Shown: piece by piece, positions 1 through 64,000 of the stretch
Numbering within the stretch: the first letter of the stretch is position 1
Layout: each line of letters starts with the position of its first letter
Assembly (NCBI RefSeq): GCF_009617585.1
Contig: NZ_WIXI01000044.1
Location: forward strand, 248,001 to 312,000
Direction: 5' to 3'
DNA: 64,000 nucleotides
From: Endobacterium cereale
GTDB lineage: Bacteria > Pseudomonadota > Alphaproteobacteria > Rhizobiales > Rhizobiaceae
Translations under genes and position numbers: made by a program
The notes under the pieces: model-generated
Seen by the model: the letters and a program-made list of their open reading frames with translations, nothing else
What the model was told of the DNA's origin: nothing
Databases searched by the model: none

Positions 1-82
1 ACTCGATCGACACGGGAAAACGAGTGTGGTCATTTCTCGCAGAGGGAAATGCAACGGTAGTGGTCGGCCGCCCAGGGATGGA

Positions 83-271
83 TCAACTGTCCAGATTTTC
101 CGGGACGCGCGCATCCTTGTCGCGGGCGCACACAAGCGCATGAAACGCGGTCTGGGTAGAGAGAAGCAGGCGAATTGCCTCGTCGTCACTTTGCAACGGC
201 AAAGACAGCTTGCGGACGTACCGCAGGCGGTTGAGTTTCAGATCTACGTCGTCCGAATGCTGATGCGCCAC
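83..271 (-). CDS. small hypothetical protein, 62 aa
   Basis: No family recognised. The product is hydrophilic, begins MAHQHSDDVD, is rich in Leu and Arg in its middle, has one Cys and no signal peptide or membrane segment. The GTG at 271 is chosen because an AGGAGG ends 5 bases upstream of it; the frame is open further back to 298 but no ribosome site precedes that point. It lies 83 bases downstream of the giant gene ending at 355 on the same strand and may be the tail of that transcript. Ribosome site and start codon both fall inside an inverted repeat (264-297). Whether it is translated is uncertain; the good ribosome site is the main support. Confidence 0.5.
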   Translation of the reverse strand: MAHQHSDDVDLKLNRLRYVRKLSLPLQSDDEAIRLLLSTQTAFHALVCARDKDARVPENLDS

Positions 272-297
272 AGAAACCTCCTGGTTCCTGTGGCGCA
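264..297 (-). promoter_or_regulatory. hairpin enclosing the ribosome site and start codon of the small gene
   Basis: Two perfect 10-base arms (264-273 and 288-297) extend by one G-T and two A-T pairs to a 13-bp stem with an 8-base loop. Read on the minus strand the loop is CCAGGAGG, which holds the Shine-Dalgarno sequence, and the GTG start codon lies in the descending arm. Such a structure could limit initiation until it melts or is bound. The pairing is seen directly; the regulatory role is inference. Confidence 0.5.
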
Positions 298-329
298 CTT
301 TATCAGAAAATGATGATGTATCAACTATG

Positions 330-356
330 GATCAACAACCGTAACGATTGTTGATC
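330..356. repeat. 9-bp inverted repeat over the stop codon of the giant gene
   Basis: Arms GATCAACAA (330-338) and TTGTTGATC (348-356) flank a 9-base spacer. The arm is AT-rich and no T-run follows on either strand, so it is a poor intrinsic terminator. It could be a protein-binding dyad or chance. Confidence 0.3.
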
Positions 357-3300
357 AGCTGAAGCGACCCGCCGCGTGTGCCAGCATGGTGTAGACCTTG
401 CCGGTATCCGAAGTGAGGTAGCTCTGCGTGACCGTCTTGTCGCGATCTGTACGGGCAACATCGGCCAACAGCTTTTCGAAATCAGCGATGTAGCGATCGA
501 CAGCTGTGCGGAATTCCGGCTCGCGGTCGTACTTCATCTTGATGTCATCAAACGTCTGCTGACCCTTGAGCGTGTAGAGCCTACGGGTGAACACATCGCG
601 CTCACCACGCTGGTAGCGGCGCCACAGTTCGACGGATGCTTCGTGATCGATAGCGCGGGCGATATCGACCGACAGAGAGTTGAGCGACTCGACCATATGG
701 CGGGGATTGCGATTGTCGCCATGACGGGTGGATGCTTCCTGCGTCGGACGCTGGCGCGGAGCGGATTCGGCCTGCTGCTCGTCACGCGATGCGCCACGCA
801 GAAGGTCGCTGATCCAGCCGCCGTTATCATCGCGGCGCTGCGCTTCCGTCGCACGCGCTGGCTGTTGTGCAGGACGGTCGAGCGGCAGGGAGCCGCGCAA
901 ACCGCCACCAAGGCTGCCCGCAAGCCCACCAGCCAGGCTGGAGGTCAGCGGATCGCGTTGTGCAGGCTGCTGTGGTGCGGCCGGAGCGGACTGCGCGACG
1001 CGTTGCTGCAGGCTTGGCTGCTGCAGGATCGGTTGTTGGACGATGGGCTGCTGCAGAACCGGGGCAGGCTGCTGCGGCGCGATCGGCGCCTGGGCATAAG
1101 ACGGGGCCGGTGCCACGGGTGCCGGAGCAGGGGCTGCAACCGGTGCCGGAGCGGCGCGAACCGGTTCGGCGACCTCGAGCTGCTGGGCCGACCGGCCGAC
1201 CAGTGTCGAGATGTCCTGCAAGGCCTTGATCTGCTCGGAGACGGCGCGACGCATGGCGGCTGCGCTTTCCTTGGCTTCTTCCGGCAGATCGAACGCACCG
1301 CGCTTCAGTTCCGAGCGGGTGGCGTCGAGTTCCTTGCGGATGTCGACGGCCGAGCGCCGGATTTCGTCGGTAGCGCCGGCGAAACGGCCAACCGCATCAT
1401 CGACGGACTGACGCAGGGTTTCGCGCAGCTGTTCAGCGGCTGTATCGGACTTGCCGGTCGCATCTGTCAGCATGCGATCGACATCGGCCAGCGAGCCTGC
1501 AATGCCGCCGCGCATGCGTTCGGAGAGTTCGCGTGAGCGACGCTCGGCGTCACCCAGAGTACCTTCGATGGCACGGGTCGCTTCCTGGCCAGCATTGAAG
1601 AAGGCATTGCGCATGTTTTCGGCGGTGGCTTCCGCCTGCTGCTGGGTTTCTCCCAGCGAACGGCCGATATCGGCAAACGATGCCTGCAGACCTTCGCGAA
1701 GGCGGGAAGAAACCTGCGAGGAGCGGTCTTCTGCGCGATCGAAAGCACCTTCGACAAGGTTCGTCAGGTTGCGCATGGTGAGTTCGATCTCTTCCGAGCG
1801 CTTGACCAGGCCAACAGAAAGATCACGCAGTGCGGACTGGCGCTCATCGAGCGTGCCGACAAGGTTCGACTGGGCGGCACCGAGGAGTTCAGAAGCCTGA
1901 CCGAGAACGCGGGAGTGATCGTCGAAACGGCCAACGATATTGCCGACCTGCGACAGCGTGGCCGAGGAAACGTTCGACAGGCGGTCGACATTGTTTTCCA
2001 GAAGGCGGCTGGCACTGGAGACGGCATCGGCCGACTGGCTGGCGGACTGGGCGAAGCGGTCGGCTGTCGCGCCGAGGCGTGCGTCTGCATCGCCCAGCTG
2101 TTCGGCAGCGCGTTCGATCGTGCCACCCAGTTCCGCAGCCGTGCGCTGTACCAGCGAGGCGATGCCGGTATTGCTGTCTTCAAGGCGCGAGATGAGGCTC
2201 TGGACGCTGGCGGCGAGACCCTGCTCGACACCCAGCATCTTGCCGGACACTTCTTCGCCGCGCTGGCTGATGGCCGACAGCGTGTCATTGGTACGGGCGG
2301 CAAGCGCATCGACCAAGGCGTTGTTTTCGTTGCGCAGGCGCTGGCTGGTTTCTTCCGCGGCAGCAGAGAGGCGACCGGCCGTCTGCTCGGCAGCAGTGGC
2401 CAGCTGTTCGGCGGCGAGGCGACCGCTTTCGGCAGCCTGTTCGAGCGCCGGGCGGGCCTTTTCGTCGATCAGGCGCGAGAACTCGGCCGAACGGCTGGAC
2501 AGCATCGAGTTGAGATCACGCGAGCGGTTGTCGAGCGACGAGCGGATAGCTTCGCCACGCGCTTCGAGTGCCTTGTCGACCTGATCAATGGCGGCATTGA
2601 TTTCGCCAGCGGTCTGCGAAAGGGAATTGCGGACCATGTCGCCGCGGTCGCCAAGCGATTTCTCGGCTTCGCCAAGAGCGTCCGAAATGGCCGCGACCTG
2701 ACCCTTGACCAGTGCGTCGGCTTCGGCAACCTTGTTGACGATCGAATTTCCGGCATCCGAGAAGGCCTGGGCAACAGCCGCAGCCTGACCGGAGAGGCGG
2801 CCCTGCGTTTCGGAGATGCGTCCAACAATCTCGTTGGAACGGTCTTCGATCGACTTGGTGAATTCGGCGTTGCGGGCTTCCAGCTGCTCGGAGAACTGAG
2901 CGCCGGCGCGTGCCAGTGCTTCGGTCGAACGCATCGCCTCGCTGTCCATGCCTTCGGCGGCCGTGGTGACGGCGTCGCGCATGGCAGTGGCAAGCGTTGC
3001 GGCCTTGCCTTCGATGGTGCGGCTGACGGCGTCGAGGCCGACATTGAGCGCGCGGTCCATAGTGCCGAGGCGCTCTTCCAGACGGCCGGTGCCGGCGTCG
3101 AACGTACCGTCGATGCGGCTTGCAGCCTGTTCGCCAGCGGCTTCGAGACGGGCGCTGCCGCCGTCGAGGCTGGTTTCGATGCGGGCTGCGGCCACGCCTG
3201 CGGCGCGTTCGAGATCGGCTGTGCGCTCGGCGAGCGTTTCGCCGAGATTGCGGCCGACGCCATCGACCAGTTCCGATACGGAACCGAGCTGCTCGCGCAT

Positions 3301-6300
3301 GCGGCCTTCAAGACCGGTAAGCGTGCCGTCGACACGTTCGCTGGTCTCGTTGAGGGCGGTGGATACGCTGCCAACGGTCTTTTCGATACGGCTGGAGAAC
3401 TGGTCGGCAGACTGGTTGATCTCGGCGGCAGCCGTGCTCAGCTTGGCGGCGATTTCGCCGGCGCTGGAGGTGAGGCGGCCTTCCAGATCGTTGCCGACGC
3501 CATCGACCAGACCGCGCAGGCCTTCCTGCTGCAGTTCGAGCGTCATTTCCAGCATGCTGGCGCTGGTGGCGATCGACGTGCCGATGGATGTTGCCTGATC
3601 GGCGAGCATTTCGCTGAACTGGCCTTCGGCCTCCGTCAGCGTCGTTGCAATCATGTCGCGACGGTCGTCCAGAGTGGCGCGCATGCGATCGTAAGAACCG
3701 TCCAGAGTTTCCTGCAAGCGATCGTTGCTGGAATCCATCGTTTCAGCAACCCGCTCGTGGCCGGTGCTCATCATGGTTTCCATGCGCAGCAGGCCGTCGG
3801 TAATCGTGTCTTCGAAACGTTCGGCGTTCTGGCCGAGCGCCATCTCGATACGACCGGCACCGCCGCCGACCGAGCGGTCGATCTGTTCGGCCCCCTGTTC
3901 GAGAGCGCGGGTGATTTCGGCACCGCGATTGTCGAGCGTGGCTTCGAGGCGCTGCTGGCTTTCAGCATAGACGCCCTGCAGGTTTTCGGTGCGGGCCGCA
4001 TAAGCGGCGGCAACACGCTCGTCGGCGCTGTTGATGGTGTCGAGGAGGGTGCTGGTCTTTTCCTCGATGGCGCCGGTCAGGCGGTCTTCGCCAAGGGCGA
4101 GAGACGTTGCCATTTCCATCGACTTGTCGTCGAGGATTTCGCCGATGCGTTCGCTGCTCTTGGACACCATGTCGCCCATGTCGGTCATGCGACGGCCGAG
4201 ATCCTGCTCGATACGCTGATGACCGGCGGACAAAACGGTTTCCATGCCTGCAATGCGCTCGTCGAGAACACCTGCGAGGCGCTCCGGCGTGCCGGCGACG
4301 GCGTTTTCGAGACGTGCGGTGCGCTCGTCAAGCACTTCGGCGAGGCGCTCGTGGCTGCCGCTGACGGCGTTGACGATGGCTGCCGAATGGCCGGCCAGGG
4401 TGTCGTCGAAACGGGTCTGGCTGTCGGTGAGGGCGTTGAACAGAGCGCCGCTGCGTTCAGCCATGACGGCATCGATACGCTCGTGTGCGCCACCAAAGCT
4501 GTCGGTGATTTCGGCAGCACGGGCGTTGAGCGTCTCGGTGAATTCCTGCGCGCGGCCTTCAAGCGCGCCGGAGAGTTCGCGGCTCTTGGCGTCGAAATCA
4601 GTCGAAAACGCGCTGGCAGAGGCTTCGATGCTCTCGTTGAGCGCGCGGCCGGACTTTTCGAGATTTTCGGTCAGGCTGCGGCCGGACGTATCCAGCGTTT
4701 CGGCAAGCGTACGGCTGCGCTGGTCGATTGCCTGCTGGAATTCAGCCGTGCTGGCGTCGAGACCTTCAGTGAGAGCCGCAGCCGATGTGGCAAGGCCGAC
4801 AGTGAGAGCAAGGCTCTTGTCGTCTATTGCTTCCTGAAGCTGGGCGCTGCGGGTTTCGAACGCTTCGTTGAAGGCACGGCTACGGGCATCCAGTGCCTCG
4901 CCGATCTGGCTGGTGCCGGATTCGAGCGTGCTTTCCAGTATTTCCTGATTGGTGCCGAGCGTGGTGGCAAGCGCCAGCGACTGGTCGGTGAAAGCCGAGC
5001 CGATGCGTTCGATGCTGGAGGACAGGATGCCTTCCATCGCTTCCGAATTGCTTTCGACGCTCTGCTTGATCGTCAGAAGGCTCTCGTTGAGCTTGGTGTC
5101 GAGCGAGCCGGAGCGCTGGTCGAAAGCCTCGGTAAATTCGTTGAGACCGGAATCGAATGTGGTGCTGAGTTGGCCGATCGTGGTCTGCAGGCGTTCTTCG
5201 AACAGGCCGGTGCGCAGATCGAGGTCCATGACCGCGTCGTCGGCAGCCGTCTGCAGGCTCTGGCGGAAGCTGGAGCCGCGTTCGTCGAGTGTCGTGTTGA
5301 GCGAATTGAGAACACCATCAAGTGTGCCGGTGATGGCGCGTTCGCCCGATGTCAGGCCCTCGGTAATTTCGCGTGTACGCGCAACAAGGGTCTCGTTCAG
5401 CTGGCGCGTGCGGTCCGAAAGAGCTGCATTCAGCTTTTCGGTGTTGGCGTCGAGCGTCGAGGCGCGGGTCTCGAACTGGCCAAGCAAATCCTCGCCACGC
5501 TCGGAAAGCGTCTTGGACAGATCCTCAAGGCGGACGTCGAATTCACCAGCCAAATGCTTGCCGGAGGCTTCCAGCGTCTGGACCATACTGTCCGTCTTGG
5601 CCGTCAGCAGCGAGCCAAGCGCTTCACCGGCAGCGTTGGAGCGCTCCATCAGAGTGGCGGCGCGCGTCTCGATCATCGAGGCGAAGGCTTCACCCGACGT
5701 TGCGAGGCGGACCGAGATTTCCTCGGTTGCGAGCGACAGGTCTTCCTTGAGCTGATCGTGGGCACCGACGATGGAGGAGCGGATGCGGTCTGCATGGTTG
5801 ACGATAGCGTCGCGTTCGGAGCCGAGCTCCTGAACGAGGCCGCGAACACGCATTTCGTTATCGGCATAGCTGCGCTCAAGCGCATTGACTTCCGAATGGA
5901 CGAGGGTCTCGAGTTCGGTGGCGCGGGCGATGGTACGCTCGATGCCTTCGTTCATCGCCATGACTTCGCGACGGACGGCCTGGCCGACCGACATGATGCG
6001 GTCGGTCGCAATGGTTTCCGGCTCGGAGAGACGCAGTGCCACTTCCGCCATCGAACGGGCTGCGATACGCAATTCGTGCGCGCGCGCCATCATGATGGAG
6101 AAGGCATAGAAAAGCATGATCGGCACGAAGATGCCGACACCGATGGCGACGACGCCCGGCGTTTCGAGAACCTGCTCGACAGAGGTGAAGCGCCAGATCT
6201 GCGATCCGTAGATGAGCTGGCCGAGGCCGAGGCCACCAATTGCCCAGAGGGTGGACAGAATGGTTGAATTGCGAAGGGCGGCACGCATCGCACCACCGTC

Positions 6301-6642
6301 AAGCGTGCGCAGCAATGCGGCGGTCGGACGACGGCTGGCGTCGTTTGCGGGCGCAAAGGTCGGCGACTTGGGTGCTGTCGGCTCTGCAGCTGCTGGGCGC
6401 GCCTGTTCGGCTGCAGCCTTGCGAACTTCTGCCTGACGGGCAACCGCCTGCTTTTCACGCGGTGACACTTCACGATCCGCGGACTTCGGCGGCTGCGGCT
6501 TCTCGGACACGGTCTTCTCCCGCGCTTGGGAAGTGGGGCCAGAGCGAGGCTTCAGATCGTCTTCGAAATCGTTGTTCAAGGCATCTTCCAACGCCTGAAA
6601 CGCGGTTTCGTCGATCGCATCGCTATTGTTTTTCTTCACCAT
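355..6642 (-). CDS. gpr: giant polar-growth-ring type coiled-coil membrane protein (GPR/RgsE homologue), 2095 aa
   Basis: Probable homologue of the Agrobacterium GROWTH POLE RING protein and Sinorhizobium RgsE, which are needed for unipolar growth and rod shape; size and architecture match (about 2100 residues, apolipoprotein-like repeats). Layout: a charged Pro/Lys-rich N-terminal tail (1-120), two membrane segments (about 126-148 and 163-185), then about 1600 residues of predicted helix. Residues 397-1100 are 64 successive 11-residue units with hydrophobic residues at unit positions 1 and 8. A Pro/Gln/Ala-rich linker (about 1840-1950) and a compact C-terminal domain of about 150 residues follow. 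The start is the ATG at 6642 (MVKKNNSDAID), preceded by AACGAGGCG; the frame is open 8 codons further. The opposite strand is open over 4.3 kb, a by-product of the repeat and codon bias. The family assignment rests on architecture and recall, not on an alignment. Confidence 0.8.
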   Translation of the reverse strand: MVKKNNSDAIDETAFQALEDALNNDFEDDLKPRSGPTSQAREKTVSEKPQPPKSADREVSPREKQAVARQAEVRKAAAEQARPAAAEPTAPKSPTFAPANDASRRPTAALLRTLDGGAMRAALRNSTILSTLWAIGGLGLGQLIYGSQIWRFTSVEQVLETPGVVAIGVGIFVPIMLFYAFSIMMARAHELRIAARSMAEVALRLSEPETIATDRIMSVGQAVRREVMAMNEGIERTIARATELETLVHSEVNALERSYADNEMRVRGLVQELGSERDAIVNHADRIRSSIVGAHDQLKEDLSLATEEISVRLATSGEAFASMIETRAATLMERSNAAGEALGSLLTAKTDSMVQTLEASGKHLAGEFDVRLEDLSKTLSERGEDLLGQFETRASTLDANTEKLNAALSDRTRQLNETLVARTREITEGLTSGERAITGTLDGVLNSLNTTLDERGSSFRQSLQTAADDAVMDLDLRTGLFEERLQTTIGQLSTTFDSGLNEFTEAFDQRSGSLDTKLNESLLTIKQSVESNSEAMEGILSSSIERIGSAFTDQSLALATTLGTNQEILESTLESGTSQIGEALDARSRAFNEAFETRSAQLQEAIDDKSLALTVGLATSAAALTEGLDASTAEFQQAIDQRSRTLAETLDTSGRSLTENLEKSGRALNESIEASASAFSTDFDAKSRELSGALEGRAQEFTETLNARAAEITDSFGGAHERIDAVMAERSGALFNALTDSQTRFDDTLAGHSAAIVNAVSGSHERLAEVLDERTARLENAVAGTPERLAGVLDERIAGMETVLSAGHQRIEQDLGRRMTDMGDMVSKSSERIGEILDDKSMEMATSLALGEDRLTGAIEEKTSTLLDTINSADERVAAAYAARTENLQGVYAESQQRLEATLDNRGAEITRALEQGAEQIDRSVGGGAGRIEMALGQNAERFEDTITDGLLRMETMMSTGHERVAETMDSSNDRLQETLDGSYDRMRATLDDRRDMIATTLTEAEGQFSEMLADQATSIGTSIATSASMLEMTLELQQEGLRGLVDGVGNDLEGRLTSSAGEIAAKLSTAAAEINQSADQFSSRIEKTVGSVSTALNETSERVDGTLTGLEGRMREQLGSVSELVDGVGRNLGETLAERTADLERAAGVAAARIETSLDGGSARLEAAGEQAASRIDGTFDAGTGRLEERLGTMDRALNVGLDAVSRTIEGKAATLATAMRDAVTTAAEGMDSEAMRSTEALARAGAQFSEQLEARNAEFTKSIEDRSNEIVGRISETQGRLSGQAAAVAQAFSDAGNSIVNKVAEADALVKGQVAAISDALGEAEKSLGDRGDMVRNSLSQTAGEINAAIDQVDKALEARGEAIRSSLDNRSRDLNSMLSSRSAEFSRLIDEKARPALEQAAESGRLAAEQLATAAEQTAGRLSAAAEETSQRLRNENNALVDALAARTNDTLSAISQRGEEVSGKMLGVEQGLAASVQSLISRLEDSNTGIASLVQRTAAELGGTIERAAEQLGDADARLGATADRFAQSASQSADAVSSASRLLENNVDRLSNVSSATLSQVGNIVGRFDDHSRVLGQASELLGAAQSNLVGTLDERQSALRDLSVGLVKRSEEIELTMRNLTNLVEGAFDRAEDRSSQVSSRLREGLQASFADIGRSLGETQQQAEATAENMRNAFFNAGQEATRAIEGTLGDAERRSRELSERMRGGIAGSLADVDRMLTDATGKSDTAAEQLRETLRQSVDDAVGRFAGATDEIRRSAVDIRKELDATRSELKRGAFDLPEEAKESAAAMRRAVSEQIKALQDISTLVGRSAQQLEVAEPVRAAPAPVAAPAPAPVAPAPSYAQAPIAPQQPAPVLQQPIVQQPILQQPSLQQRVAQSAPAAPQQPAQRDPLTSSLAGGLAGSLGGGLRGSLPLDRPAQQPARATEAQRRDDNGGWISDLLRGASRDEQQAESAPRQRPTQEASTRHGDNRNPRHMVESLNSLSVDIARAIDHEASVELWRRYQRGERDVFTRRLYTLKGQQTFDDIKMKYDREPEFRTAVDRYIADFEKLLADVARTDRDKTVTQSYLTSDTGKVYTMLAHAAGRFS
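3343..5454 (-). repeat. 64 tandem 33-bp coding units (11-residue hendecads)
   Basis: Counting from LDANTEKLNAA (5422-5454) down to VGSVSTALNET (3343-3375), the reading frame divides into 64 units of exactly 11 codons without insertion or deletion. Unit position 1 is Leu, Ile, Val, Phe, Met or Tyr in all but one unit (Ala), and position 8 is nearly always hydrophobic. Many units follow LDxRxxxLxxA, alternating with units of the type LxxGxxRLxxx, giving a looser 22-residue period. The DNA units have diverged, so this is a protein periodicity rather than a recent satellite. Confidence 0.85.
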
Positions 6643-7125
6643 GCGGTTACGCCTCGTTACTAACACCGGTCAAATCAGCCGTCCCGGTGCCGCATGCAGA
6701 TGGGTACGGGTGACACGCCTGTCGGTTGAAGCCGCCGCCGAGATCTCGGCGGTCGGATCGTCCTTATTTTATTCCAGTCCGGAACGCTTTCATTTCAAAG
6801 GGATGATAAGGAATGCTTACCGACCCGCCTTCCGGTGCGCGAAAATTTGGCCGAAACCGAGGCACACGCCTTTGCCAAGCGTATTGTAGTGGCACATTCC
6901 CCCCCCTGTTACAATTCGGGGTCGCTCCGGAAGGCCTTGTGCGGCAGGCTGTTAACAGAAAATATACCATATCGGGACGTGAAAGCCCTTCAAAATGCGA
7001 GGGTTGGTCAAAATTAACCATGACTGAAGAAAAGCCCTAGGGACCGCGCCGGATTTTAGGTTGATACGCATTTTTGCCCGACATGATTGGGAATTGTCTC
7101 ATATCGAACAACAGGACAATTGCTC
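6643..7125. other. divergent intergenic region
   Basis: This stretch separates the start of the giant gene from the start of the Hpt gene and must carry both promoters. It has AT-rich patches (around 6955-6975 and 7010-7025, the latter with TTAACCATG, which resembles a CtrA half-site) and a run of nine C at 6899-6907. No convincing open frame with a ribosome site was seen. The CtrA suggestion is only a half-site match. Confidence 0.3.
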
Positions 7126-7506
7126 ATGCCAGTCGCCGTTTCCGCCTTCGAACTGCCCGACAATGCGCCGGATCGCGGCATACCAGCCGTCGGACCATCA
7201 GCGTCTCGGTGTATCGATCTCGTGCATCTGGCGCGGCAGACAATGGGTGACAAGGATCTGGAAATCGAAGTCCTTTCCCTGTTTGCCCGGCAGGCGCGGG
7301 CGGCGCTGGTGGACATGACTGGCGGCATCGTACCGGTTACGACCGTGGCACACCGAATCAAGGGGGCGGCCGGTGCGGTCGGGGCCTTCAAGGTGGCGAG
7401 TGTTGCCGCCGAAGTCGAGTCAGGCCAGACCGATGCAGCCACATTGGCGCGTTTTGGTGCGGCTGTTGTGGAGGCCGAAAACTTCATCAACAAACTCTGC
7501 CGCTGA
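7126..7506 (+). CDS. Hpt-domain histidine phosphotransfer protein, 126 aa
   Basis: Single-domain phosphotransfer protein. The Hpt signature AHRIKGAAGAVGAF is present with the phospho-accepting His followed by Lys-Gly, in the usual helical setting, and nothing else is attached. It would relay phosphate between a hybrid kinase receiver and a response regulator. The ATG at 7126 (MPVAVSAFEL) is used, with AGGA about 9 bases upstream; a TTG at 7087 is possible but lacks a better site. It diverges from the giant polar-growth gene. It is not the dimeric ChpT type that serves CckA, so its partners are unknown. Confidence 0.8.
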   Translation: MPVAVSAFELPDNAPDRGIPAVGPSASRCIDLVHLARQTMGDKDLEIEVLSLFARQARAALVDMTGGIVPVTTVAHRIKGAAGAVGAFKVASVAAEVESGQTDAATLARFGAAVVEAENFINKLCR

Positions 7507-7643
7507 ACGAGCCGGAACAAAGCGAAGCGCCCGGGAACGCGGCGCTTTGGACGTCTTTGGAGTGCTGCAGTTGTTGACTGGGTGGGCGTTTTATCAGAAG
7601 AGATGCGTTTTGCATCAGCCCCTCAAGTCCGGATAAGCAAATC

Positions 7644-7964
7644 ATGACAAAGCTCACCATTATCGCCTTTGACGGTACCCGATTCGAACTCGACGCCGCT
7701 GACGGATCGACGGTGATGGAAAATGCCGTTCGCAATTCCGTGCCGGGCATCGATGCCGAATGCGGCGGTGCCTGTGCCTGTGCCACCTGTCATGTCTATG
7801 TCGATGACGCCTGGACCGAAACGGTCGGCGGGCCTCACCCGATGGAAGAGGACATGCTCGACTTCGCCTTCGACCTGCGCCCGACCTCGCGGCTTTCCTG
7901 TCAGATCAAGATGACGCCGGCCCTCGACGGGCTGGTTGTCAGCGTGCCCGAACGCCAGGGCTGA
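7644..7964 (+). CDS. fdxB: adrenodoxin-type 2Fe-2S ferredoxin, 106 aa
   Basis: Small electron carrier of the vertebrate-adrenodoxin/putidaredoxin class. The cluster ligands are visible as C-x5-C-x2-C in [14 protein letters not shown] plus a fourth Cys in RLSCQIKM; an extra Cys lies inside the first spacer. Length is typical. The ATG at 7644 gives the expected N-terminus ([14 protein letters not shown]). Neighbours do not name a partner: the Hpt gene is upstream and a minus-strand region follows. Members of this class serve Fe-S assembly or a P450/oxygenase; which applies here cannot be told from the sequence. The gene symbol is tentative. Confidence 0.85.
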
Positions 7965-7986
7965 CGCCTTTTCCCTAATGATCTTG

Positions 7987-8230
7987 CAAAAAAATGCCTC
8001 GCTGCGCCGAAGCGAAGCGAGGCATGAGGTAGGTACGTCACTGTTGGCGAGGGAGGGAACGCCAGCAGCAATGGGACGCACCGGGAGAACACCGTACAAA
8101 GCCTGATGAGGCCAGAAGAATGGCGCTCGATCCCGTCACCGAATGTCGGCTTTCAGGATCGGCGCACCTGCTGCACATTCGCACCGCCTTGCTCGGTGCA
8201 GCAGGATTTGGAAACTCGATCAACTGAAAA
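7987..8230 (-). ncRNA. candidate small RNA with strong intrinsic terminator
   Basis: On the minus strand two features stand out between the tetR stop (8383) and the ferredoxin. One is a perfect 10-bp stem (arms 8167-8176 and 8196-8205, CCTGCTGCAC/GTGCAGCAGG). The other is a terminator with a 10-bp stem (7994-8003 and 8016-8025) followed by seven T (7987-7993). An AT-rich TATATTATC near 8235-8243 could be a -10 element. No good open frame occupies the stretch. It may be an independent small RNA or a structured 3' untranslated region of the efflux operon. The terminator is solid; the RNA gene is inference and its 5' end is a guess. Confidence 0.45.
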
Positions 8231-8382
8231 TGATAATATAAGAGATTGGTGAAATACACCAGCCGAAGAATTTACCTCTGATTGTCCGTAGTCCGCGAAA
8301 GGCTCGCGTAAGTTTCAAGTCGCAGGCCGATGTGGCGCAGAATGGGGCAGGCGGGTCCCGCTTTGGTGCGCCAGAAGGCGGC

Positions 8383-9024
8383 CTATATGGTCGCCTGATT
8401 GCAGTTCGCACCGGAATTTCGGAAGCTGGCGAAGAGACGACGCACGCAGCCGCAGCCTTCCTTGTCTAGATCAAAATTGCGGCCGCCGAGCAGCCAGTCC
8501 CAGCAAATGCCTTTGATCATCCATTTGACGGCATGGCAGGCAGAGGCAGGCGTCCAGCCTGTGGCGAGCTTCCCGTTGGCCTCTGCGCGCCGTAGGATCT
8601 GTTCGAGCTGGCTGTTGTGAAGCTCTTCAAGCTCTTTCATCGCCTGCTGTACGGGGGCGAATTCCTCGGTGAAATTGGTGCGCAACAGGATGGTCAGCAT
8701 GCGCTGGCGCTGCTGGTCGGTCGCCATGACCTGCATCCATTCGCAGGCTGAATCCTCGATCATGGTCAGCGCATCCATGCCGCAGCAAGCGGGATCGCGC
8801 AGTTCCAGCATGTTCAGAAGAGGCAGCCGGAACGTGTTGTAAAGTTCGAGAAAAATGTCGGTCTTGCTATGGAAGTGCCAGTAGACGGCGCCGCGCGTGA
8901 CGCCTGCCGCTGCGGCAATCTCGTCGAGCGTGGTCGATCCGACGCCCTTTTCGAAAAACATTCTTTCGGCCGATTCGAGAATGGCCGCGCGTGTTTCCGC
9001 CGCCTCCGCTTTGGTCCGTCTCAT
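8383..9024 (-). CDS. TetR/AcrR-family repressor of the efflux operon, 213 aa
   Basis: The N-terminal 60 residues form a TetR helix-turn-helix (MRRTKAEAAETR... with GVTRGAVYWHF at the recognition helix), followed by a ligand-binding domain with several Cys. The ATG at 9024 is fixed by GGAGGAG a few bases upstream; the frame runs open to 9189 into acrB's tail. It is the third gene of an acrA-acrB-tetR transcript, an arrangement that makes the repressor subject to its own control. The likely operator is the 13-bp inverted repeat upstream of acrA (13567-13602). The C-terminal residues CGCVRRLF are typical of AcrR-like proteins in this clade, but the ligand is not predictable. Confidence 0.88.
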   Translation of the reverse strand: MRRTKAEAAETRAAILESAERMFFEKGVGSTTLDEIAAAAGVTRGAVYWHFHSKTDIFLELYNTFRLPLLNMLELRDPACCGMDALTMIEDSACEWMQVMATDQQRQRMLTILLRTNFTEEFAPVQQAMKELEELHNSQLEQILRRAEANGKLATGWTPASACHAVKWMIKGICWDWLLGGRNFDLDKEGCGCVRRLFASFRNSGANCNQATI

Positions 9025-9044
9025 TTCTCCTCCTTCCGCCGGTT

Positions 9045-9074
9045 TTCGGGGCGCTCTTTGAAGAGCGCCCCGAA
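9045..9074. terminator. strong hairpin between acrB and tetR
   Basis: Arms TTCGGGGCGCTCTT (9045-9058) and AAGAGCGCCCCGAA (9061-9074) are perfectly complementary. No T-run follows on the minus strand, so it may attenuate transcription or protect acrAB mRNA ends rather than end transcription fully. This would set tetR expression below that of acrAB. Confidence 0.5.
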
Positions 9075-9124
9075 CAACGATCCGACATTCGCCGTCAAGG
9101 AAACCCAGAGTTTCCGGTGACGTC

Positions 9125-12100
9125 TCAGTGTGCCGGGGTGGCGTCCTTTTCGTCCTTCTTTGCGGCTTCCAGCGGCTCCTTGCGGGCATCCTTGGAGAAC
9201 AGCCGCATGATGAAGACGAAGAAGGCCGGCACGAAGAAGATCGCCAGGATGGTGGCCGAGATCATGCCGCCGAGAACGCCGGTACCGATGGCGTTCTGGC
9301 TCGCCGCACTCGCGCCCGTCGCAATCGCCATCGGCACGACGCCGAGGGTGAAGGCGAGCGACGTCATCAGGATCGGACGGAAGCGCAGATGCGCTGCCTC
9401 GACGGTCGCGTCAAAGACGCTCTTGCCTTCGGCACGCAGATCCTTGGCGAACTCGATGATCAAAATGGCGTTTTTCGCCGACAGGCCGATGATGGTGATC
9501 AGGCCGACGAGGAAGTAGACGTCGTTGGGCATGCCGCGCAACGTGACGGCGGCAACCGAGCCGATAACGCCGAGCGGCACGACGAGCATGACCGACAGCG
9601 GGATCGACCAGCTTTCGTAAAGCGCCGACAGGAGCAGGAAGACGAACAGGATGGACAGCGCGATCAGCGCCGGTGCCTGTGAGCCCGACTGGATTTCCTG
9701 CAGCGACTGGCCGGTCCACTCATAACCGAAGCCGGTCGGCAACTGGTTGGCAAGACGCTCCATCTCGGCGATCGCGTCACCCGAGGAGTAGCCCGGACCG
9801 GCCTGACCGGCGATACGGATCGCCGGATAACCGTTATAGCCGATCACCTGCGAGGGACCGCGTACCCATTCCGCTGTGGCGAATGAGGACATCGGCACCA
9901 TGCCGCCGCTGGCGTTGCGAATGTTGAGCTTGAGAAGATCCTCGGTCTTCATGCGCTGGTTGCCTTCGGCCTGAACGGTGACGCGCTGCATGCGGCCATT
10001 GTTCGGGAAGTCGTTGACGTAGGAAGAGCCGAGGTTGGCGGTGATGGTGGAGTTGATGTCGGAGAAGGTGACGCCGAATGTGTTGGCTTTTTCGCGGTCG
10101 ATCAACAGGTTCACCTGGGCAGCGTCCGGCATGCCTTCGATACGCAGGCCGGCGAGCATCGGGCTTTTTGCCGCTTCCGCCATGATCTGATCACGCGCCG
10201 CACCGAGTGCCGCCTGACCCTGACCGGAACGGTCCTGCAGACGGAAGGTGAAGCCCGACGAGTTGCCGAGACCCTGAATGGGCGGCGGCGACAGCGAAAA
10301 GGCGATGGCATCGCGCAGGCCAAAAATCTGGCCGTTGATACGTCCGGCAATCGCATCGGCGGAATCTTCCGGCCCACGCTCATCCCAGTTTTTCAGGGTG
10401 ATGAAGGCGAGACCGGCATTCTGGCCGGAACCCGAGAAGGAGAAGCCGTTGATGGCGATGATGCGATCTACAGCCTTTTCCTTCAGTGCGATTTGCTCGA
10501 TCTGCGAAATGACTTCCGTCGTACGGTCGGTGCTGGCCTCAGCCGGTGCCTGAACGTCGACGATCAGGAAGCCCTGGTCCTCGTTCGGCAGGAACGAGCT
10601 CGGAAGCTGCATGTATGCCCAGCCGAGACCGATCAGCAGCGCGACATAGATGATCATGAAACGGCCGGACCGCTTGATGATCTTGGCGACGCCGCCGGAA
10701 TATCCATGCGACGCCTTGTCGAAGCCGCGGTTGAACATTCCGAACAGGCCCTTTTTGTCATGGTGATCATGAGCAACGGGCTTGAGGAACGAGGCGCAAA
10801 GCGCAGGAGTCAGTGACAGCGCAAGGAAGCCGGAGAACAGGATCGACACGACCATGGTCAGCGAGAACTGCTGATAGATGATGCCGACGGCGCCGGGGAA
10901 GAAGGCCATCGGAATGAACACGGCCGACAGGACCATGGTGATGCCGATGATGGCGCCGGAAATCTGGCCCATCGCCTTGCGGGTCGCTTCCTTCGGCGAC
11001 AGCTTTTCCTCGGCCATGATGCGTTCGACGTTTTCGACGACGACGATCGCGTCGTCAACGAGAATGCCGATCGCCAGAACCATGGCGAACATGGTCAAAA
11101 CGTTGATCGAGAAGCCGGCGACGAACATGATCGCGCAGGTGCCGAGCAGCGCCACCGGCACGACGAGCGCCGGAATGACCGTGTAACGGAAATTCTGCAA
11201 GAAGATGAACATCACCACGAAGACGAGGATCATCGCCTCGATCAGCGTGTGAATGACCTTTTCGATGGAAACCTGAACGAAGGGGCTGGTGTCATACGGG
11301 ACTTCGTACTGAACGCCGGCAGGGAAATATTCCTTCAGTTCCTCCATCACCTGCTTGACGCCTTCCGACGCTGCAAGCGCGTTGCCGGTGGGCGACAGCT
11401 GCAGGCCGATGGCAGCACTTGGCTTGCCGTTCAGGCGGGACGAGAAGTTGTAGCTTTCGGCACCCACTTCGACGCGGGCGACGTCGCGAAGCCGCACCGA
11501 CGAACCGTCGGGATTGGCACGCAGCACGATCGCGCCAAACTGTTCGGGATCGGTCAACTGGCCCTGAACGTTGATCGTCGCGGAAATCTGCTGGCCGATC
11601 GGGTTCGGGGTGGCGCCGATGCGGCCGGCTGCAACCTGTGCGTTCTGCGCGGTGATAGCGGCAGTGACGTCAGCGGCGGTCAGGCTGAGGCCAACCATCT
11701 TGTCAGGGTCCATCCAGATACGCATGGAGCGCTGGCTGGCGAACAGCTGGGCAGAACCGATGCCAGGCACGCGGCGCAATTCGCCGATGACGTTGCGCTG
11801 CAAGTAGTCACCGAGGCCGATGGCGTCAGTCTGGCCGTCTGTCGACGTCAGCGACACGACCATCAGGAACGACGTGCCGGCCTGTTCGACGCGCACACCT
11901 TGGGAGGTGACGGCGCCCGGCAGGCGTGGTTCGGCGCGGGCGATACGGTTCTGCACCTCAACCTGGGCTTCACCGATATTGGTGCCCGGCGCGAAGGTAA
12001 CGTTGATCGACACACGACCGGAGGATTCCGACTGCGATTCGAAGTAGATGAGGCCCGGAACGCCGTTCAGTTCCTCTTCGATCGGGCGTGTGACGCCCTG

Positions 12101-12274
12101 ATAGATGTCTTCGGGCGAAGCGCCGGGATAATTGGTGGAAATGGTGATCTGCGGCGGCGCGACATTCGGATACTGCGCGATCGGCAGCATCGGAATGGCG
12201 ATCACGCCAGCCAGCATGATGAAGATTGCAACGACCCACGCAAAGATGGGCCGTTCGATGAAGAAACGTGCCAT
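9125..12274 (-). CDS. acrB: RND multidrug efflux transporter, AcrB/MexB type (HAE1), 1049 aa
   Basis: Inner-membrane proton-driven pump subunit of a tripartite exporter. The start MARFFIERPIFAWVVAIFIM and the length of 1049 residues are those of AcrB/MexB. Twelve membrane segments and two large periplasmic loops are evident; the proton-relay Asp pair is in GILVDDAIVVVEN and the partner Lys in SAKNAILIIEFAK. It follows acrA by 12 bases on the same strand. No outer-membrane TolC-type gene is in the window, so a channel from elsewhere must be used. Substrates cannot be inferred. Related Agrobacterium pumps include AmeB and IfeB; this may be one of these or a third system. Confidence 0.93.
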   Translation of the reverse strand: MARFFIERPIFAWVVAIFIMLAGVIAIPMLPIAQYPNVAPPQITISTNYPGASPEDIYQGVTRPIEEELNGVPGLIYFESQSESSGRVSINVTFAPGTNIGEAQVEVQNRIARAEPRLPGAVTSQGVRVEQAGTSFLMVVSLTSTDGQTDAIGLGDYLQRNVIGELRRVPGIGSAQLFASQRSMRIWMDPDKMVGLSLTAADVTAAITAQNAQVAAGRIGATPNPIGQQISATINVQGQLTDPEQFGAIVLRANPDGSSVRLRDVARVEVGAESYNFSSRLNGKPSAAIGLQLSPTGNALAASEGVKQVMEELKEYFPAGVQYEVPYDTSPFVQVSIEKVIHTLIEAMILVFVVMFIFLQNFRYTVIPALVVPVALLGTCAIMFVAGFSINVLTMFAMVLAIGILVDDAIVVVENVERIMAEEKLSPKEATRKAMGQISGAIIGITMVLSAVFIPMAFFPGAVGIIYQQFSLTMVVSILFSGFLALSLTPALCASFLKPVAHDHHDKKGLFGMFNRGFDKASHGYSGGVAKIIKRSGRFMIIYVALLIGLGWAYMQLPSSFLPNEDQGFLIVDVQAPAEASTDRTTEVISQIEQIALKEKAVDRIIAINGFSFSGSGQNAGLAFITLKNWDERGPEDSADAIAGRINGQIFGLRDAIAFSLSPPPIQGLGNSSGFTFRLQDRSGQGQAALGAARDQIMAEAAKSPMLAGLRIEGMPDAAQVNLLIDREKANTFGVTFSDINSTITANLGSSYVNDFPNNGRMQRVTVQAEGNQRMKTEDLLKLNIRNASGGMVPMSSFATAEWVRGPSQVIGYNGYPAIRIAGQAGPGYSSGDAIAEMERLANQLPTGFGYEWTGQSLQEIQSGSQAPALIALSILFVFLLLSALYESWSIPLSVMLVVPLGVIGSVAAVTLRGMPNDVYFLVGLITIIGLSAKNAILIIEFAKDLRAEGKSVFDATVEAAHLRFRPILMTSLAFTLGVVPMAIATGASAASQNAIGTGVLGGMISATILAIFFVPAFFVFIMRLFSKDARKEPLEAAKKDEKDATPAH

Positions 12275-12286
12275 GAAACGGGATCC

Positions 12287-13552
12287 TTACTGCTTGGCGG
12301 GCTCGGCCGGCTTTTCGGCGTTGTCGGGCTTTTCAGCGTTATCAGACTTGGCAGCGTCGCCCTGATTGGCACCGTCCGCAGTCTGTTCAGTCGCGGGCTT
12401 TTCCGGCGACCATGGCTGCGGCTTGACGGTGGCGCCAGCGCCGGTCTTCTGGAAACCGTCGACGATGACGCGATCACCAGCCTTCAGACCCTGCGGAATG
12501 ACCCAGCGGTCACCAAGTGCACGACCGACAGTAACCTGGCGCTGCTCGACCTTGTCTTCCGCGCCAACGACGAGAAGGCTGGCCTTGCCGCCGGCATCAC
12601 GCTGGATGGCCTGCTGCGGAACCGCAAACGTGTCGCGCTCCAGACCCTGCTCGATCGAAACACGAACATACATGCCTGGCAGAAGGTCGCCATCCGGATT
12701 GGGGAATTCGCCACGCATGGTGACCTGACCGGTGGTCTCGTCAACCGCAGCTTCTGAGAACAGAAGGCGGCCTTCCTGCGGATACTTTGTACCGTCGTCC
12801 AGCATCAGTTGTGCCTTGGCCTCATTCGGGCCGGTCATCAGCTTGCCGTTCTGAAGAGCGCGGCGCAAGCGAACGAGATCGGCAGCCGGCTGGGTGAAGT
12901 CGGCATAGATCGGGTCGAGCTGCTGGATGGTGGCGAGGTTTTCCGAGCCGGTGGCGCTGACCAGCGCACCTTCGGTGATCAGCGCGCGGCCGATGCGACC
13001 GGAAATCGGCGCAGTGACATTGGCATATTGCAGGCTGAGTTTTGCCGACGCGACGCCGGCACGAGCCACCTGAACCTGAGCGTCAGACTGTGCAAGCTGC
13101 GCGACGGCGGTGTCGAATTCGGCGCGGGAAGCGACATTCGATTTGCTTAGCTGGGTCTGGCGGTCAGCTGTCTGGCGGGCCTGCAACTGCTGGGCTTCGG
13201 CGCTGCGCAAAGTTGCTTCGGCACGGTCGAGCTCGACCTGAAACGGCGCCGGGTCGATGCGGTAAAGTACATCGCCTTCCTTGACGAGCGAGCCCTGTTC
13301 GAACACGCGCTCGACGATGATGCCGGAAATGCGCGGGCGCACTTCGGCAAGCCGTGTCGGGGCGATACGGCCCGGCAGTTCGCTGTTGATCGGCAGCGTT
13401 TCCGGCTGAACGGTGATGACGCCGACAGCAGACGGCGGACGGGCAGGGGGCGCTCCAGCCGCCTGATCTTCCTTCTGGCAGGCGGCAAGGACGGACAGGC
13501 TGGCAATCAACAGACCAGCGACGGGCAGTTTCATTCGCATAGAGAACCCCAT
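12287..13552 (-). CDS. acrA: RND efflux periplasmic adaptor lipoprotein, AcrA type, 421 aa
   Basis: Membrane-fusion protein that bridges the AcrB-like pump and an outer-membrane channel. The N-terminus has a hydrophobic segment ending in a lipobox (LSVLAAC), so the mature protein should be lipid-anchored from that Cys. Barrel-sandwich/lipoyl halves (EVRPRISGIIVERV and ANVTAPISGRIGRALI) flank an alpha-helical hairpin, then a beta-barrel domain; the C-terminal 40 residues are an unusual Glu/Lys/Pro/Asn-rich tail (NAEKPDNAEKPAEPAKQ). The first ATG at 13552 is used; an internal ATG at 13540 with GGGG ahead of it is equally possible. It is the first gene of the operon, just downstream of the operator-like palindrome. 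Confidence 0.92.
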   Translation of the reverse strand: MGFSMRMKLPVAGLLIASLSVLAACQKEDQAAGAPPARPPSAVGVITVQPETLPINSELPGRIAPTRLAEVRPRISGIIVERVFEQGSLVKEGDVLYRIDPAPFQVELDRAEATLRSAEAQQLQARQTADRQTQLSKSNVASRAEFDTAVAQLAQSDAQVQVARAGVASAKLSLQYANVTAPISGRIGRALITEGALVSATGSENLATIQQLDPIYADFTQPAADLVRLRRALQNGKLMTGPNEAKAQLMLDDGTKYPQEGRLLFSEAAVDETTGQVTMRGEFPNPDGDLLPGMYVRVSIEQGLERDTFAVPQQAIQRDAGGKASLLVVGAEDKVEQRQVTVGRALGDRWVIPQGLKAGDRVIVDGFQKTGAGATVKPQPWSPEKPATEQTADGANQGDAAKSDNAEKPDNAEKPAEPAKQ

Positions 13553-13566
13553 GGACCCAAAGACGG

Positions 13567-13602
13567 CAATTTTACATACGTGTTAGTCTGTATGTAAAAT
13601 TG
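13567..13602. promoter_or_regulatory. TetR/AcrR operator upstream of acrA
   Basis: Perfect 13-bp arms CAATTTTACATAC (13567-13579) and GTATGTAAAATTG (13590-13602) are separated by 10 bases. The inner half-sites TACATAC...GTATGTA with a 10-base spacer match, as recalled, the layout of the Escherichia coli AcrR box. It begins 15 bases upstream of the acrA start, where a bound repressor would block transcription. The symmetry is seen; binding by the tetR product is inference. Confidence 0.8.
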
Positions 13603-13790
13603 CTGCAAGGCAACATTTGCGTGATGTTAAGTTTCCGGCCTCCGAAGAGCCGAATCAGGCTTGTCGAATTGTGTGCTCGCCGGATGGTGGCGACGCAACG
13701 TCGAACATGGGGTGTCGGTTCCACTGCGACGAAGTTGCGCGGAGAATCGTGAACGATAGGGGAGTGTATTTCAGGGAATGCAGAGGACGT

Positions 13791-14423
13791 TCAGTTCGCC
13801 GATACGCTGCGATTCTTCAGGATGCGCATAATCCGCGTGTCGAAATTCTTCGATTCTACCATGTCGAAGCGAATTTGTTCGCGGTCATGCGCCTCGATCG
13901 CATCACGGCTGATGTCGCCCACGCGCGCTTCCAGAATATCGCAATTGTTTGCCGGGCGGATGGCCAGCAGCCTAGCCTCCAGACTGCGAGCGTGGGTGCG
14001 GGCAATCTCGGCGTGGCGTTCCTCATGGCGTTTGATATCGGCCGAAAGAGCATCCCAGATACGGGCCAGATTTCCCGTGGCTGCACCGCGATTGCGCCAG
14101 CGCGGCAGGATGATGTGAGTGCGTACCGTGACCTTGACGGCACCGATGGAGCAGCGGCCGCCGCGCTCTACATAACTGACTTCGCCGCCGAACTTGATTT
14201 CCGTGGCGCCCGGGTGTCGTGCACCGGTGTGGCGGGTGAGAGGGCCGCGACGTTCGAGTTCCGAATCGAGCTCTTCAGCCGTCTTGCCGCCGATGGAAAA
14301 GTAGGAATAGGTTTTGCTGACGACAGGCTGCGCGGCAAGCGGTGCCGTCAGGCCTAGGAGGAGCATCAGGGTCGTGACTGTTTTCGGAATTGGCACCCGG
14401 GGCGAACGGCGAAAGCTGCGCAT
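13791..14423 (-). CDS. secreted DUF922-type putative zinc protease, 210 aa
   Basis: The N-terminus MRSFRRSPRVPIPKTVTTLM leads into a hydrophobic segment ending APLAAQP, a signal peptide. The mature part resembles DUF922 proteins: a beta-rich front (KTYSYFSIGGKTAEEL) and a helix carrying RHEERHAEIA, an HExxH-like zinc motif. The family is annotated as putative Zn-dependent proteases, but activity is little established. The ATG at 14423 is chosen because it starts the signal peptide; the frame is open to 14525. It diverges from folP with 110 bases between starts and has no functional link to it. Confidence 0.75.
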   Translation of the reverse strand: MRSFRRSPRVPIPKTVTTLMLLLGLTAPLAAQPVVSKTYSYFSIGGKTAEELDSELERRGPLTRHTGARHPGATEIKFGGEVSYVERGGRCSIGAVKVTVRTHIILPRWRNRGAATGNLARIWDALSADIKRHEERHAEIARTHARSLEARLLAIRPANNCDILEARVGDISRDAIEAHDREQIRFDMVESKNFDTRIMRILKNRSVSAN

Positions 14424-14533
14424 CAATGGTATTCTCGGGTGCTGGCAGATTGAACTGGGGCAAAGCTTGGGGCATAGCCCTGCCAAGCGCAACAGAAGCT
14501 GCGCAATTTCACGTGCAAAAAGCAAGGATTGGG

Positions 14534-15439
14534 ATGACCGTGAGTCTCCTCGGCAACAGCGTTTCCGGCAATAGCGTATGGCAGGTCGGCTCTGGTCGAT
14601 CGCTGGATCTGGATGCCGGTGGCCATCTGATGGCGATCGTAAACGTCACGCCGGACAGTTTTTCCGATGGCGGGCGGCATGACAGCATCGAGGAGGCGGT
14701 GGCGCATGCGAAGGCATGTATCGCCGAGGGTGCAACCATTATCGATATCGGCGGGGAATCGACGCGGCCGGGAGCCGAGCCCGTCAGCGAGGCGGAGGAA
14801 AAGAGCCGCGTGCTGCCGGTGATCGAACGGCTCGCCGCCGAGACGGATGTGCTGATTTCCATCGACACCTATCGCGGTGGGACGGCGCGTGCGGCGATAG
14901 CGGCAGGCGCGCATATCATCAACGACGTGTATGGCTTGAGCTACGATCCCTCGATTGCCGACATTGCAGCCGAAACCGGGGCAGGGCTTTGCATCATGCA
15001 TACGGGGCGCGGTCGCGAGGCGGAAAAACGGCCGGATGTTATCGACGATCAATTTCGGTTCTTCACAAAGGCGCTGGCAACTGCCGAGGCCGCCGGTGTC
15101 AACAGAAACGCGATCATGCTCGATCCGGGTTTTGGTTTTGCCAAGTCTCGTGAAGAGGAAACGGAACTGATGGCGCGCTTTGCCGAGCTGCATGCACTGG
15201 AACTACCGTTTCTGATCGGCACGTCTCGCAAACGTTTCATCGGTACCATGACCGGCCGCGAACGCGCCGATGAGCGCGATGTCGGAACCGCGGCGACAAC
15301 CGCCGTTTTGAGGCTCGCGGGTGCGCATGTTTTCAGGGTTCATAACGTGGCTGCCAATCGCGATGCGCTCCGCGTGGCGGATGCGATCCTTTCGGCACAA
15401 AATACCGGAAGCCGGGTTGGCGCGGAGACAAGGTCATGA
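14534..15439 (+). CDS. folP: dihydropteroate synthase, 301 aa
   Basis: Joins 4-aminobenzoate to dihydropterin pyrophosphate to give dihydropteroate, the sulfonamide target. Motifs visible: IVNVTPDSFSDGG near the start, IDIGGESTRPGA for pterin binding, and LIGTSRKRFIG near the end. The ATG at 14534 (MTVSLLGNSVSG) has AAGGA 6 bases upstream; the frame is open to 14390 without a better site. Its stop overlaps the folB start by 4 bases, so folP-folB-folK are probably translationally coupled. Length is slightly over the usual 270-290 because of an N-terminal extension of about 25 residues. Confidence 0.95.
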   Translation: MTVSLLGNSVSGNSVWQVGSGRSLDLDAGGHLMAIVNVTPDSFSDGGRHDSIEEAVAHAKACIAEGATIIDIGGESTRPGAEPVSEAEEKSRVLPVIERLAAETDVLISIDTYRGGTARAAIAAGAHIINDVYGLSYDPSIADIAAETGAGLCIMHTGRGREAEKRPDVIDDQFRFFTKALATAEAAGVNRNAIMLDPGFGFAKSREEETELMARFAELHALELPFLIGTSRKRFIGTMTGRERADERDVGTAATTAVLRLAGAHVFRVHNVAANRDALRVADAILSAQNTGSRVGAETRS

Positions 15440-15801
15440 CGCTCTATACGATCTATCTGAAGAACTGTTCGTTTTTTGCGCGCCATGGTGTGCTGAGCGA
15501 GGAAGAAAGGCTCGGCCAGCGTTTCTTTGTCGATGCCGAACTGGAGGTCGAGGGCGGCGAGGCGCTACAGAGCGACCAGATCGACGACACCGTTCATTAC
15601 GGTATTGCCTTCGAGGTGATCGAGGAGGTGGTGACCGGTCAGCGCCGTTATCTGATCGAGGCCTTAGCGCGCGATATCGCGCTGGCGCTCTGCAAACGTT
15701 TTCCGCAGATCAGGCGCGCCGCAATTGCCGTGCGCAAGCCGAGCGTGCCGATCCCCGGCATTCTCGATTATGTGGAGGTGCGTATTGAGCACCGCCCCTG
15801 A
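15436..15801 (+). CDS. folB: dihydroneopterin aldolase, 121 aa
   Basis: Converts 7,8-dihydroneopterin to 6-hydroxymethyl-dihydropterin and glycolaldehyde in folate synthesis. The protein has the family length and the pattern LKNCSFFARHGVLSEE at the N-terminus (cytosolic; acts as an octamer in known cases), TVHYGIAFEVIEEVV in the middle and VRKPSVPIPGILDYVEV near the end. It overlaps folP by ATGA and folK by 17 bases, making a compact three-gene unit that supplies successive steps of one pathway. Confidence 0.95.
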   Translation: MTLYTIYLKNCSFFARHGVLSEEERLGQRFFVDAELEVEGGEALQSDQIDDTVHYGIAFEVIEEVVTGQRRYLIEALARDIALALCKRFPQIRRAAIAVRKPSVPIPGILDYVEVRIEHRP

Positions 15802-16306
15802 TGCTGTGTGGACGAGCGCAACACTCGGGCTCGGTGGCAATATAGGTGATCCGAAAGAGGCGATGGCGGAGGCCCTGCGCTTGCTGGACGGTCGCGGTGA
15901 TTGCCGTGTGCTCGCCGTGTCGAAACTCTACGTGACCCCACCTTGGGGCAGGACCGATCAGGCGGATTTTTTCAATTGCTGCGCATTGATCGATACCACG
16001 CTTGCGGCGGAGGATCTGCTTGCAACCGGTCTTTCAATCGAAAAAGGCATGAAGCGGGAAAGGCTGGAGCGCTGGGGTCCGCGCACCATCGATATCGATG
16101 TGTTGACCTATGGCGATGTCGAGCGCGATACGCAGCCGTTGCAACTGCCGCATCCACGCATGACGGAACGTGCCTTCGTGCTGATGCCGCTGGCCGATAT
16201 CGCGGCCGATCTCATGGTAAAGGGCAGGCCGGTGTCATCCTGGCTTGCCCTTGTGAATGCCGATGGTATCACCGTCGCGGACGAAAACCGCGACTGGTGG
16301 AGATGA
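15785..16306 (+). CDS. folK: 2-amino-4-hydroxy-6-hydroxymethyldihydropteridine pyrophosphokinase, 173 aa
   Basis: Transfers pyrophosphate from ATP to hydroxymethyl-dihydropterin, making the substrate of FolP. The HPPK signature RWGPRTIDIDVLTYGD and an N-terminal LGLGGNIGDP are present. The start is probably the TTG at 15785, inside folB, with GGAGG about 6 bases upstream; a GTG at 15806 is the alternative. The ATG farther upstream at 15725 lies deep in folB and has no site. Its stop abuts that of the convergent minus-strand gene with no gap (TGATCA shared). Confidence 0.93.
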   Translation: MSTAPDAVWTSATLGLGGNIGDPKEAMAEALRLLDGRGDCRVLAVSKLYVTPPWGRTDQADFFNCCALIDTTLAAEDLLATGLSIEKGMKRERLERWGPRTIDIDVLTYGDVERDTQPLQLPHPRMTERAFVLMPLADIAADLMVKGRPVSSWLALVNADGITVADENRDWWR

Positions 16307-16861
16307 TCATTTCTTGATCGAGCCGACGGCCATCTGGTCGAGGTCGCGGGTGAGAGTCATGCCGATGACCGGGATCATCTGCTCTTCCACCTTCACCGAA
16401 ATGGTGATGTTCATATCGTTATCGCTTTTCATGCTGGCGACCATGGCACCATTGAGCTTGGCGCGATTGATGCCGAGAACGATGCGTTCGCCATTGAGCG
16501 AGCCGGTGGTGATGTCGAGGCCCTTGCCCTCGGCGCCATCGAGAAACTTGCCGGTGTAACCCTTGGCAGTCTTGATGATGGTGGCGTTCATCGGCTGCTT
16601 GAAGACGCCGACGCGGCAGGTGCCGTCGAGTTTCAGGCCTGCATCGCCATCGTTGGTGGCTTCACCGATCAGATTGCAGGTGAACTTGGTGCCCTTGTAT
16701 TTGCCGGCGACGATTTCACCAGGACCTTTCCAGCTACCCGCGGCGCTTTCGAAAAAGACCTGATCGCGCGAAGCGGCGTCAGCCTCAGGAGCCATCGCGA
16801 CCGTGGCGACGGAGATGGCGACGGCAAAGCCACCGAACAGCGAGAAGATGCGCGAAACCAT
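16307..16861 (-). CDS. periplasmic protein of unknown function, 184 aa
   Basis: A clear signal peptide (MVSRIFSLFGGFAVAISVAT... APEADAA) precedes about 155 residues of beta-rich sequence with two Cys (TKFTCNLIGEA and LDGTCRVG) that may form a disulfide. GSWKGPGEIVAGKYKG and the rest of the pattern suggest a lipocalin-like or small-ligand-binding barrel, but no family was recognised. It has no operon partner on its right, where it abuts folK end to end; ycjF is 92 bases upstream on the same strand. Real because of the signal peptide and codon use. Confidence 0.75.
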   Translation of the reverse strand: MVSRIFSLFGGFAVAISVATVAMAPEADAASRDQVFFESAAGSWKGPGEIVAGKYKGTKFTCNLIGEATNDGDAGLKLDGTCRVGVFKQPMNATIIKTAKGYTGKFLDGAEGKGLDITTGSLNGERIVLGINRAKLNGAMVASMKSDNDMNITISVKVEEQMIPVIGMTLTRDLDQMAVGSIKK

Positions 16862-16902
16862 TCAAAAAATCCCTGGCAAAGGCCAACTGGTAGAGCCCGC
16901 AA

Positions 16903-16922
16903 ATTAACGGAGGATGGTTAAT
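16903..16922. promoter_or_regulatory. ATTAAC-N8-GTTAAT dyad
   Basis: A small perfect inverted repeat lies between ycjF and the periplasmic-protein gene, about 40 bases upstream of the latter's start. TTAA half-sites resemble CtrA sites but the spacing (10 bases between TTAA cores) does not fit TTAA-N7-TTAA. Role unknown. Confidence 0.3.
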
Positions 16923-16953
16923 GAGTGGTTTCTTTTGGTTGAGGCAAGCTGTG

Positions 16954-18057
16954 TCAGACCGGGTCTTTGGGTTTCGAGGTTGCAACGATATCGCCCATGA
17001 AATCCCCAATTCCCGGGCGTTTCAGCGCACGGAAAGGCAATGGGCGGCAAAGATCCATGGCGGCGATGCCGATGCGGGCGGTGAGCAATCCGTTGATCAC
17101 ACCCTCTCCGAGTCGGGTGGAAAGGCGTGCTGCCAGACCATGGCCTAGAACCTGCTGGGCGATGCTGTCGCCAACCGCAATCGAACCTGTCACGGCCAGG
17201 TGGGCGACCACATCGCGCAGCAGCCGGAACATGCCGAGTGTGCCGGGACGGCCACCATACAATTCGGCCATGGCCCGAACCAGACGCGAGACTTCGAACA
17301 GCACATAGGCGAGATCGACCACGGCGCGCGGGCTGATGGCGGTGACAACCGAGACGCGCTTGGAAGCCGCGAGAATTAACAGGCGTGCTTCGCGGTCGAG
17401 CGGCGTCATCAATTCGCGTTCGGCGAGACCGAGATAATGCGGGCCGTCGATGATTTCGCCCTTTGTCGCATCGAGGGCCGCGCGACCACGCGCGGTTTCG
17501 GCGCGGTGCGACAGGATCGTTGTGAGGCGAGCAACGAGCGCACGGGCGGATTTGGCGCCGTTCGCCGAATCGGTGCCGGTCTCGATGGCGACGACATCAG
17601 CTTTCAAAGACTGCACGGCACCGATGCGTATCAATCCCAGCACTTCGCGGAGGACGACAATGGCGAGGGCGGCCAGGGCAACGGAAAGAATGCCGATGGC
17701 GGTATAGCCCAGCCAGTCAGATCGGGAAAAAAGATCACGGATGACGCTGTCTGCCCAAAGCCCGAAAGCGAAAGAGGCGAATACACCAAAGGCGCCGGCG
17801 GCGAGCTTGCCGAAAGAAAAGCCGTGGCGGCGCGGCAATGCAACCGGCACGTCGGCAGGGTCGGCTTCAGCCACGCCGAGAAATGGATCGTCGGCATCGG
17901 CAGTGGCGGTAAAGCCGTCGTCGAAACTGCGTGGCGGACGGCTGACAGCGAGTGGCGTGTCGCGCTCCCCCTCGACGGTGTAGGCCGAGGGGCGACGGCG
18001 TGGTGTTTCCGAAGAGGGAGCTGTTTGGCGATTGTTCCGATCGTCTGATGAGGTCAT
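16954..18057 (-). CDS. ycjF: YcjF/DUF697-family membrane protein, 367 aa
   Basis: Partner of the YcjX NTPase in many proteobacteria. A disordered, charged N-terminal region of about 85 residues is followed by two hydrophobic segments (AAGAFGVFASFAFGLWADS and YTAIGILSVALAALAIVVLR), then the DUF697 helical domain with SVVTAISPRAVVDL and a hydrophobic C-terminal half. Its ATG overlaps the stop of ycjX by 4 bases, so the pair is co-translated. In enterobacteria the pair belongs to the envelope-stress Psp regulon; no psp genes are here, so only an envelope link can be suggested. Confidence 0.88.
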   Translation of the reverse strand: MTSSDDRNNRQTAPSSETPRRRPSAYTVEGERDTPLAVSRPPRSFDDGFTATADADDPFLGVAEADPADVPVALPRRHGFSFGKLAAGAFGVFASFAFGLWADSVIRDLFSRSDWLGYTAIGILSVALAALAIVVLREVLGLIRIGAVQSLKADVVAIETGTDSANGAKSARALVARLTTILSHRAETARGRAALDATKGEIIDGPHYLGLAERELMTPLDREARLLILAASKRVSVVTAISPRAVVDLAYVLFEVSRLVRAMAELYGGRPGTLGMFRLLRDVVAHLAVTGSIAVGDSIAQQVLGHGLAARLSTRLGEGVINGLLTARIGIAAMDLCRPLPFRALKRPGIGDFMGDIVATSKPKDPV

Positions 18058-19580
18058 GCGAGACGGTCTCCGAACAGGAACTGCATGGCGCGGTCGAGGC
18101 GGATATGCGGTACGGACAAAGCGATGCCGCCGCCGGTCTCATCGACTGATGGGGGGCGAAAACGTATGATATTCAGATCGGGTAGAGCCGTTTTCTCATC
18201 CGAACCGTCGATATCACGGAAAAACGCTTCCGGACTCTCCGGCAAGTCACCGGGAAATATCGCTGTTTTCTTATTCCCGTCAAAGATTTCGTCGCCAATG
18301 CGCTCACCCTGCATCGGGGTGCCGGTAATAACCGGAACGAGTTGCCCGTCCTCGCGCACGGTCGCCTCACGGGTGGCGCGCACCGAAGCGAGCGCCATGA
18401 CGTCGATACCGGCGCCGGTCATGCCGATGCGATGGATGGCACGGTCGACGAGGCGGCGGGTGATGGCCTGCAGGCGATCGTGGCTTTCGTGATGCAGGTG
18501 ATCGGCCTTGGTGGCTGCGACCAGCACTCGATCGATGCGGCGGCCGAGCAGCGAACTCAGGAAGGAATTTGTGCCGGGGCGGAAACAGGCGAGCACATCG
18601 GCAAGCGCGCGCTCCAGATCCTGCACGGCTTCCGCGCCGCGATTGACCGCTTGCAGCGCGTCGATCAGCACGATCTGGCGGTCGAGGCGTGCAAAATGCT
18701 CACGGAAGAAAGGTTTGACGACGACGCTTTTATAGGCCTCGAAACGGCGTTCCATCATTGCCCGCAGCGAGCCTTTGTCGGGCCGCGCGTCCGGCACATT
18801 CGGCATGGGTGCAAAGGTCAATGCCGGTGAGCCGTCGAGTTCTCCGGGCAGGAGAAAACGGCCGGGCGGCAGGGTGGAGAGCGAACGCTCGTCGGACTTG
18901 CAGGCTTTCAAATAGGTGGCGAAACTTTCCGACAGCCGACGAGCCGTCATTTCGTCAGCTGGGCCTTCCATGTCGATGCTGGCGGCCAGCCCCAGCCATT
19001 CCCGCGCCAGTTCCGCGCGCACACCGCTTTGGGCGAGTGTCACCGCATTGTCGGAAAAGGTTTTGTAGTCCTGCGCCAGCAGGGGCAGGTCGAGCAACCA
19101 TTCGCCGGGATAGTCGACGATATCGATCGACAGGCGACCCGGTGAAAACATCCGGTTCCAGCCGCTGGCGCTCTGGTAATCCAGCGTAATGCGCAACTCG
19201 GAAATGGCGCGCGTCGAATCCGGCCAGATGCGTTCGCGTACCAGCGCCTGAATATGATCCTCGTACTGGAAGCGCGGGATGGCATCGTCCGGCTGCGGTT
19301 CGAGGCGAATGGAGGAGACGCGGCCGGAGCGCACCGGCTCGAACAGCGGCAGGCGGCCACCATTCAGAAGATTGTGGACGAGCGAGGAGATGAAAACCGT
19401 CTTGCCGGCGCGTGAAAGGCCGGTAACCCCCAGCCGTAATGTCGGATTGACGAGGCCGGAGGCGCGATCCGTCAGCGTATCGAAAGCGATACGGGCGTCA
19501 TCGGTGAAACTGGTGAGAGAAGGCGGCAAGGCGTGATCCCGATTGCTGGCGACACCGGATTGTCGGTGCCCGATCTGCAT
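18054..19580 (-). CDS. ycjX: YcjX-family P-loop NTPase, 508 aa
   Basis: YcjX is a dynamin/Ras-like NTPase of unknown cellular role. A Walker A motif GLSRAGKT is at about residue 55, followed by SIDIVDYPGEWLLDLPLL as the switch/Walker B region, and VAATKADHLHH as the TKxD-type base-recognition motif. Length is near that of the Escherichia coli protein (465) plus a short N-terminal extension. The ATG at 19580 lacks a clear ribosome site, so the start may lie some codons downstream. It precedes and overlaps ycjF. Confidence 0.9.
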   Translation of the reverse strand: MQIGHRQSGVASNRDHALPPSLTSFTDDARIAFDTLTDRASGLVNPTLRLGVTGLSRAGKTVFISSLVHNLLNGGRLPLFEPVRSGRVSSIRLEPQPDDAIPRFQYEDHIQALVRERIWPDSTRAISELRITLDYQSASGWNRMFSPGRLSIDIVDYPGEWLLDLPLLAQDYKTFSDNAVTLAQSGVRAELAREWLGLAASIDMEGPADEMTARRLSESFATYLKACKSDERSLSTLPPGRFLLPGELDGSPALTFAPMPNVPDARPDKGSLRAMMERRFEAYKSVVVKPFFREHFARLDRQIVLIDALQAVNRGAEAVQDLERALADVLACFRPGTNSFLSSLLGRRIDRVLVAATKADHLHHESHDRLQAITRRLVDRAIHRIGMTGAGIDVMALASVRATREATVREDGQLVPVITGTPMQGERIGDEIFDGNKKTAIFPGDLPESPEAFFRDIDGSDEKTALPDLNIIRFRPPSVDETGGGIALSVPHIRLDRAMQFLFGDRLA

Positions 19581-19676
19581 ATAGGGAGGGCATGTGCCGG
19601 AAGAAAGAACGGTGACTGCCGGATGATTTGCGAATGTGAAAATCGGTGCTTTTGGCCGCCTCCATCCTCACTTCTA

Positions 19677-20168
19677 TCAGACGATCAGGAAATCGCGCAA
19701 AATCCAGTTTTCGCCGGCATGGTCGAGAACGGCAAAACCCGCCGTCGGATAACCGCTCGGGATGGCCAAACGCAGCTGTTCGCGGCCGATCAGGCGATCC
19801 AGCGTTTCCTCGATGGTCGGGTTGTGGCCCACCAGCATGACGGAGGGTGAGGGCGCCTGACCCGCCAGAAGCGCCAGATAAGTCTCGGACGAGCCGTTAT
19901 AGATTTCGTCGATCGCCTGCAAAATGCATTCACCGGCCATGGCGCGGTGCATGGCATCCGCCGTCTGGCGGCAGCGCGTGGCCGTGGATGACAGGATAAG
20001 ATCGGGGCGATAGCCCTTATCCACAGCCTTTTCACAGACAAGTTCGGCCTCGCCATAACCACGATCGTCCAATTCGCGATCAAAATCGCGCTGGCCGGAT
20101 TGTGCCTGAGCGGCACGGGCGTGACGCAGGAGATAGATTCGCGAAGGGGGCGGTTCGATGATCGTCAT
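19677..20168 (-). CDS. sixA: SixA-type histidine phosphatase, 163 aa
   Basis: Histidine-phosphatase-superfamily protein of SixA size. The catalytic RHA motif is in YLLRHARAAQAQ, the supporting LSSTATRCRQTA Arg and the second His in MLVGHNPTIEET are present. SixA removes phosphate from phosphohistidine, for example on Hpt domains or PTS Npr. It lies 96 bases upstream of ycjX on the same strand. An Hpt protein is encoded 12 kb away, but a link is not supported by the sequence. Confidence 0.88.
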   Translation of the reverse strand: MTIIEPPPSRIYLLRHARAAQAQSGQRDFDRELDDRGYGEAELVCEKAVDKGYRPDLILSSTATRCRQTADAMHRAMAGECILQAIDEIYNGSSETYLALLAGQAPSPSVMLVGHNPTIEETLDRLIGREQLRLAIPSGYPTAGFAVLDHAGENWILRDFLIV

Positions 20169-20435
20169 GGCTGCCTCTGCCGGTCAAAACGCGTGGACAT
20201 CAGGGGTAACGCCATGTCGCGATCCGCGTCAACTGCCCGTCATGCACAGTTTGGTGGCGGGTTGGCAGATAAGGGTATTTTCCGAATCGATCTGTGTAAA
20301 TGCTTTAAAATTAGTCGTTTAGCCGATTTTTGTGTCGGTTTTAAAAATGCATTAACGGCGCGCATCAGACTTGAATCGCTTCCACCCTAGGGATATAGAG
20401 CGCCGCATAAGTTCTGTTCTTCAGGAGAAATCGCG

Positions 20436-20855
20436 TTGAGTGAGAAGATCGATCTTAGCAGCTTCGTCCTTTCGGAAGAAGACGAGTTCATGAACGTGCG
20501 ACAAAAGGCCTACTTTCGGGCCAAGTTGATCGCTTGGAAGAATGACATCCTCAGAGAAGCGCGCGAAACTCTGGGCCATCTGGCCGAAGAAAGCGCAAAC
20601 CACCCAGACCTAGCAGACAGAGCCTCTTCCGAAACCGATCGCGCTATTGAACTGCGTGCCCGTGACCGTCAGCGCAAGCTGATTTCCAAAATCGATTCCG
20701 CTCTTCAGCGGATAGACGAAGGCACATACGGATATTGTGAGGAGACCGGAGAGCCGATCGGCTTGAAGCGTCTCGACGCCCGTCCGATCGCAACCCTGTC
20801 GATCGAGGCGCAAGAGCGCCACGAGCGCCGCGAAAAGGTTTATCGCGACGAGTGA
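20436..20855 (+). CDS. dksA: RNA polymerase-binding transcription factor DksA, 139 aa
   Basis: Binds the RNA polymerase secondary channel and works with ppGpp on rRNA and amino-acid promoters. The coiled-coil N-terminal part and the C-terminal globule (GYCEETGEPIGLKRLDARP, TLSIEAQERHERR) match DksA. Only the first of the four zinc Cys remains; the others are Thr, Ser and Ala, a form known in alphaproteobacteria. The start is the TTG at 20436 with AGGAG 7 bases upstream. A strong terminator follows at 20901. Confidence 0.95.
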   Translation: MSEKIDLSSFVLSEEDEFMNVRQKAYFRAKLIAWKNDILREARETLGHLAEESANHPDLADRASSETDRAIELRARDRQRKLISKIDSALQRIDEGTYGYCEETGEPIGLKRLDARPIATLSIEAQERHERREKVYRDE

Positions 20856-20900
20856 CAGTGACGGCGGTGAAAAACAAAACACTGCCTGACAGACAGAATA

Positions 20901-20937
20901 ACAAAAGGCGCGGATTTTTCCGCGCCTTTTGTTTTTG
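20901..20937 (+). terminator. intrinsic terminator of dksA
   Basis: Arms 20901-20914 and 20919-20932 form a 14-bp stem (core AAGGCGCGGA/TCCGCGCCTT) with a 4-base T loop, followed by T-rich GTTTTT. A clear factor-independent terminator. Confidence 0.92.
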
Positions 20938-21293
20938 ATGATCCGCATGACGACTGATCAACGCCAGACACAGTCATCGCTGGAATTTTTGAGGTAGTTC
21001 CTCAGATTTGGCTGTGCGGAAATGCTTGATGAACCTCGCTTCGCAGGCTCCGAACTCCGGGTAATTCCTTCTTGCGTCATTAAGTGAGATGCTGTTGGGG
21101 CCGCTTGCTTCATCACCGTATTTTTAACCGCCGCCATCCTATTCCCAGAAACAAATCGGGCAGATTTCGTAATGAAGCCTGTTGCCAATTGTGAGATGAC
21201 CGCAGCACGCACATGGAAGGAAGGTCATCCAGGCAATCCTAAAACAAGCCTCTTTCAGGCATCAGAGAAAGCGCGGTGCTTGCATCGTGATGC
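20938..21293. other. intergenic region between dksA and the FliO-like gene
   Basis: No gene is supported. A minus-strand frame (20958-21137 from an internal ATG, about 59 codons) exists but its codon use is unlike the GC3-rich neighbours and its ribosome site is poor. Nothing else was seen. Confidence 0.35.
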
Positions 21294-22697
21294 TCATCGG
21301 TCATCTTTCGTCACCGACATTTCACCAAAAATGCGGGCAATCTCGTTCTGCATTGCCGGTTCTTGGCTTGCGCCGGTGACGCGCGGCATGCCGGGATCAC
21401 GTCGCGGCAACTGGCTTGTGGGGCCGTTTGGAGTGGCGGGGCCGATTGGCGGGACCGAGTTGGCGCCGGCGAGGTTGGTGGCCATCTCCTCTTCAAGAAT
21501 CCGTTCGAAATCGGAACCAAGCGGCTTTGCAGGAGCTGTGGCATGAATCGGCGGACGCAATGAAGCCGCTGGCGTTTGTGTTGCCATGACGGTCGGCCGC
21601 TGAGCGGGTGCCGGTGTCACTGAAGGCGGTTGAACCGACATTTCCGGGGGCATCTCCGCATGAGGCTGCTGGAACACGCGCTCGCGGGCTGCCTCAAGTA
21701 GATCGACCGCGTTGTCGAGCGACGGAGCTTCGCCGCGAGAGCGGGGTGTATCGATGTCGAAATGCGGTTCAGTCGTTCTGCCGGGCGTTTCGACGTCCAC
21801 AGTCAAAGGCTGGTCACGTTGGGTTTTTACAGGCGGTTCGTTCACCGGTTCGGGCATGGGAACGGCCGTTGCCGTTGCAAAAGCTGTCGCAACAGGGGCA
21901 GGGGCAGGGGCAGCGGCAACAGCTGCGCTGGTGCGGGGCTCGATTGTCGGGAAATCGACGACAGGACTTGGAGCGGCGGCGCGTGCGGGCTCTGCTGCAC
22001 GCGGTTCGGCCATTCTCGATTCGAGCCGTGATACGATGTCGGCGACCTTTGGTTCCGCTGTGGCCGCGCGGGGAGCCGGCTGCATCGGTACGGCAGGCGT
22101 ATCGGCGGGTTTGGCGGCTTCCGGCTTCGGCACAACCGGCTGAACGGGCGCGGCGGCTTCAGTTGGCTTGACTGGCGGCGCAGCATCTACCGCCTCCGAG
22201 CCGATCCAGGCGAAACTTTCAGTGTTTTCCTTTTGTGGAGCTGGCTTTTCAGCCTTCGCAGCTGATGCCACGACACGAGGCGCGGGTGCCGAAAATTCAA
22301 CCGACCGGTCTTCGGAAGCCGACAGACGTGGCTCTTCAGCCGGCGCAATGCTCGTTTTTTCCGGTTCCGAAATCGTCTTCATCATCGTGTGATAGGGCGG
22401 GCTGCGCCCATCAACGATACTGCTTTCTATCACGACATCCGTTGGGCCGCCGATCATGATCAGGTGTTCGACGTCGTCGCGGCGCACCAGCACGAGGCGA
22501 CGTCGCGCGTCGACGGCGGCGGCATCCAGAACCTGGAGACGCGGCTGGCGATTTTTGCCGCCTCGCAAAAAGGGCGAGGGGCCACCACGTCCGCGGATCA
22601 GCCACAGCACGAGGATAAGGCAGAGAAAACCTGCGGCGACACCGACCACGGCGATGGTAAGGTTGCTGCCATAGGTACCCAGCATCTCGTCAAGCAT
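21294..22697 (-). CDS. FliO-domain membrane protein with long Pro/Ala-rich tail, 467 aa
   Basis: One N-terminal membrane segment (about residues 13-36: LTIAVVGVAAGFLCLILVLW) is followed by a small domain with RLVLVRRDDVEHLIMIGG, the pattern of FliO, a flagellar export-gate component. The remaining 370 residues are low-complexity, rich in Pro, Ala, Glu and Thr, ending in a short conserved-looking block (NEIARIFGEMSVTKDDR). Ordinary FliO is about 100-150 residues, so this is far longer. The start has AAGGAG upstream. It diverges from cckA and is remote from flagellar genes, so it may be a FliO-like paralogue with another role. Confidence 0.7.
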   Translation of the reverse strand: MLDEMLGTYGSNLTIAVVGVAAGFLCLILVLWLIRGRGGPSPFLRGGKNRQPRLQVLDAAAVDARRRLVLVRRDDVEHLIMIGGPTDVVIESSIVDGRSPPYHTMMKTISEPEKTSIAPAEEPRLSASEDRSVEFSAPAPRVVASAAKAEKPAPQKENTESFAWIGSEAVDAAPPVKPTEAAAPVQPVVPKPEAAKPADTPAVPMQPAPRAATAEPKVADIVSRLESRMAEPRAAEPARAAAPSPVVDFPTIEPRTSAAVAAAPAPAPVATAFATATAVPMPEPVNEPPVKTQRDQPLTVDVETPGRTTEPHFDIDTPRSRGEAPSLDNAVDLLEAARERVFQQPHAEMPPEMSVQPPSVTPAPAQRPTVMATQTPAASLRPPIHATAPAKPLGSDFERILEEEMATNLAGANSVPPIGPATPNGPTSQLPRRDPGMPRVTGASQEPAMQNEIARIFGEMSVTKDDR

Positions 22698-22975
22698 AAA
22701 CCACTCCTTGGATATAGGACGCCGTCGTTAGAAACCGGCTGTGTCAGGATCATGACGGTAACGAAATGCGCGCCATATCCGTGACATTGAAGAACCATGG
22801 GACAGGAATATGGTTCGAATGCAAGGATCGGCAATCGCATCCCTGCGATCTTCAACGGGTTTCTGTGTTTTCCGAGCTTTTTGCCGGTGTCGCAAATTGC
22901 TATGAAGAGGCAGCCGACCGATTCCGATCCGCACCAACTATCGGGGTGCGGCGCTTGGCCGACATGAGAGGGTGA

Positions 22976-25576
22976 ATGACGAAGATGCAGCAGAGCGGCC
23001 ACAATGACGCGCCGCTGGTCGAACACGGAGCGCGCGGCGGAACCGTGATCCGGCTGCTCGTCCTTGCCGTGGTTCTGATCGCGGTGGCGATCTCCTTTGT
23101 CGTCTTCAAGGAATCGCTCGACAGCGAGATCGTGCTCGGCGTGCTCGGCATTCTTGCCATGGTCGGCATCTTCTTTCTGGTTTCCTCGGTTATCGGTCTG
23201 GTCGAGGTGATGCCGCAATCGCGCTCCGACGATCTGGCGCGGGGCTTTCTAGGCGGGCATCCGGACGGTATTCTGATTACCGATTCGAAAGGCCGCATCA
23301 TTTACGCCAACGCCGCCTATGGCCGGCTGACCGGCGCCACCAATGCCGCTCAGGCCCAGTCGTTGGAAACGCTGCTTTCCAAAAACCGCGAATCGACCGA
23401 GGCGCTTTACCGCCTGACCACCGCATTGCGCGAAGGTCGCGAGGGGCATGAGGAATTCCGCCTGCTGAAGCCGCTTGGCCGGCCGGGTAACAACGGTTCA
23501 GGTGCGCACTGGTATCGTCTCAAGGCGCGGCTTCTCGCCAATGGTTCCTCGCGCAAGCCGCTGGACATATGGCAGATCACCGACATCACCTCGGAACGTG
23601 ACGATCAGGAGCGTTTTTTCCGCGAGCTCCAGAACGCTATCGATTACCTCGATCACGCGCCGGCCGGCTTTTTCTCAGCCGGACGCAAGGGCGAGGTCTT
23701 CTATCTCAATGCGACGCTGGCGGAATGGCTGGGTTACGATCTGACCAAATTCGTGCCGCGTTCGCTCACCATGACGGATATCGTGGCGGGCGAGGGCATG
23801 GCGCTGATCCAGTCGGTTCAGGCAACACCGGGCCAGACACGCACGGAAACGCTGGATCTCGACCTGCGCCGCGCCAATGGCCAGAGCCTGCCGGCACGGC
23901 TCGTGCACAGTGTCAGCACCGCGCGCGACGGTGCGCCGGGTGAAAGCCGTACCATCGTCCTCGCACGGCCGAAGGGCGAGGCGGCCGATCTGTCTTCGTC
24001 CGCCATGCGCTTCACCCGTTTCTTCAACAACACGCCGATGGCAATCGCCTCGGTCGATGGCAACGGCAAGATTCTGAGGGTCAATGCGCCATTCCTGAAA
24101 CTGTTTGCCGGTGTCGTCTCGCGTGACGAGGCGGAAGCCGGTGCGCCGCTCGAAACCATCTTCAACGAAGCGGTGCGGCCGCAGCTGACGCAGGCGCTGG
24201 CCGAGGCCAAGGACCGCCAGAGCGATATCGCACCGCTCGAAAGCCGCCATCCGGGCGATGAAAACCGTTATGTGCGTTTCTTCGTCAATGCCGTGATCGA
24301 CGAAAGCGACGAGGCGCCGGAAGAGGTGGCCATTGTCTACGCTTTCGAGACGACCGAGCAGAAGGCGCTCGAGACGCAGATGGCGCAGACCCAGAAGATG
24401 AATGCCGTCGGCACGTTGGCGGGCGGTATCGCCCACGATTTCAACAACGTGCTGACCGCTATCCTTCTCTCTTCCGACCATCTGCTTTTGCAGGCGCGCC
24501 CGGCCGATGCCAGCTTTGCCGACCTGATGGAAATCAAGCGTAACGCCAACCGCGCCGCCGTGCTGGTGCGCCAGCTGCTGGCCTTCTCCCGCAAGCAGAC
24601 GATGCGCCCGAGCGTGCTCAACCTCACCGATGTCGTCGGTGACCTGCGCATGCTGGTGGACCGCCTGATTTCCGGTACCAACGTCAAGCTCGATGTCGAT
24701 TACGGTCGCGACCTCTGGCCTGTTCGCACCGACCTGTCGCAGTTCGAGCAGGTGCTGATCAACCTCTGCGTCAACGCCCGCGATGCCATGCCGCAAGGCG
24801 GTCGCATCACCATCCGCACACGCAATGTGACGGCGGAAGAGGGGCGTGCATACGCCGGTGCCGATCTGCCCGAAGAAGACATGGTGATGGTGGAAGTGGC
24901 CGATAACGGCACCGGCATTCCGCCCGAAATCATGGACAAGATTTTTGAGCCCTTCTTCACCACCAAGGAAGTGGGCAAGGGCACCGGTCTCGGTCTTTCC
25001 ATGGTCTATGGCATCGTCAAGCAGTCGGGCGGCTATATCCATCCCGAATCGGAAGTCGGCACAGGCACGACGTTCCGCATCTTCCTGCCGCGCCACATTC
25101 CCGAGCCGGTCGCAGCGCCGGTCGAGGGTGAAAATGCGGTGGCAGCCGTTGCCATTGCGCCCAAGGCCGAGGCTGCCAATGCCGATGTTGATCTGACCGG
25201 CAACTCCGCTGTTGTTCTGCTCGTCGAAGACGAAGAGGCAGTGCGACGTGGCGGCAAGCGCATGCTGGAAACCCGCGGCTATACCGTGCACGAGGCGGGC
25301 TCCGGCGTTGAGGCACTCGAGATCATGGAAGAGCTTGAAGGCAAGGTCGATATCGTCGTGTCCGACGTGGTGATGCCGGAGATGGACGGGCCGACATTGC
25401 TGCGCGAATTGCGCAAGAACTATCCGGACCTGAAGTTCATCTTCGTATCGGGCTATGCGGAAGACGCCTTTGCGCGGAACCTGCCGGCAGATGCCAAGTT
25501 CGGTTTCCTGCCAAAGCCATTCTCGCTGAAGCAGTTGGCGGTGACGGTGCGGGAGATGCTCGACCGGCAGGACTGA
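22976..25576 (+). CDS. cckA: cell-cycle hybrid sensor histidine kinase CckA, 866 aa
   Basis: Top of the CckA-ChpT-CtrA/CpdR phosphorelay controlling alphaproteobacterial cell cycle. Two membrane segments (about 26-45 and 53-78), PAS domains ([20 protein letters not shown]; a second around [13 protein letters not shown] and a third around [13 protein letters not shown]), a HisKA box [17 protein letters not shown] with the phospho-accepting His at about 487, an HATPase domain ([20 protein letters not shown]) and a C-terminal receiver with Asp at about 797 ([12 protein letters not shown]) are visible. Length and order match CckA. The start ATG lies just after a weak GAGAGGG. It is followed by recA after a 250-base gap. 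Confidence 0.95.
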
Positions 25577-25741
25577 GATTGTCGACGGGTGGCGAATCAG
25601 CCGTCCGACATGACATGAAACGGCGATGGACCGCCGCTAAAATCGCTGTTTCAGGAACAAACAGGAACAGCTTATCTGTTTGAGAACATTAAAGGAACGC
25701 AAAGGGAAAAACAGCATTTGAATCAATCGCATCGTACCTGC

Positions 25742-25767
25742 TTGTCAAGCGAGAACAAAAAGAGTAC
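25742..25767 (+). promoter_or_regulatory. SOS (LexA) operator of recA
   Basis: TTG-N11-CAA at 25742-25758, the form described for the Rhizobium etli recA operator, overlaps GAAC-N7-GTAC at 25753-25767, one base off the alphaproteobacterial LexA consensus GAAC-N7-GAAC. It lies 62 bases upstream of the recA start. Confidence 0.85.
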
Positions 25768-25828
25768 GAATTGGCCATCGGTTACAACATTGATTGCGTG
25801 GCGGCGATAACCTAAAGGGGTGGTTCAC

Positions 25829-26914
25829 ATGGCTCAGAATTCTTTGCGACTTGTAGAGGAAAAATCGGTGGATAAAAGCAAGGCGCTGGAAGCGGCACTC
25901 TCCCAGATCGAGCGTTCGTTCGGCAAGGGCTCGATCATGAAGCTCGGCTCGAACGACAGCATCGTCGAGATCGAGACCGTATCGACCGGTTCGCTCAGCC
26001 TCGACATCGCGCTTGGTATTGGCGGTTTGCCGAAGGGGCGTATCGTTGAAATCTATGGCCCTGAAAGCTCGGGTAAAACGACGCTCGCGCTGCAGACCAT
26101 TGCCGAGGCCCAGAAGAAGGGCGGCATCTGCGCCTTCGTGGACGCTGAACACGCGCTCGACCCGGTTTATGCCCGCAAGCTCGGCGTCGACCTGCAGAAC
26201 CTCCTCATTTCTCAGCCGGATACCGGTGAACAGGCGCTCGAAATCACCGATACGCTGGTTCGCTCCGGCGCCGTCGACGTTCTCGTTGTCGACTCGGTTG
26301 CGGCGCTGACGCCGCGCGCCGAAATCGAAGGCGACATGGGCGACAGCCTGCCGGGTCTTCAGGCCCGTCTGATGAGCCAGGCACTGCGCAAGCTGACCGC
26401 TTCGATTTCCAAGTCGAAGACCATGGTCATCTTCATCAATCAGATCCGTATGAAGATCGGCGTCATGTTCGGTTCGCCGGAAACCACGACCGGTGGTAAC
26501 GCGCTGAAATTCTACGCCTCCGTTCGCCTCGACATCCGCCGCATCGGCCAGGTCAAGGAACGTGAAGAAGTCGTGGGCAACCAGACGCGCGTCAAAGTCG
26601 TCAAGAACAAGATGGCGCCTCCCTTCAAGCAGGTCGAATTCGACATCATGTATGGCGAAGGTGTTTCCAAGACCGGCGAACTGGTCGATCTCGGCGTCAA
26701 GGCCGGCATCGTCGAAAAGTCCGGTGCATGGTTCTCCTATAACAGCCAGCGTCTCGGTCAGGGTCGTGAAAACGCCAAAACCTTCCTGCGCGAGAATCCG
26801 GAACTGGCGAACGAGATCGAACTGTCTCTGCGCCAGAACGCCGGCCTGATCGCCGACAAGTTCCTTCAGAACGGCGGCCCTGACGCCAATGATGGCGACA
26901 GCGACGACAGCTGA
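25829..26914 (+). CDS. recA: recombinase RecA, 361 aa
   Basis: ATP-dependent strand-exchange protein and SOS co-protease. The P-loop GPESSGKTT, the MAW-type stretch, [20 protein letters not shown] (loop 2) and the acidic C-terminus (NDGDSDDS) are all present. The ATG at 25829 ([20 protein letters not shown]) is used, with AAAGGGG about 9 bases upstream; the frame begins with a GTG three codons earlier. An SOS operator precedes it and an intrinsic terminator follows. Confidence 0.98.
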
Positions 26915-26959
26915 TAAATCACGGCCTGCTGCGTGGCGGGCTTGCAATGAATGTTGATA

Positions 26960-27000
26960 AAACCGGCCGCCATCACCCGATGTGCGGCCGGTTTGCTTTT
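26960..27000 (+). terminator. intrinsic terminator of recA
   Basis: Arms AAACCGGCCGC (26960-26970) and GCGGCCGGTTT (26984-26994) are perfect 11-bp complements, followed by GCTTTT. Confidence 0.88.
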
Positions 27001-27091
27001 GTGCGGCTGGACAGGGTAGGCCCCTGACGATAAAAGCCGGTGGTTTCTGGTGATTGTGAACCGCCTTGGGGGCGGCAATGAAGGGCGTAGC

Positions 27092-29755
27092 ATGAGCGGC
27101 GTGAATGAAATCCGGTCGACCTTCCTCGACTATTTTGGCAAAAACGGCCACGAGATCGTATCGTCGAGCCCGCTGGTTCCGCGCAACGACCCGACGCTGA
27201 TGTTCACCAATGCTGGCATGGTGCAGTTCAAGAACGTTTTTACCGGTCTTGAAAGCCGTCCTTATTCGCGCGCCACCACCGCGCAGAAATGCGTGCGTGC
27301 CGGCGGCAAGCATAACGACCTCGACAATGTCGGTTATACCGCCCGTCACCACACCTTCTTCGAAATGCTCGGCAACTTTTCGTTCGGCGACTATTTCAAG
27401 GAAAACGCCATCGAGCTTGCCTGGAACCTGATCACCAAGGAATTCGGCATCGATGCCAAGCGTCTGCTGGTCACCGTCTATCACACAGATGACGAAGCCT
27501 TTGGCCTGTGGAAGAAGATCGCCGGCCTGACCGATGACCGCATCATCCGCATTCCGACCAGCGACAATTTCTGGGCGATGGGCGATACCGGTCCCTGCGG
27601 TCCGTGCTCGGAAATCTTCTATGACCATGGTGATCATATCTGGGGTGGCCCTCCGGGCTCGCCGGATGAGGATGGTGACCGGTTCATCGAGATCTGGAAT
27701 CTCGTTTTCATGCAATACGAACAGATCACCAAGGAACAGCGCATCGACCTGCCGCGTCCGTCGATCGACACCGGCATGGGTCTGGAGCGCGTCGCTGCTC
27801 TGCTGCAGGGCAAGCACGACAACTATGACATCGACCTGTTCCGCGCGCTGATCGCTGCATCGGAAGAAGCGACCGGCGTCAAGGCCGAGGGTGATCGTCG
27901 CGCCAGCCACCGCGTCATTGCCGATCACCTGCGTTCGGCTTCCTTCCTGATCGCCGATGGCGTTCTGCCGTCCAACGAAGGCCGTGGTTACGTCCTGCGC
28001 CGCATCATGCGCCGCGCCATGCGCCATGCCGAACTTTTGGGCGCACGCGAGCCGCTGATGTACAAGCTGCTGCCGACGCTGGTTGCCCAGATGGGCCGCG
28101 CCTATCCGGAACTGGTTCGCGCCGAGCCGCTGATCTCCGAAACGCTGAAGCTGGAAGAAAACCGTTTCCGCAAGACGCTGGAGCGCGGCCTCAACTTGCT
28201 GTCGGACGCCACCAATACGCTCCACAAGGGTGACATGCTGGACGGCGAAACCGCCTTCAAGCTTTACGACACCTATGGTTTCCCGCTCGACCTGACGCAG
28301 GACGCACTTCGCGCCCGCGAAATCGGCGTGGATATTGCCGGCTTCACCGATGCCATGGAGCGTCAGAAGGCCGAGGCCCGTTCGCACTGGCAGGGTTCCG
28401 GCGACAAGGCCACTGAAACCATCTGGTTCGAACTCAAGGAAAAGCTCGGCGCCACCGAATTCCTCGGCTATGACACCGAGACCGCCGAAGGCGTGGTTCT
28501 GGCGATCGTGGCTGACGGAAAGTCGGTCGACACCGCCAAGGCCGGCGACACGGTACAGGTCATCGTCAACCAGACGCCGTTCTATGGCGAATCCGGCGGT
28601 CAGATGGGCGATACCGGCGTCATCCGCGGCGAAGGTTTTGCCGTCGAGGTCAGCGACACCCAGAAAAAGGGTGCCGGCCTGTTCGTTCATATCGCTGTCG
28701 TCACCGAAGGCGAGATCAAGGTCGGCGAAGCTGTCGCTTTGACCGTCGATCACGCCCGTCGTTCGCGCCTGCGCGCCAACCACTCGGCCACGCACCTTCT
28801 GCACGAAGCTCTGCGCGAAGTGCTCGGCACCCACGTCGCCCAGAAGGGCTCGCTGGTGGCACCAGAGCGCCTGCGTTTCGACGTTTCGCATCCGAAGCCG
28901 ATTTCGGCAGAAGAACTGCAGCGTGTCGAGGATATGGCAAACGCCATCATCCTGCAGACCGCGCCGGTCACCACCCGCCTGATGAGCGTCGATGACGCTA
29001 TTGCCGAGGGCGCCATGGCGCTGTTCGGTGAAAAATATGGCGATGAAGTGCGCGTCGTATCGATGGGCCGTGGCATTGAAGGTTCGAAGGTCGGCAAGGC
29101 ATATTCCGTCGAACTTTGCGGCGGCACGCATGTCGGAAATACCGGCGAGATCGGTCTCGTCCGCGTGCTCTCCGATAGCCCGGTTGGTGCAGGCGTCCGT
29201 CGTATCGAGGCCGTCACGGCGGAAGGCGCGCGCGCTTATCTGGCCGAGCAGGACGACCGCATGAAGGCGCTCTCCGGCGTTCTGAAGGTGCAGCCGGCAG
29301 AGGTTCTCTCCCGCGTCGAAACGCTGGTTGACGAGCGCCGCAAGCTCGAAAAGGAACTGGCGGATGCCAAGCGTCGCCTCGCCATGGGCGGTGGCGGCCA
29401 GGGTGACGGCGCTTCCGACATTCGCGATGTTGCCGGCGTCAAGTTCATGGGCAAGACGCTCAACGGCATCGACGCCAAGGATTTGAAGGGTCTGGCGGAT
29501 GAAGGCAAGGCCACGCTCGGTTCGGGTGTGGTCACGCTGATCGGCGTGTCGGAAGATGGCAAGGCCAGCGCCGTCGTCGCCGTCACCGAAGATCTGGTCG
29601 GCCGTTTCAGCGCCGTCGATCTGGTCCGCATTGCTTCTGCCGCGCTCGGCGGCAAGGGTGGCGGCGGTCGCCCGGACATGGCGCAGGCCGGTGGCCCGGA
29701 TGGCGCCAAGGCCGACGAAGCGCTTGAGGCCGTGGCCGCAGCGCTCGGCGCCTAA
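27092..29755 (+). CDS. alaS: alanyl-tRNA synthetase, 887 aa
   Basis: Charges tRNA-Ala. The class II catalytic core opens with [17 protein letters not shown] and [14 protein letters not shown]; the editing domain shows [17 protein letters not shown] (HxxxH zinc motif) and [13 protein letters not shown]; the C-terminal C-Ala domain ends with [13 protein letters not shown]. The ATG at 27092 (MSGVNEIRS) has GAAGGGCG upstream; the frame is open 14 codons earlier with no better signal. Length of about 880 is standard. It follows recA, a pairing common in proteobacteria, but a terminator separates the two. Confidence 0.98.
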
Positions 29756-29759
29756 GAAC

Positions 29760-29786
29760 AAAGCGGGCCGCAAGGCCCGCTTTTTC
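29760..29786 (+). terminator. intrinsic terminator of alaS
   Basis: Arms AAAGCGGGCC (29760-29769) and GGCCCGCTTT (29774-29783) with a GCAA loop, followed by TTTTT within the arm end. It ends just 20 bases before the ttcA start. Confidence 0.88.
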
Positions 29787-29806
29787 GCTTTAAGAGGACT
29801 TTTCTG

Positions 29807-30673
29807 ATGGGCGTGAACGCCGAGATAACCGACGAACTGGAACAGGCGACCGAAGGGCTGGCTCCAGCCCTCTTCAGGGATGCGCCGGACTCGGTGTCGT
29901 TCAACAAGATGCGCAAGCGTCTGCTGCGGCAGGTGCGCCAGGCGCTCGCCGATTTCGATATGCTGAAGGGCCAGAAGCGTTGGCTGGTCGGCCTGTCCGG
30001 CGGCAAGGATTCCTATTCGCTGCTGGCGATCCTGCTCGACCTGCAATGGCGCGGTCTGCTGCCGGTGGAACTGGTTGCCTGCAATCTCGATCAGGGTCAG
30101 CCGAACTTTCCCAAACACATCCTGCCGGAATATCTGACCTCGATCGGCGTCAAGCACCGTATCGAATATCGTGACACCTATTCCATCGTGAAGGAGAAGG
30201 TGCCGGCCGGCGGCACCTACTGTTCGCTCTGTTCGCGCCTGCGCCGCGGCAATCTGTATCGCGTAGCGCGTGAAGAAGGCTGTGATGCGCTGGTGCTCGG
30301 CCATCACCGCGATGACATTCTCGAAACATTCTTCATGAACTTTTTCCATGGCGGTCGCCTTGCTGCCATGCCGGCCAAGCTCTTGAATGACGAGGGCGAC
30401 GTCATGGTGCTGCGGCCGCTGGCCTATTGCGCCGAGGACGATCTGACGAAATTTTCGACTGCCATGCAATTCCCCATCATCCCCTGCGATCTCTGCGGGT
30501 CGCAGGACGGTCTGGAGCGCAATGCGATGAAGGCGATGCTGTCGGGCATCGAACAGCGCATGCCGGGCCGCAAGGACACGATGTTACGGGCGCTGTCGCA
30601 TGTGAACCCGTCTCATCTGCTCGATACCGGACTTTTCGATTTCAGCAATCTGATGACCGCCGAAAGGAAGTAA
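29807..30673 (+). CDS. ttcA: tRNA 2-thiocytidine(32) synthetase TtcA, 288 aa
   Basis: Iron-sulfur PP-loop enzyme that thiolates cytidine 32 in tRNA. The PP-loop ATP site is LSGGKDSYS; the cluster Cys pair is in [11 protein letters not shown], and another CxxC lies in [10 protein letters not shown]. Length fits the family (about 290-310). AAGAGG lies upstream of the ATG at 29807. The stop is followed 2 bases later by the next gene, so the two are likely co-transcribed. Confidence 0.95.
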
Positions 30674-30675
30674 TC

Positions 30676-31509
30676 TTGACTGACATGCCCGTTGATATCT
30701 CCGCTCTTGCCGATCTTTTGCGCCGTGCCGCCAAGGCCGAAATCCTGCCGCGTTTCCGCCGTCTCGGCAGTGAGGACGTGCGCTCGAAAAGCGAGCCTAC
30801 CGATCTGGTGACGGAGGCTGATGAAGCCGCCGAGCGGATGATGAAACGGGAGATGGCGGAACTGGCGCCCAACGCGCTGTTCATCGGCGAGGAGTCGGTG
30901 GCGGCGGATCCGGCACTGCTGGACAAGCTAAAGGATGCGGAACTGGCGGTGATCGTCGATCCGGTTGATGGCACCTTCAACTTCGCCTCCGGCATTCCCG
31001 CCTTCGGTGTCATGGCCTCGGTCGTCTGGAAGGGCGAAACGGTTGCCGGCATCATCTACGATCCGATGGGCGACGACTGGGTGATGGCGGAAAAGGGGGC
31101 AGGTGCTTTCCTGCGCCGCCCGGATGGCGATGTGGTTCGCCTGCATGTGTCGGAGACAAAGCCGATCGGTTCGATGATCGGCATGGCTTCCGCCGGTTAC
31201 TTTTACGGCGAACAACGCGAAAAGGTTCTGGCCAATCTCGCCAAGGTCCGCTTCTTCGCGAACTACCGTTGCGCAGCCCACGAGTACCGCACCTTTGCCG
31301 GCGGCCATGTGCAGTTCATGATCTACAACAAGCTGATGCCCTGGGACCATCTGGCCGGTGCGTTGATCGCTACCGAGGCAGGTGGGCATGTCCGCCGTCT
31401 GGACGGTTCTGTCTATGAACCACACCAATTCGACGGTGGCTTGCTGGTCGCGACCGATCCTGACAGCTGGCAGGTTTTGCACGACGGGATTTTTGGCGCT
31501 GAAATCTGA
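30676..31509 (+). CDS. inositol-monophosphatase-family phosphatase, 277 aa
   Basis: Mg-dependent sugar/inositol phosphatase fold. The three metal-site motifs are present: GEESVAADP, DPVDGTFNF, and WDHLAGALIATEAGG. The specific substrate (inositol-1-phosphate, histidinol phosphate or 3'-phosphoadenosine phosphate) cannot be told. The start is probably the TTG at 30676, with AAGGAAG 5 bases upstream; an ATG four codons on is the alternative. It follows ttcA directly. The product is cytosolic. Confidence 0.88.
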   Translation: MTDMPVDISALADLLRRAAKAEILPRFRRLGSEDVRSKSEPTDLVTEADEAAERMMKREMAELAPNALFIGEESVAADPALLDKLKDAELAVIVDPVDGTFNFASGIPAFGVMASVVWKGETVAGIIYDPMGDDWVMAEKGAGAFLRRPDGDVVRLHVSETKPIGSMIGMASAGYFYGEQREKVLANLAKVRFFANYRCAAHEYRTFAGGHVQFMIYNKLMPWDHLAGALIATEAGGHVRRLDGSVYEPHQFDGGLLVATDPDSWQVLHDGIFGAEI

Positions 31510-31571
31510 TTGATTGATGGATTTTGACTGAGGCCGAAGATAGGCTTCCCGCAAAAGGGGAGCTTATCAAC

Positions 31572-32072
31572 ATGAAAGAATTGTCGCAGGTTTCAATTCG
31601 CAGAGCTGGTCCGCCGGATGCCATTTTGGTGCGAGACATCGTGCGCTCCGCTTATGCCAAATGGGTGCCGGTGATTGGGCGCGAGCCCATGCCCATGACG
31701 GTCGAGTATGCTGAGGCGATCGCCCGCAATCGCATCGATCTTTTGGAAGCAGGAGGCATGGCTGTTGGCCTGATCGAAACCATCCTGCGCGACGACCATC
31801 TTTACGACGACCATCTTTACATCGAAAACATCGCTGTGCGGCCTGAATGTCATGGTCGGGGGTATGGTCGCCATCTTCTGGCGCATGCGGAAGACATTGC
31901 ATTCTCCGCGGGGCAGGGTGAGATCCGGCTTCTGACCAATGCCGCCTTTGCCGCCAATGTGGTTCTTTACGAGCATTGCGGGTATACCGTTACCCACACG
32001 GAACCGTTCATGGGTGGGACGACGCTCTACCTGAAAAAGCGGCTTGAAGGCCGCCTTCAGGAGAGCGCCTGA
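31572..32072 (+). CDS. GNAT-family N-acetyltransferase, 166 aa
   Basis: The acetyl-CoA-binding motif of the GNAT fold is in IENIAVRPECHGRGYGRHLL, with the V-like loop at LYEHCGYTVTHTEPF. The acceptor is unknown. The ATG at 31572 (MKELSQVSIRRAG) is preceded by AAGGGGAG; the frame is open to 31524. An exact 15-base tandem duplication at 31791-31820 repeats the residues DDHLY. No operon partner is obvious, though the preceding gene ends 62 bases earlier on the same strand. Confidence 0.85.
   Translation: MKELSQVSIRRAGPPDAILVRDIVRSAYAKWVPVIGREPMPMTVEYAEAIARNRIDLLEAGGMAVGLIETILRDDHLYDDHLYIENIAVRPECHGRGYGRHLLAHAEDIAFSAGQGEIRLLTNAAFAANVVLYEHCGYTVTHTEPFMGGTTLYLKKRLEGRLQESA
31791..31820 (+). repeat. 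15-bp in-frame tandem duplication in the GNAT gene
   Basis: GACGACCATCTTTAC occurs twice without a gap, encoding DDHLYDDHLY directly before the beta strand that leads into the acetyl-CoA site. Perfect identity suggests a recent slippage event. Confidence 0.85.
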
Positions 32073-32077
32073 ATATC

Positions 32078-33334
32078 TCACACCCGCGGGTTATGCGGCT
32101 GAAACAGCTTTCCCTTTTCGGCGATCAGCACAAAAATCAATCCGGCAATCGATACGGTGAAGAAGCCAGCTACCATAGGCAGTGCCGTGCCGTTGAACGA
32201 TTGGCCGATCATCGCGCCAATCGAAGCACCGCCGATCGTGCCCATGAAACCGAGCACAGACGAGGCGGTGCCCGCTACGTGACCGAGCGGCTCCATTGCC
32301 AGCGAATTGAAGTTCGAGCCGATCCAGCCGAACTGGAACATCGCCAGCGCAAACAGGGTCAGGAACAGCGCAAATGGCATCGGCTGCGGCCCGAAAATCT
32401 GGATCATCAGCCAGACGAAGGTCACTGCGATGAAGCCGAGCAATGAGGCATGCGAAAGCTTGCGCATGCCGAAACGGCCGACCAGTCGGGCATTGAGGAA
32501 GGATGACAACGACATGAACACGGCGACGGCTGCAAACGCGACCGGGAACCACACGCCGAGGCCGTAAATCTGATTATAGACCTGTTCGGCGGAATTGATG
32601 AAGCCGAACAGTGCGCCGAAGATGAATGTGCTGGCAATCGTGTAGCAGAGCGATACGCGATTGGTCAGCACGATACGGAAACCTGCAATCACCGAGGATA
32701 CGGTAAAGGGACGCACGTCTTCGGCATGCAGGGTTTCAGGCAGGCGCTTGTACATCCAGAACACCACGGCAAGAGCGCCGACCGCCATGAACACGAAGAT
32801 CAGGTGCCAGTCGCCGAACAGCAGGATCAACTGACCTGTACCGGGTGCGATGACCGGCACGACCATGAACACCATCATGATCAGCGACATGACTTCCGCC
32901 ATGGCGCGGCCGCCGTAGACGTCGCGAACGATCGAGATGGTGATGACGCGGGTGGCGGCGGAACCGATGCCCTGGATGAAGCGCAATACCAGCAGCGCCG
33001 TGAATGACGGGACGGCGATCAGGCCTACCACTGCAAGCGACGACAAGATGTAGATCGTCAGGCCGACGATGATCGGCTTGCGACGTCCAAAACGGTCGGA
33101 GATCGGCCCGTAGAAAAGCTGCGCGAGACCGAAACCGAACAGATAGGCGGAAACCACATACTGTCGGTGGTTTTCGTTGATGACATCAAGCGATGCGCCG
33201 ATCTGCTGCAGGCCGGGAAGCATGATGTCGATGGCAAGCGCATTGAGAGCCATCAACATGGCCATCAGGGCGATGAATTCGACCTTACCCATGCCCTTGA
33301 GGCGATCGGGCGTCGATTGTGCAGGTTTTGTCAC
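32078..33334 (-). CDS. MFS drug exporter, Bcr/CflA subfamily, 418 aa
   Basis: Twelve-segment major-facilitator exporter. The motif-A-like loop GPISDRFGRRKPIIVG and the DIMLPGLQQIGASL stretch after the first helix mark the Bcr/CflA group (12-TMS drug/proton antiporters). The GTG at 33334 (MTKPAQSTPDRLKG) is preferred over the upstream frame start at 33388 because AGGA lies 6 bases before it. It stands alone on its strand between the GNAT (convergent, 5 bases apart) and grxD. Substrate unknown. Confidence 0.88.
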   Translation of the reverse strand: MTKPAQSTPDRLKGMGKVEFIALMAMLMALNALAIDIMLPGLQQIGASLDVINENHRQYVVSAYLFGFGLAQLFYGPISDRFGRRKPIIVGLTIYILSSLAVVGLIAVPSFTALLVLRFIQGIGSAATRVITISIVRDVYGGRAMAEVMSLIMMVFMVVPVIAPGTGQLILLFGDWHLIFVFMAVGALAVVFWMYKRLPETLHAEDVRPFTVSSVIAGFRIVLTNRVSLCYTIASTFIFGALFGFINSAEQVYNQIYGLGVWFPVAFAAVAVFMSLSSFLNARLVGRFGMRKLSHASLLGFIAVTFVWLMIQIFGPQPMPFALFLTLFALAMFQFGWIGSNFNSLAMEPLGHVAGTASSVLGFMGTIGGASIGAMIGQSFNGTALPMVAGFFTVSIAGLIFVLIAEKGKLFQPHNPRV

Positions 33335-33354
33335 AGCGTTTCCTAAACAACGTG

Positions 33355-33380
33355 AAAGGCGCCGTGGATGCGGCGCCTTT
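33355..33380. terminator. hairpin between grxD and the MFS gene
   Basis: Arms AAAGGCGCCG (33355-33364) and CGGCGCCTTT (33371-33380) enclose a 6-base loop. The T-run on the minus strand is interrupted, so termination of the bolA-grxD transcript here is probable but not certain. Confidence 0.55.
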
Positions 33381-33423
33381 TGATGCATGCAATTCTAAAG
33401 CCGGGGCGGCTAAGCCCCGAAAA

Positions 33424-33756
33424 TCAGGCCGCGCGGACGGCGATGCCCTGTTCCTCGAGCTGCGTCTTCAGCTCGCCGGACTGGAACATTTCACGGATGA
33501 TGTCGCAGCCGCCAAGGAACTCGCCCTTGACGTAGAGCTGCGGAATGGTCGGCCAGTTGGAATAGTCCTTGATGCCCTGGCGCAGGTCGCCATCAGCCAG
33601 AACGTTGATACCCTTGTAGTCGAGGCCAAGGTAATCCAGAATTTGGACAACCTGACCGGAGAACCCACACTGTGGAAACTGCGGCGTGCCCTTCATGAAG
33701 AGGACCACATCATTGGTCTTGACTTCGTTGTCGATGAAATCGTTGATTCCGCTCAT
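33424..33756 (-). CDS. grxD: monothiol glutaredoxin (CGFS type), 110 aa
   Basis: Binds and passes on 2Fe-2S clusters, usually with a BolA partner. The active site CGFS is in [14 protein letters not shown]; glutathione-binding residues WPTIPQLY and GGCDI are present. Length is typical for the short bacterial form. It is the third gene of the bolA-basic protein-grxD group on the minus strand, a context that fits joint work in iron-sulfur handling or iron sensing. Confidence 0.96.
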
Positions 33757-33886
33757 GTCTCAAATCCTTTCACACGCGGGTTCAAGGGCCGCGGTGTTCT
33801 GTGTTGTGCCTTAAATAGCAAGCTCCCCGCCGAATTTCCAGCGCAGAAGCGTGTAGATGCATGTAATTTGCAAGGTGGGCAGCGGT

Positions 33887-34129
33887 TCAGCGGCTGCGTT
33901 GCTTGCTGCGGCTCGCCGTTGTGCGGCGGCGACTGGTCTGCTTGCGGGCAGGCTTGGCGGCCTTGCTTGTCGTCTTGCGGGTGAAGCGTCCGGTGGTGGC
34001 GGATCGTGTAGCCGCCTTGGCCTGCCGCTTCTTACGCTTCGATGCCGTGCGTCCGTGCGATTTGCCAAGCAGTTCCTTGACGACGCTTTCGACGACACCC
34101 GATACGATTTCGTTGATCAAGTTCGCCAT
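33887..34129 (-). CDS. small basic protein between BolA and Grx, 80 aa
   Basis: No family recognised. The first 22 residues (MANLINEIVSGVVESVVKEL) form an amphipathic helix; the rest is a Lys/Arg/Ser/Thr/Ala tail without acidic residues, like an H1-type histone tail. It starts 4 bases after the bolA stop, with AAGTGA near it, and ends 130 bases before grxD, all on one strand. Such tails bind nucleic acid or acidic surfaces; whether this one does is unknown. The frame is open upstream through bolA in another frame, so the ATG at 34129 is chosen by position after the bolA stop. Confidence 0.65.
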   Translation of the reverse strand: MANLINEIVSGVVESVVKELLGKSHGRTASKRKKRQAKAATRSATTGRFTRKTTSKAAKPARKQTSRRRTTASRSKQRSR

Positions 34130-34133
34130 GGGA

Positions 34134-34367
34134 TCACTTCGGAGCCGAGGTCTGTAGCGCGAGTGCGTGAAGGACACCGCCCATATTGCCCTGCAATGCC
34201 TCATAGACCATCTGGTGCTGCTGCACACGCGACTTGCCGCGGAAGGCCTCGGCCACGACTTCGGCGGCATAATGATCGCCGTCGCCGGCCAGATCACGAA
34301 TGGTGACGGTTGCGCCGGGGATTCCGGCCTTGATCATGTCCTCGATATCGCCAGGGCGCATGGGCAT
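34134..34367 (-). CDS. bolA: BolA/IbaG-family protein, 77 aa
   Basis: Short BolA-fold protein with the pattern PGATVTIRDLAGDGDHYAA and the conserved helix GKSRVQQHQMVYEALQG holding the RxxxHxxVY-type core and a His that can bind a shared 2Fe-2S cluster with a CGFS glutaredoxin. Length is that of the BolA2/IbaG group. It leads a three-gene unit whose last gene is a CGFS glutaredoxin, the known physical partner of BolA proteins. Confidence 0.92.
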   Translation of the reverse strand: MPMRPGDIEDMIKAGIPGATVTIRDLAGDGDHYAAEVVAEAFRGKSRVQQHQMVYEALQGNMGGVLHALALQTSAPK

Positions 34368-34479
34368 GCGAGACTATCCTTCATTCTTGGCGGCGACGAT
34401 GCCGCGACCAGATTAGATTGCCTCAAAGAAAGGCTGCGGTCAAAGTGTCTGAACAGCTTTCCTCAGTCAAAGGAGATGC

Positions 34480-35181
34480 TTAGCGGCGGTGATTATTCGA
34501 CGTCTGCAGTCGCTGGAGTAAGGCGCCCGCCATTTCGGAAATGCCATGCCAGATATTCACCCGATAACTGGACTTGAACATCCAGGCGTTGATGAGAAAC
34601 AACCCCACATAGGCCGTCAGCTCGATCATTTCCTCAAACGCCTGATAGTGCAGGCGTTCGAAAAGTTGTCCGCAAAAAAGCAGGGAGCCCACGAAAATGA
34701 GCGGCCATGAAAACGCCGGATGCATCATACGAAGAAGAGCAATCGGGCTGGTTCGAAACATAAGGAATGCCTGCAGGAGCAACAATAAGCCACACGCTGT
34801 CGGGACAATCCGATGGGCTTCGCGCGGCACGCATGCCAATGCCAGATCAGGTTTGCAGGATGGTATTTCTCTCAAAAAGAAGACCAGGCAGATCAGCGCT
34901 GTTGTCGTAGCCACAAACCTGCCCGCGGGCCGAAGGCGAACAGCGGCCAGTATCGCCACAACGGTGGCAGCGCCGAGCGCTACGAGTTGCAGCGTCTCCA
35001 GCATGCCGTTCTCGCCAAATAGCGTGTCATCACCAAAGCCGAAAAGCCGTAACGTCAGGATGACGATCATGAAAAGCGTCAGGCCAGACACGATTGTGTC
35101 CAGCACCAGCCGTGGATAGGGCCATGTTTGACGGGGATGAAGCAGAAAATCCTGCAGGTTTTTCAAAATATCTTTGAGCAT
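34480..35181 (-). CDS. multi-pass membrane protein of unknown function, 233 aa
   Basis: Six or so hydrophobic segments are visible (for example VSGLTLFMIVILTLRLFGF, LVALGAATVVAILAAV, FSWPLIFVGSLLFCGQLFE), separated by short polar loops; two Cys lie in the loop SCKPDLALACVPRE. No family was recognised. The ATG at 35181 (MLKDILKNLQDFLLHP) is used; a TTG at 35214 is possible and neither has a good ribosome site. It lies downstream of the purL terminator and upstream of bolA, so it is probably a single-gene unit. AT-richer than its neighbours, which may hint at a different history. Confidence 0.7.
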   Translation of the reverse strand: MLKDILKNLQDFLLHPRQTWPYPRLVLDTIVSGLTLFMIVILTLRLFGFGDDTLFGENGMLETLQLVALGAATVVAILAAVRLRPAGRFVATTTALICLVFFLREIPSCKPDLALACVPREAHRIVPTACGLLLLLQAFLMFRTSPIALLRMMHPAFSWPLIFVGSLLFCGQLFERLHYQAFEEMIELTAYVGLFLINAWMFKSSYRVNIWHGISEMAGALLQRLQTSNNHRR

Positions 35182-35271
35182 TACCGACTGCTGAAGCTTT
35201 TGCCGATTGTTCAAAACACCAGAGGAGAGAAACGACCGCTCTCATCGGAATTCTTGATTGCACCGGAGAAA

Positions 35272-35304
35272 CAAAAAACGCCGTGACAAGGCTGCCACGG
35301 CGTC
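35272..35304 (-). terminator. intrinsic terminator of purL
   Basis: Arms 35278-35285 and 35296-35303 (ACGCCGTG/CACGGCGT) with a 10-base loop; on the minus strand the stem is followed by six T (35273-35278). It lies about 80 bases past the purL stop. Confidence 0.85.
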
Positions 35305-35383
35305 ATCGCTTCAGGTGTACGCCCGGTTTCGTCCGGTTGCAACCTTTGTGAAAGATTTGTGAACGGTTGAGGCGTCTGGCTCC

Positions 35384-37594
35384 TCAGGCGTTCATGAAAT
35401 CGGGGAACCAGCCTTCATGTGCGGTACCGAGATCAGCGACAGGCAAGTTGACCAGGTCATCAATGATGAATGCATCACCACCGACCGTACCCAAGGCGCG
35501 GAACGGAATGCCCGCACCTTCGGCATTGGCCTGCAGGAAGTTGGCGAGGTCCGCCGGCACGGCGAGAACGTAACGCGCCTGGTCTTCACCGAAAAGCAAC
35601 GCGTGCGGCAGACCGCGGCTGTCCTTCAGGCTGACGTTCAGACCCTTGCCAGAGGACATGGCCATTTCAGCCAGCGCCAGAGCAAGGCCGCCCGAAGAAA
35701 TGTCGTGGCAGGCGGTGACCTGACCGTTGCGGATCGCCGAGCGGACGAAATCGCCATGGCGTCGTTCGGCGGTCAGATCGACTTCTGGCGCCGGGCCTTC
35801 GGTGGAGCCGAGAATGTCGCGCAGATAGATGGACGAGCCGAGATGGCTGCCGTCAACGCCGATCATGATCAGCTTGTCGCCGTCATTGGCGGTGCCGATC
35901 TTGGCCATCTTCGACCAGTCAGGCAGCAGGCCCACGCCGGCAATGGTCGGGGTCGGCAGGATAGCGACGCCGTTGGTCTCGTTATAGAGCGAGACGTTGC
36001 CGGAAACGATCGGGAAGTCGAGCGCCTTGCAGGCTTCACCGATGCCCTTGATGGCGCCGACCAACTGGCCCATGATTTCCGGCTTTTCCGGATTGCCGAA
36101 ATTGAGGTTGTCAGTGGCCGCCAGCGGCTCGGCGCCGGTGGCGGTAATGTTGCGCCAGCATTCGGCTACCGCCTGCTTGCCGCCTTCGAACGGGTCGGCC
36201 TCGACATAGCGAGGAGTTACGTCGGAGGAAAATGCGAGTGCCTTCGTGGCATGGCCTTCGACGCGCACGACGCCGGCGTCACCGCCCGGATGCTGCAACG
36301 AATTGCCCTGAATGAACGTGTCATACTGCTCGTAGACCCAGCGGCGGCTGGACTGGTTCGGCGAGCCAACCAGCTTGATCAGTGCGTCGTTATAGTCGAC
36401 GGGTGCCTTAACCTCGGAGGCGGGCAGGGCGGCGCGGCGAGCAGGCTCCACCCACGGGCGATCATATTCCGGAGCCTCGTCTCCGAGTTCCTTGATCGGC
36501 AGGTTGGCGACTTCCTCACCCTGATGGATGACGCGGAAACGCAGGTCGTCGGTGGTCTTGCCGACGATGGCGAAATCCAGCCCCCACTTGACGAAGATCG
36601 CCTTGGCGACCTCTTCCTTGGAGGGTTCGAGAACCATGAGCATGCGCTCCTGGCTTTCCGACAGCATCATTTCATAGGCCGTCATGCGGTCTTCGCGCAC
36701 CGGAACCGTGTCGAGCAGCAGTTCGATACCAAGGCCGCCCTTGGCGCCCATTTCAACGGCCGAGCAGGTTAGGCCGGCTGCACCCATGTCCTGGATCGCG
36801 ATGACCGCGCCGGTCTGCATCAGTTCGAGGCAGGCTTCCAGCAGGCACTTTTCTGTGAAGGGGTCGCCGACCTGAACGGTCGGGCGCTTTTCCTCGATCG
36901 ATTCGTCGAATTCGGCAGATGCCATGGTCGCACCGCCAACGCCGTCTCGACCCGTCTTTGCACCCAGATAAACGACCGGAAGACCAACACCCTTGGCTTC
37001 GGACAGGAAGATGCCGTCAGCCTTGGCAAGACCGGCTGCAAAGGCGTTGACGAGGATGTTGCCGTTATAGCGTTCGTCGAACTCGACTTCGCCACCGACC
37101 GTCGGAACGCCGAAGGAGTTGCCGTAACCACCAACGCCGGCAACGACGCCGGAAACGAGGTGCTTTGTCTTCGGATGATCCGGGGCACCGAAGCGCAGGG
37201 CGTTCATGGCCGCGATCGGACGCGCGCCCATGGTGAATACGTCACGCAGAATGCCACCGACGCCGGTCGCCGCACCCTGATAGGGCTCGATGTAAGACGG
37301 GTGGTTGTGGCTTTCCATCTTGAAGACCACGACATCGCCATCATCGATATCGACGACACCGGCGTTTTCACCCGGACCCTGAACGACGCGCGGACCCTTG
37401 GTGGGCAGAGTGCGCAGCCATTTCTTGGAAGACTTGTAGGAGCAGTGCTCGTTCCACATGGCGGAGAAAATGCCGAGCTCGGTAAAGGTCGGCTCGCGAC
37501 CGATAAGGTCGAGGATCCGCTGATATTCGTCGGCCTTCAGGCCGTGGGATGCGATGAGTTCAGGCGTGATCGGGCGGCTGTTCGAAATCGTCAT
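35384..37594 (-). CDS. purL: phosphoribosylformylglycinamidine synthase subunit PurL (small form), 736 aa
   Basis: ATP-dependent amidotransferase subunit that with PurS and PurQ turns FGAR into FGAM. The length is that of the short, three-subunit form, not the 1300-residue fused enzyme. Visible marks: [20 protein letters not shown] near the start, [21 protein letters not shown], and [15 protein letters not shown] near the end. The ATG at 37594 has AGGGAAG upstream. PurS and PurQ are encoded 2-3 kb upstream on the same strand, separated by a lipoprotein and a PagL-like gene. Confidence 0.97.
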
Positions 37595-37649
37595 GGTCTT
37601 CCCTGATGGCGAGGGGCTCTGAATTTGGGGTCTCTTTAGCGTAGATACG

Positions 37650-37682
37650 AAAAAGGCGCGACAGGAAAATACCTGTCACGCC
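37650..37682 (-). terminator. intrinsic terminator downstream of the PagL-like gene
   Basis: Arms 37655-37665 and 37672-37682 form an 11-bp stem with one G-T pair; five T follow on the minus strand (37650-37654). It separates the PagL-like gene from purL. Confidence 0.85.
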
Positions 37683-37726
37683 CCATATCCCACTGTGATG
37701 CGCCACATTCGGCGCAGCATGATAGA

Positions 37727-38317
37727 TCAGAACTTGTAGCCGACCAGAACGCCGGCGCGGGTCAGGCCATTATTCGGCTCGCCACAGAGGTTGGCGTGGC
37801 TGGAATGCTCGATCTGGCCAACGATACGCCATTTCGGATCGAGATTGACGCCGACGGCAGCATATTCATGAAACAGCGTGTGGCAGCCGAGTTTCGGGCC
37901 GCGCGTACCATCAAGTTCCAGATCGCCATTGTTGAGCGACCCACCGAAGCCGGCTTCGAGGAAGAGGAAATCGGTGATGTTGGCCGTCCAGGAAAAGCCA
38001 GCATAGATCTGGGAGGCTTCGCCGGCCGTCGCAACGTCTGCACCGACGTGAACACGTGGACGCACCAGCTTTTCAAAGCCCTGTGCTTCGTCATGGTTCC
38101 AGGGATCGAAGAACACCATGCCGGTGACGAACGAGCCTCTTTCGTCATTGGTCGGGGTCTTGTCGGCAGCAACCAGTGCGCCAAAACGGATTTCGTCAAA
38201 GATAGGCTTCGACGTGGTTTCCATATCCGCGCCGAACGAGGCACTTGCGGAGATTAGCAAGGCGCCGGCGGCTGCGATGAGGGACAGGGTGGATTTCGAC
38301 ACTGCAGCTGTATTCAT
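37727..38317 (-). CDS. PagL-like outer-membrane acyloxyacyl hydrolase, 196 aa
   Basis: A signal peptide (MNTAAVSKSTLSLIAAAGAL... ASFGADM) precedes a small beta barrel. The C-terminal part has the PagL pattern: VGQIEHSSHANLC with the catalytic-type His and Ser, then NNGLTRAGVLVGYKF, ending in an aromatic residue as in outer-membrane proteins. PagL removes the 3-O-acyl chain of lipid A. Two Cys (GCHTLF and NLCGEP) are unusual for a barrel. The ATG at 38317 is chosen for the signal peptide, though the ribosome site is weak. The match is to fold-level motifs, so the activity is inferred. Confidence 0.72.
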   Translation of the reverse strand: MNTAAVSKSTLSLIAAAGALLISASASFGADMETTSKPIFDEIRFGALVAADKTPTNDERGSFVTGMVFFDPWNHDEAQGFEKLVRPRVHVGADVATAGEASQIYAGFSWTANITDFLFLEAGFGGSLNNGDLELDGTRGPKLGCHTLFHEYAAVGVNLDPKWRIVGQIEHSSHANLCGEPNNGLTRAGVLVGYKF

Positions 38318-38586
38318 CGCTTGGCTTGCACCCTTGTAGGAGCGCGCGATGCGGCACGCTCTCTTGTTAACATGCGAACCATAGGCCGCGAAAATGTGAT
38401 CGCGCAACTGAAAAGAAGGCGACATTGTGCGACTTGTGAAAATGGTGTGGCAGTGTTGCAGGATCAGGACGTTTTACGCGGAGTTATACCGGAAAACCTT
38501 GATATGAAGCGAGAGAACGCTGGCTAAGACGTGCCGGTTTAGGGCGTAAAGGCAGAGCTTTAACGTGATTCGTATTTTGCAGGTGG

Positions 38587-38982
38587 TCAGCAGCCGGTAC
38601 CGCCGGCGGCCCAGCGCAGCACGTCTGATTTGATTCGACCGCCTGCAGGTCCATCCATGAGCGGACCAAATGCGTCGAGACGAGCAGGGCTGCCTTCTGC
38701 CTGCACGACCAGCAACGGACGTGATTCAGGGCTGTGGCGCGGGACTGCGAGAATACGTGGACGACCGGAGAAGGAGTTCAATTCCGGCGCCAGACGGTAA
38801 TCACGGAAGGCCGGGTCATTGGACTTGAACCAGCACGTATTGGCCGCAACCGCTACGCGTTCCATGGTCGGAAGCGCCGCGCGCTGTGGCGAAACCGCTG
38901 GCTTCTTTTCCGACTGGCAGCCGGCGAGAAGTGCCAAGGTTGCAAGGAGAATGCCGGAAGCGGCATAGGTGCGAAGGCGCAT
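38587..38982 (-). CDS. small lipoprotein of unknown function, 131 aa
   Basis: The N-terminus MRLRTYAASGILLATLALL ends in a lipobox LLAGC, so the protein should be lipid-anchored. The mature part has Cys in NTCWFKSNDPAFRDYRLAPE and ends in AAGGTGC, possibly a disulfide; no family was recognised. GGGAG precedes the ATG. It is the gene immediately after purQ (27 bases) on the same strand and is likely read from the purine transcript. Confidence 0.78.
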   Translation of the reverse strand: MRLRTYAASGILLATLALLAGCQSEKKPAVSPQRAALPTMERVAVAANTCWFKSNDPAFRDYRLAPELNSFSGRPRILAVPRHSPESRPLLVVQAEGSPARLDAFGPLMDGPAGGRIKSDVLRWAAGGTGC

Positions 38983-39009
38983 GCTGGTACTCCCGGCAGG
39001 TTTGATCGA

Positions 39010-39684
39010 TCAGGCGGCGATGACGTCGAGGGCGGAAGCGAAGATTCCGCGACCGTCCTTGCCGCCATGAGCATGCTCGATCAGGTTTTCCGGGTGTGGC
39101 ATCATACCGAGAACGTTGCCGCGGGCATTGATGATGCCGGCAATGTCGTTCAGCGACCCATTTGGATTGGTACCTTCGGCATATTTGAAGATCACCTGGC
39201 CATTGCCTTCGAGGCTTTTCAGCGTTTCGGCATCGGCAAAGTAGTTGCCGTCATGGTGGGCGACCGGGCAGCGGATGACCTGACCCTGTTCATAGGTGCG
39301 GGTGAAGTCGGTGTCGGCATTGACGATTTCGAGCTTCACTTCCTTGGACACGAAGAGCAGCGAGGAGTTGCGCATCAAAGCACCCGGCAGAAGCTGGGCT
39401 TCAACGAGGATCTGGAAACCGTTGCAGACGCCCAGAACCTTCACGCCCTTTTCGGCCTTTTCGCGGATCGCCTGCATGACCGGCATGCGGGCGGCAATGG
39501 CGCCACAACGCAGGTAGTCACCGTAGGAGAAGCCGCCGGGAATGACGATCAGGTCGATGTCATCGGCGATTTCGGTTTCCGTCTGCCAGATGGTGACAGG
39601 CTCATGACCGGAAATCTTGGTGAGAGCGGCGATCATGTCGCGGTCGCGATTGAGGCCGGGAAGCTGGACGACGGCGGACTTCAT
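39010..39684 (-). CDS. purQ: phosphoribosylformylglycinamidine synthase subunit PurQ, 224 aa
   Basis: Glutaminase subunit of FGAM synthase. Class I amidotransferase triad is visible: nucleophile Cys in [13 protein letters not shown], and His and Glu in [15 protein letters not shown]. Length is standard. Its start overlaps by 4 bases the stop of a small coiled-coil gene. PurS is encoded just before that and PurL downstream. Confidence 0.96.
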
Positions 39685-39914
39685 GGGTGTGGTTCAAACC
39701 TTGCCTGGGCCTCTGAGAGCTCACGCAACTCGAGGCGGGTTTCGATACGGTCGAGGCGCATTTCATGGCGTGACAGAGTCGAGTAGATGTTATGGATCTC
39801 CTGGTGCATCGACACCATGGTTCCACGAATCGCATTCATCTCGGATCGAAGCTCGCCCAAAGACAAGTCCACCTTATCGAACCTCGCATTAAGCTTCTTC
39901 AGAAGCTCGTACAT
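39681..39914 (-). CDS. small coiled-coil protein inside the purine cluster, 77 aa
   Basis: No family recognised. Almost the whole chain reads as a heptad coiled coil: [20 protein letters not shown], then [20 protein letters not shown] and [12 protein letters not shown]. There is no Cys, signal or membrane segment. It sits between purS (41 bases upstream) and purQ, whose ATG overlaps its stop (ATGA), so it is very probably translated with purQ. A TTG immediately precedes the ATG. It may assemble with another protein or itself; a tie to the PurSQL complex is only suggested by position. Confidence 0.75.
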
Positions 39915-39955
39915 CAATTCGTTCGTGACTTAGCTCATGCGAGCCTCCGCAACCG

Positions 39956-40195
39956 TCAGTCGATTGCGATAGTATAGTTCTCGATCACCGTATTTGCCAG
40001 AAGCTTGTCGCACATGGCCTTGAGGTCGGCTTCGGCCTTGGCCTTGTCGCCTTCCAGTTCCAGATCAAAAACCTTGCCCTGACGGACCTGGCCGACGCCG
40101 GAAAAGCCGAGACTGCCGAGAGCGCCTTCGATGGCCTTGCCCTGCGGATCGAGAACACCGTTCTTCAATGTGACGGTTACCCGTGCCTTGATCAC
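39956..40195 (-). CDS. purS: phosphoribosylformylglycinamidine synthase subunit PurS, 79 aa
   Basis: Small dimeric scaffold that joins PurQ to PurL. The pattern VTLKNGVLDPQGKAIEGALGS and the GQVRQGKVFDLELEG segment are typical. The start is a GTG at 40195 with AGGAG 7 bases upstream. It follows purC by 18 bases. Confidence 0.95.
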   Translation of the reverse strand: MIKARVTVTLKNGVLDPQGKAIEGALGSLGFSGVGQVRQGKVFDLELEGDKAKAEADLKAMCDKLLANTVIENYTIAID

Positions 40196-40213
40196 TTGAT
40201 CGCTCCTGATTGC

Positions 40214-40978
40214 TTACTGGACCAGAACCGGGCCGGTGCCGCGGATCGGTTCGTTTTCGTTGATGATGCCGAGGCGGCGGGCCACTTCGGAATAGGCTTC
40301 GACCAGACCGCCGAGATCCTGACGGAAACGGTCCTTGTCCATCTTTTCACGGGTTTCGATATCCCACAGACGGCAGCTGTCCGGCGAAATTTCGTCAGCC
40401 AGGATGATGCGCATCATGTCGCCTTCAAACAGGCGGCCGCATTCGATCTTGAAATCGACGAGCTGGATGCCGACGCCGAGGAAGAGGCCGGACAGGAAGT
40501 CGTTGACACGGATGGCAAGAGCCATCACGTCGTCCAGTTCAGCAGGGTTGGCCCAGCCGAAAGCGGTGATGTGCTCTTCCGACACCATCGGATCGGCAAG
40601 CTGGTCCGACTTGTAATAGAACTCGATGATCGAGCGCGGCAGGACCGTGCCTTCCTCGATACCGAGGCGGGTGGCGAGCGAACCGGCGGCGACATTGCGC
40701 ACGACGATCTCGAGCGGGATCATCTCGACTTCCTTGATCAACTGCTCGCGCATGTTGAGGCGGCGGATGAAATGGGTCGGAATGCCGATCTTGTTGAGAT
40801 GCGTGAACAGGTATTCGGAAATACGGTTGTTCAGCACGCCCTTGCCGTCGATGACATCATGCTTCTTCTTGTTGAAGGCGGTGGCATCATCCTTGAAGAA
40901 CTGGATCAGTGTGCCAGGTTCGGGGCCTTCATACAGGATCTTGGCCTTGCCTTCGTAGATACGGCGGCGACGGTTCAT
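40214..40978 (-). CDS. purC: SAICAR synthetase, 254 aa
   Basis: Ligates aspartate to CAIR in purine synthesis. Marks visible: [20 protein letters not shown] near the start, [11 protein letters not shown] near the C-terminus and the conserved [10 protein letters not shown]. Length fits the bacterial enzyme. Ribosome site is weak (GAGAC). It is the first gene of the purC-purS-coiled coil-purQ group, with about 300 bases free upstream for the promoter. Confidence 0.97.
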
Positions 40979-41277
40979 TCGATTTGTCTCATTGTTGGCG
41001 CGCTCTCGTGGGCGCGATGGAAACTCTTGAAGCGGTCCCTTAACGGAAAAGTACGGCTTTCACAATGCGGGCCGGAAACTTCTCAACCGTAGCGGATCGC
41101 TTGTACGAATGGACGAATGCATTTGCCTTTCACGCCTATGACGATGTCGTCCGACATCATCAGGCAGTTGTCTTGCGTGGCGCTTGCCGCGTTGCACGAG
41201 AGCTAGAACCCGAATTGCGACGGTAATTCGACGGATCGCAGGTTCAGCTTCGCAAACCCGAGGCTCATTTCCGCCGA
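40979..41277. other. purC upstream region with a possible decayed small gene
   Basis: This 299-base stretch must hold the purC promoter. On the minus strand, 41083-41202 is open for 39 codons with three Cys (SCNAASATQDNCLM and VKGKCIRPF) after a TAG. The other frame just before it gives a hydrophobic run (AIRRITVAIRVLAL). A one-base loss between them could have broken a small exported protein. No intact gene is claimed. Confidence 0.3.
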
Positions 41278-41841
41278 TCAGGCGTCTGGTGCCTTCAGCT
41301 TGGCGAGAAACTGCGCGAACACCATCGTGCCTTCCGGCCATGGGCCATGGCCCGACTCGGCATTGATGTGGCCGGACTCGCCGGCATCAACGAGCAGCGA
41401 GCCCCAGGCGTTGGCGATATCGTCGGCGTGCTCATACGAACCGAAGGGATCGTTACGGCTGGCGATCGTCAATGCCGGAAATGGCAGTGGGTCACGCGGA
41501 TACGGTCCGAAAGTCATCAGATGTTTTGGCCGGATCGACGAATTGGCGACATCAGGCGGTGCAACGAAGAAGGCACCGGCAACAGGCTTTTCGAAGTGCG
41601 GAATGGCATGGATTGCGGTCGCAACCCCAAGTGAATGGGCAACCAGCACAACCGGCTTGGTCGAGGCATTGACCTCTTCCACCAGCCGCTTAACCCAGTC
41701 TTCCTTTACAGGTTTTGCCCATTCTGCCTGCTCGACACGGCGTGCGGAGGCGAGTTTCTGCTCCCAGCGGGTCTGCCAGTGGGTCGGGCCGGAATTGGTG
41801 TAGCCGGGAACGATGAGGATTTCTGCGTCTGAAGCTTTCAT
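41278..41841 (-). CDS. RBBP9/YdeN-family alpha/beta serine hydrolase, 187 aa
   Basis: Small alpha/beta hydrolase with the opening ILIVPGYTNSGPTHWQTRWE, nucleophile elbow VAHSLGVATAI, Asp in ASRNDPFGSYEHA and His in GESGHINAESGHG. These are the marks of the RBBP9 (DUF1234-like) group, whose substrates are mostly unknown. The product is cytosolic. It ends before the purC region and follows purB, from which a hairpin separates it. Confidence 0.88.
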   Translation of the reverse strand: MKASDAEILIVPGYTNSGPTHWQTRWEQKLASARRVEQAEWAKPVKEDWVKRLVEEVNASTKPVVLVAHSLGVATAIHAIPHFEKPVAGAFFVAPPDVANSSIRPKHLMTFGPYPRDPLPFPALTIASRNDPFGSYEHADDIANAWGSLLVDAGESGHINAESGHGPWPEGTMVFAQFLAKLKAPDA

Positions 41842-41870
41842 GCCGCTTATCTGTGTTCTGTCATAGACGA

Positions 41871-41900
41871 GATCAACCCTCGGCGTACCGAGGGTTGATC
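41871..41900. terminator. perfect hairpin after purB
   Basis: Arms GATCAACCCTCGG (41871-41883) and CCGAGGGTTGATC (41888-41900) are 13-bp complements around a CGTA loop. A T-run is lacking on the minus strand; it could still stop or pause the purB transcript. Confidence 0.55.
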
Positions 41901-41916
41901 TGTTTCAATGCAAGGC

Positions 41917-43224
41917 TCACGCTTCGCCGAAAACGCGGCGGAAGATCGTGTCGACATGCTTGGTGTGGTAACCGAGGTCGAATTTTTCGCGGATATCGCT
42001 TTCCGAAAGGGCGGCACGCACTTCCGCGTCGGCCAGCAGTTCTTCCAAAAAGTCCTTGCCCTGTTCCCAGACCTTCATGGCATTGCGCTGCACGAGGCGA
42101 TAGGCGTCCTCACGGGACGTGCCGGCCTGCGTCAGCGCCAGCAGCACGCGCTGCGAATGCACGAGGCCACGGAACTTGTTCATGTTCTTGAGCATGTTGT
42201 CCGGATAGATGACAAGCTTTTCGATGACGCCGGCCAGACGGTTCAGCGCGAAATCCAGTGTCACGGTCGTGTCCGGGCCGATGGCGCGCTCGACGCTGGA
42301 ATGGCTGATGTCGCGCTCATGCCAGAGAGCAACGTTTTCCATCGCCGGTACGACCGACATGCGCACCAGACGTGCGAGACCGGTGAGGTTTTCGGTCAGA
42401 ACCGGGTTGCGCTTGTGCGGCATGGCCGACGAACCCTTCTGGCCGGGAGAGAAAAACTCTTCCGCTTCCAGAACCTCGGTGCGCTGCATGTGGCGGATTT
42501 CGATCGCGACGTTTTCGATCGACGAGGCGATGACGCCAAGCGTGGCAAAATACATGGCATGACGGTCACGCGGGATAACCTGCGTCGAGACCGGCTCGGC
42601 GATGAGGCCGAGCTGCTCGCAGACATATTCCTCGACGGTCGGGTCGATATTCGCAAACGTGCCGACGGCACCCGAGATCGCGCCGGTGGCGATTTCGGCA
42701 CGGGCGGCGACGAGGCGGCTACGGTTGCGGTCCATTTCGGCGTAGAAGCGGGCAAGCGTCAGGCCCATCGTGGTAGGCTCGGCATGAATGCCGTGGCTGC
42801 GGCCGATGCGCACCGTGTCCTTGTGTTCGAAGGCGCGGGTTTTGAGGGCCGCCAGAACGCGGTCGACGCCGGCCAGCAGGATGTCGGTTGCGCGCACCAG
42901 CTGGATGTTCAGCGTGGTGTCGAGAACGTCCGACGAGGTCATGCCCTGATGGACGAAACGGCTGTCGGGGCCGATGAATTCGGCCAGATGCGTCAGGAAG
43001 GCGATGACGTCATGCTTGGTGACGGCTTCGATCTCGTCGATGCGCGCGACGTCGAAAACGGCGGCATTGCCTTTTTCCCAGATCGTGTCCGCAGCCGATT
43101 TCGGAATGACGCCGAGTGTGGCAAGCGCGGTGCAGGCATGTGCCTCGATTTCAAACCAGATGCGAAACTTGGTTTCCGGCGACCAGATGGCGACCATTTC
43201 GGGGCGCGAATAACGAGGGATCAT
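41917..43224 (-). CDS. purB: adenylosuccinate lyase, 435 aa
   Basis: Splits fumarate from SAICAR and adenylosuccinate, so it acts twice in purine synthesis. The fumarase/aspartase-family signature is in KGSSAMPHKRNPV; an N-terminal MIPRYSRPEM and HQGMTSSDVLDTTLN with the catalytic His are present. AGGAAGG precedes the ATG. It lies upstream of purC on the same strand, but other genes lie between. Confidence 0.97.
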   Translation of the reverse strand: MIPRYSRPEMVAIWSPETKFRIWFEIEAHACTALATLGVIPKSAADTIWEKGNAAVFDVARIDEIEAVTKHDVIAFLTHLAEFIGPDSRFVHQGMTSSDVLDTTLNIQLVRATDILLAGVDRVLAALKTRAFEHKDTVRIGRSHGIHAEPTTMGLTLARFYAEMDRNRSRLVAARAEIATGAISGAVGTFANIDPTVEEYVCEQLGLIAEPVSTQVIPRDRHAMYFATLGVIASSIENVAIEIRHMQRTEVLEAEEFFSPGQKGSSAMPHKRNPVLTENLTGLARLVRMSVVPAMENVALWHERDISHSSVERAIGPDTTVTLDFALNRLAGVIEKLVIYPDNMLKNMNKFRGLVHSQRVLLALTQAGTSREDAYRLVQRNAMKVWEQGKDFLEELLADAEVRAALSESDIREKFDLGYHTKHVDTIFRRVFGEA

Positions 43225-43285
43225 GGGCTAAGGCCTTCCTGATTGTCGAGAGTTGGCGTCCGTGTAGCAAAGTGTTCCCGGAATC

Positions 43286-43774
43286 TCAACGGATGCGACG
43301 AAGCATGATCCATGTGCCGGCAACAAGCAGTGGCGGGCCGAGCGGCAGATAGAGGCGTGTGGCCATGACGGCGAACTGATAGAAGGCAGAGGCGGAGGTG
43401 AAGATGAGCTGCAGAAACCAGATGCGGCTGAGTGTTTCCGCATGCCACTGCGCATAGAACGACCGGTATTCCAACGCAAACAGTGCCGCTGTACAGAAGA
43501 CGGTGGCTGAGGCCAGCCCGATGAAGGCGATTGCAACAAGCAGCCGGGGTTGTCGGATGAAATGCCTGAGCCATTGCCCGACCAATTCGGTCAGCCACCA
43601 ACCAAAAATTCCGCCGAGGAAAAAGATGGTGAGCATCGCCGGCAGATGAAAAGTGTTGAAGCGGCCGCGTAGATAAAGCCCGGCCGCCGCCGTTGTCGCC
43701 ATCCCCAAGCCCCAAAGGAAGGCCGCTGCCGTTGAGCAGCGAATTGCCTTCATCCGGGGCAGGGCGGCGGGCAT
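43286..43774 (-). CDS. four-segment membrane protein of unknown function, 162 aa
   Basis: Four hydrophobic segments are visible (AAAFLWGLGMATTAAAGLYL, LTIFFLGGIFGWWLTELVG, LLVAIAFIGLASATVFCTAA, LPLGPPLLVAGTWIML). No family recognised. Its ATG overlaps the rpe stop (TGATG), so translation is coupled to rpe. An ATG seven codons in (MKAIRC) is a possible alternative. The gene is followed by purB after 62 bases, on the same strand. Confidence 0.75.
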   Translation of the reverse strand: MPAALPRMKAIRCSTAAAFLWGLGMATTAAAGLYLRGRFNTFHLPAMLTIFFLGGIFGWWLTELVGQWLRHFIRQPRLLVAIAFIGLASATVFCTAALFALEYRSFYAQWHAETLSRIWFLQLIFTSASAFYQFAVMATRLYLPLGPPLLVAGTWIMLRRIR

Positions 43775-44451
43775 CAGGCCCGCGCGGTTTCGGCGTTGCG
43801 GCGCAGTGTCTCGATCTCGGTGCGGTAAGCGGCCTTGTCGGCCTTTCCGAAAATCGCTGAACCGGCAACAAAAACGTTGGCGCCGGCCCTGGCAGCGGCA
43901 CCGATCGTCTCTGTCGTAATGCCGCCGTCGACCTGAATTTCGATCGGGCGATTGCCGATCATCGCCTTAGTCGCGGCGATCTTGTCGAGCATAGCGGGAA
44001 TAAATTTCTGGCCACCAAAACCGGGATTGACGCTCATGATCAGAATGAGATCGATATCGTCCAGCACGTTTTCAAGGACGGAGAGCGGTGTTGCCGGATT
44101 AAGCGTGACACCGACCTTTTTGCCGAGAGCGCGGATGGTCTGCAGCGAGCGATGCAGATGCGGGCCGGCCTCGGCATGGACGGTGATGCTGTCGCAGCCG
44201 GCTTTGGCAAACGCTTCCAGATAGGGATCGACCGGCGCGATCATCAGATGGCAATCGAAAAACGCTGTCGTGTGCGGGCGGAGCGCCTTGATGACGTCAG
44301 GACCAAAGGAGATGTTGGGCACGAAATGGCCGTCCATGATGTCGAGATGGATCCAGTCGGCGCCGGCTTCGACGACGTCACGCACTTCTTCGCCCAGGCG
44401 GGAGAAATCGGCGGCAAGAACGGAAGGGGCGATACGGATCGGCAGCGTCAT
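43774..44451 (-). CDS. rpe: ribulose-phosphate 3-epimerase, 225 aa
   Basis: Interconverts ribulose-5-phosphate and xylulose-5-phosphate. The TIM-barrel marks are present: [48 protein letters not shown] and [12 protein letters not shown]. The ATG at 44451 has GGAG upstream; the frame is open to 44514. Supplying ribose-5-phosphate precursors beside purine genes is biologically fitting but the two need not be co-regulated. Confidence 0.96.
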
Positions 44452-44529
44452 GCGAAAAATCTCCGGCAGGGACTGAATTTGGCTGGCCTTAGCACCGCGC
44501 CTGAAGCGAAACAATGACCCGAAAAAATC

Positions 44530-45600
44530 TCAATCGGTTCGTATCGCCGGCGCGAGGAAATTGTTGTCGCGCCATTCCAGAAGTTTGAGCGGATTGGCCT
44601 GCAATTCGTGGTCAGTCCCAAATCCGATGGAGCCGATGACGGTTTCAAAAGACTGGCCGGCAAGGCGGTCGATGACATTGCCGCTGGCTGCAGCCTGACG
44701 GACGATTTCGACCGCCGCATAAGCGGGCAGGGCATAACCGTCCGGCTCCGTACCACGCTCGCGGAATTCTCCGACGACGGTCTGGGTCTCGGGGAGGGTC
44801 GTGTAATCCGGCAGGGTGACGGCAAGCACGCCGTCGTGCAGCGGGATCGGACGATTGGTAGATTTTAATGCGTCGCCGCCGATGACCGTCAGGTTGATCT
44901 TGTCGGCTGTGGCGTCGCGGGCGATGGTGGCCGTGTCATTGCGGTCGCCGCCGACAAAGACATGCGTGGCACCGGCTTTGGTAAGACGACGCACCAGCGC
45001 CAGTTGTTGTTCCTGGCCGGGGCGATAGGTGTCCGTGAATACGGGCTTGATGCCGCCGGCCTCCAGCTTCTGGCGAATGACGCTCGCCAGATCGCGGCCA
45101 TAGATCGTGCCGTCCTCAACCAGTGCGATGGGGCGGTTCTGCCACTGCGTCAGCATCACTTCAGCAAGTTTTTCAGCCTCGTCGCCATCCACCGGCGCCA
45201 TGCGGAAAAACGGCCATTCGTAACGCTGTGCGTCTTCCATCAGGATTTTCGAGCGCACCGAAAGAGTGATGGCGGCGATACGGCCGTCCTTCAGGAGTGG
45301 CAATGTTTCGGACAACGTTTCGACGCAGAGGAATCCGATGGCGGCGACAGCCTGTTCCGCACGCAGGCGTTTGGCAATTGCCTTGCCTGCGCCCTGTTCA
45401 CACGTCTCGTTGATTTCTACCAACCGGTCACCATTTTTGGTGGCGGCAGCACGCGCACCTTCCAGAACCTGCGCTCCGAGGCCGGCATAGGCGCCATTCT
45501 GTGGCGCGACGACGCCGATGGTGGCCGCGATAGTCGGTCCGGCGCCTGCGATAAGCAGGCCGCTAACGGCAAATATCGAGGCTTTCAACGTCGCGATCAT
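44530..45600 (-). CDS. periplasmic branched-chain-amino-acid-type substrate-binding protein, 356 aa
   Basis: Peripla_BP_6/LivK-like fold: a signal peptide (MIATLKASIFAVSGLLIAGA ... TIAA) is followed by TIGVVAPQNGAYAGLGAQVLE, the family's opening pattern, then the two lobes (ALVEDGTIYGRDLASVI; THVFVGGDRNDT). Two Cys (NETCEQGAG, IGFLCVE) may form a disulfide. No permease or ATPase genes are adjacent, so it is an orphan binding protein. The ATG at 45600 is chosen for the signal peptide; a GTG six codons earlier is possible. Confidence 0.88.
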   Translation of the reverse strand: MIATLKASIFAVSGLLIAGAGPTIAATIGVVAPQNGAYAGLGAQVLEGARAAATKNGDRLVEINETCEQGAGKAIAKRLRAEQAVAAIGFLCVETLSETLPLLKDGRIAAITLSVRSKILMEDAQRYEWPFFRMAPVDGDEAEKLAEVMLTQWQNRPIALVEDGTIYGRDLASVIRQKLEAGGIKPVFTDTYRPGQEQQLALVRRLTKAGATHVFVGGDRNDTATIARDATADKINLTVIGGDALKSTNRPIPLHDGVLAVTLPDYTTLPETQTVVGEFRERGTEPDGYALPAYAAVEIVRQAAASGNVIDRLAGQSFETVIGSIGFGTDHELQANPLKLLEWRDNNFLAPAIRTD

Positions 45601-45748
45601 GATGCTCAACTGTTTCACTCTGCCGGTCCGCGCAATCTAGACGGCGGGTCGGTTGCGTCAAAGATATTCGCCTATAACACGAAGATGTTTGCCATGGACA
45701 ATGGCGGTGATGAAATCCTATCGATAGGGCGCGTAACCGGAGAGAAAT

Positions 45749-46072
45749 ATGGATATCGTCGCGATCGAGGAATTGTTTGAAGGTCTCGGCCCCGTCACCG
45801 TCAAACGCATGTTCGGCGGCAAGGGTATCTATCATCGCGGCCTGATCTTTGCGCTGGAACTGCGTGACACGCTGATGTTGAAGGCTGACGCCGTCAGCGG
45901 GCCGCAATTTGCTGCAGCCGGCGCCGAGCAGTGGAGTTACGAGGGCAAAAAGGGCAAGCCGGTGCTGATGCCTTATTGGACCGTGCCGGAAGAGGCGTTG
46001 GACGATCTCGACGAAATGACGAAATGGGCGCGGCTGGCTTATGAGGCAGCCGTCAGGTCGCAGGCGGAATGA
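45749..46072 (+). CDS. TfoX N-terminal-domain protein, 107 aa
   Basis: Resembles the N-terminal domain of the competence regulator TfoX/Sxy (pattern VKRMFGGKGIYHRGLIFALE), without the C-terminal half. Such single-domain proteins are widespread and their role is unclear; competence is not implied. GGAGAGA precedes the ATG. It is followed 14 bases later by the OsmC gene, probably in one unit. Confidence 0.85.
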   Translation: MDIVAIEELFEGLGPVTVKRMFGGKGIYHRGLIFALELRDTLMLKADAVSGPQFAAAGAEQWSYEGKKGKPVLMPYWTVPEEALDDLDEMTKWARLAYEAAVRSQAE

Positions 46073-46085
46073 CGAGGATTTTGCC

Positions 46086-46502
46086 ATGGTCGATGTGAAA
46101 GTGAAATCGCGGCTGGTGGGAGCGACGGCCAAGGTCGGGCGTCACGGCCATCCGCAGCTTGTCAGCGAAACCGGCGGAGAGCTGGACGTTATGACGAGTG
46201 CCTCGATACCCGGCTTCAATCCGCTTGATCTTCTCTATTCGTCACTCGCAGCCTGCCTCGTCCTGAGCGCCCGCATTGCTGCCAGCCGCATGGGTATTCT
46301 GGAAAAGCTGGAAGAGGTGTCCGTCCATGTGACGGGACAGAAAAGTGCCGGTGAACCGGCGCGCGTGGAGAATTTTGACGTGAAGTTCGAACTGTCGGGC
46401 GATTTCGACGCGGCTGAACGCGCCGAAATCATTCACAAAGCGGAGGAAATCTGCACGGTCAGCAATACGCTGCTGGCAATGCCGACAATCCGCATCGTCT
46501 GA
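46086..46502 (+). CDS. OsmC/Ohr-family protein, 138 aa
   Basis: OsmC-family proteins reduce organic hydroperoxides with two Cys. The first is in SSLAACLVLSARIA and the second in EEICTVSNTLLAMP. Length and pattern fit the YhfA/OsmC-like branch rather than Ohr. The ATG at 46086 follows GAGGATTTTGCC; the frame is open to 46041. It is convergent with the BON-domain gene, their stops 2 bases apart. Confidence 0.88.
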   Translation: MVDVKVKSRLVGATAKVGRHGHPQLVSETGGELDVMTSASIPGFNPLDLLYSSLAACLVLSARIAASRMGILEKLEEVSVHVTGQKSAGEPARVENFDVKFELSGDFDAAERAEIIHKAEEICTVSNTLLAMPTIRIV

Positions 46503-46504
46503 CT

Positions 46505-47002
46505 TTATTCGTCGTCATCCGGAATGTGGCTGTCGACGCCGCCTGCGGTGATACGGTTGACGACGCGGCCGACACCCGGCACACGCTGCACGGTGGCAAC
46601 GATCCGGCGGATCAACGCGTCGTCATCGACCATGCCTTCCAGCACCACGGTGGTGTCGTCGACATGCAGGTCGATCATCTCCATCTGCAGATCCTCGAGA
46701 TTTTCCAGCGCCTCGCTGATGCGTTCCTCGAGATCGTCGGCATTTTCCCGACCCACGGTTTCCGGCAGGCCGCGATCGCGCAGGCGATTTTCCTGGCCAT
46801 CGGCCTCGATGCCGTCGATACGAAAGCCGCCATTGCGCTCACGGTCGAAATTGCCGGAGGCACCATATTCACCGTTGCCGGCCGGTTTCGAGGTTGCGCC
46901 AGGCTTGTCGGCATAAGGCCAGCCGTCATCGAGATTACGCTCTTCGTAATCGCGAAAATCCTCTTCGCGCGACAGGTCGTTTTCGCTTTTCTTCAATGCC
47001 AT
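46505..47002 (-). CDS. BON-domain protein, 165 aa
   Basis: An acidic, disordered N-terminal half (many Asp, Glu, Asn and Gly) leads to a BON domain in the last 75 residues: LEERISEALENLEDLQ, then HVDDTTVVLEGMVDDDA and VGRVVNRITAGG. BON domains bind phospholipids or other ligands and occur in OsmY-type stress proteins, but no signal peptide is visible here, so the product is presumably cytosolic. AGGAGG precedes the ATG. Role unknown. Confidence 0.85.
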   Translation of the reverse strand: MALKKSENDLSREEDFRDYEERNLDDGWPYADKPGATSKPAGNGEYGASGNFDRERNGGFRIDGIEADGQENRLRDRGLPETVGRENADDLEERISEALENLEDLQMEMIDLHVDDTTVVLEGMVDDDALIRRIVATVQRVPGVGRVVNRITAGGVDSHIPDDDE

Positions 47003-47068
47003 GACAGCCTCCTGATAATGGTTTCGTGAGGCATAACGTGCAGGTCGGCGGATTGTTCTGTCGCGCGG

Positions 47069-47566
47069 TCAGCTTCGCGCCGATTTTTCCCATTTCTTGA
47101 TCAGCCGCTCGCGCTTAAGACGCGACAGGCGCTTGAGCCAGAAGATACCGTCGAGCTGGTCGATTTCGTGCTGTATGCAGATGGCGAGAAAACCTTCCGC
47201 ATCTTCTTCATGGCTGGCACCGTCGAGGTCCTGATAACGGAAACGGATGTGTTTCGGGCGTTCCACCTCGTCGGTAAAGCCGGGCATGGAAACGCTGCCT
47301 TCCATATGCCGCATGGTTTCTTCGGACGAGATCAGAACTTCGGGATTGACGTAGATGCGCACGCCGTCTTCCGGCGAAAGTTCGATGACGGTAAGGCGCA
47401 CAAGTGTGCCGACATGGGCGGCCGTTATGCCGACGCCGGGGGCGGCGCGCATGGTTTCCAGCAAGTCGTCGGCCAATACGCGCAGGTCATCATCAAACGT
47501 GGTGACAGACCGGCAGGGCTGGCTGAGCAGGTTGTCGGGATAGGCGAGGATTTTCAGGCGTGTCAC
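47069..47566 (-). CDS. degenerate peptide deformylase-like protein, 165 aa
   Basis: The chain follows the peptide deformylase fold throughout (ILAYPDNLLSQPCRSVTTFD, MRAAPGVGITAAHVG, YVNPEVLI, FLAICIQHEIDQLDGIFW), but the metal site is broken. The Cys ligand of the EGCLS motif is Ser (EGSVS, about residue 91), and the second His of HExDH is Gln (HEIDQ, about 137); the Gln of motif 1 is His. It is therefore probably not an active Fe/Zn deformylase. The start is taken at the GTG at 47566, with AAGG 6-7 bases upstream; a TTG at 47608 is possible. A true def gene must lie elsewhere in the genome. Confidence 0.85.
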   Translation of the reverse strand: MTRLKILAYPDNLLSQPCRSVTTFDDDLRVLADDLLETMRAAPGVGITAAHVGTLVRLTVIELSPEDGVRIYVNPEVLISSEETMRHMEGSVSMPGFTDEVERPKHIRFRYQDLDGASHEEDAEGFLAICIQHEIDQLDGIFWLKRLSRLKRERLIKKWEKSARS

Positions 47567-47773
47567 GCGGCACCTTGGCGAGAAACTATCGGTTTTTGCA
47601 TCGGTCAAAACGGCTCTGGACCCTGCTTTGGAATTGTTCTAGCAGATAACCGTGCGGCGCGGGAACCAAACCCGATTGGCTGCGCTATCCAGTTGTTGAA
47701 AATCGGTTTTTCGCTGCATATTCGCCTGAAGTGACGAATGGCGGTGCGATTCCTTGAAAGTGAGGGCGGCCTG

Positions 47774-49189
47774 ATGACGAATATCGACGAAGATCGCCTT
47801 CGCCCCACCACGGAAGAACTGCCCGACGACATTTATTCGGAAGAGGGCGCCATCCGCGCCGATTTCCTCGCCATGGTTGGCGCTGCGATCGCTGATCGTG
47901 ATGTTCTGTTTCTGCGCCAGAATGTGGCGAAGCTGCACGAATCCGAACTCGGTGACCTTCTCGAGGCCATCCAGCCGGACCAGCGCCTGGCGCTCGTCAA
48001 ACTGCTCGGCGCCGATTTCGACCTGACGGCGCTCACTGAGGTCGACGAAACCATCCGTATGGAAATCGTCGACCAGATGCCGAACGAGCAGATCGCGGCA
48101 GCCATCGGCGACCTCGATTCGGACGATGCCGTCTACATCCTCGAAGACCTCGATAAGGAAGACCGCGAGGAAATCCTTGCGCAACTGCCGTTTACCGAAC
48201 GCGTTCGCCTCAGCCGCGCGCTCGATTACCCGGAAAGCTCGGCCGGCCGCCGTATGCAGACCGAGTTCGTGGCGGTGCCGCCCTTCTGGACGATCGGCCA
48301 GACCATCGACTACATGCGCGAAGAAGAGGATCTGCCGGAAAGTTTCACGCAGATCTTCGTCATCGATCCCACCTTCAAGCTGCTCGGCGTCATCGATCTC
48401 GACCGCATCCTGCGCACCAAGCGTCAGGTGAAGATCGAAACGATCATGCGCGAGACCAATTATCCGATCCATGCCGACATGGACCAGGAAGAGGCGGCGC
48501 AGCTTTTCGAACAATATGACCTTCTCTCCGCCGCCGTCGTTGACGACAATGGCCGACTGGTCGGCGTGCTGACCATCGACGACATCGTCGACGTCATGCA
48601 GGAAGAGGCGGAAGAAGACATCATGCGCCTCGGCGGCGTCGGTGACGAAGAATTGTCGGACTCGATTGCCGATACGTCGCGCTCGCGTGTGCCGTGGCTG
48701 CTCGTCAATCTGGTCACGGCCTTCATGGCCGCGTCGGTCATAGGCCTGTTTGATGCGACGATCGAGCAGATCGTTGCACTAGCGGTGCTGATGCCGATCG
48801 TGGCCGGCATGGGCGGTAATGCCGGATCGCAGACGATGACGGTGACGGTGCGCGCGCTCGCCACCCGCGATCTCGACATTCACAATTCCTGGCGCATCAT
48901 TCGCCGTGAGGCGGGTGTTGGGCTATTGAACGGCGTGCTGTTCGGCATTTTGATCGGCGCGGTGGCCGGGCTGTGGTTTCAGGACCCAAATATCGGCGGC
49001 ATTATCGCGGCCGCGATGCTGATCAACATGATGGCGGCGGCGCTCGGCGGCATCATGGTGCCGCTGCTGCTCGACAAATTCGGCGCCGACCCGGCCGTGG
49101 CGTCGGCCGTGTTCGTGACGACCATCACCGATATCATCGGCTTTTTCTCGTTTCTCGGCCTTGCGACATGGTGGTTCGCCATCAGTTGA
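47774..49189 (+). CDS. mgtE: magnesium transporter MgtE, 471 aa
   Basis: Mg2+-gated Mg2+ channel. The N-terminal helical superhelix domain (residues 1-130), two CBS domains (around TEFVAVPPFWTIGQTIDYMR and ETNYPIHADMDQEEAAQLF) and five C-terminal membrane segments with LMPIVAGMGGNAGSQTMTVT, the pore motif, are visible. The ATG at 47774 has GAGGGCGG ahead of it; an ATG at 47738 in the same frame is an alternative. It stands alone on its strand, convergent with nothing; the MerR gene follows by 63 bases. Confidence 0.94.
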   Translation: MTNIDEDRLRPTTEELPDDIYSEEGAIRADFLAMVGAAIADRDVLFLRQNVAKLHESELGDLLEAIQPDQRLALVKLLGADFDLTALTEVDETIRMEIVDQMPNEQIAAAIGDLDSDDAVYILEDLDKEDREEILAQLPFTERVRLSRALDYPESSAGRRMQTEFVAVPPFWTIGQTIDYMREEEDLPESFTQIFVIDPTFKLLGVIDLDRILRTKRQVKIETIMRETNYPIHADMDQEEAAQLFEQYDLLSAAVVDDNGRLVGVLTIDDIVDVMQEEAEEDIMRLGGVGDEELSDSIADTSRSRVPWLLVNLVTAFMAASVIGLFDATIEQIVALAVLMPIVAGMGGNAGSQTMTVTVRALATRDLDIHNSWRIIRREAGVGLLNGVLFGILIGAVAGLWFQDPNIGGIIAAAMLINMMAAALGGIMVPLLLDKFGADPAVASAVFVTTITDIIGFFSFLGLATWWFAIS

Positions 49190-49199
49190 ACGGCGAAAA

Positions 49200-49221
49200 T
49201 TGACTTGTACGTAAAGGTCAA
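49200..49221 (+). promoter_or_regulatory. near-palindromic operator/promoter upstream of the MerR gene
   Basis: TTGAC...TACGTA...GTCAA: a 22-bp near-perfect dyad centred on TACGTA. Its first six bases also read as a -35 (TTGACT), with TAGTTT 17 bases on as a possible -10. Position, 31 bases before the gene, fits autoregulation by a MerR-family protein; known LiuR-type sites are similar, as recalled. Confidence 0.6.
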
Positions 49222-49252
49222 TTAGTTTTGGCCCTCTGAAAAGGGCGAGCAC

Positions 49253-49639
49253 GTGCACAAATATTATAGCATAACGGAACTGACCCGCGAATTCGGCGTA
49301 TCGACGCGTACTCTTCGCTTCTACGAGGACGAGGGGCTGATCCATCCCGAACGCCGGGGCCGCACACGTCTGTTTCGTGCCGCAGACCGTCGCCTCATTC
49401 AGGAAATTCTGCGCGGCCGCCGTATCGGTTTCACTATCGCCGAAATCCGCGAGATCGTGCAGGTCTACAAGGAACCGCCGGGCGAGATGGGGCAGCTGAA
49501 ACTGCTGATGAAACGCCTGGACGAAAAACGCGAAGACCTGCGCCAGAAGCGCAAGGATATCGAAGAGACGCTGGTCGAGCTCGACAATGTCGAGGAAGCC
49601 TGCCTGACGCGTCTGGCCGAAATCGGCGTCGGTACCTGA
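49253..49639 (+). CDS. MerR-family transcriptional regulator, 128 aa
   Basis: An N-terminal winged helix-turn-helix of MerR type (YSITELTREFGVSTRTLRFY, DEGLIHPERRGRTRLF) is followed by a coiled coil with heavily charged KRLDEKREDLRQKRKDIEE and a short tail; there is one Cys (EEACLTRL). It resembles the LiuR/branched-chain catabolism branch by its N-terminus and length. The GTG at 49253 lies 30 bases after a palindromic operator. No acyl-CoA catabolic genes are in the window, so its targets are not known. Confidence 0.88.
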   Translation: MHKYYSITELTREFGVSTRTLRFYEDEGLIHPERRGRTRLFRAADRRLIQEILRGRRIGFTIAEIREIVQVYKEPPGEMGQLKLLMKRLDEKREDLRQKRKDIEETLVELDNVEEACLTRLAEIGVGT

Positions 49640-49721
49640 GCGTCAGAGGGCTTCCTTCCTAGGCACGTTCGACAAGCTCCCGAATTAGGACATAGTTGTC
49701 CCTTGGTGATCTTTTATTTTC

Positions 49722-49813
49722 AAAAAAACTCCCGCCGTTTTGCGGGTCATGTGGTCGGGGCACTGAAAGCTGCCTCGTAATTTAGTGAGTAATTGACACC
49801 TCTCAGTGCCCCG
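49722..49813 (-). ncRNA. candidate small RNA, about 90 nt, with terminator
   Basis: On the minus strand an 11-bp stem (arms 49803-49813 and 49756-49766, CGGGGCACTGA/TCAGTGCCCCG) encloses a 36-base loop, then 9 bases later CCCGC-loop-GCGGG and a run of seven T (49722-49728) form a terminator. The compact stem-plus-terminator layout fits a small RNA, though the 5' end is unknown and the transcript could begin farther upstream in the structured region. Confidence 0.5.
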
Positions 49814-50252
49814 TTCGACGGTTTTTGCCCGCGACTTCAGTCCCTCTGCAAAAGCCATCCCGGTGATTTGCCACCGATTGGCGATCATGTGTGCCGCACA
49901 GGCACGCCCGGCGCGCTCTTTCGGGCTTCAGAAACGGTGAGACGTTTGACTACCTCCCCATTTCCCCTGTGTCGCCGGAGGGGAGCCAGTTTCCGCGAAC
50001 CCTGATGATGGAGACTTACGTCTTTTCTCCACCACCACGCCGGCTCCAACTTGCCGGGACGCCTCCCGGTATATCCACGATGGAACACGCGAAGTATCGC
50101 ACGGCTCCGAAATGCGTGGATGAACGCGGACTCAACGTACTGATATCGTTGAATCGCCCCCTCAAAACGTCCACGGGTTTTTGTCAATTTTCGAGGAATT
50201 GAGAGTGTGGTCGGCATCCCCTTTATCGTCTGCGCTTGATATAGGAATCCAG

Positions 50253-50276
50253 CCCCCCGCGCGTTTGCGCGGGGGG
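50253..50276. repeat. 10-bp GC hairpin
   Basis: CCCCCCGCGC (50253-50262) and GCGCGGGGGG (50267-50276) are perfect complements around GTTT. No T-run follows on either strand; type of element unknown. Confidence 0.6.
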
Positions 50277-50305
50277 AGCACGCATTCTTCACAGTGAACG
50301 TTGGT

Positions 50306-50363
50306 GCGTCATACGCGCTGCAGATGCGGCGCTACTGGATCCCGGCACAAGGCCGGATGACGC
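50306..50363. repeat. palindromic intergenic repeat (degenerate)
   Basis: GCGTCAT (50306-50312) and ATGACGC (50357-50363) bracket a 58-base unit whose right half (GGATCCCGGCACAAGGCCGG) resembles the copy at 57963-58045, a family common in rhizobial intergenic DNA. Confidence 0.5.
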
Positions 50364-50472
50364 AGGAGAGGTTGCGACGATCAATCGGGAGAGTTGCGAG
50401 GATGATGGCGCGGAGTGACGTGGCGTGGCGGCTCAGACACCGACCTGTGGAAATCAACCGGCAGCTATCCGC

Positions 50473-50706
50473 TCAATCCCGGACCACCGTCATCAGCATG
50501 TCCCACATGTCCGCGCCGGTTTCGAAGACCGAGGCGTTGGCGGCAAAGCCGGTTTGGGCTTGCATCACGTCCAGCATGTCCTGAGTGAGGTTGCTCTCGT
50601 AACCGGGTGTCGAGGCATCGGCGATATTGTGCGCCGCCGTGGAGAGACGGTTGCTCTCGGTCTGCATGCCCCGGACGGAGGTGGTGAGTGCTGCGGTGAT
50701 CGTCAT
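50473..50706 (-). CDS. miniature flagellar rod/hook-like protein, 77 aa
   Basis: The first 30 residues (ALTTSVRGMQTESNRLSTAAHNIAD) match the N-terminal helix of FlgB/FlgC/FlgE-type axial proteins, and the last 25 (GFAANASVFETGADMWDML) match their C-terminal helix (A-Y-x-A-N-x-x-V pattern). The central domain is missing and only about 25 residues join them. Such a protein could form the coiled-coil core of a rod-type fibre. The ATG at 50706 (MTITAAL) is used; an ATG at 50739 is possible. No other flagellar gene is near. A truncated pseudogene is less likely because both ends are intact and in frame. Confidence 0.72.
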   Translation of the reverse strand: MTITAALTTSVRGMQTESNRLSTAAHNIADASTPGYESNLTQDMLDVMQAQTGFAANASVFETGADMWDMLMTVVRD

Positions 50707-50905
50707 CGCCAAAAGCCCCGGATTGAATGGACATGGCATTTATGCCCTGCGGGCTTTCAACGAAGAATGAAGCGGCACGGTTAAGGGAGAGCGTCGCTGA
50801 GGTCCGCTCCTGTGCCTTTTCGGAACTGTTCAGCAAGACACAAACGAACAAGGCCCGCGCTGAGGCGAGCCCTGGTATTGGTGCGGACGACGAGCAATCG
50901 GCTAA

Positions 50906-51160
50906 TCAGGCCTTGGCGCTGCCACGGCGATGAATGGCGCGAGCGGCGAAGAAACCTGCGACAAGCGCCAGCACCGTGGACATGGTGGCGTTCTTGACGC
51001 CGTTATCCTTGGTGATGGCACGAACCTGAACCGAGCCCGGCTGCGGGGCTGACGGCGCACTGCCGCCGCCGATGAACAGGCCGCTTAGAAAAAACACGAC
51101 AATGGCGACGGCCGCACCGCCGAGAAGGGCGCGCGGGTTCTTGAACATGCTGGTGCTCAT
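50906..51160 (-). CDS. small membrane protein, two segments, 84 aa
   Basis: Two hydrophobic segments are present (ALLGGAAVAIVVFFLSGLFI and TMSTVLALVAGFFAARAIH) separated by a Pro/Ser/Gly-rich loop; the C-terminus is basic (HRRGSAKA). No family recognised. The start MSTSMFKNP is preceded by GGAAA. It stands alone, with 166 bases free upstream of the mini-flagellar gene stop and 204 to the next gene. Confidence 0.65.
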   Translation of the reverse strand: MSTSMFKNPRALLGGAAVAIVVFFLSGLFIGGGSAPSAPQPGSVQVRAITKDNGVKNATMSTVLALVAGFFAARAIHRRGSAKA

Positions 51161-51364
51161 GGGGTATTTCCTATTTGCATGCTTCTGATTGTTTTAGAAG
51201 CCAGCGACGCTCACGCGTTGCGAGGAACGGGACACGATACCGGCTACAGCCGCAGATAGTCCGCGGGCCACCAAAGGCAATGAAGGGAGCAGGGACAGAC
51301 GTCAGATAAGGGATATTTCCCCTGTCCGTTCAGGCCCTTAATCGGTGGAGTGAGGCTCGGTAAT

Positions 51365-51583
51365 CTACTTCGCCCGGCCGGATTTTCCGGGTTTGGCAGC
51401 GGCCTTTTCCACTGCATCTTCCTCGTTTCGGGCGAGGCGCAGGGCCCGGAGCTTTTCGGTCTTTTTTTCGCGCGCCGTGACTTCCGCATCGATAATGTTG
51501 CGGACGACCGAATTGGTCTGGTCTGTTTTCTGCTGCGAGGAAAGTTTTGCGGGCTTGGAAAATGGGTCTTTCATAGCGGTCAT
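51365..51583 (-). CDS. small charged protein of unknown function, 72 aa
   Basis: No family recognised. MTAMKDPFSKPAKLSSQQKT opens a helical, Lys/Glu/Ala-rich chain (AEVTAREKKTEKLRALRLARNEEDAVEK) with a Lys/Gly/Arg tail. No Cys. The ATG at 51583 is fixed by GGGAGGTAACC upstream. The sequence suggests a nucleic-acid- or ribosome-associated helper, but this is only composition. It lies just downstream of rpsU on the same strand. Confidence 0.72.
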   Translation of the reverse strand: MTAMKDPFSKPAKLSSQQKTDQTNSVVRNIIDAEVTAREKKTEKLRALRLARNEEDAVEKAAAKPGKSGRAK

Positions 51584-51669
51584 GGTTACCTCCCGCTTGA
51601 GACGTGATCGGTCATTCGCGGCCAAAAAGAAGTAGGCGCGCGACGAAAACGCCGCGCGATACCTGACAA

Positions 51670-51921
51670 TCAGCGAGCGCCGCCGCGGGCAGGAACTTTT
51701 TTCTTCGGAGCCGGCAGAAGACCTTCGCGCTGAGCCTGCTTGCGGGCCAGCTTGCGGGAACGACGAATAGCCTCTGCCTTTTCGCGGGCGCGCTTTTCCG
51801 ACGGCTTTTCAAAGGCCTGGCGGGCCTTCATTTCACGGAAAACGCCTTCGCGCTGCAGCTTCTTTTTCAGCACGCGCAGTGCCTGTTCGACGTTGTTGTC
51901 CCTGACGAGTACTTGCAACAA
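51670..51921 (-). CDS. rpsU: 30S ribosomal protein bS21, 83 aa
   Basis: Small-subunit protein that helps mRNA binding at the anti-Shine-Dalgarno end. The pattern [20 protein letters not shown] and [20 protein letters not shown] is diagnostic; a C-terminal extension ([19 protein letters not shown]) is longer than in Escherichia coli. It begins with a TTG at 51921 with AAGGAG 8 bases upstream, a weak start that may keep it low. It sits between a cold-shock gene and a small unknown gene. Confidence 0.97.
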
Positions 51922-52032
51922 ATTCTCCTTTGTATGGCGGAATGGATAACCGCCGTTGTCTATGCGTCACTTCAAAGAAATGCGACTGGATGGCAGGAGT
52001 GCCGATGGGCGAAGCCCTGAATGAAACCGGCC

Positions 52033-52067
52033 AAAAAAACGAAAGGCCGGGACGGGTCCCGACCTTT
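52033..52067 (-). terminator. intrinsic terminator of the cold-shock gene
   Basis: On the minus strand an 11-bp stem (AAGGTCGGGAC / GTCCCGGCCTT, one G-T pair) is followed by CG and seven T (+ strand 52033-52039). Confidence 0.85.
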
Positions 52068-52131
52068 GTAGCGCCAAAGCGTGCCGCATGCCAGTTCTTC
52101 CGTGGTCAGGCGGCACGTTGACGGAATTTTT

Positions 52132-52341
52132 TTAGGCAGCCTGCAGGTTGTCGGCCGAGCTTTTGCCCGAACGCTTGTCCTGAACGATGTCATAGGTAAC
52201 CTTCTGACCATCGTTGAGGGCACGCAGACCGGCGCGCTCAACAGCGGAAATGTGGACAAAAACGTCCTGGCCGCCGTTATCCGGCTGGATGAAGCCGTAA
52301 CCCTTGGTGCTGTTGAACCATTTTACAGTGCCGGTATTCAT
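52132..52341 (-). CDS. cspA: cold-shock protein (CspA family), 69 aa
   Basis: OB-fold RNA chaperone. RNP1-like KGYGFIQPD and RNP2-like DVFVHISAVERAG motifs are present and the length is standard. GAGGAAG precedes the ATG. An upstream untranslated stretch of up to 200 bases fits the family habit of post-transcriptional control. Terminator at 52033-52067. Genomes of this type carry several paralogues, so the number suffix is uncertain. Confidence 0.95.
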   Translation of the reverse strand: MNTGTVKWFNSTKGYGFIQPDNGGQDVFVHISAVERAGLRALNDGQKVTYDIVQDKRSGKSSADNLQAA

Positions 52342-52597
52342 AACGATCTTCCTCTAATCGTTGTGGGTAACCGGTCGATAATGACCGGCGTTAAAATCGA
52401 CTATGAAGGAGATCGGTAGAGCCGCGATAGGCTACGGACGAGTCACAAGCAAAGTTCGATGCGACTCAAGATAGAGATTTCGCGCGAGGCGGCAAGACCA
52501 CAAGGTAAATAAAATATACGTACGGTTGAATCCCCTCAATATCACCGGGATCAAGGCTTTTTTGCGGGCGCTTGTCCATTTTGTCTGGGCCGGCATG
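52342..52597 (-). promoter_or_regulatory. cold-shock gene upstream region
   Basis: About 250 bases without a gene precede the cold-shock ORF. The stretch 52495-52540 is AT-rich (TAAATAAAATATACG) and could hold the promoter, leaving a 5' untranslated region of about 150-200 bases. No specific cold-box element was identified. Confidence 0.4.
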
Positions 52598-52625
52598 AAA
52601 AAGGCCCGCTTTGAGGCGGGCCTTT
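52598..52625 (-). terminator. intrinsic terminator of the gcv operon
   Basis: Arms AAAGGCCCGC and GCGGGCCTTT (within 52598-52625) form a 10-bp stem with loop TTTGAG; on the minus strand five T follow (52598-52602). It closes the gcvTHP transcript, 15 bases past the gcvP stop. Confidence 0.9.
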
Positions 52626-52639
52626 GGATTATTTTTCGC

Positions 52640-55500
<2,861 letters not shown>

Positions 55501-55504
<4 letters not shown>

Positions 55505-55863
55505 CCGATCAGGTCCTTGTAGGCGGCTTCATCCATCAGGCTGTCGATATCGGAGACGTTTTTCAGCTTGAGCTTGAAGAACCATGCAGCGGCCTGCGGG
55601 TCGGAATTGACCAGCGAAGGGTCATCGACGATCGCCTGGTTGACTTCAACGACTTCGCCATCGAGCGGCGAATAGACGTCGGACGCTGCCTTGACGCTTT
55701 CGACGGTGGCGGCATTGCCGTCCTTGGTCAGTTCGGCGCCGACTTCCGGCAGTTCAACGAATACGAGATCGCCGAGCTGGTCGGCGGCGTGCTGGGTGAT
55801 GCCGACGGTGGCAACATCGCCTTCGAGTTTCAGCCATTCGTGTTCGGCGGTAAATTTCAGCAT
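55501..55863 (-). CDS. gcvH: glycine cleavage system H protein, 120 aa
   Basis: Lipoyl carrier that shuttles the aminomethyl group between P and T proteins. The lipoyl Lys is in [20 protein letters not shown] and the fold opens with [17 protein letters not shown]. Length is typical. It is separated from gcvT by 242 bases that hold a palindromic repeat. Confidence 0.98.
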
Positions 55864-55953
55864 GAATTTGTTCCTCTGGTCTTGTTCGTTGTGTGGCGTG
55901 TGTTCGGTTCGCTGTTCTGCTGGTGCTTGGCCCTTGGCGTTGCGGGTGGGGCT

Positions 55954-56088
55954 TGCCCCTCACCCCCGCCTCCGCTTTGCTCGGCGGCCCCTCTCCCCGC
56001 AGGCGGGGCGAGGGGATCGGCGAGGTTGCGGCATGTCCCTTCTCCCCGTGATCACGGGGAGAAGGTGCCGGCAGGCGGATGAGGGGCA
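55954..56088. repeat. 135-bp palindromic repeat inside the gcv operon
   Basis: Outer arms TGCCCCTCA (55954-55962) and TGAGGGGCA (56080-56088) enclose a 13-bp stem with one mismatch (CCCCTCTCCCCGC.../GCGGGGCGAGGGG) and a perfect 26-base palindrome (56039-56064, CTTCTCCCCGTGA and its complement). This is a recognised kind of rhizobial intergenic element (REP-like). It lies between gcvT and gcvH, where it could affect the mRNA balance between them. Confidence 0.75.
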
Positions 56089-56105
56089 GGCTCCTTGTTG
56101 CAGTG

Positions 56106-57242
56106 TCAGCGTTTGTATGTCGGCGTGATGAACGGCAGCGTTGCCACCGTCATGGCCAAAAATTTGCCGCGCACTTCGGCATAAACTGTGGTGCCGGCGG
56201 CGGTGTGCGATACCGGCAGATAACCCATGGCGACCGGGCTTTCGACGGTGGGGCCAAAGGTGCCGGAGGTAACTTCGCCGAGTTCGGTCTTGCCTTCCGC
56301 ATCGGCAAACAGCTTGGCGTGGCTGCGCACCGGCGCCTTGCCTTCGGGCTTCAGGCCCACACGACGGCGGGTAGTGCCGTTTGCGAGTTCGCCAAGAATG
56401 CGCTCTGCGCCCGGAAAACCGCCTTCGCGGTCGCCGCCGGCTTTGCGGGCCTTTTGCAGCGCCCATTCGAGCGAGGCTTCGATCGGGGAAGTGGTGGTGT
56501 CGATATCGTTTCCATAGAGACACAGACCGGCTTCGAGGCGAAGCGAGTCGCGGGCGCCGAGGCCGATGGCTTCGCAGTCCGGGTGTTCGAGCAGAGCGTT
56601 GGCGACTTCTACGGCGTGGGCTTCCGGTACGGAAATCTCAAAACCATCCTCGCCGGAATAACCGGAGCGGGAGATGATGCAGGGCACGTCGTGCAACGGC
56701 ACTTCGACCACGTCCATGAACTTCATGGCGGAAACGCCGGCCCAGAGTTCGGCCAGAACCGCTTCGGCGCGGGGACCTTGCAGGGCGATCAGTGCGCGGT
56801 CTTCGAGAAGGGTGACGTCGCAATCGGTCAGGTTCGCCTTCATGTGGGCGAGGTCCTGATCCTTGCAGGCGGCGTTGACGACGACCAGCAGATGATCGCC
56901 GCGATTGGTGATCATCAGGTCGTCGAGGATGTTGCCGTTTGCGTCGGTGAAAAAGCCGTAGCGCTGACGACCTTCCTTCAGGCCGAGAATATCGACGGGA
57001 ACCAGCTTTTCCAATGCGAGCGCCGCGTCGGCATATTCGCCGGACTTTGCCTTCACGATGACCTGGCCCATATGGGAGACATCGAACAGGCCGGCAGCGG
57101 CGCGGGTGTGAAGATGTTCCTTCATGACGCCGAGCGGATATTGCACCGGCATGTCATAACCCGCGAACGGCACCATTTTCGCACCAAGCGAAACGTGCAG
57201 GGCGTGCAGCGGGGTGGTTTTCAAAACGGATTGATCGTCCAA
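56106..57242 (-). CDS. gcvT: glycine cleavage system T protein (aminomethyltransferase), 378 aa
   Basis: Transfers the aminomethyl carbon to tetrahydrofolate, releasing ammonia. LHALHVSLGAKMVPFAGYDM near the start, SHMGQVIV, and SRSGYSGEDGFEISVP mark the GCV_T fold; the C-terminal beta-barrel has VKVSH-type VSHTAAGTTVYAEVRG. The start is a TTG at 57242 with GGAGG 7 bases upstream, unusual for a main metabolic gene. A tandem glycine riboswitch precedes it. Confidence 0.97.
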   Translation of the reverse strand: MDDQSVLKTTPLHALHVSLGAKMVPFAGYDMPVQYPLGVMKEHLHTRAAAGLFDVSHMGQVIVKAKSGEYADAALALEKLVPVDILGLKEGRQRYGFFTDANGNILDDLMITNRGDHLLVVVNAACKDQDLAHMKANLTDCDVTLLEDRALIALQGPRAEAVLAELWAGVSAMKFMDVVEVPLHDVPCIISRSGYSGEDGFEISVPEAHAVEVANALLEHPDCEAIGLGARDSLRLEAGLCLYGNDIDTTTSPIEASLEWALQKARKAGGDREGGFPGAERILGELANGTTRRRVGLKPEGKAPVRSHAKLFADAEGKTELGEVTSGTFGPTVESPVAMGYLPVSHTAAGTTVYAEVRGKFLAMTVATLPFITPTYKR

Positions 57243-57335
57243 AAAGACGCCTCCAGGTTTTTGGCACGCACTGAATGAAAATCAGCTCGCACGCCGGCTC
57301 AGATCAGGACGCGGGTTTGCCGCGTCGGTTTCGAG

Positions 57336-57503
57336 CCCCCTCTGTCCTTTTCGCCTGAGATTGTTATCCCTTCGGCGAGCCCCCGGTTAAACGGTTGCTT
57401 CTCTCCAGAGTTCCTGCAGTCTTCCCGTGGTCCTTTTGCCTGAGAGTTTCCGGGGCGGTTGCTCCTTCGGCTCCGCACTGAAGCGGTTTCTCCCTACGGG
57501 TCG
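57336..57503 (-). promoter_or_regulatory. tandem glycine riboswitch
   Basis: Two glycine aptamers read on the minus strand: the first at about 57429-57500 (with GGAAACTCTCAGGCAAAAGGACC) and the second at about 57341-57412 (with CTCAGGCGAAAAGGACAG), joined by a short linker. The repeated CUCAGGC-AAAAGGAC cores are the family hallmark. The platform before gcvT holds a 7-bp hairpin (GACGCGG/CCGCGTC, 57309-57327) and the ribosome site. Glycine presumably turns on expression of the cleavage system. Confidence 0.93.
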
Positions 57504-57678
57504 ATCGGCATTATCGATGAAGCCATAGGCTTGGCAAGTGGCAAAGGTCGCAACTGACGAATTATTTGTCGCGGCGTGATGGCATTCGCCCGATGCGATT
57601 TTTGGGGCCGGGAACATTTGGCCGTTGGCTCGCATTGAGGCGGCATTGCCGCTCATGTCGTTTCAGAAGGGAAATTCG

Positions 57679-57939
57679 ATGTCACGCCTATTAACCGTTC
57701 CGGCCATCCTGACCGCAGCCATCGTTTTGCCGGCGTTGCTGCCGGTGAGTGCGCAGGCCGCCGATATGGTGCGCTGGCAAGAGCCGCCGCGTGAACGGGT
57801 CGTCCGGCAGAAACCTGCACGGCGGGTGGTGCGCACGGCCTATCGCGAGGCCCGTGCTTACGAGTGCGAATATCTGCGCATCGATTACAGAGAAGGGCGC
57901 AGAGAAATTGTGCGCAATTGCCACCGTCCGGTGTTTTGA
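57679..57939 (+). CDS. small secreted basic protein, 86 aa
   Basis: A signal peptide (MSRLLTVPAILTAAIVLPAL ... AQAADM) precedes a 55-residue Arg-rich mature part with two Cys (YECEYLRIDY and RNCHRPVF), probably a disulfide. No family recognised; resembles small rhizobial periplasmic proteins of unknown role. GAAGGGAA precedes the ATG at 57679. It lies beyond the riboswitch on the other strand. Confidence 0.75.
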   Translation: MSRLLTVPAILTAAIVLPALLPVSAQAADMVRWQEPPRERVVRQKPARRVVRTAYREARAYECEYLRIDYREGRREIVRNCHRPVF

Positions 57940-57962
57940 CTGTACAGGAGTTACGCTTCTTT

Positions 57963-58045
57963 CGTCATCCTCGGGCTTTTCCCGAGGATCTGCTGAGCGT
58001 GATGGTTGACGTGGTTAGGTCCTCGAGGCAAGCCCGCGGATGACG
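57963..58045. repeat. palindromic intergenic repeat
   Basis: CGTCATCC (57963-57970) and GGATGACG (58038-58045) end an 83-base unit with an inner stem (ATCCTCGGG/CCCGAGGAT, 57968-57990) and GGCAAGCCCGCGG at the right. It is a widespread type in this family of genomes; a degenerate copy is at 50306-50363. Confidence 0.75.
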
Positions 58046-58063
58046 GCGAGGTAAAAGAACGTC

Positions 58064-58339
58064 TTACTCGTCCAGTTCGCGGTAAGCGGCCTCGACGTGT
58101 CGGAACGTCGTCTGCTGTTGTGGCGGATGATCCGAGATCATGACGTCCACGGAAATATTGGCGGGGGGGATCAGGCCCGGTTCCTCGATCTCGCCAACAT
58201 TCTGGGCGCGACGAAGATTTCGGTCGGCATCCTTCTGGATACGCTTCACCTGCTCCTTGGAGCCGACATGATGGACCACACGCACATTTTCCAGCGCATA
58301 GGCGGCAAAATTGGCATTGACGGGTATGACGGTGGACAT
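58064..58339 (-). CDS. conserved hypothetical protein, 91 aa
   Basis: No family recognised. MSTVIPVNANFAAYALENVR is followed by charged helices (KEQVKRIQKDADRNLRRAQN) and a Pro-rich stretch, then HPPQQQTTFRHVEAAYREL. No Cys, signal or membrane segment. AGGGAG precedes the ATG at 58339 by 10 bases; the frame is open to 58411. Codon use fits the genome. It is convergent with the small secreted gene and divergent from crcB. Confidence 0.7.
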   Translation of the reverse strand: MSTVIPVNANFAAYALENVRVVHHVGSKEQVKRIQKDADRNLRRAQNVGEIEEPGLIPPANISVDVMISDHPPQQQTTFRHVEAAYRELDE

Positions 58340-58455
58340 GACGCTTGAACTCCCTGTGGGTGAAAACGTATGCTCGACCTCTTGGTTCCGACTTAAACGG
58401 TGACTTCGCATTTTAGCGAATCCCCGCTTTTCCAGTGTTTTATCAGGATTTTGAC

Positions 58456-58833
58456 GTGAATTCCATGCTTGTTGTAGCCGCTGGTGGCGCTGTCGGCTCG
58501 GTGTTCCGATATCTTGTCGGCATATGGGCTGTCCGGTTGTTCGGTACCGCTTTTCCGTGGGGTACGCTGGCGATCAATGTTGTCGGCTCTTTTGTCATCG
58601 GATTGCTGGCGGAAATGATTGCACGCCGGTTCGGCGGCTCGACAGAGATGCGGCTTCTGCTGGTGACGGGACTGTGCGGTGGGTTCACCACCTTTTCGTC
58701 CTTCTCGCTCGAATTCGTCGGGCTGGTCGAGCGGGGTGCCATGCCGCTTGCCGTTTCCTATCTCGCAGCAAGTGTTATCCTTGCGATCGGAGCGACATTT
58801 TTCGGCCTGTTCGTTGGCCGCATAGCGTTTTGA
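58456..58833 (+). CDS. crcB: CrcB/Fluc fluoride channel, 125 aa
   Basis: Four-segment dual-topology fluoride exporter. GGAVGSVFRYLVG, FPWGTLAINVVGSFVIGLL with the conserved Asn, and GLCGGFTTFSSFSLEFV (the F-loop) are diagnostic. The start is taken as the GTG at 58456 with AGGA 7 bases upstream; an ATG three codons on is also possible. No fluoride riboswitch was recognised in the 100 bases before it. Confidence 0.93.
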   Translation: MNSMLVVAAGGAVGSVFRYLVGIWAVRLFGTAFPWGTLAINVVGSFVIGLLAEMIARRFGGSTEMRLLLVTGLCGGFTTFSSFSLEFVGLVERGAMPLAVSYLAASVILAIGATFFGLFVGRIAF

Positions 58834-58949
58834 ACGCGGCTGAGGTCGATTTGCACTTCCGTTAGACCCGCCTGATGCTCTAAAGGCTGGCGCAAAGGCC
58901 GCGTTCGGCCATCCCAGCTAATGGGCCAAAACAATAAGAAAGAGTTCCG

Positions 58950-59939
58950 ATGGCAGGCATCGAGCATATCTCCGTCGAGGCGGACGAAGCGGGCATGCGC
59001 CTCGACCGCTGGTTCAAGACACGTTATCCGGGCCTCGGTTTCGGGCCGCTGCAAAAGCTGCTGCGCTCCGGTCAGGTGCGTGTCGATGGTGGTCGCGTGA
59101 AGACCGATACGCGCGTGCAGCCGGGGCAGGTGGTGCGCGTGCCGCCGATGGATACGGATGCCAAAAAGGGTCCGATCGCCGGCAAGGATCTGAAACACAG
59201 CAGCGATTACGAGCTTCTGCAGCGCATGGTGCTGCATGAGGACGACAAGGTGATCGTGCTGAACAAACCCGCCGGTCTTGCCGTGCAGGGCGGTTCCGGC
59301 GTGACCCGCCATATCGACCAGATGCTGGATGCCTGGACCAACAATCGGGGTGAAAAACCGCGTCTGGTGCACCGCCTCGACCGTGACACATCCGGTGTGC
59401 TGGTGATTGCCCGCACGCGTGGCGCGGCACAGAAGCTGACGGCGGCTTTTCGCGAGCGTGACACTAAAAAGACCTATTGGGCGCTGGTGAAGGGCGTGCC
59501 GCGTAAACGTTCCGACAAGCTTTCGACATGGCTGGTCAAGGAACAGACGCCGGATGGCGACCGCATGCGCATCGCCAAGCATGGTGAGGCGGACGCCGAT
59601 CACGCCGTGTCTTATTACCGCGTGCTGGAAACGGCGGCGCAGGCACTGTCATGGCTGGAGATGGAGCCCTATACCGGCCGTACGCACCAGTTGCGTGTGC
59701 ATGCGCTGCATATCGGCCACCCGATCATTGGCGATCCCAAATATCAGGATGACGAACTCAACTGGCCGTTTCCGGGCGGCATCCAGAAGAAGCTGCATCT
59801 GCATGCGCGCCATATCGACATTCCGCATCCCAATGGCGGGCGTCTGCGCATAACCGCGCCTCTGCCGCCGCACATGGTACAGAGCTGGAACCTGCTTGGT
59901 TTCGACATGGAAAATGGCGCGCGGGACGACGACGAATGA
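58950..59939 (+). CDS. rluC: RluC/RluD-family 23S rRNA pseudouridine synthase, 329 aa
   Basis: The S4 domain (EAGMRLDRWFKTRYPGLG) leads to the catalytic domain with LVHRLDRDTSGVLVIART, which holds the nucleophilic Asp. Length fits RluC. The ATG is used; the upstream gene ends far away. Its stop overlaps the next gene's start (ATGA). Exact uridine targets cannot be assigned from sequence. Confidence 0.92.
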   Translation: MAGIEHISVEADEAGMRLDRWFKTRYPGLGFGPLQKLLRSGQVRVDGGRVKTDTRVQPGQVVRVPPMDTDAKKGPIAGKDLKHSSDYELLQRMVLHEDDKVIVLNKPAGLAVQGGSGVTRHIDQMLDAWTNNRGEKPRLVHRLDRDTSGVLVIARTRGAAQKLTAAFRERDTKKTYWALVKGVPRKRSDKLSTWLVKEQTPDGDRMRIAKHGEADADHAVSYYRVLETAAQALSWLEMEPYTGRTHQLRVHALHIGHPIIGDPKYQDDELNWPFPGGIQKKLHLHARHIDIPHPNGGRLRITAPLPPHMVQSWNLLGFDMENGARDDDE

Positions 59940-60589
59940 AACTCGTTCTCTTCGATTGCGACGGCACGCTGGTGGATAGCGCCGGCCTGATCCACGAGAC
60001 CATGCGCCGCACGTTTCTGGCTTTCGACAAGCCGGAACCGTCTTTCGAGGAGACCAAGGCGATCATCGGCCTGACGCTCGATATCGCCATTGCCCGCATG
60101 CAGGGCAAACAGCATGCCGATGACGAAGCCGTGGCGATGATGGCGCATTACAAATCACTGTTTTCGGTGGTGCGCGCCGACCTCGATTTCAAGGAACCGC
60201 TGTTTCCCGGCATTCGCGAATTGATCGATACAATTGGTCCGCGCGATGATCTGCTGATCGGTGCCGTCACCGGCAAGTCGCGTCGCGGGCTTGATCTGGT
60301 GATGTCGACACACGGGTTCGACAAATATTTCGTCGTTGGTCGCACCGCCGACGATTGCCCGTCGAAACCGCATCCGGCCATGGTGACCGAATGCTGCGAC
60401 GTGATGGGCGTGAAACCTGCCGATACGCTTGTGATCGGTGATGCCATTTACGATATGCAGATGGCGAAGGCCGCCGGCGCCACCGCGATCGGTGTCGACT
60501 GGGGTTATTGCGTCGTGCCCGAGCTGATTGCCGCCGGCGCCGACCATATCGTCCACCATCCACGCGAACTGCTGCCACTGATCGGCTGA
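59936..60589 (+). CDS. HAD-family (phosphoglycolate phosphatase-like) hydrolase, 217 aa
   Basis: Haloacid-dehalogenase fold, subfamily IA. Motif I FDCDGTLVDS at the N-terminus, motif II in AVTGKSRRG and motif III/IV KPHP... GDAIYDMQMAK are present with a helical cap. It could be a phosphoglycolate or nucleotide phosphatase. Its ATG overlaps the rluC stop by 4 bases and the ATP12-type gene follows by 10 bases, so the three genes form one unit. Confidence 0.9.
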   Translation: MKLVLFDCDGTLVDSAGLIHETMRRTFLAFDKPEPSFEETKAIIGLTLDIAIARMQGKQHADDEAVAMMAHYKSLFSVVRADLDFKEPLFPGIRELIDTIGPRDDLLIGAVTGKSRRGLDLVMSTHGFDKYFVVGRTADDCPSKPHPAMVTECCDVMGVKPADTLVIGDAIYDMQMAKAAGATAIGVDWGYCVVPELIAAGADHIVHHPRELLPLIG

Positions 60590-60599
60590 GGTTATTTTG

Positions 60600-61385
60600 A
60601 TGCGCGACATTCTTTCCGACACGAATATCGAACTCACCCACGAAGATCCGACGCGGCGCGCGCAGATCCAGATGGCGAAGCCGCTTCCGAAGCGTTTTTA
60701 CAAGGACGTGACGGTCTCCGCGTCTGATGATGGTCACGCCATCCATCTCGACGGTCGTGCAGTAAAGACGCCGGCAAAAAACCAGCTTGTAGCGCCGACT
60801 GCGGCACTGGGCGAACTTCTGCGCGGCGAATGGGATGGACAGACGGAAGTCATCAATCCGGCCACCATGCCGATCACCCGCCTCGTGAATACCGCGATCG
60901 ACGGCATTGCCAGCGATCCGCAGGCGGTGGTCGAAGACATGCTGCGCTTTTCGGCCAGCGATGCGCTGTGTTACCGCGCCGACCAGCCGGAGGGGCTGGT
61001 GGAGCGTCAGCGGGCGCAGTGGGACCCGGTGCTGGATTGGGCGGCCGATGATCTTGGCGCGCGTTTCAGCCTGATCGAAGGCATCATGCCGCAGGAGCAG
61101 CCCCGCGAGGCAATTGCCGCTTTTGGCGCACGGCTGCGCAACCACGATCACCCGGTGGCGCTGGCGGCGCTGCACACGATCACGTCGCTCACCGGTTCGG
61201 CCATTCTGGCGCTGGCCTTTGCCGAAGGCCGTTTGTCGATGGACGAGGCATGGGCGCTTGCCCATCTCGACGAGGACTGGACGATCGAGCACTGGGGTAC
61301 GGATGAAGAAGCCGAAGCGCGCCGCGCCAATCGGTACATCGACATGACCGCTGCGGCGCAGAGCTTTCAGGCGCTGAAATCCTAA
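60600..61385 (+). CDS. ATP12-family F1-ATPase assembly chaperone, 261 aa
   Basis: Homologue of mitochondrial ATP12, which binds the F1 alpha subunit; alphaproteobacteria have it too. KPLPKRFYKDVTVSASDDGH opens the ATP12 domain, and LDGRAVKTPAKNQLV and EDMLRFSASDALCYRAD mark it. The ATG at 60600 has GAGG upstream. It follows the HAD gene. A role in ATP synthase assembly is inferred from family. Confidence 0.9.
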   Translation: MRDILSDTNIELTHEDPTRRAQIQMAKPLPKRFYKDVTVSASDDGHAIHLDGRAVKTPAKNQLVAPTAALGELLRGEWDGQTEVINPATMPITRLVNTAIDGIASDPQAVVEDMLRFSASDALCYRADQPEGLVERQRAQWDPVLDWAADDLGARFSLIEGIMPQEQPREAIAAFGARLRNHDHPVALAALHTITSLTGSAILALAFAEGRLSMDEAWALAHLDEDWTIEHWGTDEEAEARRANRYIDMTAAAQSFQALKS

Positions 61386-61465
61386 TCGAATTGGTTGGTA
61401 TTTAACCGAATTCTAACCGTGAAAGCGGATCATTCCGGATGTGTCGTCATCCGGGCTTTGTATCC

Positions 61466-61963
61466 ATGTTCCGCTCCGCCTGCCGCCTTCTGGTCATTTC
61501 TGCCGCCGTGCTTCCGCTGATGTCGTTCAGCATGAAGACCGCGGAAAATACGCGTGCCAATGGGCCGGTTTATGACGTGCGTGGCTCGTTCGTGGCCGCC
61601 AAACCCGATATTCCTGCGGCGCTTGTTGCGGGCACTGACCGGCGTGTCGATGCCGCCATCCGCGCCACAGTGCGCAGCATGTCGTTACCGCGCGCAATCC
61701 TGACTGTGCGCATAACACGCGCGGGTGGGCTGCCGATCCTGTTCGGACGTCGTCATGAAGCCAAGGTGACGGTGGATGCGACATCGGTGACGACCGGCGA
61801 ACGGATTGCCAGCGCAACGTTTACGGTTTCGACCACTGTCTTCGGCAAGGACAACAGTGTCGAAGACGCGTTGGCGGCCAAGATCGCTGATCGGATCGCT
61901 GCCGAGTTCAAGCTGGATGGCGGGCGCCCGACGACGATTGCTTCGGCCCTTGCTGGCCGTTGA
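61466..61963 (+). CDS. secreted protein of unknown function, 165 aa
   Basis: A signal peptide (MFRSACRLLVISAAVLPLMS) is followed by a 135-residue beta-rich part (VYDVRGSFVAAKPDIPAALV, RAILTVRITRAGGLPILFG, AKVTVDATSVTTGERIASAT). No family recognised, though the layout suggests a small periplasmic domain. The ATG at 61466 is used for the signal; a GTG-type start at 61439 is possible and no strong ribosome site exists. A repeat-like piece (GTCATCCGGGCTT) overlaps its 5' end. Confidence 0.72.
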   Translation: MFRSACRLLVISAAVLPLMSFSMKTAENTRANGPVYDVRGSFVAAKPDIPAALVAGTDRRVDAAIRATVRSMSLPRAILTVRITRAGGLPILFGRRHEAKVTVDATSVTTGERIASATFTVSTTVFGKDNSVEDALAAKIADRIAAEFKLDGGRPTTIASALAGR

Positions 61964-62085
61964 GTTTTGCCAAGGTGGGACAGTTTCGCTAAGTCGATTG
62001 ATTTCCTGATAATTTAGGTTGAGTTTGACATCTGCCAATTTCGGCAGGGCGCTTGATGTGCGCGATTCTCGTCAGGGAGAGAGAA

Positions 62086-62469
62086 ATGCAGTTTTTTGAC
62101 AGTTTGGGTGCGTATCGCCCGCAGGCGCTGGCCGTGCTGCGGATCATCGCAGCGCTGCTGTTCATCGAACACGGTACGATGAAGCTGTTCGGGTTTCCGG
62201 CGGCGATGGGCGAGGGCGCTTTGCCGCCGCTGATGCTGATTGCGGCGCTTCTGGAGGTGGTCGGCGGTGCGCTTCTGGTGAGCGGCCTGTTCACGCGGCC
62301 GGTGGCCTTCATTCTTGCCGGTCAGATGGCCGTGGCCTATTTCATGGCGCACGCGTCGAAAGGCTTTTGGCCGGCCCTGAACGGCGGCGAGCCGGCTATC
62401 CTGTTCTGCTTTATCTTCCTGTATCTGGTCTGCGCCGGCCCGGGTGCGTGGGCGCTTGACAAGCGCTGA
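62086..62469 (+). CDS. DoxX-family membrane protein, 127 aa
   Basis: Four hydrophobic segments of DoxX/DoxD type: LAVLRIIAALLFIEHGTMKL (with the conserved HG), LMLIAALLEVVGGALLVSGL, PVAFILAGQMAVAYFMAHA, and AILFCFIFLYLVCAG. DoxX relatives may touch thiol-redox or quinone reactions; function here unknown. GGGAGAGAGAA precedes the ATG. A bidirectional terminator follows. Confidence 0.88.
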   Translation: MQFFDSLGAYRPQALAVLRIIAALLFIEHGTMKLFGFPAAMGEGALPPLMLIAALLEVVGGALLVSGLFTRPVAFILAGQMAVAYFMAHASKGFWPALNGGEPAILFCFIFLYLVCAGPGAWALDKR

Positions 62470-62474
62470 ATGCA

Positions 62475-62509
62475 AAAACGCCCGCGCTGTTTTTCGGCGC
62501 GGGCGTTTT
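62475..62509. terminator. bidirectional terminator between doxX and fghA
   Basis: Arms AAAACGCCCGCGC (62475-62487) and GCGCGGGCGTTTT (62497-62509) are perfect 13-bp complements; A-runs flank both sides, giving T-runs on each strand. Confidence 0.93.
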
Positions 62510-62532
62510 CGATCGCGTCGTTTTGACCAGGA

Positions 62533-63366
62533 TCAGCCGAGGCGCTCAGCGTGCCAGCGCAGGTGGTCGTCCATGAAGGTCGAGATGAAATAATAGGAAT
62601 GGTCGTAACGCTCGTGCATGCGCAGCGTCAGCCCGATGTCGGTGCCCTTGATCGCGTCTTCGAACAGTTTCGGGCGCAGGCCGGTTTCAAGGAAACTGTC
62701 GGCGGTGCCCTGGTCGATCAGAAATTCCGGGAAGCGGGCGCCGTCTTTGACCAGCGCGCAGGCATCATATTGGCGCCATGCCGCCTGATCGGGTCCGAGA
62801 TATTTTTCCAGAGCAGGCGCAGACCAGTCGGCCGTAGACGGTTCGACGATCGGAGCAAAGGCAGAGCAGCTCTTGAAGCGTTCTGGGTTTTTCAGCGCGA
62901 TCGTCATGGCGCCATGGCCGCCCATGGAGTGGCCAAAAATGCCCTGACGGGACATGTCCATGCGAAAATGCTGGCTGGCGAAATTGGGCAGTTCTTCCGT
63001 GATGTAGGTGTACATCTGGTAGTGTTCGGCCCAGGGCTTTTCGGTGGCATCGAGATAGAAACCGGCACCCTTGCCCATCTGCCAGTTGGTGACCTCGTCG
63101 GCCACATCGCTGCCGCGCGGGCTGGTGTCCGGGCAGACGATGATGAGGCCGAGTTCGGCGGCGAGACGACGGTATTCGCCCTTTTCCATGACGTTGGCGT
63201 GGGTGCAGGTGAGGCCGGAAAGATACCAGAGAACCGGGCGGGGCTCGCTGATCGCCTGCGGCGGCACGAAGACGGCGAAGGTCATCTCGCATTTCAGCGC
63301 TTCCGAATCATGGGCGAACACGCCCTGCATGCCGCCAAAGGCGGTGTTCTGGGAGAGGACCTTCAT
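62533..63366 (-). CDS. fghA: S-formylglutathione hydrolase, 277 aa
   Basis: Esterase-D fold serine hydrolase of glutathione-dependent formaldehyde detoxification. The nucleophile is in IFGHSMGGHGAMTIA, Asp in IDQGTADSFLE and His in HERYDHSYYFIST; length is typical (275-285). A formaldehyde dehydrogenase gene is not in the window. It is followed by the DUF1345 gene upstream on the same strand with 23 bases between. Confidence 0.96.
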   Translation of the reverse strand: MKVLSQNTAFGGMQGVFAHDSEALKCEMTFAVFVPPQAISEPRPVLWYLSGLTCTHANVMEKGEYRRLAAELGLIIVCPDTSPRGSDVADEVTNWQMGKGAGFYLDATEKPWAEHYQMYTYITEELPNFASQHFRMDMSRQGIFGHSMGGHGAMTIALKNPERFKSCSAFAPIVEPSTADWSAPALEKYLGPDQAAWRQYDACALVKDGARFPEFLIDQGTADSFLETGLRPKLFEDAIKGTDIGLTLRMHERYDHSYYFISTFMDDHLRWHAERLG

Positions 63367-63389
63367 CGTCGGGTTCCTTATTTTCGGGT

Positions 63390-64000
63390 TCAGCTTGCCA
63401 GCGAAACGACGGCATTGACTGCAGCGGCTACCAGCACGGTGTTGAAAAAGAAAGACACGACCGAGTGCAGAAGGTTGATTTTGCGCATATCAGTCGCGGT
63501 GATCTCCACATCCGATGTCTGGGCGGTCATGCCGATAATGTAGGAAAAATAAAGGAAATCGTAGGCTCCGGGACGTTCCGTGCCGGGAAAATCCAGGCCG
63601 CCAGCCGGTCTGTCATCACTCATGTCGCCGGGGCGCCAGTAAAGATGGGCGTAATGCAGGGCGAACATGGTGTGGATGGAAAACCAGCCGAGAATGACCG
63701 CCGCAAAACCGATGGAGACATCAATAATGCCGGAGGGCTGCTTGTCGTTCAGCGCCTCGAACAGGGTGACGAGGGCCACCACGGCTGCAATCAGGGTGAC
63801 CGCGAGGATAATCGGCGCAGGCTCGTCGGTATTCTGGCCGCTCGCTTCGAAGCGGTCGGCATCGAGATGCGGGATGCGCTCGGCGATCAGGCCGAGATAG
63901 ATGACGAAAAACGTGATGGCGGACAAGGCGGCTGCGAGGTCGGGTACGAGCCAGATCAGCGCGGGCAGGGCGACAATCGCGGTGATGGCGGCGACGAAGA
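63390..64000 (-). CDS. DUF1345 membrane protein, N-terminus outside the window
   Basis: At least four hydrophobic segments are visible (IILAVTLIAAVVALVTLFEA, VSIGFAAVILGWFSIHTMF, YDFLYFSYIIGMTAQTSDVE, VVSFFFNTVLVAAAVNAVV). The stretch TAQTSDVEITATDMRK is characteristic of DUF1345. The frame continues past the right edge, so the start is not seen; an internal TTG at 63926 is not the start. It lies upstream of fghA on the same strand; function unknown. Confidence 0.85.
   Translation of the reverse strand, partial: FVAAITAIVALPALIWLVPDLAAALSAITFFVIYLGLIAERIPHLDADRFEASGQNTDEPAPIILAVTLIAAVVALVTLFEALNDKQPSGIIDVSIGFAAVILGWFSIHTMFALHYAHLYWRPGDMSDDRPAGGLDFPGTERPGAYDFLYFSYIIGMTAQTSDVEITATDMRKINLLHSVVSFFFNTVLVAAAVNAVVSLAS

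Follow-up and report, generated by a model that had tools for sequence, protein, structure and literature searches.

The window analysed here, i.e. the whole 64,000-nucleotide stretch of Endobacterium cereale DNA, contains a gene on the minus strand (window 355..6642) that encodes a protein of 2,095 aa and starts with an ATG at 6642; an in-frame GTG at window 6666 is also possible as the start. Upstream of this gene, genes for a TetR-type regulator, an AcrB-type RND pump, and an HlyD-type fusion protein are present on the same strand (window 8383-13552). The near-absence from the gene of codons that yield antisense stops (TTA, 0; CTA, 0; and TCA, 3) keeps a frame of 1,450 aa on the plus strand (window 1915-6267) open over much of its length. 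This antisense frame is probably a by-product of codon bias and not a gene; antisense frames that exceed the gene in length were also observed at five other loci with intact contigs (L138, L139, L141, L144, and L155). The records of the nearest named relatives are those of 'Rhizobiales bacterium AFS080716' and Neorhizobium sp. JUb45.

The protein matches the Pfam family PF01442 with a score of 217.5 bits, which is above the curated cut-off of 90, and all seven of its NCBIfam matches are under their respective cut-offs. A transmembrane (TM) hairpin is predicted at approximately residues 122-187 (window 6082..6279; this and all other features of the protein are on the minus strand) on the basis of AlphaFold2 helices and hydrophobic stretches. 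It is followed by a conserved helical neck at approximately residues 211-315 (window 5698..6012), which was delimited by an alignment of 14 sequences, the AlphaFold2 model, and a period of 3.58 (computed on residues 201-310) and which overlaps the first of the hendecad runs described below. At the other end, a conserved C-terminal domain of 123 aa (residues 1973-2095; window 358..726) comprises seven predicted helices, shows a mean column identity of 91% in 12 sequences, and is shared by 39 of 40 relatives and, within the order, by 156 of 159 genomes. The Pfam search of the protein yielded no match in residues 1973-2095, and a Foldseek search with this domain yielded no PDB match better than E 0.34. 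In an AlphaFold2 monomer model of residues 121-520, helices 122-149 and 162-204 form the TM hairpin, followed by the neck helix and a single helix at approximately 319-519 that spans a register change, the latter with modest confidence (pTM of 0.23, and pLDDT of 55-70 across the final 50 residues). The arrangement typical of the GPR/RgsE proteins, i.e. two N-terminal TM helices and then a very long helix, is therefore predicted for the modelled residues 121-520, and two TM helices have been published for GPR (PMC8262873). The size, the predicted TM hairpin, the C-terminal domain, and the orthologue found in S. meliloti (L091) together identify the protein as a member of the GPR/RgsE type, in agreement with the family assignment made in the first-pass annotation.

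Residues 397-1100 (window 3343..5454) consist of 64 consecutive 11-residue units, or hendecads, with zero insertions or deletions. A register hidden Markov model (HMM), the emissions of which were estimated from this block itself, detected one run of 64.2 units at residues 395-1100 (assigned to register 0) and no run in any of 50 shuffles of residues 201-1750. The ends of the block are thus placed within two residues of those given in the first-pass annotation, which had described 64 unbroken units with hydrophobic residues at positions 1 and 8. Large hydrophobic residues (ILMFVWY) occupy position 1 in 63 and position 8 in 63 of the 64 units and any other position in no more than 11. Their autocorrelation is 0.667 at lag 11 and 0.689 at lag 22, compared with a weaker value of 0.269 at lag 7, and no lag-11 value among 1,000 shuffles exceeded 0.128. 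In a Fourier analysis of the block, the main period is 3.67 (11/3). The nearly straight coil, as opposed to a left-handed heptad coil, that had been proposed from the sequence is supported by the supercoil difference of just 0.03 given for hendecads (PMC9858780).

The hendecad pattern also flanks the main block in shifted registers and extends, according to the HMM, over residues 239-1519. On the N-terminal side, a run of 38 aa (residues 239-276) precedes the first long run of 118 aa (residues 277-394, window 5461..5814; 10.7 units in register 4), and runs of 38 and 118 aa lead the array in all 76 close orthologues. On the C-terminal side, runs of 8.5 units in register 3 (residues 1101-1194, window 3061..3342) and 8.0 units in register 10 (residues 1195-1282, window 2797..3060) are followed by further short runs with shifts of +3 and +7 (residues 1283-1519, window 2086..2796). 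In the close orthologues, 504 of 507 register shifts between adjacent runs of at least 33 aa were 7, 3, or 10 modulo 11, as were 122 of 129 at the order-wide loci. These shifts match one, two, and three heptads, respectively, and many of the junctions are inherited and hence non-independent.

The close orthologues were the best 80 of 509 relatives, from which four loci cut by contig ends (L052, L057, L083, and L107) were removed; the remaining 76 are mostly named Rhizobium, Neorhizobium, Agrobacterium, Sinorhizobium/Ensifer, Ciceribacter, and similar. The longest run in this set ranges from 29 to 97 units (median, 55), and the idea that 64 units or 704 residues represent a selected length was rejected on this basis. 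Gaps within the block were found in 75 of the 76 orthologues, and 272 of the 393 gaps, or 173 of the 248 distinct position-length events, are multiples of 11, the other 121 gaps being not of whole units. The net change in block length is 0 modulo 11 in 45 of the 76 orthologues, and in the other 31 it is mostly 10 (12 orthologues), 7 (10), or 6 (4). We also compared 37 disjoint close pairs, for which one of each near-identical couple was dropped, as were loci lacking a partner with sufficient k-mer overlap. In the main runs of these pairs, 61 gaps were counted, of which 50 are multiples of 11 and 11 are not (binomial probability of ~1e-41, a value that takes 1 in 11 as the chance expectation and ignores shared descent and mechanism). 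The absence of indels, which the first-pass annotation had taken as a sign of strong selection for phase, therefore does not extend beyond the one protein, as orthologues often gain or lose whole units; the frequent indels looked for in orthologues do occur, yet most of them leave the register in place, and the selection for phase itself stood. Taken together, the alignments show that the length of the array drifts while its register mostly stays. Outside the main block, in residues 200-396 and 1101-1750 (window 5455-6045 and 1393-3342), gaps of the 11n+7 class are frequent besides those of 11n, the lengths being 11 (189 of 350), 29 (45), 22 (22), 62 (13), and 18 (9). The arrays of two Agrobacterium vitis records, L059 and L064, are natural length variants: one is longer by 88 residues (8 units), and the run that aligns shows 1.8% amino acid change.

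Constraint within the units was examined in the same 37 pairs. Plotted round the helix, the rate of change per position fits a cosine that has its centre at -22 degrees, between positions 1 and 8 (r = -0.957), and the slowest positions are 1, 4, 8, and 5 (0.101, 0.121, 0.129, and 0.170, respectively), which correspond to a, d, h, and e; the next is position 9 (0.181). The synonymous rate is flat by position (0.27-0.36). The canonical hendecad core is a/d/e/h (PMC6131620), so that the block combines the period and the core positions of a hendecad coiled coil, with d and e not being hydrophobic here. No change of hydrophobic class was detected at the 128 core sites in comparison with either L032 or L031, and synonymous changes were present at 38 and 39 of the same 128 sites, respectively. 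In more distant orthologues, class changes were found at 0 of 106 (L038), 1 of 128 (L046), and 5 of 126 (L091) core sites. Independently of the indels, this unchanged core class alongside ordinary synonymous change shows that the phase is under selection. Maintenance of the array solely by recent homogenisation was rejected, as the units are merely 13% identical to each other outside the core.

Whole-unit indels alone are no proof of selection, because exchange between repeats yields them mechanically. When 16 inserts were compared with their own gene, the stretch most similar to the insert (the two may overlap) was shifted by 0 modulo 11 in 13 cases, with DNA identities of 0.72-0.97 there, and the whole-unit indels are thus partly mechanical in origin. 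The resemblance of the inserts to nearby units at whole-unit shifts, along with the richness of the block in Gly, Ser, and Thr, would also fit a flexible or conditionally disordered scaffold that provides many weak binding sites or forms condensates, with the phase being a by-product of tandem duplication; a condensate role has been speculated for the disordered ends of GPR (PMC13170164). We regard this explanation as improbable, since the register is still kept in units that have diverged so far outside the core, and since no core class change was seen against L031 or L032 despite ordinary synonymous change.

The order-wide set consisted of 55 further loci (40 fetched of 156 matching genomes and 15 others), three of which are from the window's own family. 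The 40 fetched genomes were picked to cover about one per family and to include the longest frames, and long arrays are consequently over-represented. Runs were read from the gene itself at every locus, with HMM emissions estimated in a pass on 40 loci that took the longer antisense frame at six (L127, which is cut by its contig end, and the five antisense-frame loci listed above). The longest run ranges from 0 to 150 units and is longer than 64 units at 26 of the 55 loci in this sample tilted to long frames. The longest array, in L114, has 150 units (1,653 aa), all of which are distinct, with a hydrophobic residue at position 1 in 150 and at position 8 in 116 of them. At the other extreme, L124 has no run and L115 has just 8 units, so a long array is not strictly required within the order. 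Pro is nearly missing from runs of at least 20 units (22 of 56,190 and 13 of 45,223 residues in two counts; in total 35 of 101,413, or ~0.03%), which leaves hardly any kink or turn sites. Charges were counted by position at the 42 of the 55 loci that have runs of at least 30 units: basic residues outnumber acidic ones at position 4 in 41 loci, and acidic residues outnumber basic ones at position 2, on the opposite side of the hydrophobic stripe, in 40. At position 7, which is on the same side as position 4, acidic residues exceed basic ones on average (0.30 versus 0.16).

Matches to the neck were found in 12 of 143 genomes of the class, nine of them outside the order, and seven of these nine were fetched (L183-L189). 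Five of the seven lack a hendecad run of 33 aa, the longest runs in the other two being 6 and 17 units, and the C-terminal domain scores at least 200 in six of the seven proteins. Judging from this small sample of seven, the long array looks like an elaboration that arose within the order. L183-L189 are 727-1,926 aa in length. They have the neck and what looks like a TM hairpin; most have the C-terminal domain, and most lack an array. One of them, with 881 aa, is close to the size reported for TipN of Caulobacter (882 aa; PMC13170164), and it is possible that these proteins and the GPR/RgsE type form a wider family.

The PF01442 match bears on the published idea that GPR organises lipid at the growth pole, which leans on this match (PMC8262873). 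Under this idea, the block would be an amphipathic helix that lies flat on the inner membrane or other lipid at the growth pole, as apolipoproteins or perilipin 4 do, and organises lipid there. The straight amphipathic stripe (hydrophobic moment of 0.35 at 98.2 degrees), the score above the cut-off, and the gapless alignment of apolipoprotein A-IV to the protein over 195 residues are consistent with such a helix, as is the precedent of perilipin 4, in which 29 33-mers without indels carry one-sided charge on a lipid surface (PMC5889406). To examine the match, residues were permuted inside each of the 11 positions, which destroys homology and keeps the rhythm. The block alone scored 124.9 bits with PF01442, and four such within-position shuffles scored 120.3, 119.3, 125.0, and 111.7 bits; one full shuffle of the block gave no match. 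The score is therefore not above that expected from positional composition, and the match is an effect of periodicity and composition. Apolipoproteins are built of Pro-punctuated 22-mers, and several Pro residues are present in the aligned A-IV, in contrast to the near-absence of Pro from the long runs described here. Apolipoprotein homology inferred from PF01442 was accordingly rejected, and the comparison with exchangeable apolipoproteins drawn in the first-pass annotation did not hold as a statement of kinship, given the shuffles, the scarcity of Pro, and the strongly acidic block (net charge of -62 over 704 aa). On a lipid-binding score with thresholds of 1.34 and 0.68, no 18-mer of the block exceeds 1.34 and 1.6% exceed 0.68. 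In addition, the polar position 4 is as slow to change as the Leu positions, and perilipin 4 lacks bulky hydrophobic residues (PMC8064757), which fill both core positions here. A lipid-lying helix thus seems rather unlikely. As far as can be judged from sequence, packing of protein against protein is favoured over a membrane-lying helix by the acidic charge and by the presence of polar or small residues within the constrained face.

We consider it on balance probable that the block forms a membrane-anchored hendecad coiled-coil rod in which identical strands, probably at least three, run parallel and in register. Each block would be one continuous alpha-helical strand of a nearly straight rod, with the N-terminal TM hairpin anchoring it in the inner membrane and the C-terminal domain located at the far end, and at the growth pole the rod would serve as a rigid spacer or as a scaffold. 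Leu/Ile at positions 1 and 8, i.e. the a/h stripe, would form the interface together with position 4 (d), which is Arg or a small residue, and position 5 (e), which is Ser, Thr, Ala, or Gly. An off-unit indel would turn the stripe away from the partner strands, which would explain why the register is selected while the length is nearly free and drifts by whole units. Such a rod is in line with a register kept over 64 units in the window and over up to 150 distinct units in L114, with the predominance of whole-unit gaps, the slow change of a, d, e, and h, and the scarcity of Pro, and with the basic position 4 and acidic position 2 lying on opposite sides of the stripe.

The proposed number of strands depends on the packing rule that hendecads need small, mostly Ala, cores or higher oligomers (PMC9858780). 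Core Ala is scarce, with 1 of 64 residues at each of positions 1 and 8 in the block, 1.4% at both positions in the close orthologues, and 0.5-8% in larger sets, which points to three or more strands under this rule; at position 8, small residues account for 11% in the order-wide set. A two-stranded hendecad rod has precedents in Scy, a dimeric coiled coil of more than 1,000 residues that are almost all in hendecads (PMC9858780), and in the ATP synthase b dimer, a right-handed hendecad coil (PMC6131620), with which the canonical core positions are shared. However, the dimeric hendecads of FilP and Scy are Ala-rich (PMC9858780), which the cores described here are not, and we judge a two-stranded rod to be quite unlikely.

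A multi-stranded, in-register rod can be compared with published deletions in GPR. A deletion of ~20 aa in the GPR rod interferes strongly when mixed with the wild type, and alone it forms foci and partly works (PMC8262873); interference in the mixture would be expected where strands must match in register. The computed rotation of the stripe is 164 degrees for a deletion of 20 residues, -98 degrees for 21, and 0 degrees for 22. The stated length of the GPR deletions varies from place to place (20, 21, or 22 residues), and a deletion of the same size near residue 1,100 has a milder effect (PMC8262873), so the argument for register from these deletions is a weak one. Several observations speak against a rod: Gly (54 of 704 residues), Ser, and Thr are more abundant than a stable helix would lead one to expect, 31 of the 76 orthologues are off by a non-multiple of 11, the one-sided charge is broken by the acidic position 7 and has a lipid-bound counterpart in perilipin 4, position 8 includes small residues, and a long run is short or missing in some orthologues (L115 and L124). 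The figure of 600 nm for 1,700 residues in the GPR paper corresponds to an extended chain, an alpha-helix of this size being 255 nm.

At 0.15 nm per residue, the main block would be ~106 nm and the array of L114 248 nm in length, and the longest runs of the close orthologues would span ~49-160 nm. A further idea is that the array serves as an evolvable ruler, in which the number of units would set the length of the rigid rod and, through it, the growth-pole ring's spacing or diameter, the register being kept for strand assembly. For a ring of 200 nm, one sixth of the circumference comes to 105 nm; this match may be a coincidence, because unit numbers differ among orthologues and the ring measurement is from a different species, and we hold the ruler to be a long shot. 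In a bolder form, the rod might be coupled to the TolQR motor, by analogy with the ZorA tail in its own motor complex, an idea prompted by the published contacts of RgsE with TolQ, besides those with RgsA and RgsS (PMC7327166).

The protein itself is known, and its 64-unit array is a real and striking feature. Full-text searches of open-licence papers listed none on hendecads in this protein. What is new, as far as we have seen, is the precise register, the variation in length by whole units, how long the longest arrays are, and the shuffle control that removes the apolipoprotein argument. For arrays of this kind, a PF01442 match is no evidence of apolipoprotein kinship, and the rod replaces the lipid-carrier reading of an important polar-growth protein with a mechanical one that can be tested. 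With up to 150 unbroken hendecads, these arrays may belong to the longest on record; perilipin 4, for comparison, has 87 units of 11.

Among known systems, Agrobacterium GPR and Sinorhizobium RgsE share with the protein its size, two N-terminal TM helices, a long helical middle, PF01442, and presence across the order (PMC8262873 and PMC7327166). GPR forms a ring at the growth pole and is needed for normal polar growth (PMC8262873), and loss of RgsE slows growth without stopping it (PMC7327166). Apolipoprotein A-IV-like domains and two short predicted coils are described for GPR, and the main text of that paper contains none of the terms 'hendecad', '11-residue', '22-residue', '11-mer', or 'repeat' (PMC8262873); RgsE is termed 'large and repeat-containing', with no period given in the passages concerned (PMC7327166). 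Perilipin 4 resembles the block in its long unbroken 11-mer array and its one-sided charge, but its 33-mers are net positive, well conserved, and devoid of bulky hydrophobic residues, and it binds lipid droplets (PMC5889406 and PMC8064757), whereas the block has Leu/Ile cores, net negative charge, and diverged units. The apolipoproteins A1, A4, and E share the 11/22-residue phase and differ in being lipid carriers. The ZorA tail of the Zorya system is likewise a long cytoplasmic helical rod anchored to the membrane, of a kind whose structure has been solved, but it is pentameric and part of a motor complex (PMC11890865). In ZorA frames, short hendecad runs of up to 8.6 units were found in four of five, and lag 7 equals or exceeds lag 11 in four of five. 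The ZorA model NF033914 matches the protein over profile positions 260-558 of 619 at 53.3 bits, compared with a cut-off of 190, which falls short of a whole-length match.

Scy and FilP of Streptomyces have a role in polar growth. Like the proposed rod, they are giant hendecad coiled coils associated with the pole or division, but they are DivIVA-like and have Ala-rich dimeric cores (PMC9858780), whereas the GPR/RgsE-type protein has a TM hairpin and Leu/Ile cores. A DivIVA-like N-terminal domain is not among the 10 Pfam families that match the protein at E values up to 1. We infer that the rods of Scy/FilP and of the GPR/RgsE type are a case of convergence, and if polar growers of two phyla have separately reached giant hendecad rods, the length and register of such rods become a general question of polar growth.
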